Shown: piece after piece, positions 1 to 64,000 of the stretch
Layout: each line of letters opens with the position of its first letter
How positions within the stretch are numbered: the stretch's first letter is position 1
DNA from: Synechocystis sp. LKSZ1
Lineage (GTDB): Bacteria > Cyanobacteriota > Cyanobacteriia > Cyanobacteriales > Microcystaceae
Assembly: GCF_040436315.1 (NCBI RefSeq)
Contig: NZ_AP031572.1
Location: forward strand, 2,542,001-2,606,000
DNA length: 64,000 bases
Reading direction: 5' to 3'
Made by a program: the position numbers and the translations under genes
The notes under the pieces: generated by a model
Told to the model about the DNA's origin: nothing
Database searches by the model: none
Seen by the model: the letters and a program-made list of their open reading frames with translations, nothing else

Positions 1-1429
1 TAAACCCGGCGGCTTCTAAGGTGATACCCACTAAAAAGAGACCCAGGGCCAGCCCAATTTTTTGCAAAAGAACCATAAAAGCATAGAAAACCCCTTCCCG
101 TCTTTGGCCCGTTTGCAGTTCATCCCAATCCACCACATCGGGAATCATCGACCAGGGAATCAGGTAGGCCACGGATACACCAAAACCCGCCAAAATGGCC
201 AACAGATACATAGCAGTGATTTGCCCCGGTTGCAGGAGCCATAAACCCGTCTGGGCCCCCAACCACACCAGCATCCCCAGTACATAAACCACCTTTTTAT
301 CCCAGCGCTGACAGAGGAATTGCCAGAAAAAGAGCATCAGCAAAGCCGTGCCCTGAACGGCCAGGGCCACCGTCCCCGATTGCTCTTCACTGAGACGCAT
401 CCAACTAACAACGTAGTACACCAGGATCGAAGCGGTGAGTTGAACGGCTAACCAGGAGCAGAGGTAAATACCAATCACAAACAAAAAAGCCCGGTTAGCA
501 AAGGCAATTTTGAGTTGGGCCAGCAGGGGTAAGGCCTCGGCACTGACCGTTGACCCCTGGTGGTTTTTGGTTTTCAGCAGATGGAACTCGGTTTTAATGT
601 CCGTCAGCGTATAGCCAAAGGCCCCGACCATGGCTCCGAGCAGAAGCAGAAAAAAGACGAGGTGATCTAGGTTCCCGATGATCAAGCCATGGGCCAGGCC
701 AACCCCCGCCAGAGCTAAACCCGTGAACAGTAACCCTTGACCCAAACGACGACGCAGACGCGGTTCCAGAATGGCCTGGTAGCCCCGTTCTTGCAAACGC
801 AGGGCACACCAGAGGAGGGCCACGGTGGAGAGTACCGCACACATGATCCCTAGTTGCCAGAATTGGGCCTTGGGTTGGTTGGGTAAGCTCCGGGCAATCA
901 GGATATAGAGAATCAGGGAAAGAATACTACCGCCAATGGAAAAGGCAAAGCGAAAACTGTTCAGGCGAGTCCGCTCGTTATAGTCCTGGGTCAACTCCGG
1001 GGTCATGGCCGTGTAAGGAAGATTGACCATGGTATAGGCCAAGTTAAAGCCAATGCCAACGGCGGTGTAGTAGGCAAATAGGCCCCATTGATTGACGCTG
1101 GCTTCAGAGCTGAAGTGGGGAATGAGCCACTGGGCCAGATAGAGCAAAACGAAGGGAACAATACCCGCCAGCATCCAGGGCAAACGGCGGCCCCAGGGGG
1201 TTTGCAGGCGATCACTCCATAGACCAACGATAGGATCATTCACCGCATCGAAAATTTTGCCGATCATCAGCACACTTCCGGCCAGGCCCGCTGGCAGGCC
1301 AGCCACATCGGTGAGAAAGAAGAGCAGATAAAAAACTAGGATATTGGCGGTAACGGCAGGGCCAAAATCCCCGGCCCCATAGGCCAATTTGGTACTGAAA
1401 TGGAGTTTTTCCGGGGACAGGGATGCCAT
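1..1429 (-). CDS. MFS (GPH-family-like) sugar:cation symporter, 3' end outside window
   Basis: Reading leftwards from an ATG at 1429 there is an open frame of 476 codons that runs off the window edge. It encodes a polytopic membrane protein of about 12 hydrophobic segments. It begins MASLSPEKLHFSTKLAYGAG and carries the loop NDPIVGLWSDRLQTPWGRRL after helix 2, typical of the MFS_2 / glycoside-pentoside-hexuronide:cation symporter group. A second related loop (IPWSMIPDVVDWDELQTGQR) near the left edge is also characteristic of that group. Family knowledge suggests uptake of a sugar or small organic solute with a cation across the inner membrane; the substrate cannot be read from sequence. The start lies 2 nt after the stop of a small membrane protein gene, so the two are probably translated from one mRNA. 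The stop codon is outside the window. Confidence 0.85.
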   Translation of the reverse strand, partial: MASLSPEKLHFSTKLAYGAGDFGPAVTANILVFYLLFFLTDVAGLPAGLAGSVLMIGKIFDAVNDPIVGLWSDRLQTPWGRRLPWMLAGIVPFVLLYLAQWLIPHFSSEASVNQWGLFAYYTAVGIGFNLAYTMVNLPYTAMTPELTQDYNERTRLNSFRFAFSIGGSILSLILYILIARSLPNQPKAQFWQLGIMCAVLSTVALLWCALRLQERGYQAILEPRLRRRLGQGLLFTGLALAGVGLAHGLIIGNLDHLVFFLLLLGAMVGAFGYTLTDIKTEFHLLKTKNHQGSTVSAEALPLLAQLKIAFANRAFLFVIGIYLCSWLAVQLTASILVYYVVSWMRLSEEQSGTVALAVQGTALLMLFFWQFLCQRWDKKVVYVLGMLVWLGAQTGLWLLQPGQITAMYLLAILAGFGVSVAYLIPWSMIPDVVDWDELQTGQRREGVFYAFMVLLQKIGLALGLFLVGITLEAAGF

Positions 1430-1431
1430 GG

Positions 1432-1572
1432 TTAGCCCACCACGTAGGCCACTTTTAAGGCCCAGATAATTAAGGCCCCGATACTGCCGAGGACAAGAAT
1501 AGCGGAAACAATGACCAGGACAGGCTTATCGGCCCCGTCAAATTTCATGATGCCACGGTTTAGGTCTGACAT
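1432..1572 (-). CDS. Small single-span membrane protein, 46 aa, unrecognised
   Basis: ATG at 1572 to TAA at 1432 gives a 46-residue protein starting MSDLNRGIMKFDGADKP, followed by one strongly hydrophobic span (about residues 17-40) and a very short tail. The layout (short polar N-terminus, one helix) resembles the tiny subunits of cyanobacterial photosynthetic or NDH-1 complexes, but I do not recognise it as any named one. It ends 2 nt before the start of the MFS transporter gene and is probably co-transcribed with it. It lies divergent to ppk across a 226-bp intergenic stretch. Support is the protein-like composition, the credible membrane helix and the tight spacing. Confidence 0.6.
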   Translation of the reverse strand: MSDLNRGIMKFDGADKPVLVIVSAILVLGSIGALIIWALKVAYVVG

Positions 1573-1798
1573 AAAAAGCTAACCCCTTGGGAAATGCAAG
1601 ATAAGGAAGAACAAGAAATTAGAATTTTTCAAGTTTTAAGTGTATCGTCTCCTTTACGGCTAGGTAGGTTTGCTTAATAACATTTAGCGTAAGTATCTTT
1701 GAGCGGGTGGGAGTCTTAACCTGGACATAATCGTTGCTGGAGGGGCTTGGGGTAAGATTGGGGAAAGTTTTGCCCCGACGGCATTTTTCTCCAAAGCC

Positions 1799-3955
1799 AT
1801 GACTCAAACTCCAGACCTCCAAGACCCCCAATACTATTTCAATCGTGAGTTAAGTTGGTTGGCCTTTAACTACCGAGTCTTAGCGGAGGGGATGGATGAG
1901 CGCACACCTTTGCTGGAGCGTCTCAAGTTTTTAGCCATTTTTAGTTCCAATCTAGATGAGTTTTTCATGGTGCGGGTGGCCGTCCTCAAGCAACAACTAG
2001 AAGCCAACGTTTCCAAATTGCCTCCCGATGGCCGCACCCCAGCCCTGCAACTTCAGGAGATTAGTGAGGCCCTGCGCCCCCTGCTCAAACAACAGGAACA
2101 GGTGTTTGAATTAAGCCTGAAGTCGGAACTAGTGCAGCAGGGAATCCACCTGACCCACTACGTTGACCTCAACCAAGAAGAACGCCATTACCTGCATCGC
2201 TTTTTCAAAGACCATATTTTTCCAGTATTGACCCCTCTAGCCGTCGATCCGAGCCATCCCTTTCCCTACATTTCCAATCTCAGCCTTAATCTGGCGGTGG
2301 TGGTGCGCGATCCAGAAACCGATGAAGAACTTTTTGCGCGGGTCAAGGTGCCTAAAATTCTGCCGCGTTTTGTTTCCCTGCCCGCAGAAATTTGCCGGCC
2401 CAAGGGCGACCCCCACTGGGTTTGGAGCGGTGTTCCCCTAGAGCAAGTGATTGCCCATAACCTAGAGGCCCTGTTTCCGGGAATGATCATCCAGGAATGT
2501 CATCCCTTTCGCGTGACTCGCAACGCGGATCTTTCCGTTGAAGAAGATGAAGCCGATGACCTCCTGCTGGCCATTGAACAGGAATTGCGCAAACGACGGG
2601 TGGGTAAATCAGCGGTGCGTCTGGAAATCCATGCCTCAACGCCCCAGGCTATCCGGGAGCGATTAATGGGGGATCTCGGCCTGGCAGAAATTGACGTTTA
2701 TGACATTGATGGCCTGCTGGGTCTGAAGGATTTGTTCTTTTTCCTCTCCCTGCCCTGTCCCCACCTGAAGGATACGCCCTGGTCGCCCGTGGTTCCCGTC
2801 TTCCTCAAGCGCGTTAAGGAAATTGTCGATGGCGATGAAGACGGTGAAATTCAACAGGAAGGCTCCGATATTTTTACCCTAATCCGCAATGGCGATATTT
2901 TAGTCCATCACCCTTACCATTCCTTTGCGGCCTCTGTCCAACAGTTCATCACCCAGGCCGCCCACGACCCAGATGTTCTGACTATCAAAATGACCCTCTA
3001 TCGCACCTCAGGGGATTCTCCCATTATCAATGCCCTAATTTCTGCCGCTGAAAACGGCAAGCAAGTGGCGGTCCTGGTGGAACTCAAAGCTCGCTTTGAT
3101 GAGGAAAATAACATTACCTGGGCCCGTAAACTAGAGCAGGCGGGAGTTCACGTTGTCTATGGCCTGGTGGGCCTGAAAACCCACACCAAGACCATGCTGG
3201 TGGTACGCCAGGAAGGCAAAAATCTCCGGCGCTACGTTCACATTGGTACGGGTAATTACAATCCCAAAACCGCTAAACTTTACACCGATCTGGGCCTCTT
3301 GAGTTGTCGGGAGGCATTGGGGGACGACCTCACCAATCTGTTTAACTACTTGACCGGCTACTCTCGCCAAACAGCTTATCGCAAACTGCTGGTGGCCCCA
3401 GTCAATATGCGAGAACGCATGATCGAAATGATCAACCGAGAAGCCGAGCATTGCCGTAATGGCCGCACCGGCCGGATCGTGGCCAAAATGAATGCCTTGG
3501 TAGATGCGCCCGTGATTCGTAGTTTGTATCAGGCCGCCCAGGCGGGGGTGAAAATCGACCTGATTGTTCGGGGTATCTGCTGTCTGCGACCTGGCCTGCC
3601 CGGCATCAGTGAGAATATTCGCGTGATTAGTGTTGTCGGTCGCTTCCTAGAGCATTCCCGTATCTACTATTTCCATAACGACGGCCAAGAAGAGGTCTAT
3701 ATCGGTAGTGCCGACTGGATGGGCCGTAACCTCAGTCGTCGGGTCGAAGCAATTGTCCCCATCGAAGACCCTGCCATTATGCAGGAACTCCAGGAAATCC
3801 TCGGTATTTTACTGGCCGATAACCGCCATGCCTGGGAACTCCAACCCGATGGTTCCTACCTCCAACGCCGGCCCCAGGCCAACGAGCAGGCCCATAGCGC
3901 CCAGGATATTTTCATGGCCCAGGCCAGTCACCATGCCCTAAACGGAGAAATTTAG
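1799..3955 (+). CDS. ppk1: Polyphosphate kinase 1
   Basis: This 718-residue enzyme polymerises the gamma phosphate of ATP into inorganic polyphosphate, reversibly. Its length is normal for PPK1. The N-terminal domain begins with FNRELSWLAFNYRV and SNLDEFFMVRV, both hallmark stretches. The C-terminal half has the two phospholipase-D-like lobes. The histidine that is autophosphorylated in PPK1 is H481 in YVHIGTGNYNPKTAKLYTDL, and the second catalytic histidine is H619 in FLEHSRIYYFHND. The late motif IGSADWMGRNL is also present. The start at 1799 fits because FNREL lies close to the N-terminus, as in homologues. The gene is monocistronic by appearance: the next gene is convergent and starts 22 bp away from its stop. 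PPK1 in cyanobacteria serves phosphate storage. Confidence 0.97.
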   Translation: MTQTPDLQDPQYYFNRELSWLAFNYRVLAEGMDERTPLLERLKFLAIFSSNLDEFFMVRVAVLKQQLEANVSKLPPDGRTPALQLQEISEALRPLLKQQEQVFELSLKSELVQQGIHLTHYVDLNQEERHYLHRFFKDHIFPVLTPLAVDPSHPFPYISNLSLNLAVVVRDPETDEELFARVKVPKILPRFVSLPAEICRPKGDPHWVWSGVPLEQVIAHNLEALFPGMIIQECHPFRVTRNADLSVEEDEADDLLLAIEQELRKRRVGKSAVRLEIHASTPQAIRERLMGDLGLAEIDVYDIDGLLGLKDLFFFLSLPCPHLKDTPWSPVVPVFLKRVKEIVDGDEDGEIQQEGSDIFTLIRNGDILVHHPYHSFAASVQQFITQAAHDPDVLTIKMTLYRTSGDSPIINALISAAENGKQVAVLVELKARFDEENNITWARKLEQAGVHVVYGLVGLKTHTKTMLVVRQEGKNLRRYVHIGTGNYNPKTAKLYTDLGLLSCREALGDDLTNLFNYLTGYSRQTAYRKLLVAPVNMRERMIEMINREAEHCRNGRTGRIVAKMNALVDAPVIRSLYQAAQAGVKIDLIVRGICCLRPGLPGISENIRVISVVGRFLEHSRIYYFHNDGQEEVYIGSADWMGRNLSRRVEAIVPIEDPAIMQELQEILGILLADNRHAWELQPDGSYLQRRPQANEQAHSAQDIFMAQASHHALNGEI

Positions 3956-3977
3956 GTAAGTCCATTTTTGCTGGACG

Positions 3978-5135
3978 CTAAACATTATCCTGGCGCAGGG
4001 CCAGAATGGTTTTCTGTAAAATCTCAAGGGCCTGGTCAATCTCGGCTTCGGTGGTAAATCGTCCTAGGCCAAAGCGCAAAGAAGCCCGCGCCAAGGACTC
4101 CTCTCGACCTAGGGCCATGAGTACATGGGAGGGCCGGGGATTGCTAGCAGAACAGGCGGATCCCGAGGAAAGGGCCAGGTAGGGCTGGAGGGCCAACAAT
4201 AAACTAGTTCCCTTAACCCCTGCGATACCGACATTCAAGTTGCCGGCTAAACGCGCTTCGGTATCCCCATTGAGATAAATTCCCCCTAGGGATTGCAGGC
4301 CCTGCCACAACCGCTCCCGCAGGGCCCGTTGACGGGGGATCTCCGTGCTTTGCTCGGCCAGGGCCAGGGCCACCGCCTGGCCAAAACCGACAATTTGGGG
4401 GACAAAAAGCGTGCCCGCCCGCAGCCCTTGTTCTTGACCACCGCCGTGGAGTTGGGGGGCCAAGCTAACATGGGGAGAGCGCTGACGCCGGTAGAGGGCC
4501 CCAATGCCCTTAGGACCATAGAGTTTATGGGCCGTGATCGATAGGAGATCAATCGACATTTGCTCAACATCCAGGGGAATTTTCCCCAGGGCCTGGGCCG
4601 CATCGGTATGAAACAAAACACCCCGCTGACGACACAGGCGACCAATCTCCGCCAGGGGTTGAAGCACACCAATTTCGTTATTAGCAGCCATCACCGACAC
4701 CAGCAGAGTATCCTTCTGCAGAGTGGCCTGGAGTTGCGCTAGATCCAAGCTGCCATTATCCTGTACCGGCAAGTAGGTCACCTCAAATCCCAGAGATTCC
4801 AGGTAGCGACAGGGCTCTAAAACGGCTGAATGCTCCGTCTGGACAGTAACGAGATGTTTGCCCCGACCCAAATAGGCCTCCGCGACTCCCTTCAGGGCCA
4901 GGTTATTGGCTTCGGTGGCCCCGCTGGTGAAAATAATTTCCTCCGGTTGGGCCTGGATAGCCGCCGCCAGGATTTCTCTGGCCTGTTTCACTGCGGCCGC
5001 GGCCTCCCAGCCGTAGCGGTGTTGACTGCCTGGATTGCCGAAGTTCTTTTGAAAATAGGGCAACATGGCCGTCAACACGCGGGGATCGAGGGGGGTTGTG
5101 GCCTGGTTATCGAGGTAGATGGGCCGCTGTCCCAT
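3978..5135 (-). CDS. Cysteine desulfurase (NifS/IscS family)
   Basis: A 385-residue PLP enzyme that takes sulfur from cysteine as an enzyme-bound persulfide for Fe-S clusters or other thio-cofactors. It begins with IYLDNQATTPLDPRV, the usual N-terminal signature. The PLP-binding lysine is K204 in SITAHKLYGPKGIGALYRR. The persulfide cysteine is C328 in the loop SSGSACSASNPRPSHVL. The SSGSACS loop places it with group I (NifS/IscS-like) desulfurases rather than SufS. Cyanobacteria carry several such genes, so I do not assign a specific symbol. It follows the DUF2301-type gene with a 2-nt gap on the same strand, so the two are likely co-transcribed; whether they are functionally linked is unknown. 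Confidence 0.93.
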   Translation of the reverse strand: MGQRPIYLDNQATTPLDPRVLTAMLPYFQKNFGNPGSQHRYGWEAAAAVKQAREILAAAIQAQPEEIIFTSGATEANNLALKGVAEAYLGRGKHLVTVQTEHSAVLEPCRYLESLGFEVTYLPVQDNGSLDLAQLQATLQKDTLLVSVMAANNEIGVLQPLAEIGRLCRQRGVLFHTDAAQALGKIPLDVEQMSIDLLSITAHKLYGPKGIGALYRRQRSPHVSLAPQLHGGGQEQGLRAGTLFVPQIVGFGQAVALALAEQSTEIPRQRALRERLWQGLQSLGGIYLNGDTEARLAGNLNVGIAGVKGTSLLLALQPYLALSSGSACSASNPRPSHVLMALGREESLARASLRFGLGRFTTEAEIDQALEILQKTILALRQDNV

Positions 5136-5137
5136 GG

Positions 5138-5776
5138 TTAGGCTTGCCGTTGCTTGAGGTAGGTAAAGACCGATTTATCGCCAATATCGGGCGGAATCGG
5201 CTGAATACTCTTGCGGACGACGAAAATTAGTAGTAATCCCGCCAACAGGGCCAGCAGAATCTGTTCTGCTTCAAGGGTTAACCAATGAAAAAGATGGCCC
5301 AAAATCAGAATCGGCAGCAGAGGCGTGAGGCACTTGGTTTCCAATCGGTTAAAACAAAAGGCCTCTTTGAAAAAGATCCCGGTCAAGGCGGCAAAACTAA
5401 AACCCAGGCCCCAGAGGCTAGAGGGATTGTGGTAAACGTAGGCCAGTAGGGGCTCCGAGTGCATCAAGCCCAGGAGCAGGGCCGTTGCCGTGCCAATGGC
5501 CCAGAAGGTTTGTAGAAGCCGATGAAGAGGTACTAAATAGATATGAATTTTCCACAAACTCAGGCCGAGTCCTAGACTAAACAGGGCAAAGAGGGCAGTT
5601 AAAGCCTGGAGGAGACCCCCCGTGGGCGGGAGTCGCAGGATTAGGCCCGTCCCCAGGATGACACTCAGCCCCACCATACCTAGGCCCGTGCGGTAGAGAA
5701 TCACATCACGGCGGTCTTGGTCATCAATGGTAAAGTCGCCAAATTGGCCCTGGTAAACAGGGGACGGGGTTATCAT
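5138..5776 (-). CDS. Polytopic membrane protein, DUF2301-like
   Basis: A 212-residue protein with a short soluble N-terminus containing DDQDRRDVILYRTGLGMVGL and then about six to seven hydrophobic segments up to roughly residue 188, ending with a short charged tail. The N-terminal pattern and the overall size match the DUF2301 group of cyanobacterial and plastid membrane proteins as I remember it; no biochemical role is established to my knowledge. It is the first gene of a two-gene unit with the cysteine desulfurase, which starts 2 nt after this stop. Membrane placement (thylakoid or plasma membrane) cannot be decided. Confidence 0.75.
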   Translation of the reverse strand: MITPSPVYQGQFGDFTIDDQDRRDVILYRTGLGMVGLSVILGTGLILRLPPTGGLLQALTALFALFSLGLGLSLWKIHIYLVPLHRLLQTFWAIGTATALLLGLMHSEPLLAYVYHNPSSLWGLGFSFAALTGIFFKEAFCFNRLETKCLTPLLPILILGHLFHWLTLEAEQILLALLAGLLLIFVVRKSIQPIPPDIGDKSVFTYLKQRQA

Positions 5777-5827
5777 TTTGCCTCAACTTTGCTTACAACA
5801 AACGGAGCACCCACTCCGTGGATGACC

Positions 5828-6244
5828 CTATTTTAGGGGAGCAAAGCCAAAGGTGGCATCAAATTGTTCACACCAGATCCCGACGGTATTAATCTCCTTC
5901 AGATTAACGGTGGCGGGAATTTCATACCGTTGCTTACCCGTAAAATTCTTGAGGGGAGACAGTTTGATGTAGGACATCCCTTTGAGGTGGACAGGGAGTT
6001 TGCTTGGCTTGGCCAGAATGACCTTAAGGTCAGGGCCATCGGTCGAGGTTTTAAAATCAGGCCCTAACTCAACATAGGTCTTATTCCCTTCCTTAACAAT
6101 TTTGGCGGTGCCGGAAGTCGGTTTTTCCACCTGCATAAAACTGCCTTGGGAGCCAATGCTGGCCGCGATACTGGGGATGGGGAGAATGACACCCGCGCTG
6201 AGCATGAGCAGACTGGAGAATACGAAGGATTTGATCGGTTTCAT
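5828..6244 (-). CDS. Secreted DM13-domain protein
   Basis: The open frame extends upstream to 6310, but the ATG at 6244 is the better start because it places a standard signal peptide at the N-terminus (MKPIKSFVFSSLLMLSAGV, cleavage near IPSIAAS). This gives 138 residues. The mature part is one DM13 domain: GSFMQVEKPTSGTAKIV at the start, then DGPDLKVILAK, LKNFTGKQRYEIPA and WCEQFDATFGFAPL at the end. The single cysteine in the WCEQF segment is the residue conserved in DM13 proteins. DM13 domains are predicted to take part in extracytoplasmic redox or electron transfer, with no proven role in cyanobacteria. It appears monocistronic. Confidence 0.85.
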   Translation of the reverse strand: MKPIKSFVFSSLLMLSAGVILPIPSIAASIGSQGSFMQVEKPTSGTAKIVKEGNKTYVELGPDFKTSTDGPDLKVILAKPSKLPVHLKGMSYIKLSPLKNFTGKQRYEIPATVNLKEINTVGIWCEQFDATFGFAPLK

Positions 6245-6417
6245 GGTTTTTGTCCTGGTTTGAGAAAAATCCAGCATCGCCCCGGCCCTGTCCCTAAAAG
6301 CATGAGTCAAGGCCAGAAGCGACTGATTGCTTCTAATACGGAGCGGAGTCGGGCCTGGATGAGGGGCGGAGGATATTCCGGCCTTGTCTTGAAGTCCGTC
6401 GGGCGGTTGACCATGGC

Positions 6418-7290
6418 CTACATCCCTTGAATGGTTAGAGATGTTTCCAATCGTGACACCATGGCCAGGCCGGTTTCACTCCAGGGCCGAACAGGGGTCA
6501 CTTGGCCCAGGACAGGCGCGGTGTAACTGGGATAAGCACTGGCCACCAAGGCCACATGACGGTCACTCACTGCCAGGCCATGGGTAGGATCATAACCCCG
6601 CCAACCGGCCCCCGGTAAATAGACTTCTGCCCAGGCGTGCAAATGCCACTGGTCTTGGTCGGGAACCCCTTCTTCGTAGCCACTGACGAAACGCGCCGCC
6701 AGGCCAACGGCTCGACAGGCCTCGATCCAGAGGACAGCCAGGTCACGGCAGGAACCCTGACGACGACGCCAAGTGACACCGGCGGGCCAGGGGTCTCCCT
6801 GTTCTCTCGTCAGGTACTCACAGTTTTGGTAAAGGTGTTGCGTGAGCACAGCAAGAAATGCCACCGTATCAAAGTGAACCTCCGCCAGTAGGTCTTGGGC
6901 TAATTTCAAGGCCTCGGGGTCTAGGGCCACTCCGCTGGGTTGGAGATAGGGTTGGAGTTGGGCTGACAGACGACTGGGATAATCGCAGGGAAGACGCAGG
7001 GCCCAGCTTTCCAGCAGATAGTTAAAGGGATTGGTTCGATGGGTTTCGACTTGGCTCAGGGTCTGGATAGTGAACTGCTCGGTGCTCGTGTTAAACCAAA
7101 CGCGGGTGATGGGATTGCCATCCAGGTCATCGTAGGGAGATTGGCCCGCAGGGGCCGGGTCGAGGTGGAGGGAAAAGGCCCGGAGGGTCTGGGCACTATC
7201 CCCGCGGGGTTGGAGCCGCACCAGTTGGGGCTGGAGCCAGACGGGTTGATTGTAACGATAGGTTGTCCAGTGGCTAATGGAATAGAGCAC
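6418..7290 (-). CDS. Transglutaminase-like (BTLCP) protein
   Basis: A 290-residue cytoplasmic protein with the bacterial transglutaminase-like N-terminal beta domain (ISHWTTYRYNQPV at the start) followed by a papain-like core. The catalytic triad is visible as C181 in QGSCRDLAVLW, H218 in HLHAWAEVYLPG and D234 in GYDPTHG. Such enzymes are thought to hydrolyse or transfer at amide bonds. Its start is 1 nt after the stop of the alpha-E gene and it is the last of three tightly spaced genes (ATP-grasp, alpha-E, transglutaminase). This trio recurs in many bacteria and is predicted to make and process a peptide-like product; the substrate is unknown. No sign of damage. Confidence 0.9.
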   Translation of the reverse strand: MLYSISHWTTYRYNQPVWLQPQLVRLQPRGDSAQTLRAFSLHLDPAPAGQSPYDDLDGNPITRVWFNTSTEQFTIQTLSQVETHRTNPFNYLLESWALRLPCDYPSRLSAQLQPYLQPSGVALDPEALKLAQDLLAEVHFDTVAFLAVLTQHLYQNCEYLTREQGDPWPAGVTWRRRQGSCRDLAVLWIEACRAVGLAARFVSGYEEGVPDQDQWHLHAWAEVYLPGAGWRGYDPTHGLAVSDRHVALVASAYPSYTAPVLGQVTPVRPWSETGLAMVSRLETSLTIQGM

Positions 7291-7291
7291 G

Positions 7292-8239
7292 TTACAGGGC
7301 CTCTAGGGCAAAAAAGGTCGCGTAGATCTGCTCTCCCACCTGATTAATCTCCTGTTGGGTTTGGTCTAGAAATTCATGGAGGCCAAGGTTAACAATGTCC
7401 TCAATAGTGAGATAGCCCAATTGACTACACAGCTTTCCCAGGGACTTTTCTGCACCATTGCACCAGGTACCGGCGGGAGTTTGAGTAATAGCGTGGAGAC
7501 ACTGCTCCGCCTGGCCCAGGCAAAAACGAATAGAGCGGGGAAACTGTCGGTTTAGAATCAGAAATTCAGCGACGCTGTTGGGCAAAATCCGGTGTTGCGA
7601 CTTGCGGTACATTTCGTAGGCACTGGCAGACTTGAGCAGGGAAATCCATTGAATTTGGTCGAGGGGCGTCCCCACCCAGCGGGCGGAGGGTAGAAGTAGA
7701 TAGTACTTGACATCTAGAATCCGGGCCGTTTTATCTGCCCGTTCCAAAAAGCGTCCCAGTTGGCCAAAGTGCCAGCCTTCATTGTGGCTCATGGTGGCAT
7801 CCATTACCCCGGCAAAGCGATGACTGGCCATTTTGACCTGATTAAAAAATTCCGGCAGGGCATCAAAGGGTTTTCCCTCGGCGGCCTCCTTGACCATCAA
7901 ATAAAAGGTGTTGACCTCCTCCCACATCTCCGAGGAAATAATTTCCCGGATCGAGCGGGCATTTTCCCTCGCACTCTGTAAACAGGCCACGATGGAGTTA
8001 GAGTAATCCCAATCAAAGGTTAAAAATTGGATTACATTGTCCGCCGTCACGGCGCCGTAACGACTTTGAAACAGGGCCAGATCGCCTGTCGTATGAATTA
8101 ACGGCTCCCATTGTTGGATCATCCCCGTGGAGAGATCCAGCATGAGATTGAGATTAACGTCCATAAAACGGGCAATATTTTCGGCCCGCTCAATATAACG
8201 GTTTAACCAGTAGATCGAATCCGCCACCCGACTCAGCAT
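7292..8239 (-). CDS. Alpha-E domain protein (DUF403)
   Basis: A 315-residue, almost wholly helical protein beginning MLSRVADSIYWLNRYIERAE, the family signature with conserved acidic residues (RYIERAEN). Other family segments are FDWDYSNSIVACLQSARENA and FGQLGRFLERADKTARILD. Alpha-E proteins have no known catalytic activity; they nearly always neighbour a circularly permuted ATP-grasp enzyme and a transglutaminase, as here. The upstream ATP-grasp gene ends 13 nt before this start and the transglutaminase starts 1 nt after this stop. Its role is probably to partner the ATP-grasp enzyme in a predicted peptide-forming pathway (inference from context). Confidence 0.92.
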   Translation of the reverse strand: MLSRVADSIYWLNRYIERAENIARFMDVNLNLMLDLSTGMIQQWEPLIHTTGDLALFQSRYGAVTADNVIQFLTFDWDYSNSIVACLQSARENARSIREIISSEMWEEVNTFYLMVKEAAEGKPFDALPEFFNQVKMASHRFAGVMDATMSHNEGWHFGQLGRFLERADKTARILDVKYYLLLPSARWVGTPLDQIQWISLLKSASAYEMYRKSQHRILPNSVAEFLILNRQFPRSIRFCLGQAEQCLHAITQTPAGTWCNGAEKSLGKLCSQLGYLTIEDIVNLGLHEFLDQTQQEINQVGEQIYATFFALEAL

Positions 8240-8252
8240 AAATCCTCGCTTC

Positions 8253-9725
8253 CTATTGATTTTGTTGGTAGATAGGGAAGGTCTCCGGGTCTGGGGCCAG
8301 CACCCAAGTATCTTTACTGCCGCCCCCCTGAGAGGAATTCACCACCAGAGAACCCTTTTTCAGGGCCACCCGCGTCAGTCCACCGGGATGGACGTAGATA
8401 TCTTCCCCCCGGTGCAGAATATAGGGCCTTAAATCCACGTGGCGGCCCTCCACTTGGTCATCGATTAGCGTGGGCACCCGCGACAGACTCAAGATCGGTT
8501 GGGCAATGTAATTGCGGGGATTGGCCTGGATGCGCTGGGCAAATTCCTGGCGCTCCGCCGGGGTCGCCGCCGAGCCCACCAACATACCATAGCCGCCGGA
8601 TTCATTGGCCGCCTTCACCACCAAACTCTCCAGGTGGTCTAGAACGTAACGCCGGTCTTCTTCTTGCCAACAGAGGTAGGTGGGCACATTGGCCAGTAGG
8701 GGGTCTTCCCCAAGGTAGTAGCGGATCATGGCAGGAACGTAGGCATAGACCACCTTGTCATCGGCCACGCCAGTTCCCGGTGCATTGGCCAATACCACTC
8801 GGCCCTGGCGATAGACCTCCATCAGGCCCGGCACGCCCAGGAGCGAATCGGGGCGAAAGACCTGGGGGTCTAAAAAATCATCATCGACACGGCGATAGAC
8901 CACATCCACCCGATGCAAGCCCTTGGTGGTTCTCATTTGCAAGTAACCATCCACCACCACTAAATCCCGGCCCTCCACCAGTTCCACCCCCATCTGCTGG
9001 GCCAGGAAAGAATGCTCGTAGTAGGCGGAATTGTAGATACCAGGAGTCAGGACAACCACCGTGGGATTGGGTAAATGGGGCGGCGCTAGGCCCAAGAGGG
9101 TCTCCAGCAAATTACCGGGATAGTCATCAATGGGCCGGACTCGCATTGTCTGGAAAATATCGGGAAAAGTACTCTTCATCACCCGACGATTATCCAGCAC
9201 GTAGGAAATGCCGGAGGGAACCCGTAGATTATCCTCCAGCACATACCATTGACCATCCCGGTCTCGTACTAGATCAGTACCCGTAATATGGCACCAGATG
9301 TTATGGACTGGTTTTAAGCCAATGCAGGGTTTTAAGAAGCCTGTGGCGGATTGGATGACTTCCGCCGGAATCGCACCATCCTTGAGAATCTGTTGAGGGC
9401 CATAAATATCCGCCAGAAACAGATTCAGGGCCCGAATCCGTTGTTTAAGACCTGTTTCCAGCCCTTGCCATTCCTGGGCGCTGATGATGCGGGGAATAAT
9501 ATCAAAGGGAAAAATTCTTTCCAGGCCCCGCTGGTCGCTATAGACATTAAAGGTCACGCCTAACCTAAACAGGGCGATCTGGGCGGCCTGTTGATACTGC
9601 TGGAGCTGTTGCAGGCTAATATTTTGGATGCCTTGAATTAAAGCTGCTAGATGGGGCCGGGGTTGACCAGGGGCCAAAAAGAGTTCATCGTAAAAATCTT
9701 CGGGATCATAATTATTGATCTGCAC
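8253..9725 (-). CDS. Circularly permuted ATP-grasp type 2 protein
   Basis: The frame is open back to 9818, but a strong ribosome site (AGGAGG) 7 nt before a GTG at 9725 marks the start, giving 490 residues that begin [20 protein letters not shown] as in homologues. The family signatures include [52 protein letters not shown] and [16 protein letters not shown]. The enzyme is predicted to ligate an amino group to a carboxylate with ATP; no product is established. It is the first gene of the three-gene unit with alpha-E and transglutaminase. The 93 codons' worth of bases upstream of GTG in frame overlap the intergenic region before ndk and are not needed. Confidence 0.93.
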
Positions 9726-9731
9726 AACCAG

Positions 9732-9737
9732 GCCTCC
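9732..9737 (-). promoter_or_regulatory. Ribosome binding site fixing the GTG start of the ATP-grasp gene
   Basis: On the minus strand AGGAGG lies 6-7 nt before GTG at 9725. No comparable site precedes the upstream in-frame ATG at 9818, so the GTG is preferred. Confidence 0.65.
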
Positions 9738-9966
9738 TGTTAACCGGAACCCTAACCTATCCTCATCCATGGCCCCTCGGCTCGACGTCAGGAAAGATTC
9801 TCGGCGTATTGACAACACTGTCCTTAGGGTCAGGCCAAGGGCCCCAAAAAAAAGTAACTTGGGATACTTTTATCCCGCCGCCACCCGTTCTCGTCCCCCG
9901 TTTCCCGTCCGCTGGCCCTTGGCCCAAGGGTGGTACAATGCGTTTGTTCAAATCCACCCTAGCAAC

Positions 9967-9972
9967 GAGGAG
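9967..9972 (+). promoter_or_regulatory. Ribosome binding site for ndk (TTG start)
   Basis: GAGGAG, 6 nt upstream of the TTG at 9979 that begins the conserved NDK N-terminus; this decides for the rare TTG codon. Confidence 0.6.
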
Positions 9973-9978
9973 ACTAAT

Positions 9979-10428
9979 TTGGAACGCACATTTATTATGG
10001 TCAAACCCGACGGAGTTCAGCGGAATCTGGTCGGCGAAATTATCCGTCGTTTTGAAACGAAGGGCTTTAAGTTAGTCGGCCTCAAGCTCATGGCAGTTAG
10101 CAAAGAACTGGCGGAAAAACATTACGAATCCCTGAAAGATAAGCCCTTTTTTCCTGGCCTGGTGGAGTTTATCTGCTCTTCCCCTGTAGTGGCCATGGTC
10201 TGGGAAGGAGAAAACGTGGTTGTTACCTCTCGCCAAATGATTGGGGCCACCAATCCCCACGCCGCTGTGCCCGGTACCATTCGGGGAGATTTTGGGGTTG
10301 CCGTCGGACGCAATATTATCCATGGTTCTGATGCCATTGAAACGGCCCAACGGGAAATTGCCCTCTGGTTTAGCGAAACGGAATTAGCTCCCTGGGATGC
10401 AACGATTGCGCCTTGGTTGTACGAGTAA
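9979..10428 (+). CDS. ndk: Nucleoside diphosphate kinase
   Basis: A 149-residue enzyme that equalises nucleoside tri- and diphosphate pools by a phosphohistidine intermediate. The frame is open far upstream, but NDK proteins begin [19 protein letters not shown], and here that reading starts with TTG at 9979, 6 nt after GAGGAG at 9967-9972. The catalytic histidine is H115 in [20 protein letters not shown]. Length and motifs are normal for the small hexameric class. It lies divergent to the ATP-grasp operon and is the last host-like gene before the AT-rich island. Confidence 0.97.
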
Positions 10429-10440
10429 CTTCAGTTATCT

Positions 10441-10585
10441 GATGGGCTTTGCCCTAGAAGAGGATGAAGAGATAGTTATGGCCTGGAATCTGAGTCGCAA
10501 TGAGCCAATCTATGGCAAGGCGGCCCAGAGACAGGCCTTTAAGGTCTTTAGAACCCTCTATGACCAAGGCCCTCTGGGGGTTTAG
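10441..10585 (+). CDS. Possible small ORF or gene remnant at the island edge
   Basis: After the ndk stop, ATG at 10441 opens 47 codons (MGFALEEDEEIVMAWNLSRN... ending YDQGPLGV). The composition looks protein-like and host-like, yet I do not recognise it and there is no clear ribosome site. It may be a genuine small protein, or the surviving piece of a gene cut by whatever inserted the AT-rich DNA that begins right after it. Confidence 0.3.
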
Positions 10586-10953
10586 CTTACATGAAGCCGA
10601 TGGTAGCTAGACCTCCTTATTTGATAATAATTTTAAGTATCTTTACAAATAATTGCGAAAGACTCATGTTCTTGTTATTCTCAATACATCTTAAGTAGAA
10701 AGTACTTACAGGCGATTTAGGAAACAAGCAATATCATCTATAAGCGAATAGCATTATGTCGTTTGCTTCGCTATTTTATGGCTTTTTTGTTTCACTTTAA
10801 ACTTCTGGTTATAGATAAATTTTTTGATTTTTATACGGTGAGAAATGTACCTCATCTTAAGACTGTAGATAGTTCCAATAAATGCTTACTCATCGCTCTC
10901 ACAGACGACAGAAACCTATTGAGGTTCATGCTCTTTATCCTAGATATCCACTG
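10586..10953 (+). other. AT-rich intergenic leader of the giant helicase gene
   Basis: About 370 bases without a convincing gene. Composition changes sharply to AT-rich at its left edge. It holds a sigma70-like pair TTGCGA (10653-10658) and TATTCT (10676-10681) with a 17-nt spacer, and a second weaker pair TTATAG (10809-10814) and TATACG (10832-10837), also 17 nt apart. A 6-bp inverted repeat AGCGAA / TTCGCT lies near 10742-10775. No repeat marking an attachment site was seen. Confidence 0.4.
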
Positions 10954-13900
10954 ATGGGAGTTATTACATGGACATCAGATAAAGCATTTGGTCATATAAA
11001 ACCTGATATTAATATCATAAATTTTTATCTGGGAAGGGTTTTTGCAAACATTACTGGATATAAGGTCTTTGCACATATTACTGGATATAAAGGGCATCAT
11101 TCTAGAGATTGGCTAAGACAAAATGATATTTCTAATGAAAGATGCCTATTTACTCTTGGAGTAAGTCCTCATGAATATCAAAGAAATGGCAGAGCAATCG
11201 CTATTAATTGGCTTCTTGAAAGTGATCTTGCAGATCCAGAATCTCTCGAAACTTATTACTCAGATAGGCTAAAAGCACTAGCCAACTTTCCATCATCGTC
11301 ATTAAATAATATTCTACAGTCTCAATGGTACGTTGATTTATGGACAAGAAGTGGAGTTTTTAATTATCCACAAGTTAAGCTTGACCTAGACATTGATCCA
11401 TTACTTGCATCAGTAATAGATCAGTATGAGCAAAAAATTGAAAGTATTGAAGAATACAAAAGATGGATAAAAATTAAGCAAAAATCACCTTATTTTGCTA
11501 TAAATGAAGCAGAGAAAAACAGTCTTAAGCAACAAATGCTTGAAGCATTAAGGCAAAAGCCTACTGCGTTTTTTTCTAATCTGTCTTATAGTGAACTAAT
11601 TAACTTAATAGATGAATGCGAGCAATTCCTGCCTGATAATTTCTGGAGCCGTACATTAGCAGAGTTATCGGTAATGATGAAACCTCAGGAGCTGATTCAA
11701 ATTACTGAAAAGCTTACTGATTTAGACCGCCAAAAAGATTACATAAATGCTGTTTTTTCTGGTCGTACAATTGCTGTTGATATTGAAAGTGATGGAAAGC
11801 AAATTTATCAAATGGGCTGGTACATAAATGGACAAAGATCTCTTGAATCAGATAATGTTGCATTAAGCAATATTAGAAAAATTTTAGAAAAAATAGAAAC
11901 TCATGCTAATAGGCAACCACTTCAATGGTTAGTTGGTCATAACATAATTGCCTGGGATTTACCTATTCTGCGCCAATTCTATTCCAACTTTTTCCAAAAT
12001 ATTCCCGTCTGGGATACTCTATTGATATCATGGTTGCTAGAACCTTGGAAAAAAAGCCACGCCCTCACAACCTCAGACAAAGCCCACCAAGCTGACTATG
12101 ACGCAGAGGCGACTTTTCAACTTTTTCAACAACAACTTCCATATTTGCCTCAAAAGTTCAGAGAGTCACAAATTGAACAAGCGACTAATCCCCTTCAATG
12201 CCTGTATGAGTCTGGCGAAAGTATTGAGCGCTTAGGTGATTTAAAATATCCATCTTTGTCAGCTAATTTTGCTCAGTCTCCGAGGCTAATTGTTGTATCA
12301 AAATGGCGATTATGGTCAGAATTTGCGTGGCGGCCCAAGGTTATTCATGCTTATTCCGATGCCCAAATTCTCTCACCAGACAAACTAGACGAAGCGGTCG
12401 TTAATCATCCAGATAACGCTGGGCTAATGGCAATTGCTTGTGTCGTCAGAGATGCGGCAAACTACCAGATTCAAGTCACACTAGCCATGCTACCTGCTTG
12501 GTTAAAAGAACAAGTAGTCCAAATTCTCCCAAATTGTATTGATAATGATTTAGTACCAGATTTACGAGACTCTGGTGATTATATTCAAGTTACAACCTAT
12601 AGTGCCTACCGAAATGATATTGCTCAATTTCCAAACACAGAAAATATCCAACTAATCCATGCAGAAGAAAGCTATCTGGAGTTGATACCGCAAAGTCTAA
12701 GCCTGTCAATTACCGATGTTAACAAGCTTAATTTACCTGTCTCTAAACTTCCTACTCGTGATGAATTTAGTACAAATTCGCTCTTTGCCCAAAGTTTGTT
12801 CCAGCTTATAGACGAAGCCTCACTTTTACAATTAGTCCGTCAAGATGAGCTTCCCAAGTTTCGCTACTGGCTAGAATACAATCCTGTAGCCTTGCAAGAA
12901 ACCAATCACCCTTGCTGGTGGCTCCATCGATTTTGGAAGCAATTGCCGTCATTATTGACAATTCAAGAAACCAGTTCTAATTCCAACGATCAGGCAATAG
13001 CCACCTTGCCTCGCTGGCAAGCTACAGGAACATCGTACAACCGACTTGCTGAAGAAGCCATTCCCCCAACCTCTGGTAATCGTTTACGCTACTGGGAAGC
13101 TACCTTACTTCGATTATTTGCCCTTGCCGCTGTTTATAGCGATGAAACTACCATTGTTCTCCTAGCCACTCATTCCCGCGAAGTAGAGGCCATCACCCAT
13201 GTATTAGCTAATTTAGGACAAACTTATCGAGTGTCCAGTAGTGTGCTACGGGTCTTAGAAACCCTTCACCGTCGAGGAATGCGTCTAGCGGTTGATACCG
13301 TCAACAATGCTCACCTTTGGTTAGAAGCCTCTGAAACCTTGAGCTATCCCGTCCAATTGGTTATTGAGTCCTTGCCACTTTATCAGTGGTGGATCTGCCT
13401 AAACTCACAAGCCATTACGGAAGACCTCTCAATTCAACCAGAAGAAAATTTAGAACAAGAGCATGAAGCTGACGAAGACGAGAGTAACAGCGACGATGAT
13501 ATGGATGGCGCTGATCCTGAAATTTTGGACTCATTCACTCAATATGAATCTTCGTCGGTACCTCCTCGTCAACCTATTCCCGTCAGGCTGTCAGAAAGTG
13601 ATGTCTTAAACTGCCTTGATTACTATTTGAGACCTTGGCTCAATGGACTTTTGCAGTGCGAAACAGTTAAGTCCGTGCCCATTATCCTAGACTCTCGGCT
13701 GGACAGCGTTAGACTCAACCGAAGAAACGACTTGGTACGCCAAGACATCCCCATTTCCCCGCCAACTGAGGCAGAGGAAACAAGATTAATCGAAGCACTC
13801 AGAGATGGACTTGGAGAATTGGAGCGTCAGATAGCACCCACAGATTACGAATCCTATCGAGCTTTTCTCCAGGCCAACTGGGATTATCCAGACTTTAGAG

Positions 13901-16900
13901 AAAATACTCAAAAGCCTGCCATCGAAGCCATTATTCCTAACAACCAAGATGTTTTAGTTCGCCTGCCCACGGGTGAAGGCAAATCGGTCTTGTTCCAGGT
14001 GCCAGCTCTACTGCGCGGTTTCCATACACAAAGGCTGACTCTAGTGATTACTCCCCTACGGGCCCTTATGGCAGATCAGGTCAAAAGTCTGTGGGCTAAG
14101 GGATTTTTGCAGTCGGTCGATTACTTGAGCGGAGATCGTGATTCTTGGGTGATGGATGAGGTATACCAAGGGATTGTAGATAATCGTATCAAACTGCTGT
14201 TTGTTGCTCCGGAGCGGTTCCGTGTAAAGCGTTTTCGGGAGGCCCTACAGCGTCGGTACGACATTGATAATGGATTTGAGTACGTCGTCATCGATGAAGC
14301 GCACTGCATCAGCCAGTGGGGGTTCGAGTTTCGACCCGATTATTTATATGTGATGAAAGAAATTCGGCGTTGCTACAGCAATACTCATCTACTCATGTTT
14401 TCTGCTACCGTTACAGAAGCTGTTAGAAGCGAGCTAGAACGAGAAGCTGGTATTGCAGAAGGTGAACGTGCCTATGTCGCACGTCCTGAAACTATGCGGC
14501 ATCCCATTCAGCCATTTATTCATCTGGGTGCTGAAAATGTCGGCACATCAATTTTTGGTAAAGATCCAGATGCCCTCATTTCTAACCGCATTGGTTATAT
14601 AGAAGAAGCTATCAAAAAAGCCAACCCAAAGATTAGTAGTATTATTATATTTGTTACTCGAAAAAATCATGCAGAGATACTGTGCAGACTACTCAAGGAG
14701 CGTCAAGAAGTGGATGCTACAGTTGAATATTTTCATGCGGGTCTGGAGGCCGAGACACGCCTTGAGATCTATGAAGCCTTTTTAGAGCGGCAAATACAGG
14801 TTCTAATTTGTACCAAAGCCTTTGGGATGGGAATGGATATTCCCCACATCCATTGGTGTATCCATCTCGCACCGCCACCTTACCTCGAAGACTATTTGCA
14901 AGAAGTGGGTAGAATTGGACGAGATCGCTTGTTGAGAGAAGAGGCTGGCCTCGACAGGTTAGAAGGAAAATTACTGTATGCACTGGCGGATTTCGATAAA
15001 AATCACGCTCAGATTAAAGAAAGCCGAATTACGCCCCCTATGCTTATCAAACTCTGGAACAGCATTCGGGACGCATCTAGACCATTAGCTCAAACCAATC
15101 AACAGGTCTGTATCATTCCAGTTGATCAATTTGATGATCTCACAGAAAATGCTCTAAGAAGTCATCTTTTTTGGCTAGAAAGATGTGAAAGAATTGAAAT
15201 CAAGGGTTATTTAGCGGGACTGCTTAAAATTCAAATTAATCGCGCTCAACTCGAAAAAGATGCTAATAAATCTAGTGATATTGGCTTACTTGCTCAAGCT
15301 TTGTTGGAAATCTACTCTCAATCTCCTAGCGACTCTCAAATATTATCTGAATCTCCAGAAAATATACCTAGAGAATCATCTGGTTTTCTAGATAATTTAT
15401 TTGGCTTTGCAAAAGACTTTCTTGGCTTTTTATTTGGCTCAAAATCAAATTCAACTAGAGTAGATTCAGCAATTGTTAAAGCTCAACAAGGTTCTGAAGC
15501 CAAGTCTAGTCAAACAATCCAAGAATTAGATGAAGCAGAAATTAAAATAGATTCTCTATGGCAGAAATCTGATTTACCTCGATTGGATGACGTCTATCAT
15601 GCTCTTTATCAATTAAATCGCTCTGGTAGTATTAAAATCTTAAGAGAAATTGAGTTTGAAGAAGGTAAGTATAACAACCTTCAAGCTCAAATGTGGACTT
15701 GGCTTGACAAGGTTTTGGAATTTCTTCTGGTCAGCTCTAATGATGTCAATAGAAGTATTTCAATCGAAATGATGCTGGCATCAATAAACAAAGCTGTTCT
15801 AGAGAAAGAAGAAGGTCAAAATATTACTCAAAGAAGAATGCAAAGCTCTCAGAGAAGAGTTGTGAGATCTGCAATCAAACTCTGTAATGATAGCTCTTTA
15901 AGGATTCGCGAAACTGTTGACAAAGAGAATAATATAATTTGGCAGTATACATTATCTAGAGAGCGCAAACAAATTATTGAAAAAAGGCTCAAAAACATTC
16001 AGTATCTAGCAAGTGAGATTGCTAAAAAATTAGCAACTGAATCAAGCTTAAGCTTAGCTAAATTATTAGAATGCTGTCAGACATCAATTAGTATTCGAGA
16101 CCTAAAAGCAGCTCTCAGACTGCTCTCTAATCTCGGCCTCTATAGAAACCAGAAAAAACTAACGACTTATAGCTATATTGTAGCAGTTCACAAAATAGAT
16201 AAAAATCTTGTCTCTCCAGGTGCTGAAGGTATCTTGGAAAGTGATTGTGAAATGTATGAGTGCTTAGCCAGAGTAAATAAAATGGCTGAGTTTCGCTCTT
16301 TTGCAACAGAGTTATATGCTTTATTGCCAGATAGTATGAAATCAGCTTATATCGATAAGTACTTCTCGGCTGATTCACCTGAAGAATTGCAGAAAGTGAT
16401 AGAAAAAAGTGTTGGCGAAATCGAGGAAGAAACCCTGCAACGAAATGCTGATTTATTAAATTTGTTAACTCGAGTTCGTCAAGAAGCATTTACTAAAGAA
16501 ATAGAGAAGCTAAGTGCAGAGCAATTGCTAGTTTGTCAGTTTCCTTATAACAAAAACTTGTTGGTCAATGCCGGCCCTGGCGCTGGTAAAACTCATGTCT
16601 TAATGATGAGGTGTGCAGACCTAATTTATCGCCAGGGGATACAGCCACGTGAAATTCTAGTTTTAGCCTTTAATCGCGCTGTTGTATATGAAATTAAAAA
16701 GAGAATTAGTCGGTTATTTACTGAGTTGGGCTATGGGTCTTATGTTCAGCGACTGCAAGTTTACACATTCCACAGCTTTGCATTAAAAAATCTAGATAGC
16801 GATCTTAAGAGCTTAGAAGATTCTCTGCATGAATTTGCTCTAAAAATGGCAGAAAATAGTGATTTTAGAGAACAAGTTGCTAGCCAGTATCGAGCAATTC

Positions 16901-18357
16901 TTGTTGATGAATTTCAAGATATGAATGAGGATTTTTATAGTGTTATTAATTCTCTTTATAAAGCCTCTGGTGCAGGTGTAATGGTCATTGGAGATGATGA
17001 TCAGGATATTCTTTTATGGAATCGATTGAAAAATCAACAGCTATGGCTAGCGGATTTTGGTCAAGCTCGTCTTCACGCTCACCAATACTTCGATGATTTT
17101 CAAACTAATTTTAATGCAGAATATCTTAATTTAACCTTTAACTATCGGTCAGCTATATCGATTGTAGAGCGCTCTCAATCATATACAAACAAAATTACTA
17201 ACAGGCTACAAAGAAGATTAAAAAGTGATGTGAAATTAAGTGCTTTTAGGAATGATACTGGAAGTGTTTATAGTATAATTTCCAATCTTGAAGAAATAGT
17301 AAAAGCTTTATTAGATGATGAGAATAGTAAACATCAAAAGAGTATTGCTGTCTTATGTAGAACTAATGCTCAAGCTTCTGAGATATATGAGAACTTTAGA
17401 GAAAATGGATTTCAATCATTAAAGATTCAGCGTTCAGACGACCTAAAGCTGTCTCAGATACGGGAAATTGCAGAGTGGCTAGATATTTGTGAAAACTATC
17501 AACAAAATAATGGAGAAATTTCTCTTTCTAATCAACTTTATTTACAGTTAATTAAACAATACAATCAATATAATTTAGCTGACCATGTTAAAGGGAAAGC
17601 ACAGATTGAAGAACTGTGGAATGCAACTTTAATAGAGAATAGCAATAACAGCATTTTAAGTCAACATATTGAGTTTATAAAAGACTTAAAAACTTCAGAT
17701 TTTGAGCGCGTTGTCAACCAGGTTTCATCTAGCAATTACAATATCACAATTTCAACAATCAATAAGGTTAAAGGGCTGGAGTTTGATGTTGTTTTTGTTA
17801 CTTCTTCTCAGGCTCGTTTTCCACTTACTAATAATCCTAATTCTGGAATTAAACTAAGGGATTTTGCTGCTGAAGAAGCCCGACTGTATTATGTGGCTCT
17901 GACTCGTGCTAAGAATACTCTTTACTTTAGTTGGGGAGATAGAGAAAAGTCTTGGAAAGATCTTAATCAATATACTAGCGTTAATCAAAATAGAGTTTTC
18001 CTTGAAGGTATTCCAGATGAGGTTTTTATTTCTTGGCCTGGATTTTCTATAGAATATAGATTTGGTTCTAATTTACGAGTTCAAGACCTTCAAAACTATA
18101 TTAAATCTCAAGTTAAAGTTAATGACTTGGTGCGTGTTAATCAAAGAACTATCTGTCATGGCAAAGACAATACAAGAATAGCAATACTAAGTAAGGATTT
18201 CTCGGGAAATAGTAATTCAAAGCTGAGAGTAAGTAATGTTTATCGCTATCCTGTTGATCTTCAAAGAATTAATGAGAATATTCTTAATAAAATCGCGCCT
18301 AAAATTAGAGAACAGGGTTGGTTATACACTGTATTACTAACTGGAAGACTCACTTGA
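10954..18357 (+). CDS. Giant multidomain protein: cold-shock-like / DEDDh exonuclease / degenerate DinG-like / RecQ helicase / UvrD helicase
   Basis: 2467 residues from ATG 10954; an in-frame ATG at 10882 would add 24 residues. 10954 is preferred because MGVITWTSDKAFGHIKPD then opens a cold-shock-like fold (about 1-90, with KVFAHITGYKG). Next is a DEDDh exonuclease: D276 and E278, GHN at 328-330 with D335, H378 and D383 in HQADYDA. Residues about 400-830 resemble a decayed DinG helicase (LIHAEES near 568-574 where DEAH would be). After an acidic linker (about 830-865) comes a RecQ-type SF2 helicase: TGEGKS 1006-1011, DEAH 1114-1117 followed by CISQWGFEFRPDY, and QEVGRIGR 1316-1323. The C-terminus is a UvrD-type SF1 helicase: GPGAGKT 1874-1880, DEFQD 1985-1989, GDDDQD, YVALTRAK 2313-2320. 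Codon use is AT-rich, unlike neighbours. Role unknown: DNA repair, or defence against foreign DNA, is inference. Confidence 0.9.
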   Translation: MGVITWTSDKAFGHIKPDINIINFYLGRVFANITGYKVFAHITGYKGHHSRDWLRQNDISNERCLFTLGVSPHEYQRNGRAIAINWLLESDLADPESLETYYSDRLKALANFPSSSLNNILQSQWYVDLWTRSGVFNYPQVKLDLDIDPLLASVIDQYEQKIESIEEYKRWIKIKQKSPYFAINEAEKNSLKQQMLEALRQKPTAFFSNLSYSELINLIDECEQFLPDNFWSRTLAELSVMMKPQELIQITEKLTDLDRQKDYINAVFSGRTIAVDIESDGKQIYQMGWYINGQRSLESDNVALSNIRKILEKIETHANRQPLQWLVGHNIIAWDLPILRQFYSNFFQNIPVWDTLLISWLLEPWKKSHALTTSDKAHQADYDAEATFQLFQQQLPYLPQKFRESQIEQATNPLQCLYESGESIERLGDLKYPSLSANFAQSPRLIVVSKWRLWSEFAWRPKVIHAYSDAQILSPDKLDEAVVNHPDNAGLMAIACVVRDAANYQIQVTLAMLPAWLKEQVVQILPNCIDNDLVPDLRDSGDYIQVTTYSAYRNDIAQFPNTENIQLIHAEESYLELIPQSLSLSITDVNKLNLPVSKLPTRDEFSTNSLFAQSLFQLIDEASLLQLVRQDELPKFRYWLEYNPVALQETNHPCWWLHRFWKQLPSLLTIQETSSNSNDQAIATLPRWQATGTSYNRLAEEAIPPTSGNRLRYWEATLLRLFALAAVYSDETTIVLLATHSREVEAITHVLANLGQTYRVSSSVLRVLETLHRRGMRLAVDTVNNAHLWLEASETLSYPVQLVIESLPLYQWWICLNSQAITEDLSIQPEENLEQEHEADEDESNSDDDMDGADPEILDSFTQYESSSVPPRQPIPVRLSESDVLNCLDYYLRPWLNGLLQCETVKSVPIILDSRLDSVRLNRRNDLVRQDIPISPPTEAEETRLIEALRDGLGELERQIAPTDYESYRAFLQANWDYPDFRENTQKPAIEAIIPNNQDVLVRLPTGEGKSVLFQVPALLRGFHTQRLTLVITPLRALMADQVKSLWAKGFLQSVDYLSGDRDSWVMDEVYQGIVDNRIKLLFVAPERFRVKRFREALQRRYDIDNGFEYVVIDEAHCISQWGFEFRPDYLYVMKEIRRCYSNTHLLMFSATVTEAVRSELEREAGIAEGERAYVARPETMRHPIQPFIHLGAENVGTSIFGKDPDALISNRIGYIEEAIKKANPKISSIIIFVTRKNHAEILCRLLKERQEVDATVEYFHAGLEAETRLEIYEAFLERQIQVLICTKAFGMGMDIPHIHWCIHLAPPPYLEDYLQEVGRIGRDRLLREEAGLDRLEGKLLYALADFDKNHAQIKESRITPPMLIKLWNSIRDASRPLAQTNQQVCIIPVDQFDDLTENALRSHLFWLERCERIEIKGYLAGLLKIQINRAQLEKDANKSSDIGLLAQALLEIYSQSPSDSQILSESPENIPRESSGFLDNLFGFAKDFLGFLFGSKSNSTRVDSAIVKAQQGSEAKSSQTIQELDEAEIKIDSLWQKSDLPRLDDVYHALYQLNRSGSIKILREIEFEEGKYNNLQAQMWTWLDKVLEFLLVSSNDVNRSISIEMMLASINKAVLEKEEGQNITQRRMQSSQRRVVRSAIKLCNDSSLRIRETVDKENNIIWQYTLSRERKQIIEKRLKNIQYLASEIAKKLATESSLSLAKLLECCQTSISIRDLKAALRLLSNLGLYRNQKKLTTYSYIVAVHKIDKNLVSPGAEGILESDCEMYECLARVNKMAEFRSFATELYALLPDSMKSAYIDKYFSADSPEELQKVIEKSVGEIEEETLQRNADLLNLLTRVRQEAFTKEIEKLSAEQLLVCQFPYNKNLLVNAGPGAGKTHVLMMRCADLIYRQGIQPREILVLAFNRAVVYEIKKRISRLFTELGYGSYVQRLQVYTFHSFALKNLDSDLKSLEDSLHEFALKMAENSDFREQVASQYRAILVDEFQDMNEDFYSVINSLYKASGAGVMVIGDDDQDILLWNRLKNQQLWLADFGQARLHAHQYFDDFQTNFNAEYLNLTFNYRSAISIVERSQSYTNKITNRLQRRLKSDVKLSAFRNDTGSVYSIISNLEEIVKALLDDENSKHQKSIAVLCRTNAQASEIYENFRENGFQSLKIQRSDDLKLSQIREIAEWLDICENYQQNNGEISLSNQLYLQLIKQYNQYNLADHVKGKAQIEELWNATLIENSNNSILSQHIEFIKDLKTSDFERVVNQVSSSNYNITISTINKVKGLEFDVVFVTSSQARFPLTNNPNSGIKLRDFAAEEARLYYVALTRAKNTLYFSWGDREKSWKDLNQYTSVNQNRVFLEGIPDEVFISWPGFSIEYRFGSNLRVQDLQNYIKSQVKVNDLVRVNQRTICHGKDNTRIAILSKDFSGNSNSKLRVSNVYRYPVDLQRINENILNKIAPKIREQGWLYTVLLTGRLT

Positions 18358-18457
18358 ATTTTTTAGGTGAAATTAGCTATTGATTTATTGCAGAAATATT
18401 GAATGGTTTATTTGAACCACCAAGGAATAGACACAACGATTCTGTAAAAGCCCAGAT

Positions 18458-19480
18458 TCAACAATTTACCACTAACTCTCTTAGCCAGTGTACATAACTT
18501 ATTTTTTCACACATAAATGCCTGTAAATACCGTAGCTTATCTAATAAAGATTCCCCAAACTCTTTCGGAATTCTTACCAATCTCAACATTAAATATCCAA
18601 TCAGGCAACTATAAATCTGAATCTCTATTCCGTTTGTATTTTTAGTGATTAGCCTGTCCAACTTTAAGTGCATTTTTAAGAACTTCCATAATAGTTCTAT
18701 TTGCCAACGCAATCGATAAAACTCAGCTATCTCTTCATTACTTATTCCTCCCTCTCCCTCTTCTGGTAAATTTGTTGCCAACCTAAACTCTGTTCTTTCT
18801 TCTCTATCACTAAATACTACTACTCTTCCTTCTAGCTTTTCCTTCCCACTTCCTATTTCATACTTTCCATTTTCCAGCATATTTAAGCTTATATTGTTCT
18901 TTGTTCTTAACACAAAGTAACGCTCTTTCTCTTCTTGCAGTTTTGCTATTCTTGCTAGACTACAAAATCCTCTATCCATTATCCCAACTCCATTCTCTGG
19001 CGTTGCTTCTATCGTTTCATTCCCATATTTACTATCATGCCCTTGACCAAAATTAATTACTATTCCTCCTGGGGCTCCTGTGTCTAAATTAATCCCACTA
19101 AATAGTTTTACCTGATGATGTCCTTGTCTCCATAATAATTTGCTCGTTAACGATATCACTGTTGAGTCCAGTGGAAACAAAACCAGTTCCCTTTTTTCTG
19201 GTTCTCGAGAGACTTCTACTTCTTTTTTTAGCTTTTTTAATATTTCTTTAAAAACCTTTGGGTTTCGCTTTTTACTTGCTTTTGAGAAGGTCGATATATC
19301 TACTGACTCTCCTCTCGCGTTTAATCTCTTGAATTGACTTCTCATGCTTGTTTGGCTTTGGTCTAGCACGAAACTTAGCCAAATTGAGACAAACTTAAAG
19401 GTGTCCAGTTCTGGATAATCCTTTTTGGGCAAGTGACCCAGATGCTTTTGCACAACTTGAGGAAAGTTTGATATAATCAT
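18458..19480 (-). CDS. IS4-family DDE transposase
   Basis: A 340-residue transposase with an intact catalytic triad: D105 in FPLDSTVIS, D169 in GIMDRGFCS and E262 in the perfect IS4 YREK pattern (Y255, R258, E262, K269 in YRLRWQIELLWKFLK). Length is normal for compact cyanobacterial IS4 members with a helical N-terminal domain containing a paired RGESVDISTFSKAS segment. No frameshift is visible, so the element may be active. Its stop lies about 100 bp after the giant helicase gene, on the opposite strand. It is a marker for past mobility at this locus, though it may equally be a later insertion into already foreign DNA. Confidence 0.9.
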   Translation of the reverse strand: MIISNFPQVVQKHLGHLPKKDYPELDTFKFVSIWLSFVLDQSQTSMRSQFKRLNARGESVDISTFSKASKKRNPKVFKEILKKLKKEVEVSREPEKRELVLFPLDSTVISLTSKLLWRQGHHQVKLFSGINLDTGAPGGIVINFGQGHDSKYGNETIEATPENGVGIMDRGFCSLARIAKLQEEKERYFVLRTKNNISLNMLENGKYEIGSGKEKLEGRVVVFSDREERTEFRLATNLPEEGEGGISNEEIAEFYRLRWQIELLWKFLKMHLKLDRLITKNTNGIEIQIYSCLIGYLMLRLVRIPKEFGESLLDKLRYLQAFMCEKISYVHWLRELVVNC

Positions 19481-19501
19481 ATTCAGTTATTTTGATTTTG
19501 T

Positions 19502-19527
19502 GCCCCTAATTATACAAGTTTAGGGGC
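19502..19527. repeat. Inverted repeat (8-bp stem) upstream of transposase gene
   Basis: GCCCCTAA and TTAGGGGC pair over 8 bp around a 10-base loop, 22 bp before the transposase start. It could be a hairpin limiting translation from external transcripts, or a terminator facing either way; on the plus strand a short T-containing tract follows. Confidence 0.5.
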
Positions 19528-19676
19528 TTTACCTTTTTGATTTTCTTCTAACATTCAACACTTCTGGATTTATTGAGTATTAGTTTATTAAAATTGGATA
19601 AAGCAAAAATACTAAATTAATAACATTTAGTTCTCTCTATTTTTGACAAATTTCTTATTATTATCCTTCCTTTGGA

Positions 19677-19701
19677 AAACCAGCACCAAGCTTTCTGGTT
19701 T
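19677..19701 (-). terminator. Weak terminator-like hairpin after the small membrane protein gene
   Basis: On the minus strand AAACCAG and CTGGTTT form a 7-bp stem overlapping the stop codon at 19700, followed by a short run of T. The T tract is short, so this is tentative. Confidence 0.3.
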
Positions 19702-20002
19702 ACTGAGCATCTTGGCTGACAGGGCCTTGGAAAAGCTCCATTAAACCGATGGTTCCCACAAAGAAGGTATAAACGCCGATACTCAGTGGTGATCTTCCCT
19801 TAGAAGGAGCGTACACTGCGGCAATCAGGCTCTCGAGAGCATGACCGATTAGCGCCACCCTCCCCAGATAAAAAACCAACGACCAAGCGGGGAACAGGGA
19901 GCCTTGAAGTATAACATTCCCCAGCTCTAACCCCAGTGCTCCAGTAATCAAGGCACTAGAAAAGACCTTAACTAGACGACTAAGACGCTCTCCAATTTTC
20001 AT
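19700..20002 (-). CDS. Small membrane protein, unrecognised
   Basis: A 100-residue protein with three hydrophobic segments (about residues 10-30, 36-62 and 73-92) and few charged residues. The N-terminus is MKIGERLSRLVKVFSSALIT. I recognise no family. It begins 20 nt after the cupin gene stop on the same strand, suggesting co-expression. Composition is host-like, so it marks the right edge of the AT-rich island. Confidence 0.65.
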   Translation of the reverse strand: MKIGERLSRLVKVFSSALITGALGLELGNVILQGSLFPAWSLVFYLGRVALIGHALESLIAAVYAPSKGRSPLSIGVYTFFVGTIGLMELFQGPVSQDAQ

Positions 20003-20022
20003 GAGTGAATCCTTGTGTTGTC

Positions 20023-20313
20023 CTACTCGCCAAAGCAGTAATGCTTACGAACGGCCTCGTGAATCGTCCAGGTGCAGGACAGGCCTGCTGAAAAGGTCAC
20101 TAAATCTCCTTTGCCAAAGGTCACCGTTTCTGAGTCTGTGGTCACGCTTACCTGGCCTGCCAGTAGGTAACAGGTTTCCTTTTCTTCGTAGTACCAGGGA
20201 AACTCCGAGGCCTCCTTTGTCCAGATGGGCCAGCTCCGAACCCCCAGAGCGGTGAGCTTTTTTTGACTAGGTTGGCTATCAATGTGAATTTTGAGTTCGG
20301 TTTGAGCAGTCAT
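20023..20313 (-). CDS. Cupin-domain protein (DUF861 / cupin_3 type)
   Basis: A 96-residue single-cupin protein of the (S)-ureidoglycine aminohydrolase-like cupin_3 group. Visible family segments are WPIWTKEASEFPWYYEEKET, CYLLAGQVSVTTDS, VTFGKGDLVTFSAGLSCTW and the closing VRKHYCFG. The protein is the size of the many stand-alone cyanobacterial members, whose substrates are not established. An AGGAG lies just before the ATG. The small membrane protein gene follows after 20 nt. Confidence 0.85.
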   Translation of the reverse strand: MTAQTELKIHIDSQPSQKKLTALGVRSWPIWTKEASEFPWYYEEKETCYLLAGQVSVTTDSETVTFGKGDLVTFSAGLSCTWTIHEAVRKHYCFGE

Positions 20314-20539
20314 AGGAGATGATAAAGGGAATTTTCCATCAGTATATCCCCAAAGCTTCAGACCACGGGACTAGTCATTTGACAATGGATTTAGCGCTGA
20401 AACCTCTACTAAAAAAGAATTTGAATTCCCTACTTTCCTCTGACTCAAAAACCTGCTCCTATCCAGGGTCACAGATAAGTGTCAATGGATAACTAGGGAG
20501 ACGCCGCGACTCTTCATGCTTTGTCAAGTTACCCGCTGA

Positions 20540-21667
20540 TCAAATTCCTTTAAATCCCATTTGGGTCTCGATCGCTTGCTCGGCTTGAGCAGATGTAACC
20601 CTCGTCATGGCAAGTCTACGAAGGGTTTGGGAATAGACGCCTACCTGACTAAGAACCAGACCCAGAAAAATGATACTGCCACCGACAAATTGGGCATGAG
20701 TGGGAATTTCTCCCAAAATCCAATAGGCGGCCAGAATACCTGCGATTGGAGTAAAAGAGCCAATCACTGATGCTGTAGAAACCGATGAGGCCCGTAATCC
20801 CACGATCCAGAAAGATTGGCCTACCACCACAATAATGACACCGTATAATAGCATCCACTCCCACAGAAAGGGGGAGAAGACCCCTATAAAATGAGTGCGG
20901 CCATACAGCACTAAGGCCACCACAAAAAAGATCAGGGTTCCCAGACCTGTCCGCACCGTACTGTAGAGGCCAAGTGGCACTCTCGCTAATCGCTGTTTAC
21001 CAATGATAGTTGAAATGGATAAGGTAATTGCTCCCAACACAGCCCATAACTCACCCAGGCTGAGGTGAAATCCCCCCATGGGCATCAGAGGGGCTGGAGT
21101 AGGTTGAAGCAGGATGGTAATGGCAACTCCTATGAACGCCGCGATCGCCCCCGCAACGTCCCAGCCCTTCACCTGTTCGCCTAGTAGCCAGATCGACAAC
21201 GCCAGGGTAAGCGGTGGTTCTAAGCGCCCCACCAGAACCACATTGGTCACTGGAGTTAAGGCTAATGCCTGGAAGATTAGGCCAGGAGCCAGGGCACCTG
21301 ATAGAACTGCAACCATCGCTAAAGCGATCCATTCTCGCCGGGATAATCGTGCTAGGGTTCTCCGGTTCCACTGATGTTTGTGAATTATCAGTAGCACCAG
21401 CAAGGCACACAGATTGCCGACAAACAAAACATTGCACAGGGAGATCGGATTTTGTCCGCCCACAAAGTTATGAGCACCAATTTCTGTAATCTTGCGGGTC
21501 ACGGCACTGGAAGCTCCAAAGATCAGAACAGCTAGCCAAAGATAAAACTGCCCAGGAATACGGTTGATGAGATGTATCAATTTTGGTTTCCATTCAATTA
21601 GTTTCCCTAGCGAGTAGGGCCTCGGAAACGGAGCTTTACTCGCCAAGGGTTGAGTCTGAGTTTCCAT
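20540..21667 (-). CDS. EamA/DMT-family transporter
   Basis: A 375-residue protein with ten hydrophobic segments arranged as two EamA repeats; the first starts near FYLWLAVLIFGASSAVTRK and the second near LGELWAVLGAITLSISTIIG. Drug/metabolite transporters of this type export amino acids or other metabolites; the substrate is unknown. The first roughly 45 residues are soluble and lie partly inside a 31-bp direct repeat, whose second copy also contains the annotated ATG at 21667. An alternative start such as the TTG near 21584 would remove that extension, so the N-terminus is uncertain. A HIP1 palindrome lies inside the gene near 21141. Confidence 0.85.
   Translation of the reverse strand: METQTQPLASKAPFPRPYSLGKLIEWKPKLIHLINRIPGQFYLWLAVLIFGASSAVTRKITEIGAHNFVGGQNPISLCNVLFVGNLCALLVLLIIHKHQWNRRTLARLSRREWIALAMVAVLSGALAPGLIFQALALTPVTNVVLVGRLEPPLTLALSIWLLGEQVKGWDVAGAIAAFIGVAITILLQPTPAPLMPMGGFHLSLGELWAVLGAITLSISTIIGKQRLARVPLGLYSTVRTGLGTLIFFVVALVLYGRTHFIGVFSPFLWEWMLLYGVIIVVVGQSFWIVGLRASSVSTASVIGSFTPIAGILAAYWILGEIPTHAQFVGGSIIFLGLVLSQVGVYSQTLRRLAMTRVTSAQAEQAIETQMGFKGI
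21587..21617. repeat. 31-bp direct repeat, copy A
   Basis: Identical over 31 bp to copy B at 21661-21691; it ends in TTCCCTAGCGAGTAG. It lies within the 5' part of the EamA transporter frame. Confidence 0.85.
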
Positions 21668-21691
21668 TCAATTAGTTTCCCTAGCGAGTAG
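21661..21691. repeat. 31-bp direct repeat, copy B
   Basis: Second exact copy, 74 bp from copy A. It contains the annotated ATG of the EamA transporter (21665-21667). The 74-bp offset is not a multiple of three, so the two copies are read in different frames. Confidence 0.85.
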
Positions 21692-21718
21692 AGAGGTTGA
21701 AATTGAACTGAAGACAAT

Positions 21719-22363
21719 TTAGGGAGATAGTCGATCGATCGTCCATGGGGAACTCCCGCTTGCCGCAGCACGATACAAAAAGCGATCGTGTAGGCGGTTG
21801 GAGCGTCCTTGCCAAAACTCAAAGCTTTGGGGAATCACTCGATATCCACCCCAAAAGGGGGGCAACGGCACTTCGCCCTGAGCAAATTTCTCCCGCATTT
21901 TCTCAAACTGGACTTCTAGCAACTGACGGGAAGAAATCACTTGGCTTTGCTGAGAACACCATGCCCCAAGCTGACTACCCCGAGGACGAGACAGAAAATA
22001 GGTTAAAGATTCCCCGGTAGAAACTGGGATGGCGATGCCGGTAATAATCACCTGTCGTTCCAGCGCCCACCAGGGAAAAAGTAGACACACCTGGGGGTTG
22101 TGGTGAATATGTTGGGCTTTGCGGCTCTCGTAATTGGTAAAAAAGACAAAGCCCTGGCGATCGAAATATTTAAGTAAAACAGTCCGCTGCATGGGCATTC
22201 CCTGGGCATCCACAGTAGCTAAAATCATGCCATTAGGTTCTAGCAGGTTAGCTTGAGTGGCTTGCTGAAACCACTGCTCAAATTGATCAAAGGGATCCGA
22301 CTGAAGGCTCGATCGGGTGAGCCCAGTTTTACTATAATCACGACGTAACGCACTTAAATCCAT
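21719..22363 (-). CDS. pdxH: Pyridoxamine/pyridoxine 5'-phosphate oxidase
   Basis: A 214-residue flavoenzyme that oxidises PNP or PMP to pyridoxal 5'-phosphate. Family segments are [15 protein letters not shown] at the N-terminus, [40 protein letters not shown] for FMN binding, [19 protein letters not shown], and the C-terminal [16 protein letters not shown] that contacts substrate. Length is typical. The EamA transporter starts 52 bp after its stop on the same strand. The repeat copy C sits directly upstream of its start codon. Confidence 0.95.
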
Positions 22364-22777
22364 ATGTTTTCATTCTATTCGTTTCCCTAACTAGTACAGC
22401 GAATGGCGTGTGAGTCTGGTGTGCTCAGAAAAGCTGAAAAGCCTACTCACTCGTTGATTTGCTGTCCCCAACGGATGTCGTAACTGCTGTACCGTAAGCC
22501 TAATTAGGCTTATTATGTTAGTCCTGACCGGTAATTAAGGCCCCAATCCTCAGGCCACGGACTCGACTAACGGCTGGTATTGACTCAGACGTTCTAGCCA
22601 GGGCCAAAGGTAGCCATGGATTCACTAAAAACCTGAGTGCGCTAGAGAAAACGTTGACCTAACTTGGTTAATCTAGACTACCCAACGGGAGCCCGGATAA
22701 ACGCTGAGAGAAGGGCCTTAAGCCAACTTCCCAAGGAATATAGTACATAAACCAGACGCAGGACTCGGCCTTTGGCT
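22364..22777. other. Intergenic region, about 410 bp, with a 16-bp perfect palindrome
   Basis: No credible gene was found on either strand, and no tRNA, SRP RNA, tmRNA or RNase P motifs were recognised. It contains repeat copy C at its left end and a perfect 16-bp palindrome AAGCCTAATTAGGCTT at 22496-22511. It should hold the promoter of pdxH and the 3' end of the GAF/PAS gene transcript. Confidence 0.5.
22367..22396. repeat. Diverged third copy of the repeat
   Basis: A related sequence with core TTTCCCTAACTAGTA lies directly upstream of the pdxH start, at the same position relative to an ATG as copy B. Confidence 0.6.
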
Positions 22778-23761
22778 CTAAACCACCGTTTTAGGCAGAC
22801 TAGGCAGAGGATGCAGGATGCAGAGGATACGGAGAACCCGGCCCTGCCCATCACAGATGGGACTACACCACCCTTGATAATTCAGACCATGGAGTTTAAA
22901 GTTGACTGCTTCAACGCCTTGGCCAGTCAGGGCTTCGTTAATGGCAGTGAGTAAATTAGGGGCAATGGCGTACAGGTCGAAGACGGAACGCCCCAGGCTC
23001 TCTTCTAGGGAAACACCTAGATTGGGAAAGGCCAGGCCCCCGCAGACTAAAAAGTTCCCCTGATTATCCAACACCCAAAGAATACCGGGAAAATTGAGAA
23101 TTAATTGGCCAAAGAGCTCGTCCCGAGTCCGCAATTCATCTTCAACCTGCTTGCGCTCCGTATAAACTTTGGCCGTATTCAATACCAGGGCAATCAGCTC
23201 GGCGGTTTTTTCCATGCCGTGGGCTATCCCTTCATTAAATTGGCCCGGTAACGGGTGCATCAGGGTCATGACCCCCAATAAAACTCCACCCCAAAAGATG
23301 GGAATCCCCAGGGCCGAGCGAACTTCGTAGGGTTCATCGGGAAGCTTCAGCCAGCGAAAATCTTTGAGGGTATCTGTTACTAGGCCCGTTTGGCGATTTT
23401 CCTTGACCCAACCCGCTAATCCCTTATCCAACACCTGGCCCAGAATTTCTTCCCGTTGGACACGGGTTGTGGCCCCCCGAGCCAGAATACTTTCGGTGAC
23501 ATGGCCCTGGGAATCGAGGAGAAATAAACTCCCCTGGGCCGCTTGGGTCTGCTTAATCGCCGCTTCCAGGGTCTTCTGGAGAGTGGCTTTCACAATTAGC
23601 CAGCCAGCGGAGGTACTGGCCAAAGAAACAAAGTTTTTCAGAATCTGATTATGAACCGTGAGCATCGCCGTTTCGGCTCGGAGCGTTTCTAGCTCTTGGC
23701 GGTGGTGGTGGATGCTCTGGAGAAGTTCATCCGGGGATTGGGAATCAATACTCATTTTCAA
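22778..23761 (-). CDS. GAF-PAS sensory protein without output domain
   Basis: A 327-residue cytoplasmic protein. An N-terminal helical stretch (about 10-50) leads to a GAF domain (about 55-205; SLFLLDSQGHVTESILAR, GWVKENRQTGLVTDTL, SALGIPIFWGGVLLGVMTL). A short helix with ERKQVEDELRTRDELFGQLI links to a PAS-like domain (about 220-315; ILWVLDNQGNFLVCGG, LHGLNYQGWCSPI). There is no kinase, GGDEF, HTH or other output domain and the C-terminus is complete. It probably modulates a partner kinase or cyclase encoded elsewhere. A second candidate start is two codons in. Confidence 0.85.
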   Translation of the reverse strand: MKMSIDSQSPDELLQSIHHHRQELETLRAETAMLTVHNQILKNFVSLASTSAGWLIVKATLQKTLEAAIKQTQAAQGSLFLLDSQGHVTESILARGATTRVQREEILGQVLDKGLAGWVKENRQTGLVTDTLKDFRWLKLPDEPYEVRSALGIPIFWGGVLLGVMTLMHPLPGQFNEGIAHGMEKTAELIALVLNTAKVYTERKQVEDELRTRDELFGQLILNFPGILWVLDNQGNFLVCGGLAFPNLGVSLEESLGRSVFDLYAIAPNLLTAINEALTGQGVEAVNFKLHGLNYQGWCSPICDGQGRVLRILCILHPLPSLPKTVV

Positions 23762-23864
23762 TAATGGTTAGGAATTTATAACGTATCAGAGACTTTTTGA
23801 GAAGGGCCGGTGGGCGGGCTAAATCTTCCGGAGTGGAAGAATAGAAGGTCTTCCCAATAACAAC

Positions 23865-25052
23865 TTAGATAGTTGTCTTGGCGAGATCCTGTAGCGTTGC
23901 TTGGATCTGGTGGGCAATGGCCAAAGACCCACCGCTAGGGCCAAGCCGTTCTACCCCATTCTCCCGACAGCGAGCCAAGTAGGCGGGATTATCTAGAATT
24001 GTCAGTATTTTAGCGACAGCTTTGTCCACGAGGCCCACTTCTTGGGGATGTTTGCCCACCATCGTAACGGAAAGCCCCAGCAGACGCATTTGAGCTTCCG
24101 CAAAAGCGTAGGTAAATTGAGGGCCATGGCCCGGAATTTGCAGGACGGGTTTACCGAGTCCCACCGCTTGTTCTACGGCCGTTCCCGCCATCCCCAACAC
24201 CAAGTCACAACGGTGAACAATATCGGCAAAGGCCTGCCAATGACAGCTTACCCGACAAAGCCCTTTGCATAACTGCTGGTTCTCGAAGATCCAACCGAGA
24301 CGATCCGCCAAGGCTTGGAGATCCGCTGGCGTAATCACTGACACAAGGGCAATGGCAAAGTGACTGGGCCGAACGTCTGTCAACCGTTCACACAGGGGCA
24401 AGAGTAATTCAAGATTATTGATCGCCTCGGGCAGACGACTACCGGGGAGAAGGGCAATGAGGGGCCGACCCGGTTCTTGCGGTAGGACAATGCCTTTCGG
24501 GGTGAGGGCATCCATCACCGGATAGCCGAGACATTGGGCCTGATGCAGTCCCCTGGCCTGGAGGTCTTGGGCTGTAAACGAGTCGCGGGTTAGAATTTGC
24601 ACACAGCGGGATGAACGCAAGCACCAGAGGGTCAGGACTGGAATCCGTAATCGGCCCTCGTAGTAGCTAGAGGTCGAAACCAAAAAAACAATAAAGGGCC
24701 TGCCGCTAAAATAAGCAAAGGCAATGGGAACAATATCCCCCACCGCCACCAGCAGGTCTAAGCGATGGCGGACGCGCAGAAGGGCCTGGAGTTGTTGTAG
24801 AAGAAGGCCCAAAAGTCCCGACGAAATGTCCTTGATCCAGTTCAAAGGACTGGTATAAATAATGCCACCGGAGGGCAGACTCCGGGTCGGTGCAATCAGA
24901 GGAATTTGCTGGTTACGATAGGCTTGGCCTTCCCCCACCAAAGGTAGGCCCTGGATGACAATCTGGGGCTCAAGTTGCTGCAAGGCCGAGATAATCAGGC
25001 CGGCATTGAGGTCTTCGCCGTGGCCATTACTCAAAAATAAAACGTTGCGCAC
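23865..25052 (-). CDS. Lipid-A-disaccharide-synthase-related protein
   Basis: A 395-residue GT-B-fold protein beginning MRNVLFLSNGHGEDLNAGLI, the signature of the cyanobacterial and plant family named lipid-A-disaccharide-synthase-related (as in TIGR03492). Nucleotide-sugar-binding features are LIALLPGSRLPEAINNLELL and the later LVLGMAGTAVEQAVGLGKPV. Cyanobacteria lack the standard lipid A pathway in most cases, so the acceptor is unknown; a membrane-lipid glycosyl transfer is inference. It is monocistronic here, 146 bp from lexA on the same strand. Confidence 0.88.
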   Translation of the reverse strand: MRNVLFLSNGHGEDLNAGLIISALQQLEPQIVIQGLPLVGEGQAYRNQQIPLIAPTRSLPSGGIIYTSPLNWIKDISSGLLGLLLQQLQALLRVRHRLDLLVAVGDIVPIAFAYFSGRPFIVFLVSTSSYYEGRLRIPVLTLWCLRSSRCVQILTRDSFTAQDLQARGLHQAQCLGYPVMDALTPKGIVLPQEPGRPLIALLPGSRLPEAINNLELLLPLCERLTDVRPSHFAIALVSVITPADLQALADRLGWIFENQQLCKGLCRVSCHWQAFADIVHRCDLVLGMAGTAVEQAVGLGKPVLQIPGHGPQFTYAFAEAQMRLLGLSVTMVGKHPQEVGLVDKAVAKILTILDNPAYLARCRENGVERLGPSGGSLAIAHQIQATLQDLAKTTI

Positions 25053-25198
25053 ACAACTCCTGATTATTTTATCCTTTAAGTATTGGGCGCAAAACAGAGG
25101 AGAGAGTGGCCTGACTCCCAGACCATCTTCTCATCCATGACAAAGAACAAGACTCAGTTCTATTCCCTGAAAGACTTGGTTACTCCGGCAATCACCGA

Positions 25199-25813
25199 CT
25201 ACTCTTCGGCTTGGTAATTGCGCCATACCCCAATCAAAATGCCTTGAATTTCTACTTGATTGGCCTTGAGTTCTAAAACTTTTTTGTTGGAGGTCATGGG
25301 CTTTAGCAACACATTATCCCCCTCTTGGTAGTAGCGCTTGAGGGTTGTTCCTTCCTCTTCGACACGCACGGCCACCAGTTCTCCATCAGCAATGGTTTCT
25401 TCTCCGCTGACGGAACGCAGAATCAGCATATCGCCATCGGCCACGAGGTCATCCTCCAGGCTATCGCCACAAACCTTAAGGGCATAGACATGGTTGAGCT
25501 TGAGCAGATGACTGAGATCTAGTTTTTCTACATCCTCGGTGGTGGGCTCTACAATTTCCCCGTTGGTTAATTCCCCTAAAACCGGCAGGCCTTTGGGCTT
25601 ATGGTGCAGGATCCGAAGCGTACGCGCCTTACCGTCTGTCCAATCAATGTAACCTTTGTTGCGGAGGCGCTCCAGACGACTTTGGATCGGGGCCGGAGAC
25701 CGCAGATTCATGGCTCGCATCATCTGACGAATAGAGGGGGCATGCTGGGTTTCCTCAATGTACTTTACTAACCAGTCGTAAAGCTCTTGTTGGGCGCGGG
25801 TCAGAGATTCCAT
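25199..25813 (-). CDS. lexA: LexA-family repressor with altered cleavage bond
   Basis: A 204-residue protein with the LexA winged helix (MESLTRAQQELYDWLVKYIE, then SIRQMMRAMNLRSPAPIQSR) and the S24 peptidase fold. The Ser-Lys dyad is present as S118 in VCGDSLEDDLVADGD and K159 in GTTLKRYYQEGD. The bond cut in classical LexA (Ala84-Gly85) reads N84-G85 here within LGELTNGEIVEP. Some cyanobacterial LexA proteins are known to lack features needed for RecA-driven self-cleavage and to regulate carbon, redox or motility genes rather than an SOS response. This one retains the dyad but not the Ala, so cleavability is open. Confidence 0.95.
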   Translation of the reverse strand: MESLTRAQQELYDWLVKYIEETQHAPSIRQMMRAMNLRSPAPIQSRLERLRNKGYIDWTDGKARTLRILHHKPKGLPVLGELTNGEIVEPTTEDVEKLDLSHLLKLNHVYALKVCGDSLEDDLVADGDMLILRSVSGEETIADGELVAVRVEEEGTTLKRYYQEGDNVLLKPMTSNKKVLELKANQVEIQGILIGVWRNYQAEE

Positions 25814-25939
25814 AGTGAGTCGCTCCTGCTTGTGTTCTTTAGCACTGCTGACCTATTTTAGCGTACTCCCCCTTTTTTCAGAACCCTCGTACTAAAAAAT
25901 TAAGTTTTGTAACAGGCCCTGAGGTAGCCGGCTCATTTT

Positions 25940-26575
25940 TCAGGTTTTGAGCGACCGCAGGCAATGAAGCCAATGATGCAAGCGGTCACCGTTGAGACGA
26001 TAGCTAAGGGGGTGGGCAATCAGGCGAGCCGTACTTTCAAATAGCACCTCAATTTCGATCAGGCCATTTTCCTTAAGCGTCCGGCCGGTAGAGACGAGAT
26101 CCACGATGGCCTCGGACATGCCGGTGATAGGGCCAAGTTCCACGGAGCCGTAGAGGGGCACGATTTCCACCGGCAGGTCTAGACGACGAAAATGCTCTTG
26201 GGCACAGTGGACAAATTTCGAGGCGACTTTGCTGTGGGGAGGCAGGTCGATGGAACGCCGGTAGGGACTCGCTTCGGGCACGGCCACCGACAGGCGACAC
26301 TGGCCAAACTGGAGGTCGCTAAGGTGGGCCACGCTGGGGCTTTTTTCCAGGAGAACATCGTAACCCACGACCCCGAGTTGGGCCTGTCCGTACTCGACGT
26401 AAACTGGTACATCATGGGTTCTCACCAGGAGCGCTTTTGCGGTTCCAGTGGGGTCGATAATCTGGAGTTGACGATTCTGGGGGTCGAGAAAGGCGCTGAA
26501 GTCTAGGCCAATGGCCTGGAAGCGTTGGATACTATCGCGGAGCAAGGCCCCCTTGGGTAAAGCAATGGTAAGCAT
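25940..26575 (-). CDS. hisG: ATP phosphoribosyltransferase, short form
   Basis: A 211-residue catalytic subunit for the first step of histidine synthesis (ATP plus PRPP). It is the short HisG form without the C-terminal regulatory domain, so it needs HisZ, which is not in this window. It begins [19 protein letters not shown]; the PRPP loop is in [20 protein letters not shown]. It starts 15 nt after the glmU stop on the same strand, suggesting co-transcription. Confidence 0.96.
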
Positions 26576-26590
26576 GATAGAACCGTAGGA

Positions 26591-27961
26591 TTAGGAGTCG
26601 CTGGCGGGAGGGGCCGGTTGGATATTCCAGTTTTCAATCACCCGTTGCCGGGAGCGGGCAATCACCAGGGCATCGCTGGGGACATCATGGGTCACGACGG
26701 AACCCGCCGCCACCGTTACGGAATTGCCCAGGGTGACGGGGGCCACGAAGACGCTATTGGCGCCGGTTTTAGTCCCATTACCAATGTTGGTTTGATGCTT
26801 ATTGACCCCATCGTAGTTGGCGGTAATGGTGCCAGCACCGACGTTCACCCGTTCCCCTAGACGGGCATCCCCTAAGTAACTGAGGTGAGCCACGTTGGTT
26901 TGGGGGCCAATCTGGGATTTTTTAATTTCAACAAAGTTACCGATACGACAGTGGTCACTAATTTCAGCTCCGCCCCGCAGATGACTATAGGGGCCAATGC
27001 GGCAATGGGAGGCAATTGTGCTCTGGCTGACGACGGAGTATAAAATACTCGTTCCTTCCCCGACCACGCTATCTTCGAGCAAACTGCCCGGCCCAATCCG
27101 ACAGCCATTGCCCAGAATGGTTTTACCCCGGAGGTGACTATGGGGTTCAATAACGACATCAGTGCCGATTTGGACGGTATCGTCAATGGTAATACTGTCG
27201 GGGTTAATCAGGGTAACGCCCGCCGCCATCCATTGGTCTTTAATGCGGTTTTGCAGAACTTCGTAGGCACTGGCTAATTGTTTACGGTCGTTAATGCCGC
27301 TAATTTCTAGGTGGTCTTCGACGTCCATGGCCATCACTGGTTGGAGGAACTGTACCACATCGGTTAAATAATACTCCTGTTGGTCATTGTTAGCCTGGAG
27401 TTGAGGAAGGATAGCCGCTAGACGGGGCCAATGAAAACAATAAATACCACCGTTAATGCGATGATTTTTGCGTTGGGCGTCATTACAGTCCCGATCTTCC
27501 ACGATCTGGGTAACGTGATTATTGCCATCGCAGAACACCCGGCCGTAGCCCTTGGGGTTAGGAAGATGAGCTGTTAAGACGGTAGCGACATTTTGATGTT
27601 GCTGATGAGTCTGCATAAGTTGTTGCAGGGTTTCCGGCCGCAGGAGGGGGGCATCGCCATTCAGAACCAGGAGATCACCTTGGTATCCCTGCAGATGGGG
27701 TAGAAGTTGTTGAATCGCGTGGCCCGTGCCGAGTTGTTGTCGTTGCTCGACAAATTCCACATCGATTCTGCCTTGAAACTGGGCCCGGACGGCATCGGCC
27801 TGGTAGCCGACGATCAATAACTGTCGTTCTGGATTCAGGGAGCGACAACTTTCTAAGACTCGCTCCACCAGGGTCAGCCCGCCGAGTCGATGGAGAACTT
27901 TTGGTAAGGTGGACTTCATGCGAGTACCTTTACCCGCCGCCAAGATTGCTACCGCGACCAT
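26591..27961 (-). CDS. glmU: Bifunctional UDP-GlcNAc pyrophosphorylase / GlcN-1-P acetyltransferase
   Basis: A 456-residue enzyme that acetylates glucosamine-1-phosphate and then couples it to UTP, giving UDP-GlcNAc for peptidoglycan and surface glycans. The N-terminal Rossmann-like domain has [20 protein letters not shown]; the C-terminal half is a left-handed beta helix with hexapeptide repeats and the acetyl-CoA region [20 protein letters not shown]. Length is normal. It precedes hisG with a 15-nt gap. The gene on the opposite strand starts about 40 bp from this ATG. Confidence 0.97.
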
Positions 27962-27999
27962 GCTGTATTTTCGTCAATATCATCGCATCTGAGTATATC

Positions 28000-28653
28000 G
28001 TGTCCCATCCCACTCCCCTGCAACGGATTTGTGAGACCACCCTGCTGTTCTATAAGCCCTACGGGGTTCTTTGTCAGTTCACGAACCCTGGGGATACTCC
28101 CGAACCACGTCTCACCCTCAAGGATTTTATTGCCCTACCGGATTTTTATCCTGCCGGTCGTTTAGATTTTGACAGCGAGGGCCTCCTACTCCTCACCAAC
28201 CATGGCCCTCTCCAGCATCGCCTGGCCCATCGTCAGTTTGCCCATGCCCGTACCTACTGGGTCCAAGTCGAACGGATTCCCGCAGACAGCGACCTAGAAC
28301 CCCTACGCCAGGGAATACGAATTCAGGACTACCACACCCGACCGGCCCAGGTGCACCGCCTGGAGCCAGAACCGCTACTTCCCCCGCGTCAGCCCCCGGT
28401 ACGCTATCGTAAAAGTGTTCCCACGAGTTGGCTAGAACTGACCCTAACCGAAGGGCGCAATCGTCAAGTCCGTCGCATGACCGCCGCCATTGGTTTTCCG
28501 ACGCTTCGCCTGGTGCGGGTAGCGATGACGGTGATGATCCCCCAGCGCAGAAGAACGCCTCAGCCGTTAACCTTAACCCTTGAGGGGCTCCAGCCGGGCC
28601 AGTGGCGTTGGCTAACTCCCACTGAGGGCCAATGGTTGCAACGACTAGGCTAG
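28000..28653 (+). CDS. RNA pseudouridine synthase, RsuA/RluE type
   Basis: The frame is open from 27901, but that would overlap glmU, and the GTG at 28000 gives a 217-residue protein, the usual size of RluE-like enzymes. It begins [20 protein letters not shown]. The catalytic aspartate lies in [16 protein letters not shown], and [19 protein letters not shown] is the second family motif. There is no N-terminal S4 domain, consistent with RluE (23S rRNA) rather than RsuA, but the exact target is not readable. Its 3' end overlaps the convergent response regulator gene by 9 bp. Confidence 0.9.
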
Positions 28654-29301
28654 ATTGCTCTGGATGGCCCAGCGGGCCAGTTCTGTCCGGTTATGCAGAC
28701 TGGTTTTGTTGAGCATGTTGGACACATGGCTTTCGATCGTACGCTGACTGACTTTCATTTTCTCGGCAATTTCACGGTTGGCCATGCCCTGGGCTACTAA
28801 CTGCACCACTTTAAGCTCTGTGGGAGTCAGCTCAACATTACTGGGAACCTGGAGGGGGTGACTATCCTCCGTCGGCCGATGATGGAAACGCAGGAGACGG
28901 CTGGCCTGCCGCAGGGAGGATTCAACCTGAGCCACCAGTTCCTCGGGCTCAAAGGGCTTCACCATATAGACATCGGCGCCGGTATTGAGGCCTTTGACTC
29001 GGTCTTGACTCTGGCCCTTGGCTGAGAGAAACATAACCGGAATCCAGCTAATCCGGGGGTCTTGGCGCACTTGGTTAATCAGGGCATAGCCATCCATCTC
29101 CGGCATCATGATGTCGCAGATGATCATATCCGGCACATAGGTATCGAGAATCGTCAGGGCCTCTTGCCCATTCTCCGCCGTCATGACGTCATAGCCCTGA
29201 AATTCGAGGTAATCTTTGACCAACAAAATAAGATTGGGGTCATCGTCCACGAGGAGTAAGCGATAGGTTTCTTTGGTGGCTTTGGCTGGATGCTCTTTCA
29301 T
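28645..29301 (-). CDS. NarL-type response regulator, Rre1/Ycf29-like
   Basis: A 218-residue two-component regulator: receiver domain (about 12-130) with acidic pocket DDD at 19-21, phosphoacceptor D63 in [15 protein letters not shown] and K115 in [12 protein letters not shown], and a C-terminal LuxR-type helix-turn-helix (about 153-215; [20 protein letters not shown]). The sequence [19 protein letters not shown] is reminiscent of plastid Ycf29 and cyanobacterial Rre1, a stress and light regulator partnered with Hik2; that identity is inference. No kinase gene is adjacent. It is divergent from ccaA across 260 bp. Confidence 0.88.
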
Positions 29302-29513
29302 GGATACCCTGGGCAGTGATTAACCGCAAAACGAGGCTTTCAATCTCTTCAATTGTAGCAGTATAATTGCTCATACTGATTCGATAGGCTGAAAATAAGT
29401 AGGGCTTATCACTAACAGCAAACCTTCTGCGTGGACTGGGTTTAGCCCCTTGAGGCTGGGGTAATAAGAGGCCTAGGCAAGCTTTTTTGAATATGAGGGG
29501 AAGAAACGGGGAA

Positions 29514-29522
29514 TGGTATGAT
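29514..29522 (+). promoter_or_regulatory. Extended -10 element upstream of ccaA
   Basis: TGGTATGAT (TGn plus TATGAT at 29517-29522) lies 43 bp before the ccaA ATG. No good -35 box at normal spacing is seen, which is compatible with an extended -10 promoter. Confidence 0.4.
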
Positions 29523-29564
29523 AAACCATTGAAAATTTGCTAACTTATTGATGCCCCGCGCTCC

Positions 29565-30377
29565 ATGGAAAAACTCCTTGAGGGACTACAACAGTTTCAG
29601 ATGGGTTACTTTAGCTCCCATCGAGACTTGTTTGAGCAATTATCCCACGGTCAACACCCCCGGATTTTGTTCATTACTTGCTCGGATTCCCGCATTGACC
29701 CCAATCTAATTACCCAGGCCCAGGTAGGGGAATTATTTGTGATTCGGAATGCCGGTAATATTATTCCCCCCTACGGAGCGGCCAATGGAGGAGAAGGAGC
29801 GGCGATGGAATACGCCCTTGCCGCTCTGGGTATCGAGCAAATTATTGTCTGTGGCCATTCCCACTGCGGTGCGATGAAAGGCCTCCTCAAGCTTAACTCT
29901 CTCCAAGAAAAACTCCCCCTCGTCTACGATTGGCTCAAACACGCAGAAGCTACTCGTCGCCTCATGCTGGAAAATTACAGCAACCTAGAGGGAGAGGAAC
30001 TAATCGAGATGACAGTGGCCGAAAATGTCCTAACTCAACTCGAAAATTTACAGACTTACCCCATCATTCGCTCAAAACTCCACCAAGGAAAGTTGGCCCT
30101 GCACGGTTGGATCTATCGCATTGAAACCGGAGAAGTTCTGGCCTATGACGGGGTTCTCCACGATTTCGTCCCTCCCCAGAGTCGGTTATCGACCCCGGAG
30201 CCAGAGTATAATCTCCACCCCAGTTGTCCGCTCCTGAGCCATCAGCCCTTCAAGATTGCTAGTCCGGCAACGCCCCTCTCAACCCTAGCTGTACCAGCGA
30301 ATCGTCCCATGTCCCGGCCGGGGTTCGCCCATTTGTCCCCAGAACAAGCCGAAAGAATCTATCGGGGTTCTGTCTAG
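29565..30377 (+). CDS. ccaA: Beta-carbonic anhydrase, carboxysomal CcaA type
   Basis: A 270-residue zinc enzyme converting bicarbonate to CO2 inside the carboxysome. Zinc ligands are C39 in FITCSDSRIDPN, H98 and C101 in VCGHSHCGAMKG; D41 and R43 form the usual dyad. A long C-terminal extension after about residue 200 (rich in Pro and Ser, ending EQAERIYRGSV) is characteristic of CcaA and is thought to help its packaging through CcmM/CcmN. The ccm operon lies about 12 kb away. Its stop codon overlaps the stop of a convergent 37-residue ORF. Confidence 0.94.
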   Translation: MEKLLEGLQQFQMGYFSSHRDLFEQLSHGQHPRILFITCSDSRIDPNLITQAQVGELFVIRNAGNIIPPYGAANGGEGAAMEYALAALGIEQIIVCGHSHCGAMKGLLKLNSLQEKLPLVYDWLKHAEATRRLMLENYSNLEGEELIEMTVAENVLTQLENLQTYPIIRSKLHQGKLALHGWIYRIETGEVLAYDGVLHDFVPPQSRLSTPEPEYNLHPSCPLLSHQPFKIASPATPLSTLAVPANRPMSRPGFAHLSPEQAERIYRGSV

Positions 30378-30487
30378 GGTTTTTTGCCCAGGGCCTTGAC
30401 TCCGGTGAGGAGCAGAATTAGGCCAGCACAGCAAATCCCCAGGGCCAGAATTCCCAGCAGACCGTCTAAGGTGGTAGTACTTTCCAT
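30374..30487 (-). CDS. Small single-span membrane protein, 37 aa
   Basis: ATG at 30487 to TAG at 30374 gives 37 residues beginning MESTTTLDGLLGILALGICC, with a single hydrophobic span (about 8-29) and a basic tail ending KALGKKP. The topology is that of small photosynthetic-membrane proteins. I recognise no family. Its stop shares the CTAG tetranucleotide with the ccaA stop on the other strand, so the two genes end in 3-bp overlap. The upstream neighbour on the same strand, the PAS gene, ends 35 bp before its start. Confidence 0.5.
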   Translation of the reverse strand: MESTTTLDGLLGILALGICCAGLILLLTGVKALGKKP

Positions 30488-30521
30488 CGCTCGATATCGT
30501 AGGTGAACGGTAGAGTAGACG

Positions 30522-31004
30522 CTATTTCTGGCAACTCAGTTGCTGTAGCTTGGCCTTGAGGCTGTCATTTTCCTGTTGGAGTCCTTGGTTACGACGAATC
30601 AGTTCCCGACGAAATTGCTCCTGCTGTTGGGCTTGGCGCTGGCGTTCCCGCAAGTCTTGCAAAATGGCCATTACAAAGGTCATGGTTCCCTGGCTATCAA
30701 AGATGGGGCTGGCCGTGAGTTCAATGGGAATAATCTGGCCGCCCTGGTGGATCTCCAGATCCGTCACGGTATTCGTTTCTCCCTGAAAGGCCAGGAGGAG
30801 AGGATGCTCTGCTAAAGGATAGAGTTGATTGGTGCCAGCTTGATAGGCCTGGTAAATCACGTTTAACTGCTCTAAATTAGCCTGAGGAAGAACGCCTTTA
30901 CCTAATAGATCGATGGCCTTGAGATTGGCATAGTAGGGGTGGCCTTGGGCATCCAGAATGAAAATTCCTAGAGGACAAGCATCTAAAAAAGCTTTGAACG
31001 CCAT
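30522..31004 (-). CDS. PAS-domain protein with C-terminal coiled coil
   Basis: A 160-residue protein. Residues about 5-120 form a PAS domain (ACPLGIFILDAQGHPYYANL, then IPIELTASPIFDSQGTMTFV and a PAC-like AILQDLRERQ). The remainder (about 120-158) is a Gln- and charge-rich coiled coil (QQQEQFRRELIRRNQGLQQE). There is no output domain. It may be a sensor subunit that acts through dimerisation with a kinase encoded elsewhere; ligand is unknown. The neighbour upstream is the divergent sat gene. Confidence 0.8.
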   Translation of the reverse strand: MAFKAFLDACPLGIFILDAQGHPYYANLKAIDLLGKGVLPQANLEQLNVIYQAYQAGTNQLYPLAEHPLLLAFQGETNTVTDLEIHQGGQIIPIELTASPIFDSQGTMTFVMAILQDLRERQRQAQQQEQFRRELIRRNQGLQQENDSLKAKLQQLSCQK

Positions 31005-31225
31005 GAATTGTTAACGAAAGACTCCATTCGTTGTAGCTACTTTCCTATCTTAAGGGCCGTCTCCGGCCTTCTGCATCGACAAAGTTGAGCGTTGAGACGA
31101 TGGCCCCATCGGCAGTTTATCCTGGCCGCGATGATCGACAGCAGAGACTGATACAATGAACCACGAACCAATCACGCTTGCCGTCCTGATTCTGGCAATC
31201 GAAGACCCTACTTTTCTCCCGACCT

Positions 31226-32407
31226 ATGAGTATTTCTGTTGACGGCATCGCCCCCCACGGTGGCCAACTGATTAATCGCATTGCAACCCCAGCGGAGCGA
31301 GCAGAATTTTTGGCCCAAGCGGATCATCTGTCCCGTATTCAGCTCGATGAACGGGCCACCTCTGACCTGGTGATGATTGCCATTGGTGGTTTCAGTCCCC
31401 TGAAGGGCTTTATGGAACAGGCTGATTATGAGTTGGTCGTGGAGGAAATGCACCTCACCAACGGTCTGCCCTGGACGATTCCCATTACCCTCTCCGTTGC
31501 GGAAGCGGTGGCTGAACCCCTCAAGGAAGGCAGTTGGGTGCGGCTCGATAATCCCCAGGGTCAGTTCATCGGGGTCTTAGAACTCACGCAAAAATATTAC
31601 TACAACCGGGCCCACGAGGCTGTGAATGTATACCGCACCGATGACCAGGCCCATCCCGGCGTTAAGGTGGTTTACGACCAAGGGCCTGTCAATTTAGCCG
31701 GGCCGGTTTGGTTACTAGAGCGTGAAGCCCATCCCCAGTTTCCGGCCTATCAGATCGATCCCCTAGTCTCTCGTAAATTATTTGCTGAAAAAGGTTGGCA
31801 AACCATTGTCGGCTTCCAGACCCGTAACCCCATTCACCGGGCCCATGAATATATCCAGAAATGCGCTCTAGAAGTGGTGGATGGCCTGTTTCTGCATCCT
31901 CTGGTGGGGGCCACTAAAAGCGACGATATTCCGGCGGATGTGCGGATGCGTTGCTACGAAATTATGCTAGAGCATTATTTCCCCCAAGACCGGGTGATTT
32001 TAGCCATTAATCCTTCTGCTATGCGCTACGCGGGCCCTCGGGAGGCGATTTTCCATGCCTTGATCCGCAAAAACTACGGCTGTACTCACTTTATCGTGGG
32101 CCGTGACCATGCGGGGGTCGGTGACTACTACGGCACCTACGATGCTCAGTATCTGTTTGATGAGTTTAAGCCTGAGGCCCTGGGCATTGTTCCCATGAAA
32201 TTTGAGCACGCCTTCTATTGTACCCGCACCCAACAGATGGCCACTACTAAAACGAGCCCCAGCAGTAAGGAAGAACGCATTCACCTCTCGGGAACCAAGG
32301 TGCGAGAGCTACTCCGCCAAGGTAAAATGCCGCCACCAGAATTTTCTCGGCCTGAAGTGGCCCAGGAATTGATTCGGGCCATGCAAGCCGCGGCCACTGA
32401 GGGGTAA
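31226..32407 (+). CDS. sat: Sulfate adenylyltransferase (ATP sulfurylase)
   Basis: A 393-residue monomer-type ATP sulfurylase that makes adenosine 5'-phosphosulfate from sulfate and ATP, the first step in sulfate assimilation. The nucleotide-binding motif [19 protein letters not shown] begins at residue 198; the second motif is [15 protein letters not shown]. There is no APS kinase domain, as expected for this length. The next gene starts 71 bp downstream on the same strand. Sulfolipid genes lie 4 kb downstream, though they are not part of the same unit by spacing. Confidence 0.96.
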
Positions 32408-32478
32408 CAATGGGACAGGGGGGCTTGGGGACTGCGTGCCTGAGCCTCTCTGGCGTGCTGTATCAGAGGGTTTTCCCT

Positions 32479-34515
32479 ATGAGCTTGAATCGACGAACCT
32501 TCCTGAAATGCGGCTTTGGCCTGGGGGCCAGTTCCCTGGCCTGGGGAACGCTTCCCTGGCAAGGCTGGGCAGACTCGTTTCAAGCCACCGCCGCGACGGC
32601 CCCCCGTAAGTTGGCCCTGCTGGTGGGTATTAATCAGTACGCAAAACCGGCGACAGGCAATAATCTTCTGCCCGACTTGGGGGGCTGTGCCACCGATGTG
32701 GCCCTGTACCGGGATCTATTGGTGGAGCGTTACGGTTTTCAGCCAACGGATGTCCTGAGTTTAGTGGATAGTCAGGCCACGTTAGCTGACCTGAAAACTG
32801 CCTTTCAAGAGCATTTAATCCAACCGGCCCGGGCCGGAGATTGGATTGTTGTTCACTTCAGTGGTTATGGCACTTGGTTACCACAACCCGCAAGCCTGAC
32901 AATGCCTGAGCCTGTTCTCCTGACGGCTGAAGCTGGAGAATCAACGACATCGTTAGTGGGCCTGGCCTGGTCTGAGTTATGGAGTCTCGTACAGGGCCTA
33001 GCCACCGATAAAGTCACCCTGATTCTGGACAGTAGTTTTAGTCCTCGCTCAACCAGCCTATCCGGCAATTTGCAGAGTCGGAGTGCTCCTTTAGAGGGGA
33101 TCGTCCCGGCTCCCACCCTCCCGGATCTGAAAAAAAACCTCAAAAATCGCTGGGTGCTCTGGGCGACGCAGGCCGATGGGGAAGCCTTTGAATTACGCGG
33201 GAATGGCTTTCAGTGCGGAATGTTTAGCGAGGCTCTGACCCAATACCTCTGGCAAGCGGCTACGCCCCAGCGTCTCCAGGTGGCCCTGGCCCATACAGCA
33301 GATAGTCTTGTCCCCCGTCTGGGAAATCAGCAACAACCCCAGGGGAGCGGCAACCCCTCCGGAACCTGGGGCGACACGACCTTAGCAGGGCCTTTTCTGG
33401 GGGCAGACGGCTTTGTGCAGGAGAGCCTAGACGAACAGACACTCCTACTCTCGCTTCGGGGGCTAGCTCCCGATCTGCTCAATTGCTCCCGTCTTAATTC
33501 CCAGTTCCAAGTCCAGACCGCCGATAGTACCCTGCCCCTAATTGTCAAAATTACAGAACACAATGGTTTCCAGGCAAAGGCCGTGATTCAAGGTTCCCTT
33601 GTTGCGATACCCCAGCCCGGCCAAGGGATTCAAGAAAAAGTCCGGGCTGTACCCCGACATCCGAGCCTTACGTTGGCCCTGGGGCATCAATTAGATCGTA
33701 TTGAGCGGGTCGATGCCACCAGTGCTCTCACCGCCGTTACGACCGTGACCCAGGTCGTCAACGCTGGAGAGCAAATGGCGGATTGTGTCTTGGAAAAATC
33801 CAGCGATGACGGTTATATCCTGCTCACGGAGGGGGGGCAGACGTTGGGGAAACTCAAGGCCAAGGAAAGCGAAGCCATTAAATCGGCGATTGGTCGTCTG
33901 AACCCTGTTTTTGAACGATTACTGGCCCTGAAATGGTTGCGGCTACTAATCAATGACGGCGCGACGACCCTCGGTCTGCGGGCGAGTCTAGGAAGCCTGG
34001 AGGGCCAGCGTCTCCGTTGGTGGCAACAACGTGAAACCGTCCACTCCCAAAGAACCGCCCCACTGGTTACCACCTTTTTGCCCCAAATTGCCCGGGACAT
34101 TCCCCTCCAATTACAGCTCGACAACCTTAGTAACCTGGACTTGTACTATCAAATTCTGGGATTAGGGAGCCAGGGCCAGATGATCGCTTGGTACGAAACC
34201 CCGACTCCCCTGATGGCCTATCAAAATCAGATAGCGCCGAAGCTCCACCGCTTGCCTAGTGGTAAAACTTCCGGTCTAAACCAATGGTTTGTGGTGGCGG
34301 CCCCAGCCTCCTTCGGAGTAGTTCAGAGCCTCTTCGCCAACTGGGCTCCCACGCCAGGTCAGTTCGTTGACATTCCTCAGCCCCTGACGTTGATTCGTGC
34401 CCTGCTAGAGGCTCTGCAAGCGCCGGCCCTCGCCTCAGACGGAGAGAATTATTATCTGGCCCTCACCGATTGGGTAACGTTGCCCTTGTTGTACCAAATA
34501 GCCGGCGAAGGTTAG
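32479..34515 (+). CDS. Tat-exported pseudo-orthocaspase (caspase fold, Tyr/Ser in place of His/Cys)
   Basis: ATG 32479 follows GAGGG by 8 nt and gives 678 residues; it places a twin-arginine signal at the N-terminus (LNRRTFLKCGFGLGASSLAW). A peptidase C14 fold follows (LALLVGINQYAKP at about 44-56). The catalytic histidine position is tyrosine, Y130 in VHFSGYGTW (usually SGHG), and the cysteine position is serine, S186 in ILDSSFSPRS (usually DCCHSG). This Tyr/Ser combination defines a known class of cyanobacterial pseudo-orthocaspases expected to lack peptidase activity. The rest (about 300-678) is a beta-rich C-terminal part seen in these proteins, of unknown role. Location should be periplasm or thylakoid lumen. 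Confidence 0.88.
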   Translation: MSLNRRTFLKCGFGLGASSLAWGTLPWQGWADSFQATAATAPRKLALLVGINQYAKPATGNNLLPDLGGCATDVALYRDLLVERYGFQPTDVLSLVDSQATLADLKTAFQEHLIQPARAGDWIVVHFSGYGTWLPQPASLTMPEPVLLTAEAGESTTSLVGLAWSELWSLVQGLATDKVTLILDSSFSPRSTSLSGNLQSRSAPLEGIVPAPTLPDLKKNLKNRWVLWATQADGEAFELRGNGFQCGMFSEALTQYLWQAATPQRLQVALAHTADSLVPRLGNQQQPQGSGNPSGTWGDTTLAGPFLGADGFVQESLDEQTLLLSLRGLAPDLLNCSRLNSQFQVQTADSTLPLIVKITEHNGFQAKAVIQGSLVAIPQPGQGIQEKVRAVPRHPSLTLALGHQLDRIERVDATSALTAVTTVTQVVNAGEQMADCVLEKSSDDGYILLTEGGQTLGKLKAKESEAIKSAIGRLNPVFERLLALKWLRLLINDGATTLGLRASLGSLEGQRLRWWQQRETVHSQRTAPLVTTFLPQIARDIPLQLQLDNLSNLDLYYQILGLGSQGQMIAWYETPTPLMAYQNQIAPKLHRLPSGKTSGLNQWFVVAAPASFGVVQSLFANWAPTPGQFVDIPQPLTLIRALLEALQAPALASDGENYYLALTDWVTLPLLYQIAGEG

Positions 34516-34613
34516 GAGGATGGTAAGGGACGGAATCCTTGTTAGGATGAAGAGCACCCCTGATAATAATCTTTGCCCCTGCTTTTTGAACAGACTCTCT
34601 GGCTGTGTTTTCT

Positions 34614-36233
34614 ATGACCTCCCTGCCCTCGAATACCCAACATCGTCTCCAAAAGTTGCCTCAAATTCCCAGTGTGTGGGAAGGAGATCGTCGCACCCTA
34701 CAGGGAGGGGAGTACAGTATTGATGGTGATAGTCCGGCAGCAGGGGATTGCATTCTTTGGGTCGATGGTAGCGAAGGGATGGTCAGGGCCATGGACATCG
34801 TAGCTAGTGACATTGGCCCCGAAGCCATTGTCCGTACGCTGATCCGAGCCATGGAAACCCCTCGTCGTCCAGCGGTTCCTGCCCGTCCTCAAAAAATTGT
34901 AGTACGGAATCGAGAAATCCAGTTTTTTCTGCGGGGGGCCCTGCAAAGCCTGGGGATTGCTATTGACTACGTTCCAGAACTCCCCCTGATTGACGAACTT
35001 TTTCGCAGTTTTGAGGCCCCCGAAGATAATCGCCCCGACCCCCTACCCAAGGCCTACAGCAAGCCCCTCAAACAATTAGCAGATCAGCTCTGGAAAGTTG
35101 CCCCTTGGCAGTATCTCACCGACCATGAAATCATTACGATCCATTGGGATGCGGCCGAAGCTTCTCGAGAAATTTATGGCTGTGTGTTGGGAATGCTTGG
35201 TCAAGAGTACGGCATTATTCTCTATCGTTCCTTAGATTCCCTGAAGCAGTTTCGGGTTATGGCCGCTTCGGTAAAAGATCCGGAACAAATGGAACAAGCC
35301 TTTTTAAGTCAAGACTGCTGGTTTCTGAACTACGAAGCCCACAATTTTGACCCCGAAGACACCTTCGATATCGGAGAACTCTCCGTTGATGAAGTTGTAC
35401 CACTGTTCGGTAGTGTTCATCCGTTAGAGGGCGTCCGTCCCTTCCTAGACGAAGAAGAAGCGGAGGTTGTGTACTATGCCCTAGAGGGGATTCGACAATT
35501 TGTCCGTCAACATCACAAGCATCTCAGCCAGGACCCCATCGAAGCCTTGGAGCAGAAGCTCGCCATTGCTCCCCCTTCAACGACATCGACGGCAGGGCCA
35601 ACGGTTCAGCTCAGCCTGGCCATTCAACCGCCCCTGATCGAAGAATTACTGGCCATTGAGGATGAGGCCGATGAGACCGCCCAGAGTCCCCTCCGCAATG
35701 ACCTGGTTCCGGCCAATGCCTGTCTCAGCCTGGGGATGATTCCCTGGCCCGTACGGGAGGCCCTACACGACAATCCCCGGGCCTATTGCCAAAAACAGAC
35801 GGTGGAAACCCAAGGAGATGGCTTTCCAGTTTTAATTATTCAGACCTCCCGGCCCAAGGCCCAGGAAATGATTAACCGCTTGCAGGAAGAGGGGGGGATT
35901 ATCGGCCTGGGGTTTAATCTGGGAGAAGATTCCTGGACGGCAACCTCCTACGACTTGGGCATCCTCCAGACTGGCGCCAAGAACCTATACTTATTCGGTG
36001 AATTTTTGCAAGATAGCCCGACCCATCACAAGGCTCGACAAAAATGGAATCAACGCTGTCAATCCACCAAAGGCTATTGCGGCCTGCTGATTGCGATGGG
36101 AGTCAGTGGTCGTTCTCGAGGGAATCCCCAACTTAAGGATATGCTGGGCTTCTTTGAGGCACGCTTCCTTTCTGCGGAAGAACTAGGGATTGGCCCGCTA
36201 CAGTTAATGCCCCATTTTGATATGGAATGGTAG
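34614..36233 (+). CDS. Conserved-looking cyanobacterial protein, unrecognised function
   Basis: From ATG 34614 (GTG 34605 is an alternative) a 539-residue soluble protein. The first part includes LPQIPSVWEGDRRTLQGGEY and ILWVDGSEGMVRAMDIVASD; a middle section reads DQLWKVAPWQYLTDHEIITI and contains a domain with VLGMLGQEYGIILYRSLDSL. An acidic linker is followed by a second unit with FPVLIIQTSRPKAQEMINRL. It resembles the DUF6930-type annotation as I recall it, but I am not certain. No signal peptide or membrane segment. It lies 98 bp after the pseudo-orthocaspase and 84 bp before sqdB, all on the same strand. Confidence 0.75.
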   Translation: MTSLPSNTQHRLQKLPQIPSVWEGDRRTLQGGEYSIDGDSPAAGDCILWVDGSEGMVRAMDIVASDIGPEAIVRTLIRAMETPRRPAVPARPQKIVVRNREIQFFLRGALQSLGIAIDYVPELPLIDELFRSFEAPEDNRPDPLPKAYSKPLKQLADQLWKVAPWQYLTDHEIITIHWDAAEASREIYGCVLGMLGQEYGIILYRSLDSLKQFRVMAASVKDPEQMEQAFLSQDCWFLNYEAHNFDPEDTFDIGELSVDEVVPLFGSVHPLEGVRPFLDEEEAEVVYYALEGIRQFVRQHHKHLSQDPIEALEQKLAIAPPSTTSTAGPTVQLSLAIQPPLIEELLAIEDEADETAQSPLRNDLVPANACLSLGMIPWPVREALHDNPRAYCQKQTVETQGDGFPVLIIQTSRPKAQEMINRLQEEGGIIGLGFNLGEDSWTATSYDLGILQTGAKNLYLFGEFLQDSPTHHKARQKWNQRCQSTKGYCGLLIAMGVSGRSRGNPQLKDMLGFFEARFLSAEELGIGPLQLMPHFDMEW

Positions 36234-36287
36234 CCCTCGAATCAATGGCCTCGGCCGTCCCCAGACCTGATACATTGAGTTAGATGA

Positions 36288-37469
<1,182 letters not shown>

Positions 37470-37526
37470 TTGCGGATTCCTCCCTCTAGGTTGCTAGGGG
37501 GTAATAGACTTTGCCCCTTGCTTCCT

Positions 37527-38660
37527 ATGAGAATTGCGCTTTTTACCGAAACCTTTTTGCCTAAAATTGACGGTATTGTCACTCGTCTCAAGCATACCGT
37601 CGAGCACCTCCAGCGACAGGGCCACCAGGTGCTGGTCTTCTGTCCAGAGGGAGGCTTAAGGGAATACAAAGGGGCCAGGATCCATGGGGTTAAGGGCATG
37701 CCGCTCCCTCTCTATCCTGAGCTTAAACTAGCTTTTCCGGGGCCACCACTCAAGCAAGCCCTGCAACGATTCCGTCCTGACGTGATCCATGTCGTCAATC
37801 CGGCAGTGTTGGGGGTCGGCGGCATTTACTATGCCAAAACCCTCCAGATTCCCTTGGTGGCCTCCTACCATACCCACCTACCCCAATACCTCCAGCATTA
37901 TGGCCTAGGGGCCTTAGAGGGTCTCCTCTGGGAACTCCTCAAGTTGGGTCATAATCAGGCTATGCTCAATCTTTGTACTTCGTCGGCCATGGTACAGGAA
38001 CTGCAAAGCCACGGCATTGAGCGGGTTGACCTCTGGCAACGGGGCGTTGATACGGAGCTTTTCCAACCTCATCTAGCCTCCCGAAGCATGCGCGAGAAGC
38101 TTTCCCAGGGCCATCCCGAAGCCCCCCTATTACTCTACGTGGGAAGAGTCTCCGCTGAAAAACAAATTGATGAAATTAAACCGGTTTTGGCTGCGATTCC
38201 CCAGGCCCGTCTGGCCATCGTCGGAGATGGCCCCCAGCGGGAGGCCCTGGAAGCCCATTTTGCTGGAACACCGACTTATTTTGCGGGTTATATGCAGGGC
38301 TTAGAATTAGCCTCTGCCTTTGCCTCCGCCGATGCCTTTATTTTTCCCTCTCGTACTGAAACCCTGGGGTTAGTATTGTTAGAAGCCATGGCAGCGGGTT
38401 GTCCGGTGGTGGCGGCGGCCTCTGGAGGTATTACCGACATTGTTAGTGATGGGATTAATGGTTATCTTTTCAATCCCCAAGACCCTCAGGGGGTTGTGGC
38501 GGCAACCCAACGACTACTCGCCTCGCCAGAGGAGCGGGAAACCCTACGGCGCAATGCCCGTCTTGAAGCAGAACGCTGGGGTTGGGCCGCCGCTACTCAA
38601 CAACTTCAAACCTATTACGAACAGATCCTCGGACGTTCTTCCCTGCCCCAGGTGGCCTAG
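37527..38660 (+). CDS. sqdX: Sulfoquinovosyltransferase (SQDG synthase)
   Basis: A 377-residue GT4-family glycosyltransferase that moves sulfoquinovose from UDP to diacylglycerol to make SQDG in the thylakoid. The frame extends 57 nt upstream to a TTG, but homologues start MRIALFTETFLPKIDGIVTR, matching ATG 37527. Typical GT4 features are LVASYHTHLPQYLQHYGLG, LLYVGRVSAEKQIDEI and the E-x7-E region FPSRTETLGLVLLEAMAAG. It follows sqdB closely and was probably transcribed with it. Confidence 0.95.
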   Translation: MRIALFTETFLPKIDGIVTRLKHTVEHLQRQGHQVLVFCPEGGLREYKGARIHGVKGMPLPLYPELKLAFPGPPLKQALQRFRPDVIHVVNPAVLGVGGIYYAKTLQIPLVASYHTHLPQYLQHYGLGALEGLLWELLKLGHNQAMLNLCTSSAMVQELQSHGIERVDLWQRGVDTELFQPHLASRSMREKLSQGHPEAPLLLYVGRVSAEKQIDEIKPVLAAIPQARLAIVGDGPQREALEAHFAGTPTYFAGYMQGLELASAFASADAFIFPSRTETLGLVLLEAMAAGCPVVAAASGGITDIVSDGINGYLFNPQDPQGVVAATQRLLASPEERETLRRNARLEAERWGWAAATQQLQTYYEQILGRSSLPQVA

Positions 38661-38738
38661 TCTGCCCTCCCCCTTGGAGAAACTGGGGACGGATGGTAGG
38701 CTATTAATGTTGACAAAATGCAACCTAGCAGGTACGTT

Positions 38739-39434
38739 ATGCCGCTTTTGGTTTTAATGGCCGACGATGATCCCAGTACCTGCTCCCTGGTAAAGGATTT
38801 TTTAGAAATGCAGGGGTACGCTGTGATCACCGCCAATAATGGCCAAGAGGCCATGGCCCTGCTCAGCACTTATCATCCCCATCTGCTAATCTCCGATGTG
38901 AAAATGCCCAAGCAAGACGGCTATCATTTACTCTGGGAATTGCGTCAACGGCCGGAATTTCGGCTCTTGCCGGTTATTTTATTAACGGAGTGTGACCAGC
39001 CAGAACAACGAATTCAGGGCTATCAGATGGGCTGTGATGCCTACTTACCGAAGCCTTTTAACTTACTGGAATTATTGGCCATTGCCCGTAATCTTCTAGA
39101 ACGGAGCCAAGTGATTCAAAATGAATTGCGCTTCCAGCGAGAAGAGCGGCCGCTTAGTCCCCAGGCAGGAGACGCTGACATCCCCGAACAAATCCGTGAA
39201 GCCATGGATCAATCGATGTTGGCCCATTTGGAATCGCTCAATCTAACCCAGCGGGAGCTAGAGGTTCTCGATGTCCTGATTCAGGGGTTTTCCAATGTGG
39301 CCATTGGCCAACATCTGCACCTGAGTCCTCGCACTGTTGAGAAATATGTGAGTAATCTTCTGCGGAAGACCCGTACTAATAACCGAGCTGAATTAGTCGG
39401 CTTTGCCCTCAAGTACCATCGCAAGGACGGATGA
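38739..39434 (+). CDS. NarL-type response regulator
   Basis: ATG 38739 (AGG 6 nt upstream) gives 231 residues; ATG 38718 would add seven. Receiver domain: DDD at 9-11, phosphoacceptor D53 in LLISDVKMPKQDGYHLLW, K105 in YLPKPFNLLELL. A linker of about 45 residues leads to a LuxR-type HTH (about 165-228; LNLTQRELEVLDVLIQGFSN, LSPRTVEKYVSNLLRKTRTN). It is the second NarL-type regulator in the window with no kinase next to it. Located between sqdX and the convergent ccm operon; target genes unknown. Confidence 0.88.
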   Translation: MPLLVLMADDDPSTCSLVKDFLEMQGYAVITANNGQEAMALLSTYHPHLLISDVKMPKQDGYHLLWELRQRPEFRLLPVILLTECDQPEQRIQGYQMGCDAYLPKPFNLLELLAIARNLLERSQVIQNELRFQREERPLSPQAGDADIPEQIREAMDQSMLAHLESLNLTQRELEVLDVLIQGFSNVAIGQHLHLSPRTVEKYVSNLLRKTRTNNRAELVGFALKYHRKDG

Positions 39435-39458
39435 CAAGACGCCTCCATGTTGCTCGAG

Positions 39459-40115
39459 CTAGGTATTTTTTTTGAATAAATTTCGTTCTGGGAAAAGCGT
39501 TACCAGCAGTTGATTGATATAGACTTGACCCACTACCGGGGGCTTTTCTGGCGAACGCTCTGGTTTAAGTTCCTCCCGTTCGGCCAGGGGAGCTTCTTCG
39601 GTTGCTGGGGGACTCAGCTCAACGATGACGTCTTCCGAAGCTAAGGATTCTGGGGTAGCTTCAGGAGGAGAAACAGGATGCTCTGCTTCACTATCCCAGG
39701 GAGAAGGGATTGACACGGTTTCTTCCAGTAATGGCGGGATTTCCTGTTGGGGGCGAGACGGGTCTCCCAACAGAGATTTGGGGGGGATTAAGGCCCTTTC
39801 TGCCACTGCTGTATTCCAAAGCGTTACCTCTGCCCCCAGGCAAGCATCTTGCCCCACCTCAACTTGGCCCATAACCAGACACCGAGGCCCGATGATGGCC
39901 CCCGGCGCAAGAATAATAGGGCCGCCCCAGGCATGGATAATTGAACCTCGACCAATACAAACACCGGCTCCAATCACAACTTGGTAGCCGGGATCTGCTT
40001 GCAAAATCGTGCCGGGAGCAATGACTGCCGTTTCATGGATGGTGATTTGGCCCCTCACCAAATACGCCGATTGACTAACCAAATGAGCGGAGGGTCGTGA
40101 CATGGTGATGGCCAA
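39459..40115 (-). CDS. ccmN: Carboxysome assembly protein CcmN
   Basis: A 218-residue adaptor linking CcmM to the shell. Residues about 20-125 are hexapeptide repeats forming a left-handed beta helix (ETAVIAPGTILQADPGYQVV). A Pro/Glu-rich linker (about 128-195) follows. The last 20 or so residues (VGQVYINQLLVTLFPERNLF) form the amphipathic encapsulation peptide that binds CcmK shell proteins. It is the last gene of the ccm operon, 17 nt after ccmM. Confidence 0.95.
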   Translation of the reverse strand: MAITMSRPSAHLVSQSAYLVRGQITIHETAVIAPGTILQADPGYQVVIGAGVCIGRGSIIHAWGGPIILAPGAIIGPRCLVMGQVEVGQDACLGAEVTLWNTAVAERALIPPKSLLGDPSRPQQEIPPLLEETVSIPSPWDSEAEHPVSPPEATPESLASEDVIVELSPPATEEAPLAEREELKPERSPEKPPVVGQVYINQLLVTLFPERNLFKKNT

Positions 40116-40132
40116 ACTCCCAAAGAATCTTG

Positions 40133-42115
40133 CTAGGGACGTTGAATAATGGTCTCAAGCACACGCCGCTTGGCCTTGGTATCAATCCCTAACAAGCGGA
40201 CATATTCGCCACTATGATCGGCCAGACAATTTTCGAGGGAGCGTAAAACCTCTGCTTCCCGAGTACTGGTAATCGGTGCGCAACTCTGCCACGATTTTGC
40301 CCGGAAACGACGCGGGTCGGTATGCTCTGTACCAATTTGGTATCCCTGGGCCAGGAGAGAGCGGACTTGGTTCACAACGTCTGCACTTAGGCTTTGGCTG
40401 ATGCTAGAGCTATAGCTGTTACCGTAGCTAGGGCTAGGGGCCACTGGAGTCGTACTTAGGGGGGCGCGGGTCGTTGGGGCCTTGCCATTTCCATTGCCAT
40501 CCTCCGGGCGTTGGATAATCACTTCTGCCACACGACGTTTGGCCTTGCGGTCAATACCAATCAAACGAACGTATTGGCCGGGATGGTCCGCCACACAGGC
40601 CATTACTGCCGCTAACACATCCGCTTCGCGGCTACTAGTAATGGCGGCACAGCTATCCCAGGATTTGGCCCGGAACCGTCGTTTATCGGTATGCTCCACA
40701 GCAATGCCGTAGCCCTGGCCCAGTAGACTGCGGACTTGGGCCGTCACATCCGCCGTCAGGCCGGTTGTCCCGAGACCGGAAGCGCCGGAGTAAGCACTAC
40801 CATTGCCATTACTAGAGCCCTTACTGCTATCTTCTCCCGGCCGCTGAATTACCACTTCTGCCAGACGGCGCTTCGCAACGGGGTCAATGCCAATTATACG
40901 AACGTACTCTCCGGCATGATCGGCCAAGAAGGCTTCGATACGTTGGATCGCTTCTCCTTCCCGGGGCGTGTCAATAATATCACCCGTCAACCAGGAACTG
41001 GTTTTAAAACGGCGGGCATTGGCGTGTTCCAGACCAATTTTGCAACCTTGATGAAGCAAAGAACGCACTTGGCTGGCGATATCCGCCTTGAGGCCAACCA
41101 AGGAATTATTCGACCCCTGATTACCACCGTTGTAGTGACGTGTCGCACTCGTCCCCCGGGCCGGGATTCCAGGAGCATCGCCTGGGCGCTGGATAATTAC
41201 TTCAACCGCCCGACGTTTAGCCTGGGTATCAATGCCAATCAAACGGACATACTCCCCAGCGTGGTCCTGGAGCCAGCCCTCTACTGTCGCAATAATTTGT
41301 TCATCTCGATAGCCTTCGGCAATGCCACAACTAATCCAAGATTTGGTTTTAAAGCGGCGCTCGTTAGCGTGTTCACCACTAATGGCATAGTTTTGGGCTA
41401 ACAAGGCTCGGATTTGGTTTCTAACGTCTGCATTAACACCCATCGTTTTTCCTGAATTTATATAGTGAGTTTCGTTTACAACACCCGGATTTTCCAAGGA
41501 ATCCCCTGGAGAAGAGGGGGTCTGAGGGCCCGTGACCACAGTCCCCGGATCTAAATCCAGCCCTAGATTTTTGATCTGTTGAACCAGTAGGCGGTCACTC
41601 TTTTGGATATCCGGCAAATTCTCCGCTTGCTGTTGGTTGGTAATCACAGCGCCAGAGGGGACAAACTTGCCTGGGGGAATAGCTACGTCCTGAATTAAGG
41701 CGTGCATCATGACAATACAATCCGCGCCAACCCGAGCATTAAAGACCGTCGAGCGGAAACCAATAAAGGCCCGGTCGCCAATATAAACGGGCCCATGGAT
41801 CAATGCCAGGTGAGCAATACAGGCCCCAGAACCAATCCAAACCGAGTACTCAGCCTGGTCATCCCCCAAAATCTGGCCCTGGTCTAGACCATGAATCACA
41901 ACCCCTTCTTGGATCAGGGTGTCCTCTCCGATCCGAAAAGGCGTTCCTTCGTCCGCTCGAATGGATGTTCCGGGAGCAATGGTTACCCTTGCTTCGACTC
42001 GCACATCCCCAACCAGGTTAGAAAAGGAATGGATATAAGCCGTTTGATCGATCTGGGGCTCCGCCAGGTTTTTGGCCCAGGGGCTAGTAGGAGCAACTGT
42101 AGTACGGACTGCCAT
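40133..42115 (-). CDS. ccmM: Carboxysome scaffold CcmM with four RbcS-like modules
   Basis: A 660-residue scaffold that condenses Rubisco. The N-terminal part (about 15-205) is a gamma-carbonic-anhydrase-like beta helix ([34 protein letters not shown]). It is followed by four RbcS-like (SSUL) modules near 227-310, 340-425, 455-540 and 570-660, joined by Ser/Gly/Asn-rich linkers; each has an xHxxxRRFxxxSW core. Cysteines differ: modules 3 and 4 have two each (SWDSC...MACVADH; SWQSC...ENCLADH), module 1 has one (SWISC), module 2 none. An internal ATG at 41443 can start the short form. Confidence 0.97.
41441..41453 (-). promoter_or_regulatory. Internal translation start for the short CcmM form
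   Basis: Within ccmM, AGGAA (complement of 41449-41453) sits 6 nt before ATG 41443 (residue 225), just before the first SSUL module. This would yield a 436-residue protein of SSUL modules only, equivalent to the known short CcmM made from an internal start in other beta-cyanobacteria. Confidence 0.65.
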
Positions 42116-42173
42116 GGAAATTAAACCCCCCTACGTATGGTCAGACAGTGTCTCAAAAAAGAGAGTGGCAGGA

Positions 42174-42485
42174 TTAGGTTGAAGTACGATACTCATCTTT
42201 TTTGCTGTACAAGGAACGATTCTCCACGGTCACGGTGTCGATAATACCAATCACCATGGCATCTAGGGGTCGCTCTTCATTTCCACTATCCTTCCGAGCG
42301 GCACTCCCCCGCGTGACGAGTACCCATTCATTAACGCCAGCACCGACAATATCCGCCGCCACTTCGTACTGGTCAAGGGCTTGACCTTGAGCGTTAATGT
42401 ATTGGACTACTAGGAGCTTAACTCCCGTTAAACTACGGGTTTTATGAGTGCTTACCACCGTGCCAAGTACTTTGGCAATTTGCAT
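42174..42485 (-). CDS. ccmL: Carboxysome vertex protein CcmL
   Basis: A 103-residue bacterial microcompartment vertex protein (BMV fold) that forms pentamers at carboxysome corners. It begins MQIAKVLGTVVSTHKTRSLT and has the family segments GAGVNEWVLVTRGSAARKD and DAMVIGIIDTVTVENRSLY. Length is normal. It is located 19 nt after ccmK1 and 58 nt before ccmM in the ccm operon. Confidence 0.97.
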   Translation of the reverse strand: MQIAKVLGTVVSTHKTRSLTGVKLLVVQYINAQGQALDQYEVAADIVGAGVNEWVLVTRGSAARKDSGNEERPLDAMVIGIIDTVTVENRSLYSKKDEYRTST

Positions 42486-42504
42486 AATTTAGAGTAATTG
42501 CCTA

Positions 42505-42843
42505 CTAGATCCGCCGGAGGGGACGCGGGTTAACAATATCCCGAAATTGTTCGACCGCTTCGGTGTAGCGAATGGGCAAGACGTATTCCAAGTTTTCGTG
42601 GGGACGGGCAATGATATGGTTCGAGAGGACTTCTCCACCGTTGACCCGCAGAGCATTTTGAATCCCGGCCGATACAGAGGCCTGGACTTCTGAAACATCG
42701 CCGCGAACAATGACCGTCACGCGCCCACTACCAATTTTTTCGTAGCCGACCAGGGTAACACGGGCTGCTTTAACCATCGCATCCGCTGCTTCGACGACTG
42801 CTGGAAACCCTAAGGTTTCTACCATTCCAACTGCAATTGACAT
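42505..42843 (-). CDS. ccmK1: Carboxysome shell protein CcmK1
   Basis: A 112-residue BMC-domain protein forming hexameric shell facets. The frame is open to 42894, but [20 protein letters not shown] at 42843 is the family N-terminus. The BMC core and pore loop ([20 protein letters not shown]) are intact. It is longer than its upstream paralogue by a C-terminal tail (ending VNPRPLRRI), the trait that separates CcmK1 from CcmK2. It lies between ccmK2 and ccmL. Confidence 0.95.
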
Positions 42844-42950
42844 GATCTTAGGTGCTCCTAGAGACTTTTCATAAATACAGACGTTAGTGACCAAAGGCGA
42901 ATTTCGTTGCCTTGGCTACCGACTATCCCAAGGGAATTTGACTAGAATTT

Positions 42951-43262
42951 TTAGTAGGTACGGAATTGTTCTACGTCTTCGGTATAACGAATCGGAAGAA
43001 CGTATTCCAGGTTTTCGTGGGGACGTGCAATGATGTGGGTCGATAATACTTCTCCCCCATTAACCCGATTAGCCGCTTCAATGCCTGCGGAAATAGAGGC
43101 CTGGACTTCAGACACGTCGCCTCGGACAATGACAGTCACGCGACCACTGCCGATTTTTTCATAACCGACTAACGTTACTCGAGCCGCTTTGACCATCGAA
43201 TCAGCGGCTTCAACAACAGCCGGGAAGCCTTTGGTCTCTATCATTCCTACTGCAATTGACAT
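42951..43262 (-). CDS. ccmK2: Carboxysome shell protein CcmK2
   Basis: A 103-residue BMC-domain shell protein, first gene of the ccm operon. It begins [20 protein letters not shown], has the pore loop [20 protein letters not shown] and ends VEQFRTY, as CcmK2 does. It is close to identical to CcmK1 over the shared part, showing tandem duplication. The gap to ccmK1 is 107 nt. Confidence 0.96.
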
Positions 43263-43626
43263 GGTTAAATTCCTCGCTTATCTTAAGCCAGATTAAACAG
43301 AATAAAAGACGTTTTCGAGCAAGAGCTTGGGGTAAATTTTTGCCTTGAGATTTTTGGCAGAGAATTTCGTCAGGGCCAGGCCCAGCGACAGCACAAAATC
43401 TCGTTCTAATTTTCCTAAAAACGGTTTAAGCCAGAAAAATTAGACGGAAGCGGCGAAACTATTGACTCTATCAAAAGCATAGGAAACCTTGGCCCCTTTG
43501 ACAATATAAAAGAACATGATATTTTTTAATTTCAGGGTTAACCAAAGTTAATCTAGGCCATAACCAGCCCGGATAGGCGCCGATGGGGCCATCTCGGTTC
43601 GCCGCTGGTGATGAAGTCAGAAAGCA
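43263..43626 (-). other. Leader and promoter region of the ccm operon
   Basis: About 360 bp between fcl and ccmK2, both on the minus strand. It contains the candidate promoter at 43476-43504 and a leader of roughly 200 nt with no credible ORF. No strong terminator for fcl was found, so partial read-through into ccm cannot be excluded. Confidence 0.5.
43476..43504 (-). promoter_or_regulatory. Candidate sigma70 promoter of the ccm operon
   Basis: On the minus strand TTGTCA (complement of 43499-43504) and TATGCT (complement of 43476-43481) are separated by exactly 17 nt. The start of ccmK2 is about 214 nt downstream, which would leave a long 5' leader. Confidence 0.45.
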
Positions 43627-44565
43627 CTAGGAACGATGCTGACGATACCAGTCAATGGTGTGTTGTAGGCCCTGACGTAGACTGACCTGGGCGGTAAAGC
43701 CAAAAGCGGCCTTGGCTTTCTGGGTATCGAGGCAACGGCGGGGTTGGCCATTGGGTTTATCGGTTTGCCAAAGGATGTCTCCCTGAAAATCCATCAATTC
43801 ACAGATCAAGGACACCAAGTCCCGGATCGAAATTTCAAAATTGGTACCTAAATTGATGGGATCCGGCTGGTCGTAGGCCTGGGTAGCCAGCACAATGCCT
43901 CGGGCCGCATCCGTCGCGTAGAGAAACTCGCGGGTGGGGCTGCCATCCCCCCAGACCGCCAGGAAAGGCTCATTATTTTGCTGGGCCTGATCCACCTTAC
44001 GGATCAGGGCAGGAATAACATGGGAGCTCTGGGGGGCAAAATTATCGCCGGGGCCATAGAGGTTGACCGGCAGGAGATAAATGCCATCGAAGCCGTACTG
44101 TTGTCGATAGGACTGGAGTTGGACGAGCAGGGCCTTCTTGGCAATGCCGTAGGGTGCATTAGTTTCTTCTGGGTAGCCCTGCCAGAGGTCTTCTTCTTTG
44201 AAAGGAACCGGCGTGAATTTGGGATAGGCACAGATAGTACCAATGCAAACAAACTTTTCTACTTTAGCGCGGTAGGCCGCCTCAATCAGTTGGGCTCCCA
44301 TCATCAGGTTGTCATAGAAAAGCTCCGCTGGCTTAGCTTGGTTGAGACCAATTCCCCCCACATGGGCAGCTAGATGAATGACAATCTGCTGACCCGCAAC
44401 GGCCTGTTGACAATGATGCCATTGGCGGAGATCGCACTCACGGGAGCGAGGAATGGTAATGTTTTCGGCCTGGGCACCGGCTTGGATGAGTTGCTCGACG
44501 ACCTGTCTTCCTAGAAAACCAGCTCCACCAGTCACTAAAATACGCTTGTTTGCTAAATCCATCAT
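43627..44565 (-). CDS. fcl: GDP-L-fucose synthase
   Basis: A 312-residue SDR enzyme that epimerises and reduces GDP-4-keto-6-deoxymannose to GDP-L-fucose. The NADPH-binding loop is VTGGAGFLGRQVVEQL near residue 11, and the catalytic Tyr/Lys are Y139 and K143 in NAPYGIAKKALLV. The family segment HLAAHVGGIGLNQAKPAELF is present. Its partner, gmd, is 6 kb away on the other strand. The product feeds surface polysaccharide. Confidence 0.94.
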   Translation of the reverse strand: MMDLANKRILVTGGAGFLGRQVVEQLIQAGAQAENITIPRSRECDLRQWHHCQQAVAGQQIVIHLAAHVGGIGLNQAKPAELFYDNLMMGAQLIEAAYRAKVEKFVCIGTICAYPKFTPVPFKEEDLWQGYPEETNAPYGIAKKALLVQLQSYRQQYGFDGIYLLPVNLYGPGDNFAPQSSHVIPALIRKVDQAQQNNEPFLAVWGDGSPTREFLYATDAARGIVLATQAYDQPDPINLGTNFEISIRDLVSLICELMDFQGDILWQTDKPNGQPRRCLDTQKAKAAFGFTAQVSLRQGLQHTIDWYRQHRS

Positions 44566-44867
44566 GGCAGTACGGGTTTAGTCCCAGGAGTAAGCCTTTA
44601 TAGGAAGTAGTGTACCATGGCTAGCCCGGAAGGCGACTATTCGGAAAATTTCCACTTTTTTCACCTTTTTTCTACTTTTTGCGATTTGGCAAATCCCTAT
44701 TTGTTGCTCCCATTGCCGTTAATTTCCCTTTAGCTAGGGACTGACATCCCCTGGGACGTCACCTATTCTAGAGGAGACGTTAAGCACAGAACGATTTTGT
44801 TTCGTTAAGCAAGATTGAACTGTATTAAGCGTCATAATTCACAAGAGAATGGAGTCATTTGTTAACC
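44566..44867. other. Divergent intergenic region with an imperfect inverted repeat
   Basis: About 300 bp between fcl (minus) and the first secreted-protein gene (plus). It contains a T-rich stretch at 44647-44685 and an imperfect inverted repeat GACATCCC-CT-GGGACGTC at 44743-44760 (one mismatch), a possible operator. No gene found. Confidence 0.4.
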
Positions 44868-45206
44868 ATGAAAAAGCTACTTTTAGGTTGTTTGGCCCTG
44901 ACCACCCTCACGACTTTAGCGCTACCGGCCCATGCCGGCGATGAGGCTAATGTCCAGGATGCAACCCAGGTGATCACCCAGGATGGGGATGGCAATACCT
45001 CCTTTCAACGGAGTACCCAAAAGATTCAATCTCAACACCGAGGTATGACGAGCACCGATAATCTGGGGAATGCCCAAAGCATTTACCAAGATGCGCTACA
45101 ACAAGGCTCTAATAACTACGGCCAACAGGAAAATAATCAACAGATTAAGGTGCGCCGCAACCTTCGCAATGGCAGTACTGAAATGATGATTCGCCAGGGC
45201 AACTAG
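44868..45206 (+). CDS. Small secreted Q/N-rich protein with curlin-like motif
   Basis: ATG 44868 gives 112 residues (a TTG three codons earlier is possible). A signal peptide (MKKLLLGCLALTTLTTLALP, cleavage after HAG or AHA) precedes a mature part rich in Gln, Asn and Ser. It contains ITQDGDGNTSFQRSTQ, which fits the curlin repeat pattern Q-x-G-x-G-N-x4-Q, and a looser copy ALQQGSNNYGQQENNQQ. I recognise no named family. First of four small secreted-protein genes in a row. It may form or bind extracellular fibres (inference). Confidence 0.75.
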   Translation: MKKLLLGCLALTTLTTLALPAHAGDEANVQDATQVITQDGDGNTSFQRSTQKIQSQHRGMTSTDNLGNAQSIYQDALQQGSNNYGQQENNQQIKVRRNLRNGSTEMMIRQGN

Positions 45207-45284
45207 ACAATCAATCCAACATACCGGCCGCCAGAGTAGAAAAACCAGGGGAGCGACCAAGCCAACGTCGGAAGTCGTTGTGTC

Positions 45285-45362
45285 ATGCTGATGACAGTGG
45301 TTTGCTCCCTATTTTTCTTGGGGGTGGGACCGGATGCAGCTCAGCGGGAGAGTAGACCATGA
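45285..45362 (+). CDS. Possible 25-codon leader ORF overlapping the next start
   Basis: ATG 45285 opens 25 codons (MLMTVVCSLFFLGVGPDAAQ...) ending in TGA that overlaps the next ATG as ATGA. It could couple translation, or be a chance ORF; the next gene has its own ribosome site (GGGAG 8 nt before its ATG). Confidence 0.2.
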   Translation: MLMTVVCSLFFLGVGPDAAQRESRP

Positions 45363-45676
45363 CAACCAAGCACGGATTTTTATTAGTTCTAGTAAGTTTA
45401 TCAATACTAGAGCCAGTGAACTTGGCTTCGGCCCTAGAGGTACAAGTCGGAACTATTCGTATTCAGACCCCAGGGCCTACTCCGCCCCGTCGTCGTCCAG
45501 TTCCTAGCAAATACCGTGCTCATCCCCAGTTTTCCGCCCCGGCGGCCTCCCGCCAAACCCTAGAAATGTACTGTGTCTCTAGTAATGGTCAGGCTGTTCA
45601 ATCCCTACGCCAGACCACCTCTAGTAATTCTCAAGCCAGTAGCCGTCGGGTGTGGGTCTATCAAGATTGCCAATAA
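45359..45676 (+). CDS. Small secreted basic/Pro-rich protein, unrecognised
   Basis: A 105-residue protein with a signal peptide (about 1-25, ending VNLASA). The mature part has a Pro/Arg-rich stretch (TPGPTPPRRRPVPSKYR) and two cysteines (YCVSS and the terminal YQDCQ) that could form a disulfide. GGGAG lies 8 nt before the ATG. It lies 152 bp after the first gene of the cluster and 34 bp before the next, all on the plus strand. Confidence 0.65.
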   Translation: MTTKHGFLLVLVSLSILEPVNLASALEVQVGTIRIQTPGPTPPRRRPVPSKYRAHPQFSAPAASRQTLEMYCVSSNGQAVQSLRQTTSSNSQASSRRVWVYQDCQ

Positions 45677-45710
45677 AACACCGTTGAAACGACCTTTAGG
45701 AGCAATTCCG

Positions 45711-46097
45711 ATGATGGGAAAAGTTTTACCCCTAAGTTTATTGTACTGTTCTGGTGTCCTGGTCATGGGACTTATTGAAGCGAAGGCCGCACAGGCCCAG
45801 TGTATTCAAGCTGATGTTTCCATTCAGTACAACATTAGTGGTTCTCAGGAACCTACTCGGCGCAGTAATGATGTCACCATGGCTAGTGACCGCAACTGCT
45901 CCGGTAATATCAGCGTTACCAAGGGAGTCCAGGGCAATATTGGCGGCAGCGGCCCCCTAGAGCAACGGCGAGTCGTCGAACATCGCCAACAGGGGGGCCA
46001 GGGCAATCCCAGCGGTGTGAATCCACCGACGGTACAAATCAAAACGAATGCCACCGCCGATGTCTATAACGCGGCGGATAAATACCTCAAACCCTAG
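45711..46097 (+). CDS. Small secreted protein with two cysteines, unrecognised
   Basis: The frame is open from 45573 but ATG 45711, with AGGAG at 45698-45702, gives 128 residues with a signal peptide (MMGKVLPLSLLYCSGVLVMG, cleavage near AQAQ). The mature part begins CIQADVSIQYNISGSQEPTR and has a second cysteine in SDRNCSGNISVTKGVQGNIG; the rest is Gly/Gln/Asn-rich. Together with its neighbours it looks like a component of an exported structure; no family known to me. Confidence 0.7.
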   Translation: MMGKVLPLSLLYCSGVLVMGLIEAKAAQAQCIQADVSIQYNISGSQEPTRRSNDVTMASDRNCSGNISVTKGVQGNIGGSGPLEQRRVVEHRQQGGQGNPSGVNPPTVQIKTNATADVYNAADKYLKP

Positions 46098-46122
46098 GCG
46101 GGTCTAGTAAAGGAGCAACACA

Positions 46123-46395
46123 ATGATGGGATTTTCTGCGGGTTATTGGTGGACTCTGGGCTATGTCCTCTTGCTGTTTGGTCTCGGCCTGCCTGCTTCT
46201 GCTCAGGTAGCGGCCCAAGGAGCCAGTCAAGACACCCTGATTAACGGTGATAATAACCAAGTTACCCAGGTGATTAACCAGACGATTATTAACCACCCTG
46301 GCCGAGCCCGTGCTTTGCTCAAGGAGGACAAGGTTAAAAGCAATAATGGACGATATTCGAGGGAACCGAAGGACAAGTCGTCTCATAAAGAATAG
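46123..46395 (+). CDS. Small secreted protein with N-G-D-N-N motif
   Basis: AGGAG (46111-46115) lies 7 nt before ATG 46123. The 90-residue product has a signal peptide (about 1-28, ending LPASAQ) and a mature part with INGDNNQVTQVINQTI, which resembles half of a curlin-type repeat, followed by a charged Lys/Arg-rich tail. It is the last gene of the cluster and is followed by a strong terminator. Confidence 0.65.
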   Translation: MMGFSAGYWWTLGYVLLLFGLGLPASAQVAAQGASQDTLINGDNNQVTQVINQTIINHPGRARALLKEDKVKSNNGRYSREPKDKSSHKE

Positions 46396-46443
46396 AGGGA
46401 CTCCTCCGCCTACTGCCCTGGCCCTTTTCGATTATCATGCGCG

Positions 46444-46473
46444 AACTCTCCTTAACATTCAGGAGAGTTTTTT
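46444..46473 (+). terminator. Rho-independent terminator of the secreted-protein cluster
   Basis: A 9-bp perfect stem (AACTCTCCT at 46444-46452 with AGGAGAGTT at 46461-46469), 8-base loop and a run of six T. It ends the plus-strand cluster just before the convergent TPR gene. Confidence 0.85.
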
Positions 46474-46482
46474 GTCATTACA

Positions 46483-47328
46483 CTACTGCAAGGTAAGAAA
46501 CCGTTCTAGGGCCTGCACCATACTAGGAGGCCAACGGCGGACATGCTTAACCCAGTCAAGGTCTTGATAGCGATTATCGATACCAACGGCGGCAACCCAA
46601 TGACTTTCCGCTTCACCTTGTTGACCATCCACCCACAGTACCGCAGTCAAGGCGGCCCGCATGTCAGGAAACATCGGGTATTTGCGCACCAGATCCCGCA
46701 TCTGTTTAATAGCTTCCGTGGGCCGACCCACTTCATACAAGGCCAGGGCCTCGTTAGCTCGAGCAAAGGCAAAGTTCGGTGCAATTTCGGAGGACTTGTG
46801 AAAATCCGCCAGGGCCTGTTGCCATTGACCTAGTCCCGCTTCGGCATTCCCCCGATTGTTATAGGCCATGGGATCCTGTGGATCGATTTGCAAAACTTGG
46901 TTATAGTCCCGGATGGCCGCTTGAAATTGGCCCTTACCCTCCAAGGCCGCACCGCGATTGAGATAGGGATCGGGTTGGTCCGGGGCAAGACGGATCGCCT
47001 CATTGAAGTCGGCAATGGCCTCATCCAATTTGTGCTGGCTCACCCGTGCATTACCCCGATTACTCCAGGCGGCAGGGTTCTGGGGGAAAGTCTCAATAAG
47101 TTGGCTCCAGTAAACTTCAGCCTGGGTAAAATTTCCTTGCTCAGTGGCTTCAAAGGCCTGTTGGGCGATGGCTTCTCCCTCCTGAACCTGGGCTTCTGAG
47201 GGAACAGGAGCGATTTCTTCAGCTTGTACTGGTAGGGGCAAGACCAGGGCCAAGGCCCAATACAGCAAAGCGAGGCCCAGCCCTAGGCGACGGCGCTGAT
47301 TCGCGTTCAAAAACATCCTCACCCTCAA
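46483..47328 (-). CDS. Exported or membrane-anchored TPR protein
   Basis: A 281-residue protein with an N-terminal basic segment and hydrophobic helix (about 13-34) that acts as signal peptide or anchor. At least four tetratricopeptide repeats follow (for example PAAWSNRGNARVSQHKLDEA, PDPYLNRGAALEGKGQFQAA, PMAYNNRGNAEAGLGQWQQA and a degenerate AFARANEALALYEVGRPTEA). Such proteins scaffold protein complexes; the partner is unknown. It is separated from purE by 20 bp on the same strand. Confidence 0.85.
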   Translation of the reverse strand: MRVRMFLNANQRRRLGLGLALLYWALALVLPLPVQAEEIAPVPSEAQVQEGEAIAQQAFEATEQGNFTQAEVYWSQLIETFPQNPAAWSNRGNARVSQHKLDEAIADFNEAIRLAPDQPDPYLNRGAALEGKGQFQAAIRDYNQVLQIDPQDPMAYNNRGNAEAGLGQWQQALADFHKSSEIAPNFAFARANEALALYEVGRPTEAIKQMRDLVRKYPMFPDMRAALTAVLWVDGQQGEAESHWVAAVGIDNRYQDLDWVKHVRRWPPSMVQALERFLTLQ

Positions 47329-47347
47329 ATAGACTAGGTACTAATCC

Positions 47348-47881
47348 TCAATTATGGCCCATCTCTGTCAAATAGGCCTGATAGCCTACGTCTTCTAGCA
47401 GGCGTTGCTTCTCCAACACCGTTGTTTCCAGCTCTTGACGATAGGCCAGAACTCGCTCCAACAAGTCCGGATCGTGGCTCCCAAGCATCTGAACCGCCAA
47501 CAGGGCCGCATTGGTGGCATTACCGATAGCGACAGTGGCTACGGGAATTCCGGACGGCATCTGGACAATGGAGTAGAGAGAATCCAGGCCCTGTAAACTT
47601 TTGCTCTGTACCGGGACGCCAATCACGGGCAGAGGGGTTAGAGCCGCTACCATCCCTGGCAGATGGGCCGCGCCGCCCGCCCCGGCAATAATCACCTTCA
47701 GACCCCGCTGATGAGCCATTTTGGCATAGGCCACCATTCTTTCCGGTGTCCGATGGGCCGAGACAATGGCGATTTCGTAGGGGATGGTAAATTGGTCGCA
47801 GATGGTTGCGGCCGCCTGCATGGTTGGGAGGTCGGAATCGCTCCCCATAATGATGCCGACAAGAGGGGAAGAATGCACCAT
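47348..47881 (-). CDS. purE: N5-carboxyaminoimidazole ribonucleotide mutase
   Basis: A 177-residue class I PurE converting N5-CAIR to CAIR in purine synthesis. Family motifs are [18 protein letters not shown] at the N-terminus, [34 protein letters not shown] and PVIGVPV. Length is normal. The TPR gene follows after 20 bp. Confidence 0.96.
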
Positions 47882-47991
47882 GGCCCTAGGTTGCTTAAGT
47901 AAAGGTTATCAACCGTATTGTGCCGTATTTTTTTCCCCTGGCCTTAGAATGACTAGGGATTGTTGTTGTTTCTCCCTGGAGCCAGGTCGTC

Positions 47992-48348
47992 ATGAGTATT
48001 AATGTTGTCAACCTCGTCGGTCGAGCCGGCCGTGACCCAGAAGTCCGCTATTTTGAATCGGGGAGCGTGAAATGCAACTTCACTTTAGCGGTGAATCGGC
48101 CTACCAGTAAAAGTGATGAGCCAGACTGGTTTGACTTGGAAATTTGGGGTAAAACCGCTGAAATTGCCGCCAACTACGTCAAAAAAGGCAGTTTGGTCGG
48201 TATCCAAGGGTCTCTTAAAATTGAAACCTGGAATGACCGCAATAGCGATGCCAAACGTTCTAAGCCGGTAATCAAGGTAGATCGCTTAGAGTTGTTAGGC
48301 TCCAAGCGGGATAATGCCAGCGCACCGGATATGCCTAGCGAATTTTAA
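47992..48348 (+). CDS. ssb: Single-stranded DNA-binding protein
   Basis: A 118-residue OB-fold protein beginning MSINVVNLVGRAGRDPEVRY, with CNFTLAVNRPTSKSDEPDWF and GSLVGIQGSLKIETW. It coats single-stranded DNA in replication and repair. The C-terminus reads SAPDMPSEF and does not match the canonical acidic DDDIPF tail used to recruit partners; the linker is also short. The glycosyltransferase gene starts 17 nt downstream. Confidence 0.92.
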   Translation: MSINVVNLVGRAGRDPEVRYFESGSVKCNFTLAVNRPTSKSDEPDWFDLEIWGKTAEIAANYVKKGSLVGIQGSLKIETWNDRNSDAKRSKPVIKVDRLELLGSKRDNASAPDMPSEF

Positions 48349-48365
48349 GGTCACTGTCCCTCTCC

Positions 48366-49496
48366 ATGAAATCTGCCCTTGTCCACGAATGGTTAACCCC
48401 AAAGGCTACAGGGGGGTCTGAACTCGTTGTCCAGGCCATCCTGGCGCAAATACCGGCGGATGTCTATGCGCTCATTGATTTTGAATCCAGCAATCCTAAC
48501 AGTTATCTGTACGGCCGACGGATTGGCACGACCTTTTTGCAACACTTTCCCCTAGCCCACAATGGCGTACAAAAATATCTGCCCTTTTTGCCCCTGGCCA
48601 TTGAACAGCTAGACCTGCGGCCCTACGACCTTATTCTTTCCTCTTCCCATGCCGTGGCCAAGGGGGTCTTGGCGACTCCCCAGCAACTGCACATTTGCTA
48701 CTGCCATACCCCCATGCGCTATGCCTGGGATCTGACCTTTGACTATCTAGATAACAGCAAAGTGGGCCGGGGCCTGCCTGGATTCCTAACCCGTTATTTG
48801 CTCCATCAACTGCGCCAATGGGATGTGATTTCTGCCCATCGTGTCGATTACTTTATCGCCAACTCTCGTCACACGGCCCGACGCATTTGGCGGTGCTATC
48901 GACGGGAGGCCAAGGTAATCTATCCCCCCGTTGACCTCCAACGCTTCACGACTCAAGTTCAAAAAGCCGACTATTACCTAACGGTTTGTCGTCTAGTCAG
49001 CTACAAAAAAGTAGAACTGATTGTTCAGGCCTTTAACCAGTTGGGCCTGCCCCTGATCGTAATCGGTGATGGCCCGGAACTCTCTCGTTTACAGGCCCTG
49101 GCCCGGCCCAATATTCAGCTCCTCGGCAATCAACCCAACGCCGTTGTCGAGAAATACATGGCGGAAGCCAAAGCCTTTGTCTATGCGGCCTGTGAAGACT
49201 TTGGTATTGCCCTAGTAGAGGCTCAGGCCTGTGGCACGCCGGTGATTGCCTACGGCCAGGGGGGAGCCCTAGAAACCGTGGTCGATGTCCAGCAATTTCC
49301 CGAACAAGGCACGGGGCTTTTCTTTCGAGAGCAAACCGTAGCGGCCCTGGTGAAAGCGGTTGAAACTTTTTCGGAAATTCAGCATCAATTTAAGCAAGAG
49401 AATTGTCGTCAGCAGGCGACTAACTTCTCCCCCCAAGTCTTTGCTGAGGCCTACACGGCCTTTGTGGAGCAGTGCCGTCAAGCGTTTTTTTCCTAA
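48366..49496 (+). CDS. Family 4 glycosyltransferase
   Basis: A 376-residue GT-B-fold enzyme. The N-terminal domain has MKSALVHEWLTPKATGGSEL and YCHTPMRYAWDLTFDYL; the C-terminal domain has DYYLTVCRLVSYKKVELIVQ and the E-x7-E region AACEDFGIALVEAQACGTPV. It transfers a sugar from a nucleotide donor during surface polysaccharide assembly; donor and acceptor are not readable. It is grouped with a sugar-phosphate transferase and gmd downstream. Confidence 0.9.
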   Translation: MKSALVHEWLTPKATGGSELVVQAILAQIPADVYALIDFESSNPNSYLYGRRIGTTFLQHFPLAHNGVQKYLPFLPLAIEQLDLRPYDLILSSSHAVAKGVLATPQQLHICYCHTPMRYAWDLTFDYLDNSKVGRGLPGFLTRYLLHQLRQWDVISAHRVDYFIANSRHTARRIWRCYRREAKVIYPPVDLQRFTTQVQKADYYLTVCRLVSYKKVELIVQAFNQLGLPLIVIGDGPELSRLQALARPNIQLLGNQPNAVVEKYMAEAKAFVYAACEDFGIALVEAQACGTPVIAYGQGGALETVVDVQQFPEQGTGLFFREQTVAALVKAVETFSEIQHQFKQENCRQQATNFSPQVFAEAYTAFVEQCRQAFFS

Positions 49497-49606
49497 CGCA
49501 GCGGTGAAACCGTTCCAGTTTTTTAGCCGGGCTTGCCTAAATCGGGTAATCTGGCTTTATGATTAGGGACAATGTGGTGTGATGTGAAGTGATGTGAAGG
49601 AGTACG

Positions 49607-50338
49607 ATGACTGCGAATAGCCAATTGATCTCCGTCAAGGCCCTGCAAGCTTTGATGAGACGCGGATTTGCCCCCACGGTCCTACCCCGCCGGTATCGAA
49701 GAAGTAGTGTCACTGCCCTGAATGGAGCCGTTGCCAAACGACTATTTGATATTGTATTTTCCTCGGCAGTCCTCGTTTTATTTTCGCCCCTCTACCTTAT
49801 CCTCTCGGTGCTGATCGCGGTTAGTTCCCCCGGCCCGATTTTTTATGTGCAGCAGCGAGTCGGCAAGAACCATCGCCCCTTCAACTGCTATAAGTTTCGC
49901 ACCATGGTCACCAACGCCGATGAAGTGTTAGAAAACTTATTGGCCAAGTGTCCCCAGACTCGCGAAGAATTTGAAACTAACTTTAAACTCCGGGACGACC
50001 CCCGTATCACTTGGATTGGCAAGTTTTTACGCCTCACTAGCCTGGATGAATTTCCCCAGTTTTGGAACGTCCTCAAGGGGGATATGAGCGTAGTCGGCCC
50101 CCGACCTCTGGTACCTGAAGAACTCCACAAGTACGGCAATCGCATTAATCGCGTGTTAACGATTCGCCCTGGACTGACAGGCCTTTGGCAGGTGTCTGGC
50201 CGCAATGATATTCCCTACCCCCAACGGGTGCAAATTGATGTTTACTACGTCAACTATCGGACCTTTTGGCTAGATTTATGGGTAATTATTAAAACCCTAG
50301 GAGTGGTGATCTTCCCTAACAACAATGGCGCTTATTAA
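49607..50338 (+). CDS. Polyprenyl-phosphate sugar-1-phosphate transferase
   Basis: A 243-residue enzyme of the small WbaP/PglC class that starts a glycan by placing sugar-1-phosphate on a polyprenyl carrier in the membrane. After a short N-terminal extension there is one hydrophobic segment (FDIVFSSAVLVLFSPLYLIL), then FYVQQRVGKNHRPFNCYKFR, LTSLDEFPQFWNVLKGDMSV with VGPRPL, and RPGLTGLWQVSGRND. An AAGGAG precedes the ATG. It likely starts the repeat unit whose synthesis uses GDP-fucose. Confidence 0.93.
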   Translation: MTANSQLISVKALQALMRRGFAPTVLPRRYRRSSVTALNGAVAKRLFDIVFSSAVLVLFSPLYLILSVLIAVSSPGPIFYVQQRVGKNHRPFNCYKFRTMVTNADEVLENLLAKCPQTREEFETNFKLRDDPRITWIGKFLRLTSLDEFPQFWNVLKGDMSVVGPRPLVPEELHKYGNRINRVLTIRPGLTGLWQVSGRNDIPYPQRVQIDVYYVNYRTFWLDLWVIIKTLGVVIFPNNNGAY

Positions 50339-50575
50339 GCTAACTCCCAACACTTAAGGGTGAAGGTCACATACCCCACAAGAGGTGTTTTTCCTCCCTA
50401 AATTCGCCAATACTAGCGGATATAGGAGGATGACCCTTGGAATGAATTACCGACGTCTCGGCCCCACTAAAAAACGAGTAGGGTTGGAGTCCTGGTCTTG
50501 ATCAGTGTATCCCAGAATAGGGCTCTGGTATTCTAGGGAGAGATCTACCATTCACATTAGGATTACTTTCCCTCT

Positions 50576-51664
50576 ATGTCCGATGCCAAAGTCGCCCTAA
50601 TCACCGGCATTACCGGTCAAGATGGTTCCTATCTGAGCGAATTATTACTGGAAAAAGGCTATATTGTCCACGGCATTATTCGTCGCACCTCCACCTTCAA
50701 CACCGACCGCATCGACCACCTCTACGTTGATCCCCACGATGCTGAGGCCCGCCTCCGCCTCCACTACGGCGATCTGAGTGACGGCACGACCCTCCGGCGT
50801 CTGCTAGAGGCCATTCAGCCGGTGGAAATTTATAATCTCGGCGCCCAGTCCCACGTCCGCGTTAGTTTTGATTCCCCGGAGTACACGGTGGATGTGGTGG
50901 GCATGGGGACCCTGCGCTTGCTTGAGGCCATCCGCGACTACCAACACCGCACGGGCATCCAAGTTCGTTTCTACCAAGCCGGATCCTCGGAAATGTTTGG
51001 CCTGGTGCAAGAAGTTCCCCAGCGAGAAACGACGCCGTTTTATCCCCGCAGTCCCTACGCCTGTGCCAAGGTCTATGCCCATTGGCAGACGGTCAATTAT
51101 CGAGAATCCTACGATTTATTTGCCTGTAATGGAATACTGTTCAACCACGAATCCCCCCGGCGCGGAGAAACCTTTGTTACTCGCAAAATTACTCGGGCCC
51201 TGGCCCGTATTGTGGCCGGAACGCAAAAAAAACTATACCTAGGCAATCTAGACGCGAAGCGGGATTGGGGTTACGCCAAGGATTCCGTCCAGGCCATGTG
51301 GAAAATGTTGCAACATTCCACCCCAGGGGATTATGTGGTGGCAACAGGGGAAACCTACTCGGTGCGAGATTTCCTGACCCAGGCCTTTGAGTATGTCAAT
51401 CTTAACTGGCAGGAATATGTAGCCTTTGATGAACGGTATCTACGTCCAGCGGAGGTGGAATTATTGATCGGCGATCCCAGTAAGGCGAAGACCACTTTGC
51501 AATGGCAACCTTCGGTGACTTTTCAGGAGTTAGTCCACTTGATGGTCGAGGCCGATCTGGCGGTGCTGGGTTTAGCCTCCCCCAACCAAGGAGAGCGGGA
51601 ACGGGCCCTATTGGCGGCAGATAATGCCTATGTTCGTCGTCCCCTCAAGACCATAGTGGATTAG
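50576..51664 (+). CDS. gmd: GDP-mannose 4,6-dehydratase
   Basis: A 362-residue SDR enzyme making GDP-4-keto-6-deoxymannose, the substrate of Fcl. It begins with the NADP-binding loop [20 protein letters not shown] and [19 protein letters not shown]. Catalytic residues include the SSEMFG segment (about 137-142) and Y161/K165 in [12 protein letters not shown]. Length is normal. It is about 6 kb from fcl and on the opposite strand. Confidence 0.96.
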
Positions 51665-51880
51665 GGAAAATAATCACCTAATTTTTTGAAAGACTGGGGA
51701 ATTTGTCCAAAGCGATTTCAACCTAAAATCTGGCGGAGCGTAAATGCCCCAACTCAGTCCCTAGCAACACTGCGTTGGCTTTATGGCCCTTCTTCCCTCC
51801 CATTTGTTAAAAAAATAAGTTGTCGGAAGAGACATTGGCTGATTTAATTTGGGTTAAACAAACTTAACACCTATAGCATC

Positions 51881-51886
51881 AGGAGG
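51881..51886 (+). promoter_or_regulatory. Ribosome binding site for pgk (GTG start)
   Basis: AGGAGG, 8 nt before GTG 51895; too near the alternative TTG at 51889 for that to be used. Confidence 0.7.
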
Positions 51887-51894
51887 AATTGGCT

Positions 51895-53100
51895 GTGCCC
51901 AAGAAATCAATCGCAAATTTAACAGAAGCCGATGTGGCCGGTAAGCGCGTCTTTGTCCGGGTGGACTTTAATGTTCCCCTCGATGATGCCGGCAAGATTA
52001 CGGACGATACTCGTATTCGGGCGGCACTGCCAACCATTCAAGACTTATTGAAAAAAGGGGCCAAGGTTGTTCTGGGTAGCCACTTTGGTCGTCCCAAAGG
52101 CAAAGTAGTTGAGAGTATGCGCTTAACTCCTGTGGCCCAGCGCCTGTCGGAGTTATTGGGACAAACCGTGGTGATGTGTGAAGACTGTGTTGGCGATGCA
52201 GTGACCACGGCCATTGCTGGCCTCGACAATGGGGGCGTTGCCTTGTTAGAGAACCTCCGCTTCCATGCCGAAGAAGAGGCCAATGACCCGGCCTTCTGTC
52301 AACAGCTAGCGGCCAATGCGGATCTGTACGTTAACGATGCTTTTGGCACGGCTCACCGGGCCCATGCTTCCACCGAAGGGGTGACCCAATACCTCAGTCC
52401 CTCTGTGGCCGGTTATTTAATTGAAAAAGAACTGCAATTTTTACAGAGCGCCATCGAAGAACCCAAACGACCCCTGGCGGCGATTGTCGGTGGTTCCAAA
52501 GTTTCTAGCAAAATCGGCGTAATTGAAACCCTTTTGGAAAAATGTGACAAGCTGATTATCGGCGGCGGCATGATTTTTACCTTCTACAAGGCCCGGGGCC
52601 TGAGCGTGGGTAAATCCCTGGTGGAAGAAGACAAATTAGAATTGGCTAAAGCCCTAGAAGCTAAGGCCAAAGAACGTGGCGTTCAACTACTCTTGCCTAC
52701 GGATGTGGTGGTAGCCGATGCCTTTGCCGCTGATGCCAACGCCCAAACCGTCAGCATTGACAACATTCCCGACGGTTGGATGGGACTGGATATTGGCCCG
52801 GATTCCATCAAAGTCTTCCAGGAGGCCCTGGCGGATTGTGCCACGGTGATTTGGAATGGCCCGATGGGGGTTTTTGAATTTGACCAATTTGCCGCTGGCA
52901 CCGAGGCTATTGCCCACACCTTGGCTACCTTAACCGGGAAAGGGGCCACGACCATTATTGGGGGGGGAGATTCCGTTGCCGCCGTTGAAAAAGTCGGGGT
53001 TGCCGAGCAAATGAGTCATATTTCCACTGGAGGAGGCGCCAGTCTGGAATTGTTGGAAGGTAAAGTCCTGCCCGGCATTGCCGCCCTGGATGAACTTTAA
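51895..53100 (+). CDS. pgk: Phosphoglycerate kinase
   Basis: A 401-residue enzyme of the Calvin cycle and glycolysis that interconverts 3-phosphoglycerate and 1,3-bisphosphoglycerate. The start is GTG 51895 ([20 protein letters not shown]): AGGAGG at 51881-51886 is 8 nt upstream, whereas the TTG at 51889 is only 2 nt from it. Motifs: [20 protein letters not shown] near the N-terminus, GSHFGRPKG, and the nucleotide-binding [13 protein letters not shown] near the end. It appears monocistronic. Confidence 0.97.
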
Positions 53101-53270
53101 GTCCCATCGGCTTTCTCTCCGAGCCTAAGCCGACCGGAATCGGAGGAGAGATACTGCTAGGATCGTGATCTATGTGATTGCCAGGGAAGTCGGATAAGCT
53201 GTCACACAAGCAACTATTTGGCCCCCTCAAAAGTCAGTAAACTATTCTAGGTATTCTCTCCCCGGTCATC

Positions 53271-55781
53271 GTGTTCCAGCAGTTTACCCGTCCTCTCAAA
53301 CATCATCTTAGTCAGGCTCTGCGTAGCTTGGCGGAAAGCCTTGAGCCATCGCCTGGAGTAACTGCGGCCCTGCAAACCCCAGGTGATGACCCCGGCCTCG
53401 GTTCGCCGGCAGATCCTGATCAGAGCAGGGCCTTAGAAGACGTGACTAGCGCCGACCGACCAAATCCAGAGCATCGCCAACTCGAGGAAAATGGTACAGT
53501 TCCAACTGCGGTGATCGCCCGTGCTCCCCAGGAGTTAACAGAAAAAAACACAATGGCCCCGACTAGCGAACGGCCGAGTCGTCGTCCACGTCGTAAATCC
53601 CGCCGCCGTCGTCCAACCTTAGCGGTTCCCCTGGAGAAGCTTGGCCAGTGGGCCCAGCAGCCGCATTTCTGGCTCTGGACAGGTTTAGGAACGGGGGCCA
53701 GCGCGGCCTTAATCTCCCTAGGAGTGGGCGTTTATTGCCTCGAGGCCATGACCCAGGAATCGATGGAAGAGGTTTTAACCTATGCCCCGCCAGGTACCTT
53801 GACCATCAAAGCCAATGATGGCAAGGTGTTGCAGGAAATTGGGCCAGTGAGCCACGATCTTGTCAAAATGGGACACATTCCTCCTTTAGTGGAAAAAGCC
53901 TTTGTGGCTAGCGAGGATCGCCGTTTTCAAGAGCACCGGGGTGTTGATTTTCAAGGGATTGCCCGGGCTATTTTTTCCAATCTCCAGGCTGGAGAATTAG
54001 TGGAGGGAGGAAGCACCATTACACAACAATTGGCTCGCCTCGTTTTCCTGACCCAAGAACGGACTTTTGGTCGTAAAATCCGGGAAGTACGTCTGGCTCA
54101 GAAAATTGAAGCCACCTTTTCCAAGGAACAAATCCTAGAGCGCTATCTCAACTTGGTCTATCTTGGCTCCGGGGCCTACGGTGTAGCAGATGCAGCCTGG
54201 GCCTATTTCAGCAAGACCCCCGACCAGTTAACCCTAGGAGAAGCAGCAACTCTGGCTGGGGTTGTCCCTGCTCCCAGCCTGTATTCTCCTCTCGTTAATT
54301 TAGACGCAGCCAAGACTCGCCGCAATGAAGTTCTAACAACCATGGCCGAAGTGGGTTTTATTACGCCCCAAACGGCCCAGCAGGCCATCGCCCAAACACT
54401 AGTAGTCAAACCGAGTCCCCTCAAGCGCTTTGAGCGGGTAGCTCCTTTCTTCACAGATTATATTTTGCAGGAATTGCGGGGCAAAGTCCCCGAGACCCAA
54501 CGCCGGGCCGGGGGCATTACAGTGATGACCACCCTCAACCCGGTTTGGCAAAGCCAGGGAGAAGCAATCCTGAAAAAATCGGTGGCAGAGTATGGGCATT
54601 GGCAAGGTTTTTCAGAAGGGGCCTTGGTGGCCCTCGATCCTCGTACTGGTGCCATCAAGGCCATGGTAGGCGGCAAAGATTATCAAACCAGTCAATTTAA
54701 CCGTGTCACTCAGGCCAGGCGTCAACCTGGTTCAACTTTTAAACCTATTCTCTACGCCACGGCTATCGCGGCAGGGATTTCTCCCAATCGCGCCTATCTC
54801 AATTCCCCGTTTACTGTGAATGGCTATACTCCTGAAAACTATGGAGATAGCTATACCGGCAACTGGATGCCCCTGCGGGAAGCCCTGACTAACTCGGTAA
54901 ACGTCGTTGCGGTTCGCCTGCTCCTAGATGTGGGCTGGAACCCCGTGATTACGACAGCTCGCAAGATGGGCCTACAATCCAAATTAGAACCAACCTATTC
55001 CTTGGCCCTGGGGGCCTGGGAAATGACACCTCTGGAAATGACCAGTGCCTACGGCACCTTTGCCAATAAAGGCGTGCACGTAACCCCCTATGCGATTCAG
55101 CAGGTGGTGGATAGCAAGGGCCGGATACTATACAAGGCCCAGCATCAGCAACAGGTGGCCCTAGATCCAGGCACCAATGCCATCATGACGTCCTTCATGC
55201 GGAGCGTCGTCACCTCTGGTACGGGGCGGCCTGCGCAACTAGGGGATCGTCAGGTGGCAGGTAAAACCGGAACCTCTGATAAAGCCAAGGATCTTTGGTT
55301 TATTGGCTATATTCCCCAACTGGTGACAGGGGTCTGGCTCGGCAATGATAACAGCAAGCCCACCCGCGGAGCGAGTAGCACCGCCGCCTTGATCTGGGGC
55401 CAGTTTATGACTAAGACGACTCAGGCCATGCCCGTACAATATTTCCCGCCCTTGCCCAAGCCCTTGGAGGGACGAAAACCCACCATCCAGGCCGAACCGA
55501 TTCGACGTCGTCGGATCACCCTTTTGGCTCCGGTTAATCCGACTGGCTCTGAACAGGTTACTCCCCCTGCCTCGGAAACCCCCCGCCGTCGTCGCAGTCG
55601 TCGCCGTGAGTTAAGCCAACCCCAGGAGCCAGCCCCTCAAGGAACTCGTGAATTAGCGCCAAGGGCCGCCCTTGCCCCCGCGCCGAGCACTTCTACATCG
55701 GTCACTGAAACCCCACCGACTAGTAGCGGTGAACTGCCGGCTCCCCCCGCGGCTTATAAATCAGAGCCAGCCACGGAATAA
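53271..55781 (+). CDS. Class A penicillin-binding protein (PBP1A-like)
   Basis: An 836-residue bifunctional peptidoglycan synthase starting with GTG. A long cytoplasmic N-terminus (about 1-120) ends in an Arg-rich run (RPSRRPRRKSRRRRP) and precedes one transmembrane helix (about 130-158). The glycosyltransferase 51 domain has E215 in ASEDRRFQEHRGVDFQGIA and GGSTITQQLARLVFL. The transpeptidase domain has S488 in RQPGSTFKPILYATA, a SVN motif and K665 in VAGKTGTSDKAKDL. The C-terminal tail (about 735-836) is Pro/Thr/Arg-rich with another Arg run. Acts at the outer face of the plasma membrane. Confidence 0.95.
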   Translation: MFQQFTRPLKHHLSQALRSLAESLEPSPGVTAALQTPGDDPGLGSPADPDQSRALEDVTSADRPNPEHRQLEENGTVPTAVIARAPQELTEKNTMAPTSERPSRRPRRKSRRRRPTLAVPLEKLGQWAQQPHFWLWTGLGTGASAALISLGVGVYCLEAMTQESMEEVLTYAPPGTLTIKANDGKVLQEIGPVSHDLVKMGHIPPLVEKAFVASEDRRFQEHRGVDFQGIARAIFSNLQAGELVEGGSTITQQLARLVFLTQERTFGRKIREVRLAQKIEATFSKEQILERYLNLVYLGSGAYGVADAAWAYFSKTPDQLTLGEAATLAGVVPAPSLYSPLVNLDAAKTRRNEVLTTMAEVGFITPQTAQQAIAQTLVVKPSPLKRFERVAPFFTDYILQELRGKVPETQRRAGGITVMTTLNPVWQSQGEAILKKSVAEYGHWQGFSEGALVALDPRTGAIKAMVGGKDYQTSQFNRVTQARRQPGSTFKPILYATAIAAGISPNRAYLNSPFTVNGYTPENYGDSYTGNWMPLREALTNSVNVVAVRLLLDVGWNPVITTARKMGLQSKLEPTYSLALGAWEMTPLEMTSAYGTFANKGVHVTPYAIQQVVDSKGRILYKAQHQQQVALDPGTNAIMTSFMRSVVTSGTGRPAQLGDRQVAGKTGTSDKAKDLWFIGYIPQLVTGVWLGNDNSKPTRGASSTAALIWGQFMTKTTQAMPVQYFPPLPKPLEGRKPTIQAEPIRRRRITLLAPVNPTGSEQVTPPASETPRRRRSRRRELSQPQEPAPQGTRELAPRAALAPAPSTSTSVTETPPTSSGELPAPPAAYKSEPATE

Positions 55782-55930
55782 CGTAAACGATCTTCTGCCA
55801 ATTCAAAATTTCTGCTGCTAAGTTGAAGCAATGTTTAGAACAAGTGGAGGGGGATAACGGTTCTCTCGATGATCAAGTAGATAAATTTTGGGCGTGTTGT
55901 CGGCCATCATTACAACGGCAGCCTCAAGAC

Positions 55931-57940
55931 CTAGAGCGTTTCGGGAATTGACAACTCCCGAAAACGAATTTCGTCTCGGTGGGGATCGGCCTGGCTGACC
56001 TGCACAATCAATCGGTCACCAGGGGAGACGGGCCGCTCAAAACGGTGGGGTAATTCTAGACCTAATTCTTCTAGCAGCAGTAGGCCCAATTTTTCGTCTT
56101 CCCGTAACCAGCGCAGAACCAATCCCTGCCAGGCCTGGTCTGCATTGCGCCGCAGATATTCCAAACTCCAGTAGCGGTTACTTTGACGCTCAACAGAGGT
56201 GGCTTCCTGGGCCGATAGTACGACACTGTAGAGAATTTGTTGGACTTGGTCGCTAGAAAACGGCAGGGCCTCACCCCGGAGATGGGCCTTGATTTGAAAA
56301 TGGGACAGCAGATCGGTATAGCGACGAATGGGCGAAGTCACTTGGGTATAGAGGTCTAGGCCCAGACTGGCATGACGGGAAGGGGTAATACTAACCTCAC
56401 TACGGGGCATACAACGTCGTACCGCACAGGAACGGACGGGGCCAGCGGGAAGGAGAAGCAGTTCTTCTTCGGGCGGTAGTTCGGGTTGGGGTTGGCCTCG
56501 GAAGGGCACGGGAAGATTATGGGTTTGGCAGTAGCGACCAGCCACTTCTCCGGCTAGAATCATCATTTCGGCCACGAGTTGCCGAGAGGGAGATCCTTCT
56601 AGGAGTTGAATGTAAATTTCCTCCGCCGCATTGACCTTAATCACCGCCTCCGGCATCTGGATGTTAATGGCTCCCTGGGAACGCCGCCAATGGTGTCGTC
56701 GTTTAGCCGCCTGGGCCAAGATCCCCACCTCCGGCTCCTTTTGAATACCGAGATGCAACATTTCGTCCACATCATCGTAGGTAAGGCGATAGGTCGGCCG
56801 GACGATACTGGCGGCAATTTGAAAGTCAAGTACCTCGCCCTCGGAGGATAAAATTACCCCAAAACTCAGGGCCGGGCAGAGTTGCCCTTGAATTAAACTC
56901 ATGGGCCCGGTGGCCAACTCCGGGGGAAACATGGAAATCATGCCCGTGGGTAAGTACAAGCTGGTACTGCGCTTGCGGGCCTCCAGATCCAAATCATCAT
57001 TGGGGCGGACTAGGCGGCTGGGATCGGCAATATGAATCCACAGACGATGGTGGTCTTCTCCTAGGATCTCCACGCTCAGGCCATCATCGATTTCCGCCGT
57101 ACTCTCATCATCAATCGTATAGACCTTGAGATGGGTTAGGTCTAGGCGTTGCTCGTCGGGATCGGCGGGCGGTTCATGGAGAAGAGAGTGGGCCAAGTCG
57201 GATACCTTAAAGGAAAATTGGCGGGGATAGGAACTTCGACGTAGGAAAAGATTTTCGTGGGTACTCCACCAGCCTAATTCTACCAAGAGACGAAAGGCCG
57301 CTTCAGGGGTTTGGGCCCGTCCTAGGGTATCCAGGAGGTCTTGGGCCTGACGATGATTTAACTCTGGTTGCAGGACAAAACGTTCCAGGGCCTCAAGTTT
57401 GGGTCGGTCACTATCTTGCCAGGCCTGAAACGGCTCAGGTTGCTGGAGGGCCTGCTGTAAACGCGCTAAAAATCCTAGACGCTCGGCTTCCCGTTGCTCC
57501 GCCACGGCCTGTTGATGTTTGATTTCTTCGACTTGACTCAGGGAACGGGGTTCGTAGGCGTCTCCCTTCTGTTTGAAAAAGACTTTATCCTCCGCCAGCA
57601 GACTATGGGCCACGTAACAAAAGAGGGGGGATTGGTCAGAAAATAAAATATTGGCTAATTCGGCGGGGGTGATGGCTTGGCCATCCTCCACCAGTAATTC
57701 CCAGGCCACCTCCAGGCTAGAAGGATCGAGGTAGGTTTGGCTATTTTGCCAAAAGACTTTAATCTCCTGGGGTTGGTACGGCCCGCCAGGAATTTCATAC
57801 TCTACCCGCTGGGGACGAATTTTGTGGCTTTGGCCCCCTTGATCGATCACAATCCAGTCCTTTTTGCCATCGGGACGGTCTACCACGGCTAAACGGCGCT
57901 CTCCCTGGAGCCGGAATTCAATCAGCTTGCCTTTTTCCAC
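55931..57940 (-). CDS. RNase II/RNB-family ribonuclease (Zam-like)
   Basis: A 669-residue protein with a central RNB domain beginning near residue 270 (VYTIDDESTAEIDDGLSVEI; the clustered Asp residues bind Mg) and GMISMFPPELATGPMSLIQG, RYTDLLSHFQIKAHLRGEAL. The N-terminal part holds a cold-shock-like beta domain and a helical region; a short S1-like domain ends the protein. The size matches the cyanobacterial Zam/RNase II protein described in Synechocystis. It degrades RNA 3' to 5'; in vivo targets unknown. Monocistronic by spacing. Confidence 0.9.
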   Translation of the reverse strand: MEKGKLIEFRLQGERRLAVVDRPDGKKDWIVIDQGGQSHKIRPQRVEYEIPGGPYQPQEIKVFWQNSQTYLDPSSLEVAWELLVEDGQAITPAELANILFSDQSPLFCYVAHSLLAEDKVFFKQKGDAYEPRSLSQVEEIKHQQAVAEQREAERLGFLARLQQALQQPEPFQAWQDSDRPKLEALERFVLQPELNHRQAQDLLDTLGRAQTPEAAFRLLVELGWWSTHENLFLRRSSYPRQFSFKVSDLAHSLLHEPPADPDEQRLDLTHLKVYTIDDESTAEIDDGLSVEILGEDHHRLWIHIADPSRLVRPNDDLDLEARKRSTSLYLPTGMISMFPPELATGPMSLIQGQLCPALSFGVILSSEGEVLDFQIAASIVRPTYRLTYDDVDEMLHLGIQKEPEVGILAQAAKRRHHWRRSQGAINIQMPEAVIKVNAAEEIYIQLLEGSPSRQLVAEMMILAGEVAGRYCQTHNLPVPFRGQPQPELPPEEELLLLPAGPVRSCAVRRCMPRSEVSITPSRHASLGLDLYTQVTSPIRRYTDLLSHFQIKAHLRGEALPFSSDQVQQILYSVVLSAQEATSVERQSNRYWSLEYLRRNADQAWQGLVLRWLREDEKLGLLLLEELGLELPHRFERPVSPGDRLIVQVSQADPHRDEIRFRELSIPETL

Positions 57941-58037
57941 CGAAATTACTCTACGATTGTGACGGATGATCCAGCTTTGATTTTACAAGGTCTGGCCCTC
58001 TGCGTTCGGGGTCTAGCCAGGCCATCGCAGTCAACGC

Positions 58038-58649
58038 TTAAAATTCAATACCCGGCTGGGCTTTAACATTTTGCTCCCGGAAGGGATGCTTCACTAGGGT
58101 CATTTCGGTGACCAGATCCGCCCGTTCAATCAGGGCCGCCGGGGCTCCCCGGCCGGTTAAAATAACGTGGCTCAGGGGGGGCTTCTCCGCCAGGCCGGCT
58201 AGTACTGTTTCCACGTCCAGGTACCCTAGCTTCAGGGCCACATTCACTTCATCCAACAGCACCAACTTAAATTCGGGATTGCGCAGATAACCCAGGGCCA
58301 TTTCCCAGGCCTTCTGGGCCATGACTTTATCCCTTTCACGGTCTTGGGTTTCCCAGGTAAAGCCTTCCCCCATCGCCTGAAATATCAGTTGGTCTTGCCA
58401 GGGACTAAAGGCCCGTTTCTCGGCTGGTTCCCAGGCCCCCTTGATAAATTGCACAATGGCCACGCGGTAGCCATGCCCCAGGGAGCGGAGCACCATCCCC
58501 AGGGCCGCCGTGGTTTTCCCCTTACCATTGCCCGTATGGACAATAATCAAGCCCTGTTCACTTTTGGCCTCGGCAATGCGTTGATCTTGAACGGCCTTGC
58601 GGCGTTCCATTTTCGCTTTGTACTGGTCGTCACGGAGGGACTGGGTCAT
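58038..58649 (-). CDS. cobO: Corrinoid adenosyltransferase (CobO/BtuR)
   Basis: ATG 58649 (MTQSLRDDQYKAKMERRKAV) gives 203 residues and fits homologues; an upstream ATG at 58673 would overlap the intergenic region of pheS. It transfers adenosyl from ATP to cob(I)yrinic acid diamide. The P-loop is HTGNGKGKTTAALGMVLRSL and a second motif is LVLLDEVNVALKLGYLDVE. pheS ends 31 bp before it on the same strand, suggesting co-transcription of unrelated functions. Confidence 0.95.
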   Translation of the reverse strand: MTQSLRDDQYKAKMERRKAVQDQRIAEAKSEQGLIIVHTGNGKGKTTAALGMVLRSLGHGYRVAIVQFIKGAWEPAEKRAFSPWQDQLIFQAMGEGFTWETQDRERDKVMAQKAWEMALGYLRNPEFKLVLLDEVNVALKLGYLDVETVLAGLAEKPPLSHVILTGRGAPAALIERADLVTEMTLVKHPFREQNVKAQPGIEF

Positions 58650-58679
58650 GGGGATAATTCCGAGAAAAGGCAATGAAGC

Positions 58680-59675
58680 TTAGAACTGGCGCAGAAAACG
58701 CAGATCGCTGGTATAGAGGTGACGAATATCATCAATTTGGTGCAAGACCATGGCAAAGCGTTCGATGCCAAAGCCGGCGGCAAAGCCCGTGTAACGTTCT
58801 GGATCATAGCCCACGGCTTTCATCACGTTGGGATCTACCATGCCACAGCCCATCACCTCAAGCCATTTCCCTTGCCATTGGACATCTACTTCTGCTGAGG
58901 GTTCTGTAAAGGGAAAATAGCTGGCTCGGAAACGGACGGGCAGGGCCTCACCGAACATCTGGCGCACAAATTCCTTGATCGTGCCCTTGAGGTGGGTAAA
59001 GGTCAGACCTTCGTCAATGGCCAGTACCTCAACCTGATGGAAAACTGCCGAATGGGTAGCATCCACCGTATCCCGACGATACACCCGACCTGGCGCGACA
59101 ATGCGGATCGGCGGCTCATGGCTCTCCATATAACGGATCTGTACCGGGGACGTGTGGGTACGGAGCAAGCGCCCATCCCCTAAAAAGAAAGTATCCTGCA
59201 TATCCCGTGCGGGGTGATCTGCGGGAATATTCAACGCCTCAAAGTTATAGTAATCTGTCTCCACTTGGGGCCCGGTGGCGATGCCGTAACCCAGACCCAC
59301 AAAAATATCTAAAACCTTGTCAATCGTACTATTGAGGGGATGCTGACGACCCAGGGGCCGATAAACCCCCGGCATGGTGACATCAATGGTTTCCGCCGCT
59401 AACTTGGCCTGGATCTCTGCTTGTTGCAGGGCCTGCTTGCGCTGGTCTAACTGGGCTTGGAGGGCCTCTTTAACCTCATTGGCAATGGCCCCTAGGCGGG
59501 GACGCTCGTCGGCACCGAGTTTACCCATCCCCCGCAGAATTAGGGAGAGTTCCCCTTTTTTACCCAGGTACTGGATCCGGAGTTGTTCGAGAGTGGTGAG
59601 ATCCGTCACCGCCGCAATGGCCGTTTGAGCCGTTTGTTGGAGCGTTTGTAATTCGGACTCAAGGGGAGAAGTCAT
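58680..59675 (-). CDS. pheS: Phenylalanyl-tRNA synthetase alpha subunit
   Basis: A 331-residue class II aminoacyl-tRNA synthetase subunit. The start at 59675 ([20 protein letters not shown]) is preferred over 59711. An N-terminal coiled coil (about 1-90) is followed by the catalytic core: [33 protein letters not shown], motif 2 in [12 protein letters not shown] and [20 protein letters not shown], and motif 3 in [20 protein letters not shown]. The beta subunit is not in the window. Confidence 0.97.
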
Positions 59676-59837
59676 AGGAACGAGCAATAAACGATGGCCA
59701 TTTTCCACCATACCCTATCCGGTCAACCTTGAACCACGCGAAGAATGTCGCCTAGTTGTTGCTTCCAGGGGGTTTCGAGGCATTCCACTGAGGCTCTGGC
59801 TGTTGATCTGTCCTGCCATCAACAACGGGGACTCCCG

Positions 59838-60803
59838 CTAAATCCCAGCATGACCTAACGCTAGGCCCGTTACCAGCATGCCAATCACTAAGAATGGTTG
59901 GGCGCTGGCCTGATACTTCACATCGTTTTCCAGGGGATTACGCAGAAAATACATGTCCTGGAAGGTAATTTGGGGAATGATTAACAGCAGGACGATGGTG
60001 GCGTAGAGATTCTCGCGGATACTGATTAAATAGCCCGCAATACCGGCCTGGAAGACATCAATCATAACCACGCAGATCCAGGCGGCGGCAGTGATGCCAA
60101 ACATCACCGGCAAGGATTTCAGGCCGAGTTGGCGGTCTCCCTCCACACTTTTGAAGTCGTTGACCACCGCAATACCCAGGCCCGCCAGACTATAGATCAG
60201 GGTCAACACCATGATCGTACTGTTGAGTTCCCCAAACAGAGCATGGCCGGCCCACCAAGGCAAGGCAATGTAGCTGGCCCCGAGGGCATAGTTACCCAAC
60301 CAGCCATTTTGTTTGAGCTTCAGCGGTGGTGCGGAGTAGATGTAGGCAATCAGGGCCCCGCCCAAGGTCAAGACAGTCATAATGGGAAACTCGTGTTGAG
60401 CCCAGAGATCAAGACCGTAGGCTACGCCAATCCCCCCTAGGAGCAAGACTAAAATTTGCGTCACCACCTGCCCCAAGGAAATGGCCCCGGAGGGAATAGG
60501 CCGGTAGGGTTCGTTAATGGCATCGATCTCACGGTCATAGAAATCGTTGAGGGTTTGGGTATAGCCAGTCATCAAGGGCCCGGAGAGAAGCATACAAGCC
60601 AAAACCTTGATCACGTTTTCTAAGCTCCAGACATAACCGCCGGAGGACGCGGCCCCACAAATGACCCCCCAGATTAGCGGAATCCAGGTAATGGGTTTCA
60701 TCAGTTGGAGGCGAATTTTCCAGACCGAGGTTTCACCAGGAGCAGCTCCCTTCATCCCTAGCAGTTGTCTAGTTTTAGCCTGGTTTTCACTGGCGTTCGT
60801 CAT
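59838..60803 (-). CDS. chlG: Chlorophyll synthase
   Basis: A 321-residue UbiA-type prenyltransferase that adds the phytyl or geranylgeranyl chain to chlorophyllide. Nine or so hydrophobic segments are seen. The prenyl-diphosphate/Mg site is NDFYDREIDAINEPYRPIPS (from residue 86), the ChlG signature; a second motif is NDFKSVEGDRQLGLKSLPV. It starts 10 nt after the Get3d-like gene and they appear to share a transcript. Confidence 0.96.
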   Translation of the reverse strand: MTNASENQAKTRQLLGMKGAAPGETSVWKIRLQLMKPITWIPLIWGVICGAASSGGYVWSLENVIKVLACMLLSGPLMTGYTQTLNDFYDREIDAINEPYRPIPSGAISLGQVVTQILVLLLGGIGVAYGLDLWAQHEFPIMTVLTLGGALIAYIYSAPPLKLKQNGWLGNYALGASYIALPWWAGHALFGELNSTIMVLTLIYSLAGLGIAVVNDFKSVEGDRQLGLKSLPVMFGITAAAWICVVMIDVFQAGIAGYLISIRENLYATIVLLLIIPQITFQDMYFLRNPLENDVKYQASAQPFLVIGMLVTGLALGHAGI

Positions 60804-60813
60804 AGGTTAGAAC

Positions 60814-61896
60814 TTAAAAAGAAATAATTAGGTAATGGTCTTGGAACTTGGCACCGGTTACGGCTTGGCCCCGCAGGGGGGCTGGTAGGTCGATATTACG
60901 CCGTTGGTCTCCGGCTTCAATGGTAATTTCCGGGCCGTATTGGGTGAGTTTGACCTGTTTTTTATCAAAACCGGGCAGAAAAACCTTCACTTGGCGGGCA
61001 GTTAAATCAATGTCTAAGGGCCGGGGGGCTGTTGTTTCTGCTAGAAGATCCGGCAAGCTTTGCACTAATTCTGGCCAGTTATCCCCCTGGAAAGTCGCTA
61101 GGGCCGTCATTGGTAAGGGGGGAAATTCCTGATTGATCTGGCCCTGCCCCGGCGTCACTAAAACACCTTTGACGGTCAGGCCGACCTGCTGGGCACCACC
61201 CCAGAGGGCCTTAGCCCCGAGAACGGCCACTGGTGCCGGCGTCGTTACCAGATAGGCAGCGAAACGACGGGGGTCGGCTAGAAAGGTTTTGCCCGTTTCT
61301 AACAGATTATTGAGACCTTGGGGATTTTGGGTTAATTCTTCTAAATTCCAGGCCCCGTTTAGTAGCGCCCCGGCTACCGGCTGGAGAAAGGGACTGACGG
61401 TTTTAATCACCTCTGAACCGTCCAACACCTGACGAAATCGCCGCCAGTACCAACTGGCAATTTCCGCGACGCCTAGCATCCGTAGCGTATTGAGGTTGCC
61501 CGGCCCATCATACAGAATCACATCGTAGCGGTTGCTCTGGTCGTATTCCCGCAGGGCATTGAGAATTAGAATCTCATCCATACCGGGTAAAACCCCCAGT
61601 TCCTGACCGTAGATGTTTTTCAGAGTAGGAGAGCGCAGATATTGGGATTCCAATTCCTTGACTTGTTCCCAGCCCCGTTCCAACAGAGCGGTGGTCGTGA
61701 GGTTAAGGGCGAAAAAGTTGGTCTCAACTTCCCTGGGCTGTTCATGGAGAGGGGTGCCGAGGTAGAAGCCGAGACTCGGGTCTTGGCCGAGGAGTAATAC
61801 TCGTTTCCCTTTTTGGGCCAAACTTTTGGCTACGGCGATGGCTGTAATACTACGGCCTGTGCCTCCCTTCCCTAAAAAGGTCAGAATAGATGCCAT
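60814..61896 (-). CDS. Get3d-like (ArsA family) ATPase with alpha-crystallin-like C-terminus
   Basis: A 360-residue SIMIBI-class ATPase. The P-loop reads FLGKGGTGRSITAIAV: the signature lysine K10 is present, but the usual Walker lysine is R15. Switch-like segments are ILYDGPGNLNTLRMLG and LVTTPAPVAVLGAKALWGG. Residues about 290-360 (ARQVKVFLPGFDKKQVKLTQ to FQDHYLIISF) look like a small heat-shock alpha-crystallin domain. This combination matches Get3d, described as typical of photosynthetic organisms. It lies between petP (49 nt upstream) and chlG (10 nt downstream), which suggests a role in thylakoid membrane or pigment-protein assembly (inference). Confidence 0.88.
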   Translation of the reverse strand: MASILTFLGKGGTGRSITAIAVAKSLAQKGKRVLLLGQDPSLGFYLGTPLHEQPREVETNFFALNLTTTALLERGWEQVKELESQYLRSPTLKNIYGQELGVLPGMDEILILNALREYDQSNRYDVILYDGPGNLNTLRMLGVAEIASWYWRRFRQVLDGSEVIKTVSPFLQPVAGALLNGAWNLEELTQNPQGLNNLLETGKTFLADPRRFAAYLVTTPAPVAVLGAKALWGGAQQVGLTVKGVLVTPGQGQINQEFPPLPMTALATFQGDNWPELVQSLPDLLAETTAPRPLDIDLTARQVKVFLPGFDKKQVKLTQYGPEITIEAGDQRRNIDLPAPLRGQAVTGAKFQDHYLIISF

Positions 61897-61945
61897 GGGA
61901 ATTCAGTCAGTAAGGGTCAAGGTATAAAGGGCCATTGGGCCGGGT

Positions 61946-62143
61946 CTAGAGGGGTTTTAACTCGTCTTCAAAAAACCAAGTGGCGGTTCTATCATCAAAG
62001 GCCACCACAGCGCCAATCCCGCTACCATCGGTCATCTTAAATTCTTTAACCGTGCCAGTTTTACCCAATTTGCCGATTACATCCTGGGAAACCCGGTCTC
62101 TGAGCCGATAAACTTTAACTTTTTGACCAATTTCGATTGCCAT
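61946..62143 (-). CDS. petP: Cytochrome b6f-associated protein PetP
   Basis: A 65-residue SH3-like beta-barrel protein beginning MAIEIGQKVKVYRLRDRVSQ and ending FDDRTATWFFEDELKPL, matching PetP (DUF2862) of cyanobacteria and red algae. PetP is a peripheral, cytosol-facing b6f factor affecting linear electron flow. It is the first gene of a same-strand group with the Get3d-like gene and chlG. Confidence 0.9.
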   Translation of the reverse strand: MAIEIGQKVKVYRLRDRVSQDVIGKLGKTGTVKEFKMTDGSGIGAVVAFDDRTATWFFEDELKPL

Positions 62144-62309
62144 AGGGATTAAGAAAAAATAACATAGTGCGGTAGATCACCCCTCAGTTTAGCGGAATTT
62201 GGAACCCTTCGCCCCCAGGAACGCCCAGGGTCTTCCTTCCCTCGACAAAAAGAACCACTGTCGATACAATGACCCTTTAGTCCTTGACAGGCCGTCTTGC
62301 CCATCACCT

Positions 62310-63128
62310 ATGGCTCTTTCGATACCCGCCCGCGCTAAGTGGTCTCCGGTTCAGCGCTACTTAGAACTTCTGCATATCCTAGTTGAGCGCAACCTCAAAG
62401 GTCGGTATCGAGGCTCGTTTTTGGGAGTCTACTGGTCTTTACTCAATCCCCTAATCATGACCGGGATTTATACGGCGATTTTTGGGGCCGCCTTTAAATC
62501 CTTCTACGGTGGTTCGACTATCAATTATATGTTGGCTGCCTTCACCGGACTGATCGTGATTAACTTTTTTTCTGCTGCGACAAACCAAGCCCTGGCTAGC
62601 GTGGTGGGGTCAGGGCCATTGATGAATAAGATTCGTCTGCCAATCACGGTTTTTCCCCTCTCCATGATCGTCTCCAATGTTTTTCAGTTCGTGGTCGGCC
62701 CCCTACCTCTCTTAGCTATCATCACTTTTCATAAATCCTGGGGATCAGGCTGGTGGTTGGTGAATACCCTTTGTTTGCTCTTGCCACTACTGTCCCTAAG
62801 TTTAGTTTGCGCTGGGGTTGGCTATTTGGTGAGCGCCCTTTATGTCTTCTTTCGGGACTTACCCTACTTTTACGAACTGGTTTGTTTTGTTCTCTGGATT
62901 GGCTCTCCTATTTTTTACCCCGTGGAGATTGTGCCCAAACCCGTACAGGCCTTCCTGATTATCAATCCTCTTATGCCGATCATTGAAAGTATTCGTCAAC
63001 TTTCCCTAAATGCTGAAAGGCCCGACCTGCTGATGATTGGGCACGGTTTACTCAACGGTATTATTCTCCTCGCTATCGGTTGGAGCTGCTTCCGGGCTTG
63101 GCAAAATCAGTTTATGGACTTGCTGTAA
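62310..63128 (+). CDS. ABC-2 type polysaccharide exporter permease (Wzm-like)
   Basis: The frame is open from 62199, but ATG 62310 (MALSIPARAKWSPVQRYLEL) gives 272 residues, the family size. Six hydrophobic segments, with the family N-terminal helix and LVERNLKGRYRGSFLGVYWS just before the first span. It pairs with the ATPase gene 11 nt downstream to export an O-antigen-like or capsular polysaccharide across the inner membrane. Confidence 0.92.
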   Translation: MALSIPARAKWSPVQRYLELLHILVERNLKGRYRGSFLGVYWSLLNPLIMTGIYTAIFGAAFKSFYGGSTINYMLAAFTGLIVINFFSAATNQALASVVGSGPLMNKIRLPITVFPLSMIVSNVFQFVVGPLPLLAIITFHKSWGSGWWLVNTLCLLLPLLSLSLVCAGVGYLVSALYVFFRDLPYFYELVCFVLWIGSPIFYPVEIVPKPVQAFLIINPLMPIIESIRQLSLNAERPDLLMIGHGLLNGIILLAIGWSCFRAWQNQFMDLL

Positions 63129-63139
63129 CCTTTTACTAG

Positions 63140-64000
<861 letters not shown>

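Follow-up and report, generated by a model that had tools for sequence, protein, structure and literature searches.

Single-protein and two-protein helicase-nuclease immune systems are already known, namely Hna, Hachiman and Gabija. In Gabija, the UvrD-like GajB works with a partner nuclease, GajA. RecBCD, AddAB and AdnAB handle DNA ends using two motors or motor-like units of the SF1 type together with a RecB-type nuclease, and in the domain order of WRN an exonuclease is joined to a RecQ motor. In the portions of the published accounts available, Hna is described as a single-chain anti-phage helicase-nuclease of 845 aa with 3'-5' single-strand exonuclease activity, laid out as one DinG-like SF2 motor followed by a C-terminal PD-(D/E)XK nuclease; the two activities, ATPase and 3'-5' exonuclease, are in competition, and a phage SSB sets the nuclease free (PMC13381803). 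Likewise, from the excerpts of the respective sources, Hachiman HamB follows a helicase-nuclease logic (PMC12278908) and the Staphylococcus aureus member of ExoDinG is a 3'-5' exonuclease (PMC11981726).

The window analysed here is a stretch of 64,000 nucleotides of Synechocystis sp. LKSZ1, whose genome forms one contig of 3.67 Mb. Two matches to photosystem II that exceed the cut-off mark the host as a cyanobacterium; among 14 control genomes, Synechococcus was the single one to give a match. An initial annotation of this DNA had proposed an uninterrupted giant frame, and a single open frame does run from an ATG at 10882 to a stop at 18357 (2491 aa). The start chosen in that annotation, at 10954 (2467 aa), is plausible because the cold-shock-like part begins there. 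The order of the encoded parts is cold-shock-like, DEDDh exonuclease, middle region, RecQ-type SF2 motor and UvrD-type SF1 motor (Table 1); the order of the domains other than the middle region, and the presence of two motors with intact motifs, had been claimed from the first and were borne out by Pfam, by the catalytic residues and by conservation in the family.

Table 1. Features of the giant ORF and of the adjoining insertion sequence (window positions; residues of the 2491-aa protein).
Feature	Start	End	Strand	Remarks
Giant ORF	10882	18357	+	2491 codons; alternative start 10954 gives 2467 codons
Divergent cold-shock/OB-like part	10957	11106	+	Residues 26-75; profile made from relatives
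DEDDh 3'-5' exonuclease domain (predicted)	11752	12144	+	Residues about 291-421; D300, E302, D359, H402, D407
Middle region	13069	13761	+	Residues 730-960; conserved in long class; low-confidence model
RecQ-type SF2 motor	13849	14961	+	Residues about 990-1360; K1034, DEAH at 1138, SAT at 1174, motif VI at 1340, aromatic-rich loop
Linker between motors	14962	16473	+	Residues 1361-1864; poorly conserved
UvrD-type SF1 motor	16474	17946	+	Residues about 1865-2355; K1903, DEFQD at 2009, YVALTRAK at 2337
C-terminal region	17947	18354	+	Conserved in family
IS4-type insertion sequence	18391	19566	-	Transposase 18458-19480; adjoins giant gene, outside system

Like Hna, the window protein carries a motor and a 3'-5' exonuclease, here a predicted one, on one polypeptide; unlike Hna, as far as the excerpts of its description extend, it places a DEDDh nuclease at the N terminus and follows it with two motors, RecQ and UvrD (PMC13381803). 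Nuclease type, motor type and the order DEDDh-RecQ-UvrD rule out that it is Hna. Helicase-nuclease logic is also shared with Hachiman, in the available part of its description, and GajB models match the UvrD part over a partial profile, but for both Gabija and Hachiman only motor pieces match and no GajA-like or HamA-like partner is seen beside the window gene; GajA was neither annotated nor matched among the neighbours examined. Models of the RecQ-like defence helicases PsyrT and DpdF match the RecQ part, but over about half or less of their profiles (positions 9-335 of 689 and 8-329 of 610, respectively), and the NCBIfam DpdF model reached 163 bits against a cut-off of 550. Membership of PsyrTA or Dpd was rejected, full-length PsyrT or DpdF being absent and the profile matches partial. 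WRN, which is among the PDB matches of the RecQ-type motor, and ExoDinG, in the excerpts of its source, similarly have an exonuclease N-terminal to an SF2 motor, but neither has a UvrD motor, and a likeness of the middle region to DinG is unsupported. RecBCD, AddAB and AdnAB differ in turn from the window protein, which pairs SF2 and SF1 motors with a DEDDh nuclease. Both motors are placed by Pfam, and no PADLOC model spans the whole protein. In full-text literature, where subscription papers are thinly represented, no description of an exo-RecQ-UvrD fusion was found, and the fusion is unmentioned in the retrieved parts of the literature on YprA, Hachiman (PMC12278908) and DinG (review; PMC11981726). 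TOTE conflict systems were considered because of the cold-shock-like part; a full-text search on TOTE returned nothing, and no TOTE domain is among the 15 Pfam matches (E<=1) of the window protein.

The suspicion that this protein is a lone oddity did not hold, as the exo-RecQ-UvrD order is kept by homologs in several phyla. The window gene is a member of a rare, scattered family found on chromosomes, plasmids and putatively viral contigs, with members already deposited as 'RecQ family ATP-dependent DNA helicase' or 'UvrD-helicase domain-containing protein'. There are two classes: a short class (exo-RecQ-UvrD, typically 1550-1800 aa) and a long class, which has the cold-shock-like and middle parts in addition. 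Using tblastn against plasmids, the parts of the long class were found in three genes of Rhodobacter sp. CZR27 (a 550-aa cold-shock-exonuclease, a 134-aa protein and a 1774-aa RecQ-UvrD protein), in two genes of Hymenobacter swuensis and in six ORF pieces of H. cellulosilyticus (L009). The statement that the gene has no partner is therefore true within the window, but relatives spread the same parts over two or three genes. A motif-pattern genome scan, from which at least 80 loci were kept, gave at least two loci encoding fused members. Algoriphagus aquimarinus encodes a fused member of 2713 aa in one ORF, and Anaerobiospirillum (L013:614-12535) a fused RecQ-UvrD protein of 3970 aa with no recognisable exonuclease and a huge N-terminal part. 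Short-class genes occur on plasmids of Aliarcobacter, Deinococcus, Bacteroides, Scytonema, Calothrix, Pseudanabaena, Nostoc, Croceicoccus, Rhizobium and Allochromatium and on 12 distinct IMG/VR contigs; they are also present in at least two of 373 genomes of the host's phylum, a lower bound as the query was the poorly conserved linker. Searches of phage collections returned 8 and 14 records, none of which covers 80 percent of the query.

A window-type gene is present in one of 386 genomes of the host's phylum, the window genome itself, which speaks against a ubiquitous housekeeping function. The phylum of Algoriphagus likewise gave one of 395 genomes, the centre of the survey itself, and in its order (presumably Cytophagales, as is annotated for Hymenobacter) a profile search found the middle region in seven of 390 genomes, centre included. 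A survey centred on Anaerobiospirillum (0 of 274) is uninformative because that protein itself has no middle region. Apparent chromosomal members are the window gene, the Algoriphagus contig and six Bacteroidota genomes, on contigs of unstated replicon type. In trees that contain long branches, the long class forms one clade for RecQ (4 rows, SH-aLRT 99) and for UvrD (6 rows, 98), and again in a 17-row UvrD tree (12 rows, 100/98). The trees set the fused members apart from generic RecQ and UvrD proteins almost without exception: one generic row falls among them in the RecQ tree, an exonuclease-RecQ ORF running to its contig end (L216), and one long-branched own-genome row in the UvrD tree. The long-class hosts belong to Cyanobacteriota, Pseudomonadota and Bacteroidota, which therefore argues for horizontal transfer.

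The exonuclease residues first reported as D276/E278/D335/H378/D383 are in place, these being D300/E302/D359/H402/D407 of the longer ORF, and all four acids and the ExoIII histidine of DEDDh exonucleases are present. Even at a threshold of E<=1, Pfam reports no exonuclease for the window protein. The core of the AlphaFold2 model is confident, with 10-residue means of 77-94 at residues 292-391 and 402-421 and 61 between them. Foldseek placed DnaQ-like folds at the top (best E 0.005; 0 of 442 matches at E<=0.001), the leading matches being the TREX1 homolog Plex9.1 and oligoribonuclease/REXO2. The predicted assignment as a DEDDh exonuclease is drawn from the DEDD columns in 28 members, the modelled core and these folds. 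In the family, 28 of 31 loci have a recognisable exonuclease and three (L013, L194 and L205) do not; it is therefore not essential throughout. The motif I acids (D and E) are present in all 26 aligned rows, two of the 28 being gapped, the motif II aspartate in 28 of 28 and the motif III aspartate in 27 of 28. The residue before the last aspartate is histidine in the long class and asparagine in most of the short class (22 of the 28 rows, for example L183 and L203), a replacement that may alter catalysis in short-class exonucleases.

Both motors were identified by Pfam, with DEAD (9e-31) and Helicase_C (3e-20) at about residues 1009-1348 and UvrD-helicase (1e-30) and UvrD_C (1e-22) at about residues 1880-2351. 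The motifs and aromatic-rich loop of the RecQ-type SF2 motor are present in all 28 members extracted, with nine invariant RecQ positions. Walker A, DEFQD, the motif III glutamine and the motif VI arginine of the UvrD-type SF1 motor are present in 30 of 30, with seven invariant positions. Some of these columns were favoured by sampling because the motifs doubled as search patterns; the RecQ Walker A and motif VI of both motors stood outside those patterns. Scores against the NCBIfam RecQ models are below the curated cut-offs (TIGR01389, 222.3 vs 640.2 bits; TIGR00614, 194.6 vs 219.8), as are those against the UvrD/PcrA models (TIGR01073, 125.9 vs 911.2 bits; TIGR01075, 112.3 vs 1144.45). Canonical RecQ has a zinc-binding cysteine cluster after the motor; this cluster is absent from the window protein, in which residues 1349-1500 contain only C1410 and C1435. 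The SF2 motor is RecQ-like and is not a canonical RecQ.

For the remaining parts the evidence is more indirect. The cold-shock-like domain of the initial annotation was recovered as a divergent part seen through relatives: Pfam shows none at E<=1 in the window protein itself, and the cold-shock match reached E=1e-5 in Rhodobacter (25.6 bits, under the 27-bit cut-off) and E=0.011 in Hymenobacter. With KAFGHIK and VFAHIT of the window protein, which we take to resemble RNP motifs, these relatives suggest a divergent cold-shock-like start, the weakest of the domain calls. A 27-bp imperfect tandem duplication lies inside this part (11037-11090). Mean pLDDT of the AlphaFold2 model was 49 for residues 262-985, confident in the exonuclease only, and 55 for residues 1345-2491. 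Local likeness had suggested a DinG/XPD origin for the middle region; a degenerate DinG/XPD module was rejected, as hhalign against 16 DinG-like proteins of relatives gave a probability of 0.3 percent.

A second arrangement of the long class was found in Bacteroidota, where six further genomes of the Algoriphagus order (L346-L351) have two genes each, making seven with H. swuensis (L010). In all seven unfragmented split loci the FSAT motif lies close to the end of the first protein, and the cut is right after RecQ motif III. The two genes overlap in every case (TAATG in three, ATGA in two, and 17 nt in L346 and H. swuensis). In all six new loci the first protein carries Walker A, whereas the second carries motif V (TKAFGMGMD), motif VI (QEVGRAGR or QEIGRAGR) and the checked UvrD motifs. 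The string DEAHCISQWG-FRPDY occurs in six of the seven first proteins, L351 being the one without it. The split forms and the fragmented L009 form one clade (98/97). It is a natural inference from the motifs that the RecQ ATP site would be shared between two chains in this clade: the first RecA lobe (motifs I-III) and the second lobe are on separate chains, and ATP hydrolysis would therefore require assembly of the complex.

The giant gene has a GC content of 0.386 and a GC3 of 0.30, compared with a GC3 of 0.48-0.63 in 17 other window genes, in keeping with the AT-richness noted earlier, and its codon usage is atypical. The host also encodes a RecQ-like protein (496-aa frame) and a UvrD-like protein (799-aa frame), each in a separate gene. 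Given evidence that includes this foreign composition and the sporadic distribution, the giant gene was most likely acquired horizontally. The adjacent transposase had been offered as a further sign of mobility; the adjacency is real, but the IS4-type element is a separate, late insertion, flanked by its own 9-bp duplication (GATTTATTG, at 18382-18390 and 19567-19575). It has its own inverted ends and eight other near-identical full-length copies in the host genome, which indicate recent activity. Carriage of the giant gene by this transposase is ruled out on these grounds; the element came in after and beside the gene and is uninformative on the gene's movement. The four other genomes of the genus gave no empty site; in them the left-flank genes are scattered and the right flank matches in short pieces only. 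A stretch of ~95 bp (20367-20461) has copies of 76-79 percent identity at four or more other sites in the host genome.

Gene neighbourhoods in the family include defence genes at some loci and not at others. In the long class, seven of 12 loci are near McrBC, type I restriction-modification (R-M), DISARM-like or Argonaute-type genes. McrBC adjoins the Algoriphagus gene, and neighbours of the split loci include McrB-like (1e-26) and McrC (2e-4) proteins in L347, HsdR and HsdS-like in L350, HsdM and HsdS-like in L351, a DREN-APAZ (Argonaute-type) match in L346 and, in H. swuensis, a DrmD-like protein and the PADLOC candidate PDC-S68; in Rhodobacter an Argonaute-associated REase-like protein is ~7 kb from the family genes. 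The other five (window, L009, L013, L348 and L349) have no clear defence gene in scans that covered part of the neighbours, and none for L009. L013 gave generic UvrD/GajB-like matches only, L348 has an HNH protein and another without a match, and L349 has a DNA polymerase IV-like neighbour. Beside the window gene, no defence gene was found among three neighbouring proteins scanned against PADLOC. Several short-class loci also have such neighbours, namely DISARM DrmA/B/C in Scytonema, a type IIG enzyme in L193, annotated type I R-M in Allochromatium, a BrxHI-like helicase in Nostoc, and an annotated HsdR N-terminal part and toxin-antitoxin genes in Pseudanabaena. The Aliarcobacter, Deinococcus, Bacteroides and Calothrix loci show no clear defence gene by annotation, and loci without one include L011, L012, L182 and L184, with neighbours scanned in part.

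On eight plasmids, 66 neighbours match 86 PADLOC families at 1e-15, and among the 25 of these families listed most are DISARM and related, from few proteins. Control windows on the same plasmids, made for eight of 13 annotated ones, contain 98 proteins matching 37 families, the 25 listed being PD-T4-6, RtcR-type, mad3/mad6 and MkoA models; one control window carries annotated toxin-antitoxin genes. For the 12 IMG/VR loci, 77 neighbours (of 99 candidate ORFs) match 81 Pfam families, and among the 25 families listed are six serine recombinases, four N6_N4_Mtase, three ResIII, one AlwI restriction enzyme, one AbiEi_3, one AEP-TOTE and one phage capsid. The frequent restriction and defence neighbours of relatives fit a defence role.

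Based on the domain order, the conserved catalytic residues, the sporadic distribution and the defence neighbours of relatives, the best reading is that the window protein would be a helicase-coupled 3'-5' exonuclease whose target is foreign or damaged DNA and whose working resembles that of Hna. Single-stranded DNA at ends, forks or gaps would be engaged by the cold-shock/OB-like start together with the motors. In known families, motors of both the RecQ and the UvrD type move 3'-5', the direction of DEDDh digestion, so the protein could track along one strand and remove it from the 3' end. ATP-driven movement may gate the nuclease, as reported for Hna. Substrate, polarity, gating and defence role are here what we infer for the window protein. 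It is predicted, with modest confidence, to be an all-in-one helicase-nuclease, horizontally acquired and most likely protecting the cell from foreign DNA (phage or plasmid).

A reading as accessory machinery for DNA repair or recombination, like a WRN-type exonuclease-RecQ joined to UvrD, which would act at damaged ends or forks and be of occasional benefit, is considered unlikely. The nearest named families of each motor are repair helicases, WRN has the same exonuclease-RecQ joining and L349 has its polymerase IV-like neighbour, but the sporadic distribution and foreign composition, beside separate host RecQ-like and UvrD-like genes, and the recurring restriction and defence neighbours argue against it. 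About as unlikely is a factor of plasmids and integrative elements that helps them to replicate or become established, or keeps rival elements out. The short-class genes on 10 plasmid records (L011, L012 and L182-L189), some near partition or replication genes, and the 12 IMG/VR contigs, with serine recombinases and a phage capsid among the 77 neighbours, point that way; the apparent chromosomal members do not, and the methyltransferases, ResIII and AlwI among the same neighbours fit cargo defence as well. A fusion of ordinary genes that arose by chance or is in decay, for which the broken L009 might speak, is highly improbable and largely refuted by order and motifs conserved in distant relatives, by 2491 open codons with intact catalytic residues and by supported clades.

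Returning to the reading as a defence helicase-nuclease, the parts are fused in some members and split in others, and would therefore work together. Tentatively, and with rather less assurance than for the window protein itself, the family may comprise dual-motor helicase-coupled DEDD exonucleases that act in immunity; their RecQ motor could be assembled from two separately encoded chains, and the window protein would be the fully fused form. If this is true, the pairing of SF2 and SF1 motors with a DEDD nuclease would add a new architecture to immunity and offer a compact test bed for the sharing of DNA by two motors of presumed equal polarity. Members of the family are already deposited in databases as generic helicases and are open to direct testing. 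The split-RecQ operons would represent a natural helicase in which the ATP site arises only when the subunits assemble, perhaps as a safety lock on a DNA-destroying enzyme.
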